Virus record (IMG/VR): IMGVR_UViG_3300025520_000010
Coordinates: 1-34,098 of that record
From: a virus
Direction: 5' to 3' (one strand)
Length of the DNA stretch: 34,098 nucleotides
The position numbers and the translations under genes are program-made. This document shows positions 1 through 34,098 of this stretch, piece by piece. Each line of letters starts with the position of its first letter. Position 1 is the stretch's first letter. The notes beneath the pieces were generated by a model. It was not told the origin of the DNA. It saw nothing but the letters and a program-made list of their open reading frames with translations, and did no database searches.

Positions 1-9
1 AGATCATCT

Positions 10-147
10 CTGGTAAACAACTTCCCTCTGTACCGAAGAAGAACGATGCTATCTTATGCGCCTCTGGCGGTTGAGTCAGCCATCGTTCTCCATCGATGCC
101 CGTGGTGGGTTATGGGAGGTTAGACACCACACCCCCTCGTTTACCAG
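10..147 (+). ncRNA. Candidate structured RNA (multi-branched fold)
   Basis: Bases 10-18 (CTGGTAAAC) are perfectly complementary to 139-147 (GTTTACCAG). They enclose a second perfect 9-bp pairing, 40-48 (AGAACGATG) with 81-89 (CATCGTTCT), and a 6-bp pairing, 102-107 (GTGGTG) with 125-130 (CACCAC). A small hairpin (59-62 with 66-69) lies inside the second helix. Together they describe a closed three-way-junction-like fold. Bases 143-148 can alternatively pair with 162-167 (ACCAGT/ACTGGT), which would exclude the outer helix. No known RNA family is recognised. Strand is assumed from the downstream terminators, so this is a prediction only. Confidence 0.3.
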
Positions 148-182
148 TTATTCTCTATCTGACTGGTGAGGGTTGCCTACAA

Positions 183-250
183 AACCTCCCCCCTCGCCCT
201 CCTCCCGCTGGGAGTGGGGGTTAGGGGGTTATTAATGCATTTTATTTTTT
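183..250 (+). terminator. GC-rich hairpin with T-rich tail
   Basis: The inner stem CTCCC/GGGAG (202-206 with 210-214) is extended by pyrimidine- and purine-rich arms (183-199 against 216-230) with mismatches. A T-rich tail follows from 232 to about 255. It probably terminates transcription arriving from the left, or ends the candidate RNA. Confidence 0.55.
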
Positions 251-358
251 CTTTACTGAAGCCAGATACTATGTCCCCGTAACCGATTGGTTCTTCATGG
301 CTCTCGTCGGTGAATAGGGCGTGTACCAATGTGATCTCCCCACACTCCTTCTTGGAGG

Positions 359-406
359 CCTAGTAACGCTGTATGTGGCGTACAGCGTTGCTGGGTATCT
401 TTTTTA
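359..406 (+). terminator. Strong intrinsic terminator ahead of phuZ
   Basis: A 15-bp stem, CCTAGTAACGCTGTA (359-373) with TACAGCGTTGCTGGG (381-395), contains two G-T wobbles and a 7-base loop. TATC and a run of six T follow. It lies about 30 bases ahead of the promoter motif of the tubulin gene, so that gene is insulated from upstream transcription. Confidence 0.8.
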
Positions 407-434
407 TTTGTAACTTAGGCTGGAAATATTCAAG

Positions 435-448
435 CCTACATTATCTAG
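435..448 (+). promoter_or_regulatory. Early-type phage promoter for the tubulin gene
   Basis: CCTACATTATCTAG matches the pattern seen repeatedly in this window, CCTA(T/C)ATTA(C/T)NNAG. It resembles the TATATTAC early-promoter element known for phiKZ and read by the virion RNA polymerase. It sits about 65 bases before the start codon and just after a terminator. Confidence 0.65.
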
Positions 449-512
449 GTGTAAGGTAAATAGATAAATCCTTATAACCTATTTTGTAACGTCAACTAAA
501 GAGTGATTAACG

Positions 513-1478
513 ATGTCTGAATCTACCGATCTGAAAATCTGGGCTTGTGGTGGTACTGGTATCAACGTTTCGGCTGAAGCCAAAATCAAGCCTCTGACTC
601 AAGCGCTCAAAGACGCCACTGTGGTCGGTATCGATAGCTCCGACGCCAACGACAGTTCTGACCTGTTCGAAATCCATCGCATCCCTGGTCTGCAAGGCGC
701 CGGTAAAGACGCCAACAAAATCATGGACAAGGTTCGCCCGTTCGTGAAGGCTCTCGTTGCCAGCGAAAAGCCGGGTAGCCACAACATCGTCGTCGTGAAC
801 ATCTCCGGCGGTAGCGGTCGCGGTATCGCGTTCCAACTGGTCCGCGAACTGATCGAGAAAGAAGCCATCGTCATGATCGCGATGATCTCGGACTTCACTT
901 CGGTGACTGAGAAAGAAAACTCGATCCGTCAGCGTACTGGTCTGGTCAACATGATCAACCAACTGGGCAAGCCGGTTTGCATCATGGAATTCAACGAAGA
1001 CCCCGAGAAGACTCGCGGCGAGGTCAACGAAGAAATCATCCAAGGTCTTGCTCTGGCTTCGATCTTCCTGAGCAAGTACAAAACCGAAATGGAAGTTTCC
1101 GACCTGGGCAACTTCTTCAACTACTCCTACGACAACAAAGTTCCGCCGGCGCTCAGTCGTATCCAGTTCTACGACGACGTGACCTCCAAGCAATACAAAG
1201 GCCCTACCCCGGTTGCGGTGGCCAGCCTGTTCACTGATAACGCCTCGGTTCGCCAAGTCTTCCCAGGCGCGGTTTACCGTACCACCGGTATCATGAGCAA
1301 GAAGAACAACCCGCCGGGTGATCTGAAAGAACTGCACATGACTCTCGACCACGGCGAAGCGTTCGCTGCTCTGGAAGAAGAGATCAAAGCACTGGCTGAC
1401 GACAAGGCCCAATTGGCCGCCCGTTTCGTGTCCCAGAAAGACATGAGCAAAGGCGCTGCTGACGACGGCTTCTGCTAA
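513..1478 (+). CDS. phuZ: Phage tubulin/FtsZ-like GTPase (PhuZ-like)
   Basis: This 321-residue protein has tubulin/FtsZ-type nucleotide-binding loops. Residues 12-19 (CGGTGINV) resemble the T1 loop. Residues 97-104 (ISGGSGRG) resemble the glycine-rich T4 signature, and a Rossmann-like strand (HNIVVVN) precedes it. A segment near 195-203 (VSDLGNFFN) may be the T7 catalytic loop. In phiKZ-like phages PhuZ forms a dynamic spindle that centres the phage nucleus and carries capsids to it. Length fits the PhuZ family (about 300-330). The C-terminus ends ADDGFC, fitting an acidic tail of the kind PhuZ uses for filament contacts. Codons are strongly host-like (CTG, GGC, AAC), indicating high expression. 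It has its own promoter (435-448) and upstream terminator. A TubZ-like role cannot be excluded by sight. Confidence 0.78.
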   Translation: MSESTDLKIWACGGTGINVSAEAKIKPLTQALKDATVVGIDSSDANDSSDLFEIHRIPGLQGAGKDANKIMDKVRPFVKALVASEKPGSHNIVVVNISGGSGRGIAFQLVRELIEKEAIVMIAMISDFTSVTEKENSIRQRTGLVNMINQLGKPVCIMEFNEDPEKTRGEVNEEIIQGLALASIFLSKYKTEMEVSDLGNFFNYSYDNKVPPALSRIQFYDDVTSKQYKGPTPVAVASLFTDNASVRQVFPGAVYRTTGIMSKKNNPPGDLKELHMTLDHGEAFAALEEEIKALADDKAQLAARFVSQKDMSKGAADDGFC

Positions 1479-1492
1479 GTAGGAGTGTTGGC

Positions 1493-1675
1493 ATGAACAC
1501 AGTCCATGAAAGAATCCGCGGGCTCTGCAAGAAACTGGACATCAAGTTCATTCTTCCAGCCGCTGATCATCCTGGGATGCACCGGGTTTATTCCAACGGT
1601 AAGCCGATGGGTGAATTGCTTCCAGCCCTGAAGCCTATTGACACTGAAATTACGATTGCCGTTCAGCGACCGTAA
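1493..1675 (+). CDS. Small hypothetical protein downstream of phuZ
   Basis: This is a 60-residue frame beginning 14 bases after the tubulin stop, with a good ribosome-binding site (AGGAG at 1481-1485). It is followed within about 20 bases by a perfect terminator, so it is probably co-transcribed with the tubulin gene. No domain, membrane segment or signal peptide is visible. A basic first third (ERIRGLCKKLDIK) is followed by a proline-rich end. Function is unknown. Confidence 0.6.
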   Translation: MNTVHERIRGLCKKLDIKFILPAADHPGMHRVYSNGKPMGELLPALKPIDTEITIAVQRP

Positions 1676-1694
1676 ACTTAGCAGACGATAGATA

Positions 1695-1733
1695 CCTTAG
1701 TTAGGAGCTTGCGCTCCTAACTAAGGGTTTATT
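1695..1733 (+). terminator. Terminator of the phuZ transcript
   Basis: A perfect 14-bp stem, CCTTAGTTAGGAGC (1695-1708) with GCTCCTAACTAAGG (1713-1726), has a TTGC loop. GTTTATTA follows. A new promoter motif lies 30 bases downstream. Confidence 0.85.
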
Positions 1734-1757
1734 ATGCAACACTGTATTTTTACTGAG

Positions 1758-1771
1758 CTTACATTACTATA
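1758..1771 (+). promoter_or_regulatory. Early-type promoter for the small-gene cluster
   Basis: CTTACATTACTATA fits the CCTA(T/C)ATTA(C/T) pattern and lies between the terminator at 1695-1733 and the first gene of the cluster (start 1805). It probably drives the tightly packed genes from 1805 to 4377. Confidence 0.6.
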
Positions 1772-1804
1772 GTGGGTTGTGCATTCAAAAAGAGGTGCTT
1801 AAAC

Positions 1805-2098
1805 GTGTCTAGAACCTTCTCTATCGATCTTACGCACTATCAGTTAACCCGGACCATAGGCAAGGATGGAAAAACGCTTAGAGGGCCTGTGGATCGAACT
1901 GATCTTATTAACTGCTTAGAAGGACTTGGCTACACCCGTATCTCTGAATCGTCTTTCGGTAATGGTCGGTTCGGAACTATCCCGGATTTTGAAGAAGCAT
2001 TAGTTAAACTGACGTTAGGTATTCCTACGTCTGCACTTTTAGAAGTTAGCCGTATAGGAACAGCAGGTAGCTTCTATCACCTTTCCTTTACTTACTGA
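1805..2098 (+). CDS. Small hypothetical protein, first of the early cluster
   Basis: GTG at 1805 is preferred because AGAGGTG (1791-1797) is a well-placed ribosome-binding site. The open frame further upstream (from 1772) has none. The product is about 97 residues. It has no recognised domain. The C-terminus (ALLEVSRIGTAGSFYHLSFTY) reads as two beta strands joined by a short turn, a pattern repeated at the ends of several neighbours. Function is unknown. Early expression is likely from the promoter motif about 35 bases upstream. Confidence 0.6.
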   Translation: MSRTFSIDLTHYQLTRTIGKDGKTLRGPVDRTDLINCLEGLGYTRISESSFGNGRFGTIPDFEEALVKLTLGIPTSALLEVSRIGTAGSFYHLSFTY

Positions 2099-2107
2099 GA
2101 CATCCTG

Positions 2108-2683
2108 ATGATTCTTTTTAACGTGTTTGAATTGGCCAAAGAGCTTTTCTTTGAAGAGAAGATCGAAGCATCAGTACGACAAGTACTGGCTAAGGATATG
2201 GTTGACTCGGCCGTAGAGATTTTTAATTACCCTGCTATCGAGAATACTGAAATCTGTAATCTCCTGGCCGAATGGGAATCCGCCTATGGGGTAATGAATA
2301 TCGAAAAGATAATGTCCGGGTTGGTCAAAACCATTCGCAAGAATGTCAAGAGATCTGGTTGGGATCCACGCTGCTTAGCGAAGGTTGAATATCAGGGTGA
2401 CAATCGTGCGTTCCTGATGGCTCGTGTCGTGATGGACTTGGATCAAACCATGGCCCGAATGCTTGAGTCTCTTCCTACCGGGGATCACCCCGAAGCTGTA
2501 GCAGAAGCGGTATCTGACCATCCTGACCAGGATATGCTTAATGAACTTAACAAAACCTCCGAAAAACAGACCCATCGGAATCTACAGATACTATCAGGTA
2601 GTCTTGCACCCAACTTACGACCGGATACGGACCGAGGTTGGCGGACTGTGCAACGGGGAGATTCGGGGGCTTGGGGCGTATAA
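2108..2683 (+). CDS. Hypothetical protein with a long overlap into the next gene
   Basis: ATG at 2108 follows the previous stop by nine bases. The first 150 or so residues look like a normal, mostly helical soluble protein. The last 45 (from about 2545) are rich in R, S, T and G and read like translation of another gene's DNA. They lie entirely within the following frame, which starts at 2541. So either the two genes overlap by 143 bases, or the first frame is meant to join the second by a +1 shift, or there is a sequencing error or mutation. No domain is recognised. Confidence 0.6.
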   Translation: MILFNVFELAKELFFEEKIEASVRQVLAKDMVDSAVEIFNYPAIENTEICNLLAEWESAYGVMNIEKIMSGLVKTIRKNVKRSGWDPRCLAKVEYQGDNRAFLMARVVMDLDQTMARMLESLPTGDHPEAVAEAVSDHPDQDMLNELNKTSEKQTHRNLQILSGSLAPNLRPDTDRGWRTVQRGDSGAWGV

Positions 2684-2957
2684 CGAAGTAGCTCAAGGCA
2701 TCTTCCAGTTAGCAGTAGATAGGTTTGCTGTGCTTAATAGAGGAGTAGACCAAGGCAACTTAGGGTTTGCTACTGGCAGAGCACTTTACCATATCAAGGG
2801 TGAAGATATGGATAACCTGGTAGAAGAAGCTTGTTATGAAATCACGAAACCAGTGATGAACTTGTTGGAAGGTCCTAAGTTTAAGAAGCCCTTCATGTTT
2901 TGGTTGTTCCCTAATTACCATATGGTAGTGGCAATTAACACGCAGGATTTACCATGA
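2541..2957 (+). CDS. Hypothetical protein overlapping the preceding gene
   Basis: The frame encodes 138 residues with a weak but acceptable ribosome-binding site (AGGA at 2529-2532). Its composition is protein-like from the start (IYRYYQVVLHPTYDRIRTEV), so the coding frame in the overlap is probably this one. It could begin independently or be the natural continuation of the upstream frame after a +1 shift. The C-terminus (KPFMFWLFPNYHMVVAIN) has the two-strand pattern shared with neighbouring small proteins. Its stop overlaps the next start as ATGA. Function is unknown. Confidence 0.6.
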   Translation: MNLTKPPKNRPIGIYRYYQVVLHPTYDRIRTEVGGLCNGEIRGLGAYNEVAQGIFQLAVDRFAVLNRGVDQGNLGFATGRALYHIKGEDMDNLVEEACYEITKPVMNLLEGPKFKKPFMFWLFPNYHMVVAINTQDLP

Positions 2958-3286
2958 GTAAAGTCGTTACAATCTCGACAACTGATTTGCATGCTGCATT
3001 AGGTCGTAAAGGGTACGATAATGATCGCATCTGTTCCATTGTAACGGGACTGGTGAGTATCTGGAGAGTTAACGAGAATATCGAAGAGATCACTCATGAC
3101 GTAGTGATGTCTGAACTGGAAGATGACGACCTGATGGCAGCGTTCCTGTGGAACTCAGTCAGTAAGGAACTCATTGAAGCTGGTAAGTACGTTCGTCAGC
3201 TCTCCACGCAACATCTGTTGGTACGGTGGTCAGTTGTTCCTTTTGCAATTATGTTGGAGTTCGAAGATGGAATCAAAGCCAGTTAA
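2954..3286 (+). CDS. Small hypothetical protein
   Basis: This 110-residue protein starts with an ATG overlapping the previous stop (ATGA), which suggests coupled translation. It is largely helical by inspection with an acidic middle (MSELEDDDLMAAF). It ends in a two-strand pattern (LLVRWSVVPFAIMLEFEDG) like the genes beside it. It lacks recognised motifs, signal peptide or membrane segments. Its 3' end overlaps the next start at 3267 by 20 bases. Confidence 0.62.
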   Translation: MSKVVTISTTDLHAALGRKGYDNDRICSIVTGLVSIWRVNENIEEITHDVVMSELEDDDLMAAFLWNSVSKELIEAGKYVRQLSTQHLLVRWSVVPFAIMLEFEDGIKAS

Positions 3287-3578
3287 AACTGTCAGTCACC
3301 TGGTAACTCTGGGTCACCTGGCAGACATTCAGTTCATGCTGAATTCGTACGCTGCTCTGTTCACCGGTATGGGCATTGCGCACACTATCGTTGAAGCACC
3401 CGCCATGGGTCCTGCACATCCTATCGACGAAGAAGCTCAAAAGATTAACTCAGCATTCTTCCGTGATATGCAAACCTTTAAGCAACTTACGATCAGTAAA
3501 GTCAACGTCCACGTTGTTAGTGCGAAGATCAATGGTTTCAATCTTCATTTCGTGATCGGGTATAACGAACCCTATTAA
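3267..3578 (+). CDS. Small hypothetical protein
   Basis: ATG at 3267 is chosen because GGAG (3256-3259) sits seven bases ahead of it. Codons further upstream in this frame read through the previous gene and have no such site. The product is 103 residues, starting MESKPVKTVSHLVTLGHLAD. Its C-terminus (KVNVHVVSAKINGFNLHFVI) again reads as a beta hairpin. Function is unknown. Confidence 0.62.
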   Translation: MESKPVKTVSHLVTLGHLADIQFMLNSYAALFTGMGIAHTIVEAPAMGPAHPIDEEAQKINSAFFRDMQTFKQLTISKVNVHVVSAKINGFNLHFVIGYNEPY

Positions 3579-3589
3579 GGTCTCTTTCC

Positions 3590-3955
3590 ATGGCACAACG
3601 GATCCTCAAGATAAATTACACCCGGGTAGCGGCTTATTTGGGTGAACGGCTAGCAAGCTCGCAGGATCCAGACGGCCCACCCCACAGTCTCACTTTTGGG
3701 TGTGTCCATGGAATCATCAGCAGCTTGTTTAATGATTACGAGGGTGAGCTTAATTACCCCTTTGGGAAAGAACATCTTACTGAGGTCCCGTACGGCACCA
3801 TTGGAACCGAAGCTAAAGGTCTCACCGATATCCTTTTCGAGGACCTTGGAGCGGACAGTTACGAGGATGTGGTGATCAGTAGTTCACCCGGGGTTGTAGC
3901 GTGGTATAAGGAGAATCCCATCGTATTCCCCTTGGTACTCATTAAAGTAAGTTGA
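3590..3955 (+). CDS. Small hypothetical protein
   Basis: This 121-residue protein starts at ATG 3590, 12 bases after the preceding stop. It has no recognised domain. The end (PGVVAWYKENPIVFPLVLIK) shows the same two-strand arrangement as other genes of this cluster. It is packed between genes on the same strand, so it is probably co-transcribed with them. Confidence 0.6.
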   Translation: MAQRILKINYTRVAAYLGERLASSQDPDGPPHSLTFGCVHGIISSLFNDYEGELNYPFGKEHLTEVPYGTIGTEAKGLTDILFEDLGADSYEDVVISSSPGVVAWYKENPIVFPLVLIKVS

Positions 3956-3966
3956 AGGGGGTAGTA

Positions 3967-4377
3967 GTGATCAAGCCATTAATGAATGACATCGTTGATT
4001 TCAAGTATATCCATGCTGGGATCATCGGTGATGAAGAACGGGGCTGTGTGGTTATCGGCCCCGAGTTGAGTTACCAAGCTGCTCGCCTGATCTCCCCAGA
4101 GATCGTGGTAAAGCATTCCAACTTGTTCCCTTACTTCGCGGACAAGGTCAACCAGAACAACGACCCAGGCGCTTACAGCTACTTCCTGATTCGTCGTCCT
4201 AACGATAGTGTCGAAGTCATCGGTTACCCTTGGGTGAACGAAGACACCTTCAAGACCGTTGCAGGTCGGGTGCGGATCTACAACCTGAGTAACTTCAGTG
4301 AGAAGATGGCTGGGCCCATTGCCAAGTTGTTAAGCGACTTGGGCGCGAGCTACACCTACAACGATGTCGACAAGTAA
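3967..4377 (+). CDS. Hypothetical protein, last of the early cluster
   Basis: GTG at 3967 is chosen because AAGGGGG (3955-3961) lies five bases upstream; a TTG at 3952 is the alternative. The 136-residue product has a central segment (YSYFLIRRPNDSVEVIGYPW) that looks like consecutive beta strands of a small barrel, followed by a helical end. Codon use becomes more host-like in the second half than in its neighbours, suggesting higher expression. A terminator follows at 4391. Function is not recognised. Confidence 0.62.
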   Translation: MIKPLMNDIVDFKYIHAGIIGDEERGCVVIGPELSYQAARLISPEIVVKHSNLFPYFADKVNQNNDPGAYSYFLIRRPNDSVEVIGYPWVNEDTFKTVAGRVRIYNLSNFSEKMAGPIAKLLSDLGASYTYNDVDK

Positions 4378-4390
4378 TAGTTTTCAAAAA

Positions 4391-4430
4391 CCACACCTCC
4401 TATTCGTTAGGGGGTGTGGGTAACTTTTTT
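4391..4430 (+). terminator. Terminator after the small-gene cluster
   Basis: CCACACCTCC (4391-4400) pairs with GGGGGTGTGG (4410-4419) with one wobble, followed by TAAC and six T. It separates the small-gene cluster from the DNA polymerase gene. Confidence 0.8.
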
Positions 4431-4483
4431 ATTTGCTCCTTTATTTTTTCTTTATCACTTAACACGTACGAGAGCATCGGACC

Positions 4484-6589
4484 ATGGGTGTACCTGCTAA
4501 AGTAGACGGTGGTGTAACCATCGCTGTATCGCCCTTCATGGATAAGAATTACGAAACCAACCGCAACTTTCTGAAACCTTATCACTACCAAGCCGCCAAC
4601 TTCTTGTCGATCGTTTACAACTACGATTACGACCATTTGTTGGAACTGATGCGGGTAGTGTTCGTACCAGCTGAGAACGGCTTTAAAGAAGCTAAGTTCA
4701 AGATCTTCAAGAAGAACAAGCACGGTGACCGGGTCGCTGAAGTCATTCATACCCGTGAGTTCTTCAATTACGTTCGACAAAAGAATTATCACTTATCTCC
4801 GTCGTTGGTAGCGTACACTCATACCGACGAAGAGCAATCTGTTAACTCAATCGCAACTGAGACCTTCATTGACTTCCGTCGTTTCTACAAAGGGAAGAAA
4901 GGTGAAGCGGAAGCAGCGGGTGATGAGGAAGCTAAGAAAGCTTTCCATGAAATCCAGAACGCCCTGAAGATCTTCAACAACGCCCAGTCGGGTGCCATGT
5001 CGTCTTCAGGTACTCCACTGTTCAACCACTCTGGTCACACCACGCTGACCAGTATCTGCCGTTCCTTGACGTCGACTGCGAACTTGATTAACGAACGGCT
5101 GATTACCGGTAACCGGTTGCTGTTGTCGTATAACAAGACCATCGAAGGTTTCTTGGCTCAGTTGCAGTTCTCTGATCATCACCTCATTGAGGAAGTGATT
5201 AAAGAGCACAACATGAAGCACGCGACCGTTGATCAAGTCATGGACATGGTTCGTCGTTGCGCTAACTACTACTTCAGCAGTCAGTCGAAGTTAGCGAAGA
5301 TCCAGCGGTTTGTTGAGGTCTTGACAGGTCTGGAACGCACTATCTTGTTGTGTGTGATGGACATTCGTGGTCTGTATACGACTAACCCGAAAGTCATGAC
5401 TCAGTTCTTTGCTGAATGGTGCGCAGTCCCTGAGGTTCCAGAAGGGTCTAATGCGGATGACTTCCTCAAGCCAACCAACGGGGACTACAAGATCCTCTGC
5501 TTGACCAAGCTGGGTAAGAACCCTAGCAAGTTGGCAATGAACCATCTGAACGAGTATCACGTGAGTTTGGAATCCAAGTGGTCCAGGTTCATCATGGCAT
5601 TCTTCCGTTCCCGTATCCCACCGACTGGGATTTACGATGTAAAAGAGATCGTGCGTGAAAGCGTAATGACCTCCGACACTGACTCCGTGATCTACAGTGT
5701 TGACATGGTAATTGAGAACTTCGCGAAGGATGAAGAAACCGAGATTCGTTTCAACGGCGTATTGACGTACTTTATTCGTTGTATTGCAGTAGACCAGCAC
5801 GCCAAGCTCAGTGTCAACATGAACGTGGCGAAGAAGTTCCAACATCGTCTGCACATGAAGAACGAGTTCCTGTATACCTCTTACTTCACTACCAATATGT
5901 CGAAGCACTACTTCATGCTGGAATTGATGTGTGAAGGGGTGATGCACGATGCGGCCAAGCTGGAGATGAAAGGGGTTCACTTGAAGGGCGTGAAGATTGC
6001 GGAACTAGTCCGTAACTTTACGAAGAAAGTGATGAGGCAAGCACTCGACACGCTGTACAACAAAGAGAAGTTGTGTGCGGCGACCTTGCTTAAAGAAGTG
6101 GCTGATATTGAACGAGCGTTGATCGACAATATTAGTAACGGGGGATGGTTGTGGTTGCGGAAGGATAACATCAAGCACGAATCGGTGTATTCCACTCCAG
6201 ACTCGAGCATCTACTACTATCACAAAATGTGGATGAACGTGCTAGGTCCTAAGTACGGTGAGGCGCCTCAACTGCCGTACAAAGCTTACAAGGTTAACTT
6301 GGATCTGGATGGTAAGAAGAAAATGGCAGTCTTTCTCGAGAGTATTGAGGATGCCAACTTCAAAGCCATGGCTGAGAGTTTCTTTAAAGATCGCGATGGA
6401 TTGAGTTCACTGTACGTTCCGACTGACATGATTGAAGCAATGGGTGGTATTCCTAAAGAGTTCTTGCCGTTTGTAGACATTCGGCAGGTTATCCAACAAA
6501 ACCTTAAGTCGGTGTATGCGATCTTGGAATCCTTCGGGTTGTTCATCCTGAATGCCAAGAAGACCCGCCTAGTGAGTGATGAACATTGA
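4484..6589 (+). CDS. Family-B DNA polymerase, palm/thumb part (split polymerase)
   Basis: This 701-residue protein carries recognisable family-B polymerase motifs. The fingers/motif B region is K162-I-F-N-N-A-Q-S-G (160-171), with the helix that follows. Motif C is S397-D-T-D-S-V-I-Y (both Asp present). A KxY-like segment lies at 473-477 (SKHYF), and the palm/thumb signature EMKGVHLKG at 494-502. About 230 residues separate motifs B and C, far more than the roughly 60 in T4 gp43, so a large insertion is present. No exonuclease motifs and no typical DxxSLYP motif A are visible in the N-terminal 160 residues. The missing parts may be encoded by another gene outside this window, giving a split enzyme. 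It replicates phage DNA, presumably inside the phage nucleus. Four small paralogues follow directly. Confidence 0.78.
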   Translation: MGVPAKVDGGVTIAVSPFMDKNYETNRNFLKPYHYQAANFLSIVYNYDYDHLLELMRVVFVPAENGFKEAKFKIFKKNKHGDRVAEVIHTREFFNYVRQKNYHLSPSLVAYTHTDEEQSVNSIATETFIDFRRFYKGKKGEAEAAGDEEAKKAFHEIQNALKIFNNAQSGAMSSSGTPLFNHSGHTTLTSICRSLTSTANLINERLITGNRLLLSYNKTIEGFLAQLQFSDHHLIEEVIKEHNMKHATVDQVMDMVRRCANYYFSSQSKLAKIQRFVEVLTGLERTILLCVMDIRGLYTTNPKVMTQFFAEWCAVPEVPEGSNADDFLKPTNGDYKILCLTKLGKNPSKLAMNHLNEYHVSLESKWSRFIMAFFRSRIPPTGIYDVKEIVRESVMTSDTDSVIYSVDMVIENFAKDEETEIRFNGVLTYFIRCIAVDQHAKLSVNMNVAKKFQHRLHMKNEFLYTSYFTTNMSKHYFMLELMCEGVMHDAAKLEMKGVHLKGVKIAELVRNFTKKVMRQALDTLYNKEKLCAATLLKEVADIERALIDNISNGGWLWLRKDNIKHESVYSTPDSSIYYYHKMWMNVLGPKYGEAPQLPYKAYKVNLDLDGKKKMAVFLESIEDANFKAMAESFFKDRDGLSSLYVPTDMIEAMGGIPKEFLPFVDIRQVIQQNLKSVYAILESFGLFILNAKKTRLVSDEH

Positions 6590-6936
6590 TGAGTCCAATT
6601 AAGGAGCTTTTAAAAGAGACCATAGAGCTCCAGACTGTTTTTATCCATAAACCAAGTGGATTGAAGATTGGGGTTCTTGGCGACAACGTGCTTCCACCCG
6701 ATTGCGAAAAGATCAAAGACCATCCACCTCTTCAGGTCCTCGAGCATATCTACGTGGCCAGTCATCAGTGGGAAGATATTACTGACCACCATGTTGAACG
6801 GTTAGAAGATCTGGACAAGTTACTCCAGATCTGCACGGAAGGTAAGGGGAAAGAAGACTTGGTGGTTATCTCTAAGCAGTTGCTTGACGTGATAAGGGAG
6901 CACGTAAATGATAAACCGAAAACGTCTGATCTGTAA
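6589..6936 (+). CDS. Small tandem paralogue A, polymerase operon
   Basis: ATG at 6589 shares its A with the polymerase stop (TGATG). The 115-residue product resembles three following proteins. It has HKPSGLKIGV near residue 22, then QVLEHIYV, then a leucine-rich helix (LEDLDKLLQI), then DLVVISKQLLDV. Paralogue D (7631-7981) is closest, with HKESGLKFWV, TVLKHVWV and EVALVASEDFI at matching spacing. Function is unknown. Coupling to the polymerase gene suggests a replication-time role, but this is inference. Confidence 0.68.
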   Translation: MSPIKELLKETIELQTVFIHKPSGLKIGVLGDNVLPPDCEKIKDHPPLQVLEHIYVASHQWEDITDHHVERLEDLDKLLQICTEGKGKEDLVVISKQLLDVIREHVNDKPKTSDL

Positions 6937-7234
6937 TAACGATGAAGCTGGTGTCAAGCTCTATTGGCACCGCGAGGCAATGGTCTACTTCGGGGCAACA
7001 GGTCATGGTCTGGAAGACTTTATTCCAGGCCTCGAGCCTTATTACGATGATCACATGACTGTGTTAGAGGACGTGGTTGTCAAGACCGCTTTTGATTTCA
7101 CTGAGTACAGTATTTTTCCTATTTGCCCTAGTAACTTAGAGAAGTTGCTTGAGTTACTGGAACCCACTAACTTGGTTACCCCAACACTCCAGGTTAGTCT
7201 TCCGTTCTTTAAAGCCGCTTACGGGATGAAGTGA
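6908..7234 (+). CDS. Small tandem paralogue B
   Basis: ATG at 6908 lies inside the end of the preceding gene (29-base overlap) with AAGGAG eight bases upstream. The 108-residue product repeats the family layout: DEAGVKLYWH, then MTVLEDVVVKTA, then a leucine helix (LEKLLELL), then LQVSLPFFKA. It has diverged from A and D in its first third (HGLEDFIPGLEPYYDDH). Function is unknown. Confidence 0.66.
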   Translation: MINRKRLICNNDEAGVKLYWHREAMVYFGATGHGLEDFIPGLEPYYDDHMTVLEDVVVKTAFDFTEYSIFPICPSNLEKLLELLEPTNLVTPTLQVSLPFFKAAYGMK

Positions 7235-7638
7235 TGAACCACGTTAGCGTAAGCTCAGTGCATCACTTTAAACTTTCCGAAGATGAGCTGCAAACAGTCA
7301 AAGAAATAAGCGAGATGTTGATGGAATTAACTCCAGAACAAAGCATTATGCTGAAGGCAACCCATACCGATCCCGAGACAGGGTTGTTGATAGGAACCAG
7401 CGACGAGTTTAGTAGTAGTGGGTTAGGGGTTCCCCTTGTAGCTACTTCGAAAATAGCTTTCTTTAAAGATGCGTTCGTTGTGGGGATTACGCCCGACGGC
7501 TTAACCCGTTATTACGTTAAAGACCCGGCAGATATTCTTAAGCTCCTCAAAATCGTTGACGCTGTCGTTTCGGAAGCTTTCATTGGGGTTACAACCGATG
7601 CAGTGCACGAGATGATGGGAGGTAGCATCAATGGATAA
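7234..7638 (+). CDS. Small tandem paralogue C
   Basis: The start is ATG 7234, sharing its A with the previous stop (TGATG); a GTG at 7231 is the alternative. The 134-residue product has a longer N-terminal acidic helix (SEDELQTVKEISEMLMEL). The family layout follows: PETGLLIGTSDEF, then KIAFFKDAFVVGIT, then ADILKLLKIV, then EAFIGVTTDAVHEM. It is the most diverged of the four. Function is unknown. Confidence 0.62.
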   Translation: MNHVSVSSVHHFKLSEDELQTVKEISEMLMELTPEQSIMLKATHTDPETGLLIGTSDEFSSSGLGVPLVATSKIAFFKDAFVVGITPDGLTRYYVKDPADILKLLKIVDAVVSEAFIGVTTDAVHEMMGGSING

Positions 7639-7981
7639 GTTCAACAAGAATGAAACCCAGCTAATGGATACCAGCGGGAAGGATCCCTATTATGACGACT
7701 CCGCTATTTATGTCCATAAGGAATCCGGACTGAAATTCTGGGTTAGCTATGATCAGCATATCCTGCACGAAACCTGCACCGAGATGCCAAAGCCTAGCAC
7801 CATGACCGTATTGAAGCATGTCTGGGTGGAGGCTTATTACGCCGGTGAGAGCTGCCAGTATTACGTTGAAAACATTGCTGACCTACCAGCACTGGTAAGT
7901 ATCCTGCAAAATACAGAGGGTAGCGAGGTAGCTTTGGTAGCCTCCGAAGATTTTATCAACGCGGGATTACTTAACCTATAG
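7631..7981 (+). CDS. Small tandem paralogue D
   Basis: ATG at 7631 has GGGAGG about eight bases ahead and overlaps the previous gene by eight bases. The 116-residue product has HKESGLKFWV, TVLKHVWVEAYY, ADLPALVSIL and EVALVASEDFINA in order, aligning best with paralogue A. This completes a run of four related genes directly behind the DNA polymerase gene. Function is unknown. Confidence 0.68.
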   Translation: MDKFNKNETQLMDTSGKDPYYDDSAIYVHKESGLKFWVSYDQHILHETCTEMPKPSTMTVLKHVWVEAYYAGESCQYYVENIADLPALVSILQNTEGSEVALVASEDFINAGLLNL

Positions 7982-7992
7982 CAGCTCTCAAA

Positions 7993-8004
7993 CCTATATC
8001 ACTT
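7993..8004 (+). promoter_or_regulatory. Possible early-type promoter (weak match)
   Basis: CCTATATCACTT differs by one base from the CCTATATTAC pattern found ahead of other gene blocks and lies about 45 bases before the start of the gene at 8048. It may allow that gene to be read separately from the polymerase operon. Confidence 0.4.
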
Positions 8005-8047
8005 GGGTACTAAGACTTATCATCTTGTTACCCTTGGAGATTCTGTT

Positions 8048-8374
8048 ATGGCTAAAGTAGTTTTCCTTCGTCAGGAATACGCCGAAGCGACTTACAAAGA
8101 GCACTACGCGGAAGCAGCCGTTTACCTAGCACAGGTAAGAGAATTAAACCAGCGAGCGTTTGACCTGCATGACGAGTACACCAGGTTTTCTGAAGAGAAC
8201 CATAAACTCTTCATGCAAGACCCGCTGGGTCACTCGTTGTCAGATGCAGCTTTAGCCCACGGCGACCGCTGTAATGCCAATATAAAGGAAAGGATTCGGC
8301 TGAAGGCTGAGTCTAGCGAGGCCTTGGACAAGGCTTCTAAAATCCTGACCTGGATTAAAGAAACGTTTAAATGA
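8048..8374 (+). CDS. Small helical (coiled-coil-like) hypothetical protein
   Basis: ATG at 8048 is preferred over the upstream TTG at 8003 because GGAG precedes it by eight bases. The 108-residue product is almost entirely helical by inspection. It is rich in A, E, K and L, with long amphipathic stretches (EAAVYLAQVRELNQRAFDLH and ERIRLKAESSEALDKASKIL). This suggests a coiled coil or helical bundle. It has no signal peptide or recognised family. A bidirectional terminator follows. Confidence 0.62.
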   Translation: MAKVVFLRQEYAEATYKEHYAEAAVYLAQVRELNQRAFDLHDEYTRFSEENHKLFMQDPLGHSLSDAALAHGDRCNANIKERIRLKAESSEALDKASKILTWIKETFK

Positions 8375-8380
8375 ATAATA

Positions 8381-8422
8381 GGAGAGTGGGCTTGCGCCCA
8401 CTCTCCCTTAGTCACGTTCTTT
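8381..8422. terminator. Convergent terminator hairpin
   Basis: A perfect 11-bp stem, GGAGAGTGGGC (8381-8391) with GCCCACTCTCC (8396-8406), has a TTGC loop. A T-rich stretch begins about 13 bases further on (plus strand). It lies between converging genes and can serve the plus-strand transcript; the minus-strand side lacks a clear T run. Confidence 0.7.
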
Positions 8423-8426
8423 TTTT

Positions 8427-9530
8427 TTATCCCAAGTTTTCTTCATTCAGCTTATGCACCAACATGGCCAACTCGTAGAACCAGCCTTTGAAGTAGGCTT
8501 CAGGAACCCGACCCAAGTTCTGAATGCGGTACGGGTGTGTGCGAGCAATCATGGTATTAACGTCACCAGCCTTATACCCACCCTTATTACAGAAGGTCAA
8601 GTAGATAGCCAACAGCTTCAAGATAGCAGGTTCCCAAATCCACATGGTCTGAGCAAAGACAGCGTTGTTACCCGCTCTGACGTAGTTGAAGTAAGGTTCC
8701 GTGTAGATGCTGATGATGGCCTTCAGGAAGTGATCAAAGCTAACCAGACGACGGTTGCTATAGAACTTAACCAAGTGTTCAATCAGCTCACCGTAGAACC
8801 GCTGGTCGTTGGCCAGGGTAAAGACTACCCGATCAGTCTTTATTAATTCCTCACTGGGGACACCATTTATAACGTGCTCATACAACACGTTGATGACGCT
8901 CAGCTGGTTATGCATAAGCTGCGCATAGACGAAAGGGTACTGGGCGATGTAGGCTCCGGGACCAGCGTCACGTTCACGATTAAGTTTCTGATATACCCAC
9001 CATCCTACTGCCAACTCTACGAGATCCACACCCATGATAGCCAAGTCACCAATGGCTGATTGAATGTAGTTAACGGGTTTGGTCACGTTGTGCTTGTAGC
9101 CGTGAGAGGTGATGGTAGAACACAGCGGTACCACTGGACGTAGTTTATCCAGGTCCAAGGTTGATTCATCATAAACCTTGGTGTTGTCAATCAGGCACCA
9201 GTGCTCTCGGGTGTTGTTCCGATAGAACCCATCACTGATTGCTTGACCCACTCGGTTCGGGGAAGTAATCTTGAACTGAGTACATAATGAATATGCTCGT
9301 AGCCGCGTGTATTCAACGACGTACTTCAAATCCCACTCTTTGTTAATACTGAGCTGGTGAAGAAGCCCAACCAGAATGTGCTCGTTTTCAACGTTAAAAG
9401 GTTGATCCGCAGTCCATTCAAGGAACGCGTTTCGGTTGAAGTCAGTTTGTCGACGCATGTTCCCGACTTCCGGAAACCGGAGTAGTGCGTAGTTCGTATT
9501 GGACGGTACAGGAAACGATAAGGTTCTCAT
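8427..9530 (-). CDS. Minus-strand hypothetical protein, possibly virion
   Basis: This 367-residue protein is transcribed against the surrounding early genes, starting at ATG 9530. It is rich in aromatic and polar residues, with no signal peptide and no clear transmembrane segment. One hydrophobic helix is visible in the middle (GDLAIMGVDLVELAVGWWVY) and another near residue 310 (AILKLLAIYLTFCN). No enzyme motif is seen. In phiKZ-like genomes isolated minus-strand genes among early genes are often late virion genes, which is the best guess here, but it is not demonstrated. The ribosome-binding site is weak. Confidence 0.7.
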   Translation of the reverse strand: MRTLSFPVPSNTNYALLRFPEVGNMRRQTDFNRNAFLEWTADQPFNVENEHILVGLLHQLSINKEWDLKYVVEYTRLRAYSLCTQFKITSPNRVGQAISDGFYRNNTREHWCLIDNTKVYDESTLDLDKLRPVVPLCSTITSHGYKHNVTKPVNYIQSAIGDLAIMGVDLVELAVGWWVYQKLNRERDAGPGAYIAQYPFVYAQLMHNQLSVINVLYEHVINGVPSEELIKTDRVVFTLANDQRFYGELIEHLVKFYSNRRLVSFDHFLKAIISIYTEPYFNYVRAGNNAVFAQTMWIWEPAILKLLAIYLTFCNKGGYKAGDVNTMIARTHPYRIQNLGRVPEAYFKGWFYELAMLVHKLNEENLG

Positions 9531-9576
9531 AACTAGTTATTTCCATGTGTCGTTCTATTCTATACACACACTAATA

Positions 9577-9596
9577 TTCCGGGCGAGATCCCGGAA
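9577..9596. promoter_or_regulatory. Hairpin in the divergent region ahead of chmA
   Basis: A perfect inverted repeat, TTCCGGG (9577-9583) with CCCGGAA (9590-9596), has a 6-base loop. It stands between the divergent starts at 9530 and 9801. It is upstream of the early promoter motif at 9697, so it is not in that transcript. It could be an operator or a block to read-through. It has no T run. Confidence 0.35.
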
Positions 9597-9696
9597 AGTC
9601 CAGAGTGCGTTTAGTAAATTTGGGCTAAGAGTTTAAAGCTGCTATAGCATTCCAGCCGGTTGAGGTGGAAAGTTACAGTAGCTAAATAATTTGAGG

Positions 9697-9709
9697 CCTA
9701 TATTACTAG
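9697..9709 (+). promoter_or_regulatory. Early-type promoter of the chimallin-like gene
   Basis: CCTATATTACTAG contains the exact TATATTAC element known for phiKZ early promoters. It lies about 92 bases ahead of the start codon, so the transcript would have a leader of about 85-90 bases containing GTGTA/TACAC (a small hairpin near 9732-9745) and the palindrome TTTCTTAAGAAA just before the ribosome-binding site. Confidence 0.78.
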
Positions 9710-9800
9710 TACGAATCGAAGATAGAAATGTGTGTAGGCATACACCTAGCGATTCTGCTATCAGTCACCCTTTCTTAAGAAAAGATGGAGTTCTACTTTT

Positions 9801-11786
9801 ATGGCCGTTCAATCCAACCGCAACAAAGGCTCCAGCGCAAGCTGGGATGGTAAAGATGGTAGTGCTGTAGAGTTCTCCGCCCTGTCGGATCTCTTCAATA
9901 CTCCTTCCATGTCGTCCGACAACCGCCAACTGCCGGAAGTCGATGAGGTCATCGAGATCCTCAAGAAGGGCTACACCGCGATGGCCGAGTCGACCATCCA
10001 GCCGGCCCAACGCGCGATCATCCCGACTGTCGACAAAGTGTCGCCGGTTATCAGCTCCACCCTGCCTGGCCTGGTCATGCACCGCATCGTCGGCCAAAGC
10101 GTCTGGGTCATGCTGGCACTGTTCTCCAACAAAGACAACGCCATCGCGACCGAAACCGTTCAAGTTCTGCAGCCTATGGGCATGCCGCACAAGACCTCGG
10201 TCCTGCTGACCCCGACCAACTACTTCACCCACGAGCTGGTCGACAGCCTGAAGAAGCACTTCAAGCAACTGCTGGAAACTCAGGGCCTGAAAGGCGACGT
10301 CGAGATCATCAACCTGATGACCGAAGACCTGGAAATGCTGAACCACTCCCAGGCCGGCGAACTGAAAGAGCGTCCTCAGCGCATCGCCAACTACCTGAAA
10401 GGCGAATGGGAAACCGCGGTCTTCTGCAAACTGTCGACCGAGTACCCGAAGCACAAGCAACAACTGCCTTCGCCGTTCAAAGATCCTGATGCACCGTACG
10501 GCAAAGACGGCTGGGCTGAAGCACGCGTTTCGGCGATCGACAACAAGGTATCGAAAGCTGGTACCCTGATGCCGTCGAACATGGAACTGGTGATCTCGAC
10601 CACCAACAACCCGAACAGCAACAACAGCAACCAGAACAACCCGAACTCGAAAGGGATCGTGCGCGCTCTGGCCACCGTTCAGCTGTCGGCGATCAGCTAC
10701 CAAATGCACATGCAGAACATCGCGGCGATCTCCCAGGCCGGCGGTCAAGCTGATGCTATCCAGGCGTTCCTGGGTATCAACGGCGGCATGTACATGAACG
10801 GCTACCGTCCGCTGCACCCGGTCATCACTCTCGACCACGCCAACGCGGAAGAGATGATGAACTACAACAACGGCCTGTTCCCGCACTACTACGCGCTGTT
10901 CGCGTTGATGTGCACCAACACCGACTACATCTTCACTGAACCACTGCGTCGCGCCAACGTCGGCTCCCGGGGTAACCTGAGCTCCTTCGAACCGCGCATC
11001 GAAGGTCTGATCGCCCAGGTCTACACCGGTGCTCGTCCACAAATGGATGAGAAAACCATCCTGGACACCGAAGCGGTCAACAAGTGGATCCATCAGAACA
11101 TCTCGCCGAACGCTCTGTTCCGCAGCAACGTGATCCTGGGCGGCCTGTCGTCCCCGGTGAACAAGCACCTGGAAGTTCTGTCGGATCCGGTTCTGGCCAA
11201 TCGTCAGTCGGCGGTACAAGCCATGATCGCGGTATTGGACGCAATGTCCAAAGGTCGCTTCTCGCAACTGGTTGCTGAAAACGTCAACGCCAAGAAAGGC
11301 TGGAAACCGGGCGACGTCGCGCTGCACCGGACCAAGATGATCGCGGTGAACGGTCTCGCGAAGAACCCACAAGGTCGCGAGCTGAACACCCTGGAAGTCG
11401 ACGAGATGTACCTGGGCACCCACAAAGGTAAGGCTGGTCTGCAACAGTCCATGAACTACCTGGGCGTGCTGTACGGCACCAACAACGAAGAAGTGCGTTC
11501 GCGTTGCCAGAAGCTGCGTATCGAAATGACCACCGGTCTCTTCGATGGCCACGTGCACATCAACAACTTCGGTTACTCCTGCGTCTGGGATCCGCATTTG
11601 ATGGCTGTTATCGGTGCCGCTCTGTCGGAAATCGGTACCCTGAACGTTGCGAACACCTACAGCTCGATGCGTCCGAACAACATGGCGTTCATGCCAATGG
11701 CTGGCCTGCAAACCGTTACCTCGGTCGGCAGCGCCAACAACATGAACATCCTGGGTGGTTTCGGTAACGGCGGGATCTGGGGCTAA
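9801..11786 (+). CDS. chmA: Chimallin-like major phage-nucleus shell protein (ChmA)
   Basis: This 661-residue protein has the strongest host-like codon use of the window, which marks a very abundant product. It lies directly ahead of the RNA polymerase beta' N-terminal gene, as phiKZ gp54 (chimallin) lies ahead of gp55. It has an exact early promoter element. ChmA self-assembles into the proteinaceous shell that encloses replicating phage DNA. Visible features are a polar N-terminal tail (1-20), an Asn/Ser/Pro-rich linker (about 269-285), and a Met/Asn/Gly-rich C-terminal tail ending MNILGGFGNGGIWG, which fits the flexible terminal segments that join ChmA subunits. Identification rests on position, length and expression signature. 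A capsid protein is the main alternative, but the phiKZ capsid gene is in a different neighbourhood. GGAG precedes the start by ten bases. Confidence 0.78.
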   Translation: MAVQSNRNKGSSASWDGKDGSAVEFSALSDLFNTPSMSSDNRQLPEVDEVIEILKKGYTAMAESTIQPAQRAIIPTVDKVSPVISSTLPGLVMHRIVGQSVWVMLALFSNKDNAIATETVQVLQPMGMPHKTSVLLTPTNYFTHELVDSLKKHFKQLLETQGLKGDVEIINLMTEDLEMLNHSQAGELKERPQRIANYLKGEWETAVFCKLSTEYPKHKQQLPSPFKDPDAPYGKDGWAEARVSAIDNKVSKAGTLMPSNMELVISTTNNPNSNNSNQNNPNSKGIVRALATVQLSAISYQMHMQNIAAISQAGGQADAIQAFLGINGGMYMNGYRPLHPVITLDHANAEEMMNYNNGLFPHYYALFALMCTNTDYIFTEPLRRANVGSRGNLSSFEPRIEGLIAQVYTGARPQMDEKTILDTEAVNKWIHQNISPNALFRSNVILGGLSSPVNKHLEVLSDPVLANRQSAVQAMIAVLDAMSKGRFSQLVAENVNAKKGWKPGDVALHRTKMIAVNGLAKNPQGRELNTLEVDEMYLGTHKGKAGLQQSMNYLGVLYGTNNEEVRSRCQKLRIEMTTGLFDGHVHINNFGYSCVWDPHLMAVIGAALSEIGTLNVANTYSSMRPNNMAFMPMAGLQTVTSVGSANNMNILGGFGNGGIWG

Positions 11787-11809
11787 GTAACATGCGGTAA
11801 TTGAGTAGT

Positions 11810-11852
11810 GGGTTAGGGGGCTTCGGTCCCCTAACCCCTATTCTTCTTTTTT
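11810..11852 (+). terminator. UUCG-loop terminator after chmA
   Basis: GGGTTAGGGG (11810-11819) pairs with CCCCTAACCC (11828-11837), closed by a CTTCGG tetraloop motif and followed by TTCTTCTTTTTT. No early-type promoter motif is seen between it and the next gene, so partial read-through may feed the polymerase subunit at a lower level. Confidence 0.85.
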
Positions 11853-11872
11853 GAATTTCAGGAGTTAGCTTT

Positions 11873-13528
11873 ATGTTTGTACCCAACTTAACTCCCAGTA
11901 ATGAACTCGCGATTCAGATGTTGACGCGGTTCAGTGAAGAGAACCTGGATCCCATGCCATGGTTCGCACGGTTCGCCAGTAATCTGACTTCATCGTTAGA
12001 AGACGATCCGCAATTCTCTAAACCGTTGTATCCGGATTTCCCTGACTATAACCACATGCATGATACCAGCCGGTTGAAACATGTGTACCTGAACGACTTC
12101 GACTTTAACTTGGAAGAAGATCGTGAACGGTTGGCGCGGATTACCCGGATGGAGTTCGAAGAGAACTCTTTTGAGACAGTCGCCAAGTGTCAGTACGGTT
12201 GTACGAAAGGTAACTACCTGCTTAATAGTGGACGGGTATGTAAGAAGTGCAATACTCCGGTCGAGATCTTTCTAAACGAGGGTGAAGATACCCGCGTCTG
12301 GTTGAAATGTCCGGAAGGGGTCGAGAAGTTCATCAACATTGGCTTCTTTACTACGTTCTTCAACAACATCCTGATTGCTAACCCCAGTCCTTCTATTTCG
12401 GTGCCTCGGTTCTTTGTTGACCCGATTTATCGTGCTGAGCAAAAGAAGAAGCGTAACGGCTCCAACATTGCGCTGAACCAACTGCTGCAAGATTTGAAGA
12501 TTACACAGATCAACCTCAACACGTTCTACCAGAACTGCGACGCGATTATGGAATACATTCTGGTCGGTAAGGGGGCTCGTTACTCCAAGCTGAAGAAGGA
12601 TGGTCCTGAAGCGCTGGCAATGTACCACAAGTTCAAAGAGATTGCGTTCTGCGATTACATCAAAGTTCCAGCTCGTTATTGCGTAGTCCTTGAAAAGACT
12701 GGCAAAGAAGTACTGAGTTATAAGCACCACCCCGAGACAGCTAAGCTTTATCACGCCATTGCAGACACTGCGAAAAGTAATGCTCTGGTGAAGATGAGTG
12801 CTAAAGACCTGTTGAAGAACGTTGATATCGTCGGTAAGAACTTGGTAGCCCTCAGCGACCAATACCGTGAGATCAACAACCCGAAAGGGATCTTTAACAA
12901 GCCAGGGATCAACCGTAAGCACGTTTGTGCGGGTCCAGTCCCTGTAACCGGCAGATCGGTTATTACGTCTCAAACTGGTATCATCAACGCTGATGAGATC
13001 ATGGTACCTTGGAAGCTCATGAATCAGATGTACGAAACACCGATTCTGAGTTACCTGTACCGCCAAGGTTATACCCCGGTTAAAGCAAAACTGTTACACC
13101 GCCGGGCGTCGTACGAGATTGTACCTGAAGTTGATGCGTTCTTCCGTGATGCGGAAGAGGGTCGCAAGATGATCATGCTTGCGGGTCGTAACCCATCGAT
13201 TGAATATTTGAGTCGTAAAGGGTTCTTCCCTCGTGTTAACCGAGATCTGACAGATGAAAGTGTCAAGATCCCGATTACAGGCACCCGGGAATTCAACGCC
13301 GACTTCGACGGCGATCAGATGTACTTGATCGGGCTTATGGATAATGAGTCCAAGGCGAAGGCATACGGAGCGTGGGGGCACCACCAGGTACTCGATCGTA
13401 ACGAGCCTTTTAAAGTCAGTCGTTATGCCGGTCAGACGGTTACAACACAGATGAACCTTAACACTATGTTGATGCAAACACCGTTGATGACCAGCTTGCC
13501 GGAGGGACAGGTCTTTGAACAGCGCTGA
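11873..13528 (+). CDS. Non-virion RNA polymerase, beta' N-terminal subunit (phiKZ gp55-like)
   Basis: This 551-residue protein contains the universal active-site motif of multisubunit RNA polymerases, N475-A-D-F-D-G-D, whose three Asp bind catalytic magnesium. Near the N-terminus C106, C110, C123 and C126 (CxxxC...CxxC) resemble the first zinc site of beta'. The frame stops about 70 residues after the active site, so the rest of beta' must be separate; it is found at 26526-28541. This split is characteristic of phiKZ-like polymerases. Five subunits form the phiKZ non-virion enzyme, which transcribes middle and late genes without a bacterial sigma. AGGAG lies eight bases before the ATG. Confidence 0.9.
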   Translation: MFVPNLTPSNELAIQMLTRFSEENLDPMPWFARFASNLTSSLEDDPQFSKPLYPDFPDYNHMHDTSRLKHVYLNDFDFNLEEDRERLARITRMEFEENSFETVAKCQYGCTKGNYLLNSGRVCKKCNTPVEIFLNEGEDTRVWLKCPEGVEKFINIGFFTTFFNNILIANPSPSISVPRFFVDPIYRAEQKKKRNGSNIALNQLLQDLKITQINLNTFYQNCDAIMEYILVGKGARYSKLKKDGPEALAMYHKFKEIAFCDYIKVPARYCVVLEKTGKEVLSYKHHPETAKLYHAIADTAKSNALVKMSAKDLLKNVDIVGKNLVALSDQYREINNPKGIFNKPGINRKHVCAGPVPVTGRSVITSQTGIINADEIMVPWKLMNQMYETPILSYLYRQGYTPVKAKLLHRRASYEIVPEVDAFFRDAEEGRKMIMLAGRNPSIEYLSRKGFFPRVNRDLTDESVKIPITGTREFNADFDGDQMYLIGLMDNESKAKAYGAWGHHQVLDRNEPFKVSRYAGQTVTTQMNLNTMLMQTPLMTSLPEGQVFEQR

Positions 13529-14153
13529 TGCTTTTAGTTTCTCCATCTCGGGTAGCCATACTGAGAGCTCCATCAACCGTTATGCCGATTACCTGAACCG
13601 TGCTAATACGGTATTGGGCCGCTTCGGAGGTTGGCTGGGGGATCAAGCAACACGCAACATGGAGTCATTTGATAACTTCCTCAGTTCTCGTGCTTGGGAA
13701 ATGGGTAAGCGACTCTTGAGCAAGGATGACGGTGAGTTTGTTGGCCGTTATTCGATTGGTTACTTGGGTAGTGTTAATGCCCAGCAGCAAGCTGATGGTT
13801 ACATGCGTGATGTGATCATGGCTAACCCTATCATCCAGCAGTTGTATCTGGATGGTGAGGTAAATGGTTACGATGGTGAGTTCAGTCACTTCTGCTCTGG
13901 CATTGGCGCTGACAACTTGATCTGGCGCCGGATGTTTGACGGCGTGGTTAACCTGACCAAGGAAGAGGAAGTAAACCGTTTGTCTCGAGTGTCGTACAAC
14001 GACTCGGCAGTTGGCAAGTACAGCTATCGTGATAAAGTGTACGCACACAAGACTCATGCGGCGAGCAACCACCACATCGCTACGACTCAGTTCGACATCA
14101 CATCGAGCAAAGGTCTCAAGCGAACGTCGTTCCTGGATCTGGAAGAAGAGTAA
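13515..14153 (+). CDS. Hypothetical protein overlapping the beta' gene
   Basis: TTG at 13515 is the likely start, with GGAGGG eight bases upstream; it overlaps the end of the polymerase gene by 14 bases in another frame. The 212-residue product has no polymerase motif. It contains Gly- and aromatic-rich stretches (RFGGWLGDQ, GRYSIGYLGS) and an acidic end (FLDLEEE). Translational coupling suggests a functional link to the polymerase subunit, possibly as the phiKZ gp56 counterpart by position. Function is unknown. Confidence 0.65.
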   Translation: MNSADAFSFSISGSHTESSINRYADYLNRANTVLGRFGGWLGDQATRNMESFDNFLSSRAWEMGKRLLSKDDGEFVGRYSIGYLGSVNAQQQADGYMRDVIMANPIIQQLYLDGEVNGYDGEFSHFCSGIGADNLIWRRMFDGVVNLTKEEEVNRLSRVSYNDSAVGKYSYRDKVYAHKTHAASNHHIATTQFDITSSKGLKRTSFLDLEEE

Positions 14154-14164
14154 CCTTTAAAGGA

Positions 14165-14215
14165 CAGGTGAGGGGTAACACCCTCACTTGCCTGACTCTC
14201 TTTTCTTTTTTCTTT
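14165..14215 (+). terminator. Terminator after the beta' N-terminal operon
   Basis: GTGAGGG (14168-14174) pairs with CCCTCAC (14181-14187). The stem extends through CAGG/CCTG with a bulge, and a long T/C-rich tail follows. Confidence 0.7.
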
Positions 14216-14252
14216 CTTCTTATAGAGGGTACTTTTTTATTAGGAGTCATCT

Positions 14253-14660
14253 ATGGCCCGGTTTTGCATTGCGACAATGGATACCCGCAGCGGGTGGGAA
14301 ACTGAATCCCCACTGAATGCTATTTCGTTACACACCACTTATTTCTTTGCTGCGCGTGAGAACCAGGACAAGTTACTGGGCAACGTCCCTAACTTCTACG
14401 GACTCTGGCAGCAGTACGGCGAAACCCCAGAACGGTTGAGAGACAATCTTAAGACCATCTTTACTGACTACATGAAAGAGCAGTTTGATGAAGTGCTCAT
14501 TGAAGTCATTAAGCAAAATATCACTGGGCAGACAAATAACTACAGGCTAATATTGACCGGCAAGATTGTGGTCGATAGCGCCGTTTACGACTTGGCTGAA
14601 ACCATCCTGGTTACTGGCGAGTTTTATAAAGTCTTAACTAATGAGAGATTGAAACAATGA
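14253..14660 (+). CDS. Small hypothetical protein
   Basis: This 135-residue protein has AGGAG ahead of ATG 14253. It starts MARFCIATMDTRSGWETE and contains alternating strand and helix segments. Its stop overlaps the next ATG (ATGA), so it is translationally coupled to the abundant 296-residue protein that follows. No early promoter motif is seen in the 90 bases upstream. Function is unknown. Confidence 0.65.
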   Translation: MARFCIATMDTRSGWETESPLNAISLHTTYFFAARENQDKLLGNVPNFYGLWQQYGETPERLRDNLKTIFTDYMKEQFDEVLIEVIKQNITGQTNNYRLILTGKIVVDSAVYDLAETILVTGEFYKVLTNERLKQ

Positions 14661-15547
14661 ACGAACTGATGCGCAACCAAATCATCGAGAACGACCTGGG
14701 CTGGGCCAAGAACATCAAAGTGACCGAAGTCGACGGCAAGCTCATGATGGGTAACCCCGGTGAGGATCTTCCGTTCAACGTCTCTCACGTCATGAAAGAA
14801 GAAGAGTTCGTCAAGAAGTGGATGCTGGCCTTTGCGGTGGGTTCCCGTCTGGGCGTCAACTACTTCAACCAGGGTGAATGGTTCAGTTTCTCCTACGGCG
14901 GTACCCGGGCTGTATTGATTGTCGGCCTGAACCCTACCACCGGCGCGTATGAGCCTGTCTTTGCTGTTCCTCCGTTGACTACCATCAACCTGACCAAAGA
15001 AGACCGTGAGAAGCTTCGTCTGGCCGCTGGGGTGATGCACGCTAACAGCGAAGATGCTTCCAAGAAGAACGACATCAACGCCAACTTGTCGGTGGCCAAC
15101 ACCCTGGCTGACGAGCGTATCGGTCTCGAAGCTGAACCAATGGAAATGAGCGACCTGGTTCGTCCAGAGTTCTTTGCCAAGTACAAGATCATTCCGGAAG
15201 TAGAACGTGGCATCTACTACATCCGTGACGTGGTTCGTGGTCAGAAGCTGACTGACAGTAACGGCAAGGTTGTTCGTCCAGGTTTGGATACCAAGATTGA
15301 AGACCTCGATCGCGCCCGCAAAATCCTGACCCGTGATCACCTCGGTAAACAGGTTACTACCGAGGAGTACAAGTTCCTTCACGAACTGAGCCTGGGTACC
15401 TTTGTTATCGAAGGTAAAGAAGGTGTTGACTACATCACCGACGGCAGTGATGCTGAGATTGAAGCCGGTGCAGGACCAGTCAATAAAGAAACACAGCAGG
15501 TCCAATCTACAGTACAGAAAGCGCCAGATTCGCCATTTGAGTGTTAA
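14657..15547 (+). CDS. Abundantly expressed hypothetical protein with acidic tail
   Basis: This 296-residue protein uses strongly host-like codons, unlike the genes on both sides, so it is probably abundant. It has no enzyme motif, signal peptide or membrane segment. A central segment (about 75-115) is beta-rich (FSFSYGGTRAVLIVGLNP), and the later part is charged and helical. The C-terminal 30 residues look disordered and end APDSPFEC, resembling the end of the tubulin (ADDGFC). It lies in an operon with a phosphoesterase and a probable single-strand nucleic-acid-binding protein. A role in DNA or RNA handling in the phage nucleus is a guess. Confidence 0.68.
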   Translation: MNELMRNQIIENDLGWAKNIKVTEVDGKLMMGNPGEDLPFNVSHVMKEEEFVKKWMLAFAVGSRLGVNYFNQGEWFSFSYGGTRAVLIVGLNPTTGAYEPVFAVPPLTTINLTKEDREKLRLAAGVMHANSEDASKKNDINANLSVANTLADERIGLEAEPMEMSDLVRPEFFAKYKIIPEVERGIYYIRDVVRGQKLTDSNGKVVRPGLDTKIEDLDRARKILTRDHLGKQVTTEEYKFLHELSLGTFVIEGKEGVDYITDGSDAEIEAGAGPVNKETQQVQSTVQKAPDSPFEC

Positions 15548-15571
15548 GGGTTTAGGGTAAGGGGATTACCG

Positions 15572-16687
15572 ATGCGGGCTTTGGCATGTTCTGATCAACA
15601 CACGTTACACACGACCACTCCAACGCATCATGTGCTGGGGAACATGTCACAGTTCTTCTACAAAGACAACGACCTCAGTAAAGTCGACATCGTGTTCTTC
15701 GGTGGCGACCTGATGGACAAGTTGGTAGATGCCCCTAACTCTGACTTGCTCAAGGTTAAGGAGTGGTTTAAGGGTTTCATGGATAAGTGTCACGAATACA
15801 ACACGGATGTTTTGTTATTGGAGGGGACCTTCTACCACGAATGGGGTCAACCAAAGCACTTAGTGACCGTGGCACCCACAGGTTCAAGGTTGCGTTATGT
15901 TGATACGATCGAAGTTGTACGTTATCCGCATCTCGATGATCTAACTGTTCTGTGTATTCCCGACAACCTCCAGGCGATGACACCTGATGAGATTTGGGAA
16001 GCTGCTCTCGATGTACTGAAACAAAACAAGTTGACCAAGGTGGATACGATTCTGTTTCACCAAGCGTTCACTGACCAGCTACCGACGAAGATGCGTCACA
16101 CCACGCACGATCAATCGCGCTGGGAATCCATCTGCACGTACTTCATTCTGTCCGGGCACATTCATACTCCCTCCATTGTGGGTAAGCGTTACACGATGGG
16201 GTCGTTTGACCGGATCAGTCATGGTGAAGAACATCCGAAGGGTGGCTACATCATTGATCTGGACAAAAAGAAAGAAACATTCAACATCCAGTTCTGGGAG
16301 AACAAGAAAGCTCTTCCTTATGTGACGTTGACCGTTAAAGAGGATATTTCAACAGAAATCTTGGTAAAGAAACTTCGCGAATTCATCCGTGATAAGAATC
16401 TACCGCCTTTCTCTCAAATCCGCATTAAGGGTGGTCCGGCTGACATTGTCACGCCAGTTATCAAGATCTTTGAGAAGGAGTTTACCCAATACGGGTTCAA
16501 GGCCAAGAACATCAAGGCTGAAGAAGAACTCGTAGAAGAGGAAATCTATTCAGACAGTACTTATAGTGGAGTATCCGTCACTAAAGACAATATCTCCGCT
16601 TTGCTCGCCAAAGAGGTCGGTACTGATTTTGCTGATAAGCAAATCGACATGGCTGAAGCGTTGGCAGTATTAGAGGAATTTAAATGA
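15572..16687 (+). CDS. SbcD/Mre11-like metallophosphoesterase
   Basis: This 371-residue protein carries the calcineurin-like phosphoesterase motifs in order: D8-Q-H10, G45-D46-x-x-D49, H163 (FHQAF) and G195-H-I-H198. This spacing matches the SbcD/Mre11 nuclease family, which trims DNA ends with a metal pair. The third motif, normally GNHD, reads GTFYHE at 85-90, so the metal-binding Asn is replaced while the His is kept. The C-terminal third is helical and acidic and could be a capping domain. No SbcC/Rad50 ATPase is visible next to it. AAGGGG precedes the start. The end overlaps the next gene (ATGA). Confidence 0.82.
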   Translation: MRALACSDQHTLHTTTPTHHVLGNMSQFFYKDNDLSKVDIVFFGGDLMDKLVDAPNSDLLKVKEWFKGFMDKCHEYNTDVLLLEGTFYHEWGQPKHLVTVAPTGSRLRYVDTIEVVRYPHLDDLTVLCIPDNLQAMTPDEIWEAALDVLKQNKLTKVDTILFHQAFTDQLPTKMRHTTHDQSRWESICTYFILSGHIHTPSIVGKRYTMGSFDRISHGEEHPKGGYIIDLDKKKETFNIQFWENKKALPYVTLTVKEDISTEILVKKLREFIRDKNLPPFSQIRIKGGPADIVTPVIKIFEKEFTQYGFKAKNIKAEEELVEEEIYSDSTYSGVSVTKDNISALLAKEVGTDFADKQIDMAEALAVLEEFK

Positions 16688-17478
16688 GAAGTTTAGGTGC
16701 GTTAGGGATGAGCATTGGGACATCCCTTGCCATCGAACAACCAGAAGCGGCTGCACAGATACGAGGTTCGGATGTCATTATCTTCAACTTGCTTACTCTG
16801 ATCCGTAACGCTCACGATGCGTACGAGAGCAAAGAAGAGCGAGCACTCCTTAAGCCTGAACAACTTATGGAAGATGTTGTAAACGACCTCAAGATGCTCA
16901 GCAGGTGGTTAGAGGAGGTTCGTAAAACCAAACCGCTTCAATTGGTTGTGTATTACCCGTCTTATCTTTCGATGAAGTTCAGGTTTCCTTTGGCTGACTT
17001 AGCGAAGCGTGAAACTGAGAACCAAAAGAAGTTCGACAAGCTTTCTGATAAGACCGCTGGGCTTATTTATGACAAGTACAAAAAGCTGATTGAACGTACT
17101 GATGTGGGCATGCCGTCATTTAAAGGCAAGGGGATTGTGCTGACCCACCGTGTGGTTGATCTGGCAGTTCACGACCATGTGGCCAGGTTGACGTTGATGG
17201 AATCCTACACGGGGAAGCTTAAACCCTATACACAGTGGTACACGAAGCTAACGGGCGGGAAGGAGCTTTACTTTCTACCCTTTAATAAGCTCACCATTCA
17301 GATCTTCGGTGACAAGTCAACGGACTTTGCTTCTTCTTCCAAAGCCATTAAGGAATTGGTTAAGAAGCTGGCCCAAGAGTTTAACTGGACCCCTGCCACT
17401 ACGGTAAGCAGGTGCCGTATCAACATCAACATGTTACCCGATGGTATTGATAAAGCTGCGTTACTGAAAATGCTTTAA
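16684..17478 (+). CDS. Hypothetical protein coupled to the phosphoesterase
   Basis: This 264-residue protein starts in an ATGA overlap with the phosphoesterase stop. It has no ATPase motif, so it is not an SbcC homologue. A helical middle (70-150) is rich in K and E. A C-terminal alpha/beta segment (KLTIQIFGDKSTDF, then AIKELVKKLAQEF) looks like a compact domain. The tight coupling suggests it works with the phosphoesterase. Function is unknown. Confidence 0.66.
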   Translation: MRSLGALGMSIGTSLAIEQPEAAAQIRGSDVIIFNLLTLIRNAHDAYESKEERALLKPEQLMEDVVNDLKMLSRWLEEVRKTKPLQLVVYYPSYLSMKFRFPLADLAKRETENQKKFDKLSDKTAGLIYDKYKKLIERTDVGMPSFKGKGIVLTHRVVDLAVHDHVARLTLMESYTGKLKPYTQWYTKLTGGKELYFLPFNKLTIQIFGDKSTDFASSSKAIKELVKKLAQEFNWTPATTVSRCRININMLPDGIDKAALLKML

Positions 17479-17525
17479 TAATACCACCGACACCATATTC
17501 TTGTACCGAATTAAGGAATTTTCAC

Positions 17526-18221
17526 ATGGCTCAGCCAAACAACAACGCCCGCCGCAAGACCATTTTCGACGATTGGAAACAACCCCAAGCCTCCACCATT
17601 GATCCGGTACAAGGCGGTAAATACCCGGCGACCTGGATTATCCAGCAGAAGTCGAACGGCAAGATCGTCATGAAGATCAATGACGGTATCTACGATCCGA
17701 ACTCCAAGTCCAACGTCCACAAAGAAGTGGAAATGAACTGGTCGGACCGGAACGCCCTGATGGAAGGCATCATGGAAGCCTGTTCGGATCCATCGTTCGA
17801 AACCAGTCAGTTGGTCGTTCGTAAGAAGGACTTCATCAAGTCTGGTGGCCAGAGCAAGATCTCGGACAACCCGATCGTTAAAGCGATGTTCACCATCGAC
17901 CGCGAGAAGAACTCCGGCGTGATCAGCGTGACCTACCGTAAAGGTGAGTACAACGCCAAGATCATCTTCCGCGGCGCCAACGATACCGTTCTGTACCGTA
18001 AGGACTCTACCGGTAACAAGGTTGAAGACCACGGTACTCTGTCTCGTTGGGCAGCCCGAGCCTGGGTTAAGTGGCACCAGGATCCAGTCAACCAGATGGA
18101 ACGTGAGATGTACGAACCGCCTGCTCCGAAAGAAGGGGCTTTCCAGGCGAAGGACACCTCTAACAAGGGTAGCGGTAACAGCGACTTCGATTCGTCTTAT
18201 GACGACGACGCCGACTTCTAA
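17526..18221 (+). CDS. Probable nucleic-acid-binding protein with acidic tail (ChmC- or SSB-like)
   Basis: This 231-residue protein is strongly host-codon-adapted. Residues about 30-170 are rich in beta strands (TWIIQQKSNGKIVMKIND, GVISVTYRKGEYNAKIIF) with one helix between them (DRNALMEGIMEACS). This order reminds me of Whirly/PC4-type single-strand nucleic-acid-binding folds. The tail (from about 190) is disordered and ends SSYDDDADF, like the acidic, Phe-terminated tails of SSB proteins that recruit partners. Nucleus-forming phages encode an abundant conserved RNA-binding protein, ChmC, in this part of the genome, and this gene is a candidate for it. A dedicated SSB is the alternative. AAGGA precedes the start; a terminator follows. 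Confidence 0.6.
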   Translation: MAQPNNNARRKTIFDDWKQPQASTIDPVQGGKYPATWIIQQKSNGKIVMKINDGIYDPNSKSNVHKEVEMNWSDRNALMEGIMEACSDPSFETSQLVVRKKDFIKSGGQSKISDNPIVKAMFTIDREKNSGVISVTYRKGEYNAKIIFRGANDTVLYRKDSTGNKVEDHGTLSRWAARAWVKWHQDPVNQMEREMYEPPAPKEGAFQAKDTSNKGSGNSDFDSSYDDDADF

Positions 18222-18236
18222 GTACTCGTGAGATAA

Positions 18237-18268
18237 GGGAGGGAGGGAAACCTCCCTCTCCCTCTTTT
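18237..18268 (+). terminator. Terminator after the nucleic-acid-binding protein gene
   Basis: The purine arm GGGAGGGAGGG (18237-18247) pairs with CCTCCCTCTCCC (18251-18262) across an AAA loop with a wobble, and TCTTTTT follows. Confidence 0.75.
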
Positions 18269-18308
18269 TGCTATAGGTGGAATTTTTAAGTTGCAGTTGT
18301 TTTTGACC

Positions 18309-18321
18309 CTTTATTACTAGA
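18309..18321 (+). promoter_or_regulatory. Possible early-type promoter for the HNH gene
   Basis: CTTTATTACTAGA resembles the CCTATATTAC(T)AG pattern with one change in the core. It lies between a terminator and the HNH gene, about 35 bases ahead of its start. Confidence 0.4.
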
Positions 18322-18349
18322 GGGACACAATCAACTTGGAAGTTTTATC

Positions 18350-19138
18350 ATGAACGAATCGAGTAACACTCTAGAGGATCTTCTCAGTGAGCAGCAGCTC
18401 AAGGAGTATCGGTCTAAAGAGTATCCGTTCAATACGAATTTCCTAGGTCAGATTCTGAAAGAGAAGTTAAAGGAAGATCCAGCCTACGAGGTTTGGGCTC
18501 CGTTCTTCTTTTGCCGGTATATGGCGCTAAGAAGAAATAAAGACACCCCTTCTGTTATACACAGCCCGCTTTTATTTATAAGTAACAAAGGTAAAGTGGT
18601 TAAGTTCAATAAAGGGGAATACCATCCACTAGCTATAGCGACCTATCAAGAAAAGTACCCCGTAATTGTTGCAACCTTTGGATATAAAGAAACTTACACT
18701 TTAGTGCTACACCGCGCACTAGCTTCCGTGTTCATACCCCTTCCTCCGGAGCTGAAGTTATTCCACCCAAAAGATCTGGAAGTCAATCACATTGATGGGG
18801 ATAAGGCTAATTTTGAACTGGATAACCTTGAATGGTCGACTCATTCTAGGAATCAGCTCCACGCTGCTGAAAATGGGCTATTTAAATCCGGAAAGGATTC
18901 TACCTTCACCAAACCAGTAAAGGGAAGGATTGAATTTGGACTTCACTCTGGACATGAGTTTATCCTGCACGGCCTTGCGGACTACAAGAAATATAAATTT
19001 ACCCAATCCAATATTGTAGCGTGTTGTAAGGGACGAGTTAAAACCCACAAGAAATGTAGTTGGAGTTACGCCACAGAACTTGAGCTAACTCAACTGCCTA
19101 GTGGGTTGACGGAGGCGATGGTAAATGATCTAGGTTGA
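18350..19138 (+). CDS. Free-standing HNH homing endonuclease
   Basis: This 262-residue protein has a clear HNH_3-type site: V145-N-H147-I-D-G-D, followed by the ELDNLEW strand and THSRNQLHA. The invariant His and Asn of the nuclease fold are therefore present. The C-terminal segment (KFTQSNIVACCKGRVKTHKK, then SW) looks like the DNA-binding modules found in phage homing enzymes. Such genes spread by cutting related phage DNA that lacks them. Its codons are more AT-rich than those of its neighbours and it sits alone between two terminators, both consistent with insertion. No intron boundary is seen around it. Confidence 0.85.
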   Translation: MNESSNTLEDLLSEQQLKEYRSKEYPFNTNFLGQILKEKLKEDPAYEVWAPFFFCRYMALRRNKDTPSVIHSPLLFISNKGKVVKFNKGEYHPLAIATYQEKYPVIVATFGYKETYTLVLHRALASVFIPLPPELKLFHPKDLEVNHIDGDKANFELDNLEWSTHSRNQLHAAENGLFKSGKDSTFTKPVKGRIEFGLHSGHEFILHGLADYKKYKFTQSNIVACCKGRVKTHKKCSWSYATELELTQLPSGLTEAMVNDLG

Positions 19139-19146
19139 ATTCGATA

Positions 19147-19177
19147 TAAGGCAGACCCCGCGCTGCCTTATTTTTTG
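19147..19177 (+). terminator. Terminator after the HNH gene
   Basis: TAAGGCAG (19147-19154) pairs perfectly with CTGCCTTA (19163-19170), followed immediately by six T. Confidence 0.88.
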
Positions 19178-19208
19178 TCTAAATATAGGTGGGTTATAAA
19201 TTAATAAA

Positions 19209-19221
19209 CCTATATTACCAG
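19209..19221 (+). promoter_or_regulatory. Early-type promoter of the gp68-gp70-like operon
   Basis: CCTATATTACCAG carries the exact TATATTAC element 31 bases before the likely start codon at 19249, just downstream of the HNH terminator. It would drive the three genes up to 23804. Confidence 0.75.
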
Positions 19222-19248
19222 TGTGTTAGGTAGACTCTGGAGTTGCTG

Positions 19249-20808
19249 ATGTTAACGATTGATGTTATTCGTAAATCCATGAAAGGGATGAAGGCTATTG
19301 TTGTAGCCCTCAATGAACACTCCCTGCGGTTCAACGGTGACAACTCCATCAAACTGGAGAAGTCCAACAAAGGTAACATTAAGTCACAAGAAGGCAAACT
19401 GTTCGATGCGTTTAACGATTATGTTGAACGTTACTTCTCTTCTGAAGAACGCTTGGCGTTATACAAGCTGTACGAGAAAGCTCACCGTATCTGTGAGAAC
19501 CCAACGTACCGTGGTTACAAAGTAGAACTGCCGGAAATCAAACCGATCCTTTGGCAGATCTTGGACTTCATCAAACCGGAGCGGTTCGCGGACTTTATCC
19601 ACAACTCCCGACACTTGGTGATTCCACCTGAATTAAACGTGGCCGCAAGCAAAGGGTACTACCCTGCTGAAACCACAATCACCGAAGAGCATTATGTTCA
19701 TCTGGTGAAGACGACGTTGATTGTTCGTGTTATTTACCCGATCATCTTCTCGTTGACGTTCCGTTATGCTGGGTTCATGAACATGAGCTTTGCGGAATTC
19801 GTCTGCGGTGATCTGATCAAGGACAACCCACACATCGTTAATACCGAAGGTTGGCGTAAGCTGGTTCTGTATGTCGATTATTCGTTCAAGAAGCGTGGGG
19901 AACCTTTAAAGGTCGACGGCGTAGGGAGCATGGAATATTTCGTGGAGCATGTGCTCTACAATACCGTGTTCACCCGACTGTGCTGTGCCATCATTCCGGA
20001 AACGGAAGAAGGCAAGAACTTGGCAACCGCTATCAACGCTGCTGTCCGTCAGCATGAGTCGAGCGGTAGTAAGTGGCGTCGTAAAGACGACGGGTATGAG
20101 GGGGAGGAAGAGAAGCGTTCGTTGTATGAACGTTATCAAGCCAAAGAAGCTGTTAAGTCCACTGACGAAGAAGTCGAAGCTGAATTCTTCTCGATGGGGT
20201 TGATGGACGAGTGTGATAATGAACGTCACACTGATCGGTTTACGATTCCGTGCATGGCACTGGGTATCAAGCAACCTGATCTGGTCGAAAAGATTTACGA
20301 TAACATCCCACCCAACTGGGAATTCGACTTGGCGCCTCACAATCTTAAATTACTGCAAATGGTATTTAAGGGCGATATCTCCATCATGATTTACTGGGCG
20401 GCTAACTATACCCAACTGATGTCGGCAATCTCGCTGGCTCAGGTTCGGTTGGCTGAATGGGGTTACGAATACCTTCCTTCCATTGTGGGGGCTATTCATG
20501 ATCCTAACGGCATGCGTTCTATTGCCGACATTTTGAAGTTAACCTCCGGGGATAAAGATTACCTGGAGAGTATCTGTGACGTCCAAAGCAGAAACGATGA
20601 GGGTCGATCCTTCAACGAGGCTATTGAAGACGCTACTGATTTCTTGGAAGGTCTTGCTGCGGGTCAGTGGAAATCCAACCTTGAGTATGGCGTACTGAAC
20701 GAACGTGAGATTTACGATCGAGTGGAACGCGGAGCTTTGTTCGAGATTGAAATTGAACCCAAGATACGTGAAGAGTTTATGCGTTTGGTTAGGCAAATCA
20801 GCGAATAA
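19249..20808 (+). CDS. Candidate fifth subunit of the non-virion RNA polymerase (phiKZ gp68-like)
   Basis: ATG 19249 is chosen because GGAG (19239-19242) is six bases ahead; TTG 19243 is the alternative. The 519-residue product has no catalytic motif. It contains hydrophobic helical stretches (IVRVIYPIIFSLTFRYAGFM), a charged insert (KWRRKDDGYEGEEEKRS) and a helical, acidic C-terminus. Its length and its position between the beta' N-terminal and the beta C-terminal genes match phiKZ gp68, the extra subunit of the non-virion polymerase that has no cellular counterpart and helps promoter recognition. This assignment is by synteny and size only. Confidence 0.6.
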   Translation: MLTIDVIRKSMKGMKAIVVALNEHSLRFNGDNSIKLEKSNKGNIKSQEGKLFDAFNDYVERYFSSEERLALYKLYEKAHRICENPTYRGYKVELPEIKPILWQILDFIKPERFADFIHNSRHLVIPPELNVAASKGYYPAETTITEEHYVHLVKTTLIVRVIYPIIFSLTFRYAGFMNMSFAEFVCGDLIKDNPHIVNTEGWRKLVLYVDYSFKKRGEPLKVDGVGSMEYFVEHVLYNTVFTRLCCAIIPETEEGKNLATAINAAVRQHESSGSKWRRKDDGYEGEEEKRSLYERYQAKEAVKSTDEEVEAEFFSMGLMDECDNERHTDRFTIPCMALGIKQPDLVEKIYDNIPPNWEFDLAPHNLKLLQMVFKGDISIMIYWAANYTQLMSAISLAQVRLAEWGYEYLPSIVGAIHDPNGMRSIADILKLTSGDKDYLESICDVQSRNDEGRSFNEAIEDATDFLEGLAAGQWKSNLEYGVLNEREIYDRVERGALFEIEIEPKIREEFMRLVRQISE

Positions 20809-20835
20809 ACTAATTTAGATAGATGGAGAGCAATG

Positions 20836-22281
20836 ATGGCTGAAATTACAACTATACTGCAACAAGCGCTTTTTGGTATTGGTACTGCTCAACATGACCA
20901 CGTCCATCGGCATAATACCCTGCATCTGGAAAACCTGGAGATCGACAAGCTTCGCCACGAACAGGAAAACGGCGGGATCCTCCCACGTACTCTGAACGAC
21001 ATCGCGATGAACTCCGGTCAGCTTTGCTCTCAGCCACAAGGTTTCGTCTCGGTCGAAGACGGGATGAACATGCGACGCGGTATCTGCCTGCTGAAGTTCC
21101 AGGTCTACTCGAACGCTGCCGAATCGTCTGACATGTCCGTGGTCTGCTACTTGGTCGGCGGTAACAGTTCCGCTGAGAACGGCCTGGACGGTAATACTCG
21201 TCTGCAGCCTGTTCGTTGCTGGAGTACGTTGACGTCTCAGTCCAGCGACGGTCAAGGTTATCCAACAGTGCGCCAAGTTGTGGATACCACTCACCAGTTC
21301 CTGCTGGGTGATCCGTACGGCGCCAAAGAGATGGCAGCGGTTCGTCCGTATGACGTGGCCAGTGCTGCATTGGGCTACGCTGTTACTGACGGCGACGGTT
21401 CGGCTCAGAACTATTGCGGCGTAGCAAACTCTGACCTGACCAATCAGTTGCTCATGTCGAAGACTCAGAACCTGAACCCAACTCACTACTCGAAAGAGCT
21501 GTTGAAGTTGGCAGTCCAGACTGGCGATGAAGTCAGTCATAACGGACAGGATCTGGCATGGGCAATCGGTGACTACATGACCACCAGCAGCCTGAACGAG
21601 ATCTCTCCGCACGATAACCCATTCATGCAGACCATGATGAGTGTGCTGAGCGTCCACAGTCTGGCAAGCTTCCGTGGCTGGTCGGTTGATGAAATGGTTG
21701 AAGTATGGCCTAACTTCCTCGACGTATTGAACATGGACAACATGGACGTTACCCGCTTTGCGGCTGACGATACTACGTTGATTACCAGCGATTATGGTCG
21801 CGTTAACCAACACGAGATCATTGCATCTGAGGCCGCCATGATGTGTGTCCACCAGTTGCTGGCCAGCGGTCTCATGTCGTACAAATTCAGCGCCACCAAC
21901 AACCCTACTGAGTTTGACGGGGTAAGCGGTGATGAAGGCGGTGGGGTATCGTTCTCTCCAGGCCAAGCAATGTCGGTTCTGGACAATGATACAAACATGG
22001 AGGGTCGTGTTGAAAGCTTTAACCGTCACTTCACTGACGCGTTCTTTGCCAAGTACACCGGTCCATATGCGCATCTGCGCACGCTCATCAACCTGAGCAT
22101 GGAATGCCACATGTTCGGTGAGACCCGCGTGACGATCTCCTTCGGTGGTGATTATCACGGTGCCAAAACCTTCAGTAACGCAACCTATTACATCAACCAC
22201 TCTAGCTCCTCGATCTCCGGTACCGAAACCGGATTGACCGAATCGCGGAACTACTTGCACAACATCAAGGAATACTTCTAA
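20836..22281 (+). CDS. Conserved phage-nucleus protein candidate (phiKZ gp69-like, possible PicA/Imp1)
   Basis: ATG 20836 has GGAG eight bases ahead; ATG 20833 is equally in frame. The 481-residue product uses host-like codons and has no enzyme motif, signal peptide or membrane segment. The N-terminus is helical and His-rich (AQHDHVHRHNTLHLENLEID), followed by mixed alpha/beta sequence and a Gly/Ser-rich end. By position, after the gp68-like gene and before a gp70-like gene, it corresponds to phiKZ gp69, which I recall being reported as a factor for selective protein import into the phage nucleus (PicA/Imp1). The function is inferred from position, not motif. It is co-transcribed with its neighbours (24- and 11-base gaps). 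Confidence 0.55.
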   Translation: MAEITTILQQALFGIGTAQHDHVHRHNTLHLENLEIDKLRHEQENGGILPRTLNDIAMNSGQLCSQPQGFVSVEDGMNMRRGICLLKFQVYSNAAESSDMSVVCYLVGGNSSAENGLDGNTRLQPVRCWSTLTSQSSDGQGYPTVRQVVDTTHQFLLGDPYGAKEMAAVRPYDVASAALGYAVTDGDGSAQNYCGVANSDLTNQLLMSKTQNLNPTHYSKELLKLAVQTGDEVSHNGQDLAWAIGDYMTTSSLNEISPHDNPFMQTMMSVLSVHSLASFRGWSVDEMVEVWPNFLDVLNMDNMDVTRFAADDTTLITSDYGRVNQHEIIASEAAMMCVHQLLASGLMSYKFSATNNPTEFDGVSGDEGGGVSFSPGQAMSVLDNDTNMEGRVESFNRHFTDAFFAKYTGPYAHLRTLINLSMECHMFGETRVTISFGGDYHGAKTFSNATYYINHSSSSISGTETGLTESRNYLHNIKEYF

Positions 22282-22292
22282 GGTGACCCGCC

Positions 22293-23804
22293 ATGAATGA
22301 ACTTAACAAGCTGTACAAGGACATGTTGTTGTCCTGGAACACCCTCGTCAAGAACGATGGTCGTATCCTGCTGGACTTGAACGGCGAAGAGTATCCCATC
22401 ACCATCGACGGGATGAACCTGTACCTGCCTACCACTGACGTCCTGGACGAAGTGGCGGTTGGGAAAGTCTTCTGGCACCCTGCCTGCGAGGATATTACCT
22501 CGAAGGAAACCGAAGTCTTCAAAGTGTTGCGTAAGGTTACTTGCCTGCGTCTCCTGAATGCCTTCCGCTCGACGCCTCCGGTGTTGTTCGCCGTAGCTGG
22601 ACCCAAACCCAAGAGTTCGTGGAACCAGCGCGTGCTGGATCTTCTGGAACCTCTCAAGGGCGCTAAAGGTGCAGTGGTTAAGGAACTCGAAGACCTGTTC
22701 GGTCGTCTGCACGTAGAAGTGGAAGAGAACGGTCTGGATAACCGCTTTGTTCACTTCAAGACTTCCAAGTCCAGTGGCAAACTGTCCAAGTCCAGTGGCG
22801 AGAAGGTGTACTACACCACCAAGCCGGAGTTCCCGTTCTACAATGAACTGGTTCGCCGCCTGGCTCGTACTGAAGGCAAGACGGATAACCAACTGATCGA
22901 GATCAACAACCATAGCGTAAGTCGTGCTGCGGTTAAGTTGGCTATCCATCTGTTCCAGTTCATTGTTCCAGCGGTCTTGTCGCCGGATGACCACATCCAC
23001 GAAGCGAACTCCCCGATTGCAGCGCGCATGGTTTCGTACCTGGGCTGTTACGCGGATATCGCTGAGCAGATCAACAAGGTTCAAGGTACTTTCCGTAGCG
23101 AGTTCGCTAAGGCGGGTATCTACCCGGTTAATCTGAGCTGGACGGAAGATCTGGAGAATCTGCCCGAGTGGTACAAGCAAGTTCCGAAGATGGACTACAA
23201 CACCCACAACACCCACGAAGAAACCGTCCACCAAGCAGCAGGACGTCAAGACTTCGCGGGACTGATGTCGGTGAGCAGTAACGTTCATCAACAACCAGTG
23301 CAACAAACCCCGGGTGCTCAGGTTCAGCAAGTAGGTCCTGGCATTGACCCGCTGACTGGTTTCGTGATCACTCCACCGCCTCAAGTGTTGGCGTCCGACC
23401 GTCTGACCCGCTACGAGTGCAACTTCAGCACTGGTCGCGTGACTCACTACGGCGTCGACACCATGACCAACCTGCCGGTCATGTACATCTGCACCAAGCA
23501 GGGTTCGTTCCTGGAGCGTCAAACTCCAAACCCGCAAGCTGGGATGATGAACATGTTGGGCGGCTTCAACATGGGCATGGGCAATGGCATGAATGGCATG
23601 AATGGCATGCAGATGAACATGGGGATGGGCGGTGGTCAGCCTATGATGCTCCCTAATGGCATGATCCAACTGCCAAACGGCGCGGTGATCCATCCGTCCC
23701 AGCTCAACCAGCAACAACCCGTTATGCCAACTGGTTCTCCAAGCGTAACAAACTTGGATAACAACAGTGGCGGCGGTTTCGGTAACAGCCCAGCCTGGGG
23801 TTAA
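22293..23804 (+). CDS. gp70-like protein with chimallin-like C-terminal tail
   Basis: This 503-residue protein is strongly host-codon-adapted. Residues 1-310 look folded, apart from a Ser/Lys-rich loop with a small duplication (SKSSGKLSKSSGEK, about 158-171). From about 310 on it is largely disordered, with Gln/Pro-rich sequence, a short folded-looking island (RYECNFSTGRVTHYGVDT), then a Met/Gly/Asn-rich tract. That tract contains MNMLGGFNMG (419-428), and the protein ends GGGFGNSPAWG. Both resemble the end of the chimallin-like protein (MNILGGFGNGGIWG). This suggests it binds the shell lattice through a mimic of the chimallin tail. It is last in the operon, followed by a terminator. No enzyme motif is seen. 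Confidence 0.6.
   Translation: MNELNKLYKDMLLSWNTLVKNDGRILLDLNGEEYPITIDGMNLYLPTTDVLDEVAVGKVFWHPACEDITSKETEVFKVLRKVTCLRLLNAFRSTPPVLFAVAGPKPKSSWNQRVLDLLEPLKGAKGAVVKELEDLFGRLHVEVEENGLDNRFVHFKTSKSSGKLSKSSGEKVYYTTKPEFPFYNELVRRLARTEGKTDNQLIEINNHSVSRAAVKLAIHLFQFIVPAVLSPDDHIHEANSPIAARMVSYLGCYADIAEQINKVQGTFRSEFAKAGIYPVNLSWTEDLENLPEWYKQVPKMDYNTHNTHEETVHQAAGRQDFAGLMSVSSNVHQQPVQQTPGAQVQQVGPGIDPLTGFVITPPPQVLASDRLTRYECNFSTGRVTHYGVDTMTNLPVMYICTKQGSFLERQTPNPQAGMMNMLGGFNMGMGNGMNGMNGMQMNMGMGGGQPMMLPNGMIQLPNGAVIHPSQLNQQQPVMPTGSPSVTNLDNNSGGGFGNSPAWG
22764..22799 (+). repeat. Short direct repeat in the gp70-like gene
   Basis: TCCAAGTCCAGTGGC occurs at 22764-22778 and again at 22785-22799, with a 6-base spacer. 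It encodes SKSSG twice and looks like a recent small duplication inside a disordered loop. Confidence 0.85.
23583..23609 (+). repeat. Tandem 9-base repeats in the gp70-like tail
   Basis: AATGGCATG is repeated three times head to tail and encodes Asn-Gly-Met three times within a longer Met/Gly/Asn-rich tract. Such repeats can expand or contract by slippage, so the tail length may vary between relatives. Confidence 0.9.
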
Positions 23805-23815
23805 CAGGTAGCATT

Positions 23816-23856
23816 AATAACCAGCAGGGTCATCCCCTGCTGGTTATTATTTTTTG
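23816..23856 (+). terminator. Terminator of the gp68-gp70-like operon
   Basis: A 14-bp stem, AATAACCAGCAGGG (23816-23829) with CCCTGCTGGTTATT (23835-23848), is followed by ATTTTTTG. It lies between converging genes. Confidence 0.88.
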
Positions 23857-23872
23857 TCTGATAAAACTATTT

Positions 23873-24202
23873 TTATGCTCTGGCTGTATTATTACGTGCA
23901 ATGCGTGTGTTTAATGCACTTTCGTTAATCTGATAGATCAGGGTCATTTTGCTAATGTCCTGGTTGGGGTTCGTGATCCCGTTGATGTACGCCGTCGTCC
24001 ACCACAGATAAGAGGGGACCCCCATTACTCGTAGAAAACGGTAGAAGTCATTCTTGAAAGCTTGTTGTACCGCGGGAACGACTTGTTGGAAGTACGACGA
24101 TTCCTTCCGGATAAGCTCCAGTTCTGACCGGACTAACGTTTTGTATCGCTCCGTGGAATAGATGTCTTTACCGCTGTTGAAGTCATTGTTAGAAAGGGGC
24201 AT
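23873..24202 (-). CDS. Small minus-strand hypothetical protein, possibly virion
   Basis: This 109-residue protein starts at ATG 24202 with AAGG six bases upstream. It is helical with an aromatic-rich centre (RVMGVPSYLWWTTAYINGIT). No recognised domain is present. It is a single gene on the opposite strand between two early operons, like 8427-9530, so it may be a late structural protein inserted among early genes. Its start region is shared with the promoter of the beta C-terminal gene. Confidence 0.65.
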   Translation of the reverse strand: MPLSNNDFNSGKDIYSTERYKTLVRSELELIRKESSYFQQVVPAVQQAFKNDFYRFLRVMGVPSYLWWTTAYINGITNPNQDISKMTLIYQINESALNTRIARNNTARA

Positions 24203-24237
24203 AAGTAACCTTCAGGCAGGAGTCAAATAAATTAGAA

Positions 24238-24250
24238 CCTATATTATCCC
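24238..24250 (+). promoter_or_regulatory. Early-type promoter of the beta/beta' operon
   Basis: CCTATATTATCCC differs from the exact element by one base. A second, weaker CCTATATAT copy lies 16 bases downstream. The start codon at 24289 follows about 40 bases later. Confidence 0.6.
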
Positions 24251-24288
24251 CCTGAACCTATATATCCTGATGTTGAAGAGGTCACTTG

Positions 24289-26529
24289 ATGAATGAGTTC
24301 GAATTTAACTTAACAGGGATAACTGATGGAATCCGTTATAAATACGGTTGTGGTGAAAACCAACTCCATCCAGCGCTGATTGGTGTTAGTAGTAATTTGA
24401 TTGTGTTCCCTATGTGTTCTTCGGCTGGTCGTATGTACATGGCCGGTAACATGATTCCTAAATCGGTACCGACTGAAGGGGCTGGCGTTCGTTGGCTCAT
24501 GGCCGGTAACGAACGTAAGTACGGAAAGACCGCCCGTAAGGTAGAAGCTCCCAGCAACATGATCGTGGAGGAACTGTTCAGTATCCGTAGCTTGGATATG
24601 GGCAAAAACTCTGATGACTGGCAACCTACTCATATCGTTTATAAGAATGATGAGCAGAACGCCTACGACTTGTTGGAGCTCCCTGCCTATCACACGCAGA
24701 ACACCAGCGTCGGCTGGGAATACGTTTACGACAAAGATGTCCTGCGTAAACTGAAACCAGGCGCGTGGTTACCGAAAGGAACCGTGTTCGCTCAAAGTCC
24801 ACGTATTGATGAAGACGGCATCTGGCGATTCTCCATGCCAACCCGAGTGGCCGCGTATTCTGACCACCGGACGGAGGAGGACGGGATTGTCATTACTGAA
24901 TCGTTTGCTGAACGCTGCGCGTGTATGTTCAAACATATCCGCGGGTTCAACTGGAACGAGGACGAATACATTCCATTGATGCTGTATGGCACTGATGAGA
25001 ATCCATCGCCATTCCCTCAACCGGGTGAACCTATCCGTGAAGATGGGATCGTGATGGGCTTCCGTAAGCGTATTAAGGAGAACGCACTGGTAAGCCTGAC
25101 CAAGAAAGCATTGCGTGAACCTGACCCAACTTACGACCACCTGCTGTATGCTCCGCGTGACTGTGAAGTAAAGGCAGTCCACGTCGAGTCTGACCGCAGC
25201 AAGAACAAAGCCAACAACCGTAATACCACCTACATCCCTCAGCGTCACAACCAGATGCTGGATCGTTATGAACGTCGTCGTAACGAGATGTGGGTAGGCG
25301 TGCTGAACTGGTACGAAGGTAAAGTTCGTATGAGTCGTAATGGCAAGATCGCTATGACTCACCGTCTGAACACGTTCATCCGTGACGCGTACGGTAACTA
25401 TACCGATCGTACCGGGCGTCCTAATCCACTGTTCCGCTCCATTAAGCGTGAAAAGTACAAGGACTGGAACGTTACCATCGAACTGAAGCAACGCATGACA
25501 GGTCGTGTGAAGTGGAAGTTGTCAGGTCTGAATGGTGACAAGGGTGTTGTGATTAACATCATTCCTGATGCTCACGCGCCGCGTTATGCAGACGGCACCA
25601 GTGCAGAAGTAATCCTCAACAACATTCCGGCGTTCCGTCGTCAGATCTACGCGTTGTTGTTGGAGTTGAGTATTAACTTCCTGACCATGCACATCCACCG
25701 TGAAGTTCAGCACCTCCGTAAAGAAGGTGACTACCGTGGTGCGCATCGCGTGTTGATGGAGTACTTTGAGCAAGGCTTCCCAGAGTTCGCTGAGATGTTT
25801 AAGCTGGCGACTGAGGAAGAAGCTGACCTGATTGAGTACGTTGATAACGTGAGTAAGAAGAACATTTCTATTCACATCATCAGTAACTCCAAGCTGTTCG
25901 GGGTTAACTTGATCAACAAACTGCGGGAGCGTTATAAGTATCAACCGCAGAAAGCAACCTGGGTCAACTCGTTGGGCGAGGTACAAGAGACCGCTAACCC
26001 AATCATGATCAGTATCCAAGACTTGATCCTGTTGGACAAGTTCGGTAGTGACATGAGCGCTCAGTGTATGCCCAAGTCTAACTTGTTTGGCATGCCAGCG
26101 AAGATGAGCGACAGTGATCGTTACAGTTTGCCAATGAACGATAAGGGTAACAAGAACACTGCTGAGACCGAAGGTCGTTGGGTAACCAGTCAGTCGGGCG
26201 GTCAAGAGGTTGTTAAGTTGTTCTCTCTGGCGTATTCTCCTGAGAACCGCATCAGTGCAGTTCGACGGTTTGTCCGGGCGGATGACGTCTTTAACATTCC
26301 TCAGATCATTAAGCCACCTGAGTACGTGAATAACCGTGCGTTGAACATGTCCGTCAGCATGATGAAGGACTCTGGGTTATCTCTCCGTAATGAGCTCCCT
26401 AGTGACCGAGTCAGTAACGAACATTTGCAAGGTTACAACGAATCCCGCTTGGGTAATTTCTTGGCTGAACTTAACGATAAAGAAGCAGCGCTTAAAGGCC
26501 AACAAAAGGGTGGGCAAGTATCCTCATGA
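24289..26529 (+). CDS. Non-virion RNA polymerase, beta C-terminal subunit (phiKZ gp71-73-like)
   Basis: ATG 24289 is preferred (AAGAGGT eight bases upstream) over TTG 24286; the product is 746 residues. Residues 408-419 (KWKLSGLNGDKG) align with the beta active-site block GDKxxxRHGNKG. K410 and K418 stand in place of the two conserved lysines, and they are followed by V-V-I-N-I-I-P-D and APRYADGTSAEVILNN, matching the beta sequence after that block. It is therefore the C-terminal part of a split beta subunit. In phiKZ the matching gene is interrupted by an intron carrying an endonuclease; here the frame is continuous. The N-terminal beta half is not in the window. The gene overlaps the next one by four bases. 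Confidence 0.88.
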   Translation: MNEFEFNLTGITDGIRYKYGCGENQLHPALIGVSSNLIVFPMCSSAGRMYMAGNMIPKSVPTEGAGVRWLMAGNERKYGKTARKVEAPSNMIVEELFSIRSLDMGKNSDDWQPTHIVYKNDEQNAYDLLELPAYHTQNTSVGWEYVYDKDVLRKLKPGAWLPKGTVFAQSPRIDEDGIWRFSMPTRVAAYSDHRTEEDGIVITESFAERCACMFKHIRGFNWNEDEYIPLMLYGTDENPSPFPQPGEPIREDGIVMGFRKRIKENALVSLTKKALREPDPTYDHLLYAPRDCEVKAVHVESDRSKNKANNRNTTYIPQRHNQMLDRYERRRNEMWVGVLNWYEGKVRMSRNGKIAMTHRLNTFIRDAYGNYTDRTGRPNPLFRSIKREKYKDWNVTIELKQRMTGRVKWKLSGLNGDKGVVINIIPDAHAPRYADGTSAEVILNNIPAFRRQIYALLLELSINFLTMHIHREVQHLRKEGDYRGAHRVLMEYFEQGFPEFAEMFKLATEEEADLIEYVDNVSKKNISIHIISNSKLFGVNLINKLRERYKYQPQKATWVNSLGEVQETANPIMISIQDLILLDKFGSDMSAQCMPKSNLFGMPAKMSDSDRYSLPMNDKGNKNTAETEGRWVTSQSGGQEVVKLFSLAYSPENRISAVRRFVRADDVFNIPQIIKPPEYVNNRALNMSVSMMKDSGLSLRNELPSDRVSNEHLQGYNESRLGNFLAELNDKEAALKGQQKGGQVSS

Positions 26530-28541
26530 TGCAGTTTAGTCTTCGAGAGTTTGCGAACATTCCAGAAGAGATGATGTTGCGCTGGCGAGGTTATCGATGT
26601 CCGGTAACCGTAGTCGATGACGAAGGTGTAAGCGTCGAGTCCGACACCTACGTGCTGATGTTGACGTGGTTGGGGTTGATTATCCATCGACACTACAACC
26701 ACATCCCTTATTCGGTTAAGGAATTGATTCCCTCGAATAAGGTGGCAGGTAATACGGCGAAGATGATCACCTACGACGATGACGTCCAGGCCATCCCCAT
26801 TAACTATATGCTGGCCAAGCTGCTACCGACGATTAAAAGTTTGGCAGAGATTGACGATATCAAGCGGCTGATCCATATCTGGCAGAACAAGCTTCATAAC
26901 CAATCCGTGGTGATGGGTGAAGGGTCGTCTCTGTCAGCCTCCGCAGAGTCCGTGGGTGATCTCATGGCGGATGAGGGGGTCATGGCTATCCGAGATCAGA
27001 TCCTCAATAAAGAGATCTCGATCGACGAAGGTGAGGATAAGTTCAACGTCCACATCAAAGCCGCTGAAAGCTTAGACCGTAACGTTATGGCCATGCTGGC
27101 TCGAACGGGTGGTGTGAGTGTTAACCAGGCGTATCAACTGTCTGTGATGCGGGGTGGGGTGTTCAGTCTCAACAACACCATTCACCCCAACGCGGTCTCC
27201 GTACCGTATGCTCACGGCATTACTAACTTGGCGGACTCGCTGGGTGAGAAGAACGCCTCGGGTAAAGCTCTGACCAACAACGGTAAAGCGTTGAAGGACT
27301 CAGAACTGTTTCACCGTAAGACCCATATTCTGACCGCTGTTGTGCGTGGCATGAACTTCGGTTGGGACTGCGGGACCAAGGTCTGTGTCCCTATCAAGAT
27401 CGCAAGCATGAACGTTGCCATGGGGTTGCGAGGCAAGTGGCAACAAATGCCTGCCGGTAACCTCCAGCTGATCGACAACGAGAATGTCTGGGATATCAAG
27501 GTTGGGGAAACGATCTGGATCCGTTCTGTTGCGTTCTGTAATAGTCGTGACGCTGGTGTTCCGTGTGGAACATGTTACGGGATGATGGCAACGTCAGTCC
27601 CGTTTAACCAGATGATGGACAAGATTGCTAACGTGGGTATGTGGTCAGCAACTTCTATCTGTAACCCGATGGGTCAGGGGATGCTGTCTACTAAACACTT
27701 TATTCGAAATGCGATCACACGTCAGTTCGTGCCGCATAAACGGGATACGAATATCATTTCCAGTAATGGTGATGAAATCTTCTTGAACCCAGAGGTGATC
27801 GAACCAGGATGCGACATGGTCCTAGGTGCTGACATCGTTAACGTGCTTTCCGACATCCGTTCTTTGGGTGACCTGAACGCTGTTAGTCTGGAGAAACTCC
27901 CGTACTTCGCTGAAGTGACTTTCCGTTACGCAGTTGAAGATATCATGATGGGCGGTAAAACGATTCAGCAACACGCCGCTCATACATCGATCTCCTCTCG
28001 AAAAGCGCGGTTCTCGTTGGAATTCCTCCGTTACGTCTTGGACCACGGTTGGGAAACTCTCGGGAAGAAGCATGTCAAGATCGACCTGGCTCATTGGAAT
28101 GTAATGGAGCCTGTTTTCAGCCTTCCGTTCATTCGGGAAGACTTGGATGCTCACCGTGCTCGTGTTGAGAGCTTCATCACCTTTAGCAAGCGTAACTCAA
28201 CGTGGAAAAATCAAGTAGTCACTCCGAAGGTGTTTGGAGAGGTGCTAACTGAGTACTGGACACTCATTGCTCAGGAAATCAAAGGTATTAACGTTGTGCA
28301 CCCGGAGATCATGTTGTATTGCTGTCTGACAGCGACTCCAGGGGGTATTGACGCATCGATCCCAACAGGCGATGTACCGAAGTACTTCTCTAGCTTCGAA
28401 GAGGCTGTAATCGGTCGTGGTATTGGCCACTTGATGATCTACGAGCGACAGCAGAATGTGCTGAACAAAATGAAGACTTTCCGTATGGTCAACCGTCAAG
28501 GGAGTCCATTGGAAGCTTTCTTTGCCTTGGGTGTTGGTTAA
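26526..28541 (+). CDS. Non-virion RNA polymerase, beta' C-terminal subunit (phiKZ gp74-like)
   Basis: This 671-residue protein matches the second half of beta'. The bridge-helix region is degenerate (MAMLARTGGVSVNQAYQLSV, then MRGG). The trigger-loop region contains YAHGITNLADSLGEKNASGK and ends in D281-C-G-T, the usual landmark. The second zinc site is formed by C282, C338, C347 and C350 (CGTCYG), followed by ATSICNPMGQGMLSTKHF, the counterpart of the beta' segment AAQSIGEPGTQLTMRTFH. The gene starts in an ATGA overlap with the beta gene, so the two are coupled. Together with 11873-13528 it makes one complete beta'. Confidence 0.9.
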   Translation: MMQFSLREFANIPEEMMLRWRGYRCPVTVVDDEGVSVESDTYVLMLTWLGLIIHRHYNHIPYSVKELIPSNKVAGNTAKMITYDDDVQAIPINYMLAKLLPTIKSLAEIDDIKRLIHIWQNKLHNQSVVMGEGSSLSASAESVGDLMADEGVMAIRDQILNKEISIDEGEDKFNVHIKAAESLDRNVMAMLARTGGVSVNQAYQLSVMRGGVFSLNNTIHPNAVSVPYAHGITNLADSLGEKNASGKALTNNGKALKDSELFHRKTHILTAVVRGMNFGWDCGTKVCVPIKIASMNVAMGLRGKWQQMPAGNLQLIDNENVWDIKVGETIWIRSVAFCNSRDAGVPCGTCYGMMATSVPFNQMMDKIANVGMWSATSICNPMGQGMLSTKHFIRNAITRQFVPHKRDTNIISSNGDEIFLNPEVIEPGCDMVLGADIVNVLSDIRSLGDLNAVSLEKLPYFAEVTFRYAVEDIMMGGKTIQQHAAHTSISSRKARFSLEFLRYVLDHGWETLGKKHVKIDLAHWNVMEPVFSLPFIREDLDAHRARVESFITFSKRNSTWKNQVVTPKVFGEVLTEYWTLIAQEIKGINVVHPEIMLYCCLTATPGGIDASIPTGDVPKYFSSFEEAVIGRGIGHLMIYERQQNVLNKMKTFRMVNRQGSPLEAFFALGVG

Positions 28542-28573
28542 CCTAAAAGTTTAGCGGCTGCTTAACCGGACGG

Positions 28574-28591
28574 GGTCCCCGAAAGGGGGCC
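28574..28591 (+). other. GNRA-loop hairpin between beta' and helicase genes
   Basis: GGTCCCC (28574-28580) pairs with GGGGGCC (28585-28591) across a GAAA tetraloop, one wobble. There is no T run, so it may be an RNA-processing or pause/stability element, or a weak terminator, rather than a full terminator. Confidence 0.5.
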
Positions 28592-28616
28592 TCTCCTACC
28601 GACTTAAGAGGTCGTT

Positions 28617-30143
28617 ATGCGTAAGACAGTCACGATAAGTAAAGCTTTTCACTACCTGAGGATATTTGACTACCAGCCAGATTTCGTTCAGAACGTTATC
28701 AAACCCTTTTGCCGTATACACATGTACCAGACGGGGATGAAGCCCAATCCTCAAACCCGTCAAATGGAACGAGTGCTAGATCACGTCTTCGCGCGTTCTA
28801 ACTTCGACAAAACCGAATACCGCTTTTCCTCTAACCTGCTGCAACAGTTCTTGGACTTTGCAGTGTATCGAGGGTATGACCGTTCTCGTATTCAAATTGT
28901 GGACGAGCCGATCATTGAACCTGTTAAGGTAGACTTTACCTTCCAGGAAGGATTCGAAACCCCACGACCTGGTCAGACTGAGTGGACTGACTACATGTTG
29001 ACCGATGGTTACCTCAAGGTGAACAACGACAACACAGGTGGTGGTAAAGGTTACATGGCTATCTACGCGATGGCTAAGCGTGGGTATCGAACCGTGATCA
29101 CCATGCAGCCACGCTACATTCCGATCTGGAAAGGGGAGCTCCACAAGTTCCTTAAACTGGATCCTGGTGACTTGCTGGTTTGGGAACACCCCATCCCCAA
29201 ATTAGCGGAAGCTTTTAACAACGGTACGGTGAACCCGAAGATTGTTATTGTCCCAATGTCTCGAATCGAACCCTTCTTAAGGAAGAAAGAGATTCCGGAT
29301 CCTGTTGACCTTGATGACGTATTCAGGGCTATCAGACCAGGGACACGCATCATTGAAGAAGGGCACGAGGCTATTCACCAAGTGTTCTCCTCGCTGATGT
29401 ATGGCAACTTGCTGATGACATACGTATTGTCAGCAACATTGAAGTCCGATGATGCATTCGTTAACCGGGTGTATGAGTGGCTGTACCCTGTCTCTGAGCG
29501 ACACAGGGAGGCGGACGCTCAGCATTACATCGAGACCATGGCTTATCTGTACAAGATCAACCTGCGCAAGCACAAGGTCAAGTGGGAACGCTATGGGGCC
29601 TATGATGACAAGGTATTTGAAGAAAGTATCTTGGCATCTAAGGAATTGACGGATTTCTTCTTCGAGTTATGGGATAAGGCTTTCCAAGAGTGGTACCTAC
29701 CATTCAAGGAGGCTGGGACTAAATGCCTGTTCTTCTTCTCCCGTAAGCAAATGTGTAAAGAGATGTGTAAACGTTTCCTAAAGAAATATCCAGGATGGGA
29801 TATGGAGACGTATTTGGCCAGTGAAGAGAAGGACAAGGAGAAGTATAAGAAGCACGAAATACTCTTCACCACGCAGGGTAGCTGCGGTACCGGTAAAGAT
29901 ATTCCGGGACTGATCACTGCATTCTGTAGCCATACTGTGTTTTCGACTCAAACCAACCGCCAGATGATTGGGCGCTTGCGTGAGATCTTCCGACTGTTCG
30001 GTGGGAAGATTACCCCTAAGTTCATCTTTGGGGTATGCGTAGACATTGATAAACATCTGTCGTGTATGGACAAACGAAAAACTGCTTTCGCGGCGAAGTC
30101 CAAGTCGTTTAAGCGGATGAACCTGGATTGCGCTCTGGAGTAG
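28617..30143 (+). CDS. SF2 DNA/RNA helicase (phiKZ gp75-like)
   Basis: This 508-residue protein shows the superfamily 2 helicase motifs in order. Walker A is N139-T-G-G-G-K144-G. Motif II reads E247-E-G-H-E in place of DExH. Motif III is S272-A-T. Motif VI is Q445-T-N-R-Q-M-I-G-R453-L-R455. The arrangement resembles UvsW/RecG-like phage helicases that remodel replication forks and recombination intermediates. The first Asp of motif II is Glu, which still can bind magnesium. GAGG lies six bases before the start. It follows the beta' gene as phiKZ gp75 follows gp74. Confidence 0.87.
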   Translation: MRKTVTISKAFHYLRIFDYQPDFVQNVIKPFCRIHMYQTGMKPNPQTRQMERVLDHVFARSNFDKTEYRFSSNLLQQFLDFAVYRGYDRSRIQIVDEPIIEPVKVDFTFQEGFETPRPGQTEWTDYMLTDGYLKVNNDNTGGGKGYMAIYAMAKRGYRTVITMQPRYIPIWKGELHKFLKLDPGDLLVWEHPIPKLAEAFNNGTVNPKIVIVPMSRIEPFLRKKEIPDPVDLDDVFRAIRPGTRIIEEGHEAIHQVFSSLMYGNLLMTYVLSATLKSDDAFVNRVYEWLYPVSERHREADAQHYIETMAYLYKINLRKHKVKWERYGAYDDKVFEESILASKELTDFFFELWDKAFQEWYLPFKEAGTKCLFFFSRKQMCKEMCKRFLKKYPGWDMETYLASEEKDKEKYKKHEILFTTQGSCGTGKDIPGLITAFCSHTVFSTQTNRQMIGRLREIFRLFGGKITPKFIFGVCVDIDKHLSCMDKRKTAFAAKSKSFKRMNLDCALE

Positions 30144-30180
30144 TTCAGAGCGTTCTCCTTCCTTTCTGTGGGTGATCAAC

Positions 30181-30630
30181 ATGCTACCTCAGTTAACCAG
30201 CAATATACTGGTAGTGTTAAAAACCGATTCCAACGGGACGAATAGTCTTATTGGCGAGATCGGGGTGATCAAGTGCTTGGAGGATTATTTTCGACACGCC
30301 AAGTCGAATGAGTCCTTCTGCACAATAGCAGGTGACGAGCTGGTATGGAACAACGCGGAATTCATCGAACACTTCGTTGAAGACCAAATTGCCGAAACGA
30401 CTGTGATGGCACTGTCTACCACTGATGATGGTTGTTTTCCTCTAAACGATCCGGGTGACCTCAAGCTCGATTACGAGATGGAGATCTTCGAATCGGTGGA
30501 GGGAATAATGCTCAGTAATCAGGGTGTGTTGTCAGATCTCGCCACTAATTACGCCATCGAGAACTGGGAAGTGGTTCGCCAAATCCCGGGCATGATGGTC
30601 TTGTGTGTTAAAGGAGCTAGAGTCAAATAA
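30181..30630 (+). CDS. Small acidic hypothetical protein
   Basis: ATG 30181 is preferred because GGTGA precedes it by six bases; the GTG at 30172 lacks a site. The 149-residue product is acidic, alternates strand and helix, and contains a turn-rich centre (STTDDGCFPLNDPGDLKLDY). It ends in a strand pattern (GMMVLCVKGARVK). No recognised domain is present. Its end contains an AAGGAG that may serve the next gene. Confidence 0.62.
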   Translation: MLPQLTSNILVVLKTDSNGTNSLIGEIGVIKCLEDYFRHAKSNESFCTIAGDELVWNNAEFIEHFVEDQIAETTVMALSTTDDGCFPLNDPGDLKLDYEMEIFESVEGIMLSNQGVLSDLATNYAIENWEVVRQIPGMMVLCVKGARVK

Positions 30631-30659
30631 AACGCGAAAAGTTCTTCATCGACCAACCG

Positions 30660-31079
30660 GTGATTCTGGAGTACAGAAGCAATATTGGATGGGATCCTGT
30701 TATCCGCGAAGTCGTGGTACGAATCCTTGACAATGCCTTTCGTTATTGTGATGGTTTTGTAGAGTTTAACCTGCATAAGGGACGTCCACGTTGGATCGAA
30801 CATGAAACGGTTAAAGCTCAGGTCTATCCTTTGTTGTTTGACGAAAGCGGTTGGCCTCTCCAAAGCCCTACAAGCGGTGAGTATTGGGAACTCCTTAGAG
30901 CACCCGAAGCTGTGGTACTGAGATACACCACGGCTATCATCGACATTGCGGAGAGACTTATCGCTGATAACACCCTTCTGTTCAATTCGCTGTACCACCG
31001 TTGTCGTATACAGCGTACCGAATTCACCAGAACTGTTCCTAACTGCATCATATTTAAAATAACTGGGTGGGAAAAATGA
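30660..31079 (+). CDS. Small hypothetical protein with uncertain start
   Basis: The first standard start in frame is GTG 30660 (139 residues), but it has no ribosome-binding site. The frame is open back to 30621. AAGGAG at 30611-30616 is ideally placed for an ATA codon at 30627 that overlaps the previous stop (ATAA). A start there would add 11 residues (first few KREKFFIDQPV). The protein is mixed alpha/beta and ends TVPNCIIFKITGWEK, the two-strand C-terminal pattern seen in the 1805-3955 cluster. Function is unknown. Confidence 0.58.
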   Translation: MILEYRSNIGWDPVIREVVVRILDNAFRYCDGFVEFNLHKGRPRWIEHETVKAQVYPLLFDESGWPLQSPTSGEYWELLRAPEAVVLRYTTAIIDIAERLIADNTLLFNSLYHRCRIQRTEFTRTVPNCIIFKITGWEK

Positions 31080-31468
31080 CGACGCAATCCTTTGCACCAA
31101 CCCCGAAGAACGTGAAGTCTGTTATCGTACGTCTCCCGAGCTCACCAACGGAGAACGTCGACAAGCAGTTCATTCTGCGGGTAATGGTGGTTGAGCGCAT
31201 TCGTGCGTATCTTGACATGCTTGATTTCAAAGCAATGCAAGATGAAGTGCTCCAGCAACGTATCAAGGTCCCGGTGTATTACGAGACCGACGACCAAAAG
31301 AAGGATTACTTCGAATCGGAAGCGATGGAGATCAAAAGTCTCTACGACCGGATTGAACTGGACCCCCTGTTCAAAGAAGACTTCTTGTCCCTCAAACCCT
31401 ACCAAGGCCATAAGTGGGAACTCCGGTCCACCACTGAACACGCCATCCTTCTGTCCATCGAGGTTTAA
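31076..31468 (+). CDS. Small hypothetical protein
   Basis: ATG 31076 overlaps the previous stop (ATGA), with GGGTGG a few bases ahead. The 130-residue product begins with a strand-rich segment (KSVIVRLPSSPTENVDKQFI), continues as charged helices, and ends HKWELRSTTEHAILLSIEV, again a two-strand C-terminus. Codon use is intermediate. No recognised domain is present. It is packed directly against the next gene (one base between stop and start). Confidence 0.62.
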   Translation: MTTQSFAPTPKNVKSVIVRLPSSPTENVDKQFILRVMVVERIRAYLDMLDFKAMQDEVLQQRIKVPVYYETDDQKKDYFESEAMEIKSLYDRIELDPLFKEDFLSLKPYQGHKWELRSTTEHAILLSIEV

Positions 31469-31469
31469 T

Positions 31470-32033
31470 GTGGAATTTCTAATCGTTAAGCTTGACCCGG
31501 ATACCCGTGATGAGTTGTACGCGGATATCAACCCCAATCTCGTGGACTTCGTGTTGCTCGAAGCCATTACCCTCGCCGGTAAAGAGATGATCAACAACCC
31601 CGATGCCATGATCGAGGCGGCGGGTGATGAAGTCTATCACCTGAACGATCCTGATATCGATATGGAAGACAGCATCCGCGCGATCCTCGACGTGATGGTG
31701 GAAACCGATAAGCTGGCTGGTATTGACACTACCGCCGAAGGCTATGACATTGAAGAGAAGTATCCGTTCATCTCGGATAAACTCGTTCTGGCGTTGTCGT
31801 CGGTTACCTTTGCTAACAAGGTTGGCGAAGTGATCATGTTCCACAACGTAGTCTCCAGTCCAAAGTTTGCTCAAGGCGTTCACGTCAAAGGCACCCACTT
31901 GGGTAACGTGGCTACTTTGTCGTTGACCCCTCTGGCCGAAGCAGCTCAAACTGTCCTCGCGCTGTCGAAGGCGGTCGACTTGGTTAAGGAACAGGCCATC
32001 TCTGATTTGCAGAGTCACATCAAGAAACCCTGA
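31470..32033 (+). CDS. Hypothetical protein, end of the polymerase-helicase operon
   Basis: GTG 31470 is chosen because GAGGT precedes it by about six bases and the previous gene stops at 31468. The frame is open further upstream only through the overlapping preceding gene. The 187-residue product is acidic, starts MEFLIVKLDPDTRDELYAD and has a helical C-terminal half ending in a basic tail. Codons are more host-like than in the helicase gene, suggesting higher expression. Function is unknown. A terminator follows. Confidence 0.64.
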   Translation: MEFLIVKLDPDTRDELYADINPNLVDFVLLEAITLAGKEMINNPDAMIEAAGDEVYHLNDPDIDMEDSIRAILDVMVETDKLAGIDTTAEGYDIEEKYPFISDKLVLALSSVTFANKVGEVIMFHNVVSSPKFAQGVHVKGTHLGNVATLSLTPLAEAAQTVLALSKAVDLVKEQAISDLQSHIKKP

Positions 32034-32048
32034 TGTCCCTACTTAATA

Positions 32049-32100
32049 CCCTCCTAGCCCTTTACGGGGCTAGGAGGGGTTAGGTCTTTCTTTTTTTTTG
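32049..32100. terminator. Convergent terminator with long T run
   Basis: CCCTCCTAGCCC (32049-32060) pairs with GGGCTAGGAGGG (32067-32078). TTAGGTC and a long T-rich run follow up to the stop codon of the opposing gene. It ends the plus-strand operon; the stem itself can also act on the minus-strand transcript, though that side lacks a T run. Confidence 0.8.
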
Positions 32101-33402
32101 TTACTTCAAAGCAATCTCGAGATCCAAGACGGATGTCTTACTACCCGCGGTGTGAGCCGCCTTCATACGCTGCAACATCATCCGGGTAGGGATCAGTACG
32201 ATCTCAGAGCTAAGACGCTCTCCGTAAGCTCCCAGGCCCAACCCACAGCATGTCTGGCAATACTCACCATCCACCAAGATGCAACGGTTGGTAACACGGA
32301 CTTTAGTAGGTTTACCCACCAGACTGTCCACGTTCTCTTTGGTGATCAGGGTCACTACATCCTTGATAACCGCATAGATCCCAATCCAGTACTTCTTGTT
32401 GTACGGCGCAATCAATACAGTCTCGGTGGAAGGACTGCCGCAATCAGGAGTAGTCATAGAGACCACCGCTCGTCCGATCAGACGCAGAGTCTCCTTAACT
32501 TGAGACCCACCTTCACCTGTTGCCATAGAACGGCTGTAAGAGCCTGCTACGGCGGTGTTGATGTAGGCAGCCAGATGCTTGGTATCCCAACCTTCATCCA
32601 ACGACTGAGTAAGCGCAACCCACCCATCACCGGTATCGTTAGGCTCAATACCAAACGCAATAAACATCCGCTTACGGCTGTTGTCGATAAACTTCTTGTT
32701 GATGAAGAACTTCTTACTGGGTCCTTCCAGCATCTTCTTCATGTCCAGCGCAACAACCTGCTCCACGATAGTGGTGAAGACTACCGGGTTATTCAGTTCG
32801 TGGGCATGTTCTTTAAAGAGACGATCACGCAGCGCCAGTACTTCAGGATCAACCGTTAGGGCATCCAGACCACCTGGCTTGATGTAGTGAGTCCCCAAGC
32901 CTTCCAGGAAGTTACAGTTGTGGGTGAACATGAGGCATTCATCCACGGATGCTTTACCCTGAGGAACGGTTTCCCCTTCTTTAGGGTTATCCACCATGAT
33001 ATCCCGGAAGAGGTCTTCGAAGATCCCTTTGGTGAATTCACGGTTGATATAGTCAACAGTCCCTTTAAACGGTTCCCAGATCAGGATAACGTTGAACAGT
33101 AACAACCCAAAGGTGGTTTTGACCGCTTTCCCTTTCAGCATCGGGTGGAAGTCACCAGGGATCTCCAGGATCTCATCCATGTAGAAGAACGGTTCATTTA
33201 CATCACCGTCCAACTGAACTGGCTGTCCATCAATCAGGGTCCAGTACTTCTTTTTCTCGATATAAGCAGCAAAGGGTTCCAGCTTAAACAATTCAGAGGA
33301 ATCTGGGTCTTCGAACTGGATGGTGATCAGGGACTGTAGGCTGCCCTTGCTGTCGTAGCCTTCATTGGTAATGAAGTGCTTGAGGTATTCGACTTTATTC
33401 AC
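32101..33402 (-). CDS. Second beta' C-terminal subunit, candidate virion RNA polymerase (phiKZ gp80-like)
   Basis: GTG 33402 is the likely start: AAGGGG lies nine bases ahead and it overlaps the upstream stop. TTG 33420 is the alternative. The product is 433 residues. The segment SLDEGWDTKHLAAYIN, then GSYSRSMATGEGGSQVKETL, aligns with the beta' trigger-loop region and ends in D320-C-G-S. C321, C374, C382 and C385 form the second zinc site (NRC...CQTC), and the end (PTRMMLQRMKAAHTAG) matches the final conserved beta' block. It is clearly different from the non-virion copy at 26526-28541. phiKZ-like virions package a second split polymerase that transcribes early genes, and this gene's minus-strand position fits late expression. 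Confidence 0.82.
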   Translation of the reverse strand: MNKVEYLKHFITNEGYDSKGSLQSLITIQFEDPDSSELFKLEPFAAYIEKKKYWTLIDGQPVQLDGDVNEPFFYMDEILEIPGDFHPMLKGKAVKTTFGLLLFNVILIWEPFKGTVDYINREFTKGIFEDLFRDIMVDNPKEGETVPQGKASVDECLMFTHNCNFLEGLGTHYIKPGGLDALTVDPEVLALRDRLFKEHAHELNNPVVFTTIVEQVVALDMKKMLEGPSKKFFINKKFIDNSRKRMFIAFGIEPNDTGDGWVALTQSLDEGWDTKHLAAYINTAVAGSYSRSMATGEGGSQVKETLRLIGRAVVSMTTPDCGSPSTETVLIAPYNKKYWIGIYAVIKDVVTLITKENVDSLVGKPTKVRVTNRCILVDGEYCQTCCGLGLGAYGERLSSEIVLIPTRMMLQRMKAAHTAGSKTSVLDLEIALK

Positions 33403-34098
33403 TGATGACAACCCCTTCAATCATTTCCTCTACCTTGGTAATCGAGGTGATGTCTTCGATTACTTTATAAAGGTATTGGGTGGCCTTCTCTTTCAACCAA
33501 TGGTCGTTAATCTCAGAGATCAAGAAGAACGATATGACTTCCTTGGCGTACTGAAGGTTAGTAACAACGTTACCAATCTCCAGGAGCTCCTCTAGGTAGT
33601 CTTTAAAGAAGTTTAAGTAAGTCGGCATAGTACCACCAGCCTGACCGTTGTTAATCAAGTGCTCGTAAGCCTTGGTGCCTTCCATGAACGCCTTGTTAGC
33701 TAACACTCGGTTGACAATGTTATCTGGAGTGTTAACCAGTTCCTCAGGACTGAAGAGCGAGTCTTTAATCGCTTTCAATGTCACTTCGGAAACGTCTTCA
33801 ATCATGCACTCGAATTCAGACAGATCTTCATCTTCACCCCAGAACCGTTGCATGGTTTGGAGGAGACGGTTGACCGGTGGAATATCCATGCATTCTAAAA
33901 GGGACTTCAGACCGATGAGGTCTTGATAGTCTTGTAAGCTCAGGAAGAAGTCCAGGAGCTTGCTCAGCTCTTTGAGCTTGTCTTCACCCGCTACGTCTTG
34001 ATTGAGAGTAATCCCCATCTCAGTCAGCAGGTTAATTGTATTGACTGTCAGCAGGATAAAGACCGCTTGCTTCTTAACCGGTAAGTCAATATCGGTAT
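33395..34098 (-). CDS. Partial minus-strand gene, possibly virion protein
   Basis: The reading frame is open from its stop at 33395 to the right edge, so the gene is cut at its 5' end; at least 234 codons are present. An internal ATG at 34018 exists, but the frame before it (DLPVKKQAVFILLTVNTINL) is protein-like, so the true start is beyond the window. The protein is helical and acidic (FFLSLQDYQDLIGLKSLLEC, EDEDLSEFECMIEDVSEV) without recognised motifs. It overlaps the downstream beta'-like gene by eight bases, so the two are co-transcribed, and by order it would correspond to phiKZ gp81. A structural role is inferred only. Confidence 0.65.
   Translation of the reverse strand, partial: TDIDLPVKKQAVFILLTVNTINLLTEMGITLNQDVAGEDKLKELSKLLDFFLSLQDYQDLIGLKSLLECMDIPPVNRLLQTMQRFWGEDEDLSEFECMIEDVSEVTLKAIKDSLFSPEELVNTPDNIVNRVLANKAFMEGTKAYEHLINNGQAGGTMPTYLNFFKDYLEELLEIGNVVTNLQYAKEVISFFLISEINDHWLKEKATQYLYKVIEDITSITKVEEMIEGVVISE

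Follow-up and report, generated by a model that had tools for sequence, protein, structure and literature searches.

Why should a protein that does not belong to the chimallin lattice end in much the same peptide as chimallin itself? The question is raised by a 34-kb piece of an EL-like chimallivirus genome, taken from an IMG/VR virus record and referred to here as the window, in which the nuclear shell protein ChmA has the C-terminus ILGGFGNGGIWG and a gp70-like protein has the C-terminus SGGGFGNSPAWG. It was originally predicted that the second protein could dock on the shell through this tail. We ask what the two proteins are, whether their tails are related beyond this clade, and which explanation of the likeness best accounts for the evidence.

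The two proteins and their setting

The window carries gp67, an HNH gene, gp68, gp69, gp70 and the nvRNAP beta gene in the conserved chimallivirus order, and its gp69-gp70 order is that of gp69-gp70 in phiKZ and of gp63-gp64 in PhiPA3 (Table 1).

Table 1. Positions in the window of the ChmA, gp69-like and gp70-like genes and of the segments discussed
Feature	Position	Strand	Basis
ChmA (chimallin, nuclear shell protein), 661 aa	9801..11786	+	PHROG 4795, PDB fold matches
ChmA last 10 residues GGFGNGGIWG, positional equivalent of 201phi2-1 CTS2	11754..11783	+	position; predicted disorder
gp69-like gene (PicA/Imp1 position), directly 5' of gp70	20833..22281	+	PHROG 3141; gene order
gp70-like protein, 503 aa	22293..23804	+	PHROG 3520; synteny; annotation
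gp70 folded N-terminal part, residues 1-300	22293..23192	+	pLDDT; invariant columns
gp70 small four-stranded beta module, residues 367-412	23391..23528	+	predicted structure; disordered linkers on both sides
gp70 internal MNMLGGFNMG, residues 419-428	23547..23576	+	M/G/N-rich low-complexity; not conserved
gp70 C-terminal tail GGGFGNSPAWG, ChmA-tail-like peptide	23769..23801	+	tail comparison; residues 472-503 disordered

The identity of ChmA is clear both from a profile search, in which its gene product matched PHROG 4795 'nuclear shell protein' (E 7.5e-101), and from its predicted structure, which gave nine matches in the PDB fold search at E <= 0.001, every one to a chimallin/PhuN chain (3.9e-21 to 2.2e-17; among them 7sqs, 7sqq, 7sqt and 8fne). 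Residues 619-661 have pLDDT below 50 and are disordered in the single-chain model, as a C-terminal segment (CTS) would be. In 201phi2-1 ChmA, CTS2 comprises the final ten residues (622-631) and docks on a protomer of the neighbouring tetramer, around the tetramer corner; ChmA that lacks it does not self-assemble in vitro, and the contacts that CTS2 makes in 201phi2-1 differ from those in Goslar (PMC9365700), which is what co-variation of the tail would need. Judged from its place in the sequence, GGFGNGGIWG is the positional equivalent of CTS2 in the window ChmA. The premise of the original prediction, that chimallin termini dock on neighbours, is thus in line with published work, and the end of ChmA here corresponds to the neighbour-docking segment (PMC9365700).

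By sequence and gene position, the gp70-like protein is the orthologue of EL gp35, phiKZ gp70 and PhiPA3 gp64. EL gp35 is 58% identical to it, both it and phiKZ gp70 match PHROG 3520 (E 7.5e-94 and 4.1e-122, respectively), and PhiPA3 064 is tied to the family by synteny and annotation. These proteins resemble the window protein in profile, annotation and location between the PicA/gp69 and nvRNAP beta genes, whereas they differ at the tip, which is xLL or xLI in phiKZ-like members and a ChmA-like aromatic tail in the window gp70. For the tail of the phiKZ-like members, no function was described in the literature searched. Within the family, shell localisation has been published for PhiPA3 gp64 only, whose GFP fusion is found at the nuclear shell and which is expressed early and present in ChmB pulldowns (PMC10643120). 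The expectation that the window gp70 would be a shell-associated protein is supported by its orthologue, which is shell-localised as a GFP fusion and co-purifies with ChmB (PMC10643120).

The orthologue is probably also the import factor Imp3, a reading reached by elimination: phiKZ 067 is ChmC and phiKZ 069 is PicA (PMC12571901), and a review names PicA, ChmC and Imp3 as shell proteins from that same study (PMC12908238). Imp3 has been reported to be needed for Imp1 function (PMC13282480). Alternatively, Imp3 could be gp375 instead, but gp375 is reported in Pseudomonas phages only.

In the structural model, the gp70 body (residues 1-300) has pLDDT of about 80-97 over most of its length and contains nearly all invariant columns of the gp70 alignments. 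It is followed by a disordered linker (301-359), the small beta module (367-412) and an M/G/N-rich C-terminal region of roughly 90 residues that is mostly disordered, including residues 472-503, and has the tail at its end. This predicted layout suits a tethered peptide reaching for a groove. For the body, no resembling solved structure was found within reach of a PDB fold search, which returned nothing below E 0.3, and of structural re-alignment, which covered residues 359-415 only, with ordinary beta-sheet matches at Z 6 or less, and barely tested the N-terminal part. A Pfam search of gp70 gave no match and a PDB sequence search only weak, repeat-like ones. At E <= 0.001, a viral fold library returned uncharacterised phage proteins only, including those of Klebsiella phage Miami, Erwinia phage PhiEaH1 and the Ralstonia phages RP12 and RSF1, and collection scans that started from gp70 of phiKZ and of Goslar returned near-identical records only.

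Tail likeness in the window and across phages

Both tails read exactly as originally described, and the likeness between them is stronger than composition would give: the C-terminus-anchored score of 44 was reached by only 2 out of 6000 shuffles of the gp70 tail letters. In a complete-looking close relative of 234 kb (G001), gp70 is the best match to the ChmA tail among 240 other called proteins (it scores 32, and the next-best protein 17). The match is kept in all close relatives found, where ChmA invariably ends GGFGNGGIWG and gp70 ends GF(G/S)NSP(A/S)WG.

The same cannot be said of MNMLGGFNMG, which had been proposed as a second, internal copy of the tail. The stretch is present, and its score is reached by 0.3% of shuffled stretches. 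However, it lies in low-complexity M/G/N-rich sequence, is absent from more distant homologues, and is lost in the relative L004, which is 84% identical and keeps the ChmA tail. We therefore reject it as a second copy or docking site and count one conserved tail copy, not two.

For the comparison across phages, ChmA-gp70 pairs were drawn from isolates and IMG/VR contigs as well as from the window, several of them from fragments, and we scored the tails by a double-centred, C-terminus-anchored BLOSUM62 alignment. In the swap test, gp70 tails were permuted over ChmA tails across clades and then across 14 broad lineages. A lack of co-variation between phages had been named as one refutation of the original prediction, but co-variation is what we observed: across the 14 lineages, the gp70 tail fits the ChmA tail of its own phage better than those of others (p < 1e-4), in a design that was chosen after the first tails had been seen and with lineages that are not fully independent. 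The result does not depend on the window lineage. With the 13 remaining lineages, p was at most 3e-4 for tail lengths of 5-12, for three gap settings and without gaps; it stayed at or below 0.001 when any further lineage was dropped, and in an earlier run of this window-less comparison, for which the clades differed slightly, p was 0.002 at most. Sister-pair contrasts, which are independent of each other, were positive in 13 cases and negative in two, with two ties (Wilcoxon p 0.002; 0.002-0.016 at other distance cut-offs).

On the gp70 side, the signal is confined to the extreme end. The effect, which is 3.5 at the very end, was only 1.1 (p 0.06) once the gp70 10-mer was shifted by one residue; larger shifts left none, whereas shifts on the ChmA side led to a slower fall-off, with weak signals at offsets 8 (p 0.015) and 10 (p 0.043). 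An unanchored local alignment of the last 14 residues in the first 25 clades gave no signal, which ties the relation to the exact C-terminal end.

Among its neighbours, gp70 stands alone in this co-variation. As syntenic controls, the tails of gp65, gp66, gp67, gp68 and gp69 showed no co-variation with the ChmA tail (p 0.38-0.94). PicA/Imp1 (phiKZ gp69) is a shell-associated import factor encoded directly upstream of gp70, but its tail does not follow that of ChmA, as the gp70 tail does. In an unbiased scan of 13 whole genomes, with open reading frames called mechanically, gp70 ranked first out of 106 conserved families, and first out of 101 without the window lineage. In the genome-wide test on eight lineages without the window, gp70 reached only a modest p of 0.035, and 95 out of 4979 family pairs scored as high. 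Several other family pairs co-vary far more strongly than ChmA and gp70 (10.6 for the top pair; G001 125746-126810 and G001 7049-8035); these are possibly virion proteins with a common C-terminal signal, or paralogues.

The match is uneven among lineages. Clear matched tails were found in the window lineage, G013 (ChmA FFNPQY, gp70 FDNPVY), D6 (FGMYSNLV and YGGYTNFQ), SXP01 and its relatives (GFTGAYSHQY and GFGTGNINQY in SXP01), FishSpeaker and Goslar (FNLF and VNRF). By eye, the match is weak or absent in phiKZ, 201phi2-1, PhiPA3, Noxifer, the Vibrio phages, Miami and much of the EL side branch. The xLL or xLI end is conserved within the phiKZ group as its own, and the rank of gp70 among the proteins of a genome as a match to ChmA is mixed, from 1 down to 142 out of 206, so that this ranking is unconvincing when taken alone. 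Since the phiKZ-like tails are unmatched although shell localisation has been shown in that very group, the tail cannot be the sole tether in every lineage. In the Serratia and Klebsiella phages Moabite, PCH45 and FBKp24, the tails of both ChmA and gp70 are, in contrast to other lineages, rich in arginine (SYGFGR and FGRYRR in FBKp24), and gp70 of RAY and of Proteus phage 10 is also Arg-terminated.

Possible causes of the likeness

We suggest, with moderate confidence, that the disordered gp70 tail docks in the ChmA groove for CTS2 and so tethers import machinery to the shell. According to this idea, gp70 is a conserved shell-associated chimallivirus protein, probably Imp3, whose last 8-10 residues in many lineages imitate the end (CTS2) of ChmA from the same phage. 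The tip would bind the groove of a ChmA protomer that normally takes CTS2 of the neighbouring tetramer, whether at lattice edges, at vacancies or in competition with the subunit's own tail, and the docked tip would anchor gp70, together with the adjacently encoded PicA-type import machinery, to the shell. CTS2 of 201phi2-1 and Goslar and the gp70 tail are alike in that both are the last residues of their chain, follow a disordered linker and form a short peptide rich in glycine and aromatic residues. They differ in that CTS2 docks on a neighbouring protomer of its own lattice in these two phages (PMC9365700), whereas the gp70 tail sits on an unrelated, non-lattice protein. The tail-docking idea of the original prediction thus stands as regards the co-variation of the tails, the shell-associated orthologue and the CTS2 equivalence, and falls as regards the internal second copy. 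What the analysis shows is the likeness of the tails, their co-variation at the exact end, the orthology and the disorder, whereas the binding of gp70 to ChmA through the tip, the identity of gp70 with Imp3 and its role in import are inferred; similarity to a solved complex underlies no claim made here.

The main rival is a third partner of both tails: another phage protein, such as the shell organiser ChmB or an assembly chaperone, might recognise the ends of ChmA and gp70, which would then have converged on its pocket. Such a partner would yield an identical pattern of co-variation at the exact C-terminus, and PhiPA3 gp64 is indeed present in ChmB pulldowns (PMC10643120). However, we consider it unlikely because CTS2 already has a known partner, which is ChmA itself (PMC9365700), and no other conserved family co-varies with ChmA as strongly as gp70 does. 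ChmB (PhiPA3 gp2) in particular is comparable to gp70: it is not ChmA but is associated with the ChmA lattice, within which it has been proposed to lie (PMC10643120). However, it is unrelated to gp70, and no CTS2-like tail has been described for it. Its homologues are reported from Pseudomonas-infecting phages only (PMC10643120), so ChmB cannot account for Goslar, SXP01 and D6.

Less likely again is that the co-variation stems from the composition of each genome, or from relaxed drift of tails that are both disordered, rather than from a shared partner. The matched tails of Moabite, PCH45 and FBKp24 do share composition, as this would have it, but the co-variation persists when the R-rich group is dropped, and shuffling the letters inside the gp70 tails removes it (5.9 against 2.7 +- 0.7, without the window lineages). 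Moreover, drift would hardly confine the gp70-side signal to C-terminal offset 0 and leave none elsewhere in the same disordered tail, or spare the neighbouring proteins, including gp67 with its G/N-rich tail.

Lower still we place the possibility that the folded body or the beta module of gp70 binds the shell everywhere, and that the tail only fine-tunes or auto-regulates this, for example by competing with ChmA tails and thus limiting lattice growth at import sites. It would explain how PhiPA3 gp64 reaches the shell (PMC10643120) although phiKZ-like gp70 has no matched tail, and why conservation of the protein lies in the N-terminal body; it leaves unexplained the matched selection on the extreme tip in many lineages. 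Finally, a chance match or a recent, functionless copy peculiar to the window clade is hardly credible: the codons GGT TTC GGT AAC are identical in the window's two tails, and the match in this clade is far above that in other lineages, but the tail was kept although the last 22 codons show 34 synonymous and 21 non-synonymous differences in pairwise comparison, the tail codons of L004 differ from those of its own ChmA while the residues are the same, and independent lineages show the same relation.

Returning to docking by CTS2 mimicry, we speculate more tentatively that it is family-wide, i.e., that a component from outside the lattice is brought to the phage nucleus by mimicry of the nucleus's own lattice-joining peptide. 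The gp70/Imp3 tails would then fill empty CTS2 grooves at vacancies or edges, where they might mark or stabilise import sites, and the mimic would co-evolve with ChmA. Because each tail should function only with its own ChmA, lineage specificity is predicted, and, if this is true, the co-evolution would also bar the import parts of co-infecting phages from docking. The component parts of this idea are already known, whereas the tail mimicry and the co-variation appear to be new; the literature searched, which covers the key papers and preprints incompletely, contains no mention of mimicry between the gp70 and ChmA tails. The idea bears on the attachment of import factors to the chimallin shell and on where a channel could be sited in a closed lattice, and a 10-residue peptide that a probable import factor has in common with the shell subunit would offer a concrete, mutable attachment site.

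Neighbouring genes

Between the gp67 and gp68 homologues, at 18350-19138, the window carries an HNH_3 endonuclease gene (PF13392, E 2.2e-8); in EL, RisingSun and FishSpeaker, no gene of any kind was observed at this position. Outside the phiKZ group, the gp69/PicA tails share a conserved aromatic end (EYF, NYF, EYMNF, YFN), without co-variation with ChmA. The gp67-family protein of the window (17526-18221) has a tail that reads DFDSSYDDDADF, and the family, of which the RNA-binding ChmC (phiKZ 067) is a member, ends in a G/N-rich linker followed by an acidic tip (DFDDDIDF, FDEDIPF, FAEDIPF; relatives at L012:9519-10283 and L021:21160-21900). This acidic tip closely resembles the one through which bacterial single-stranded DNA-binding proteins bind their partners.
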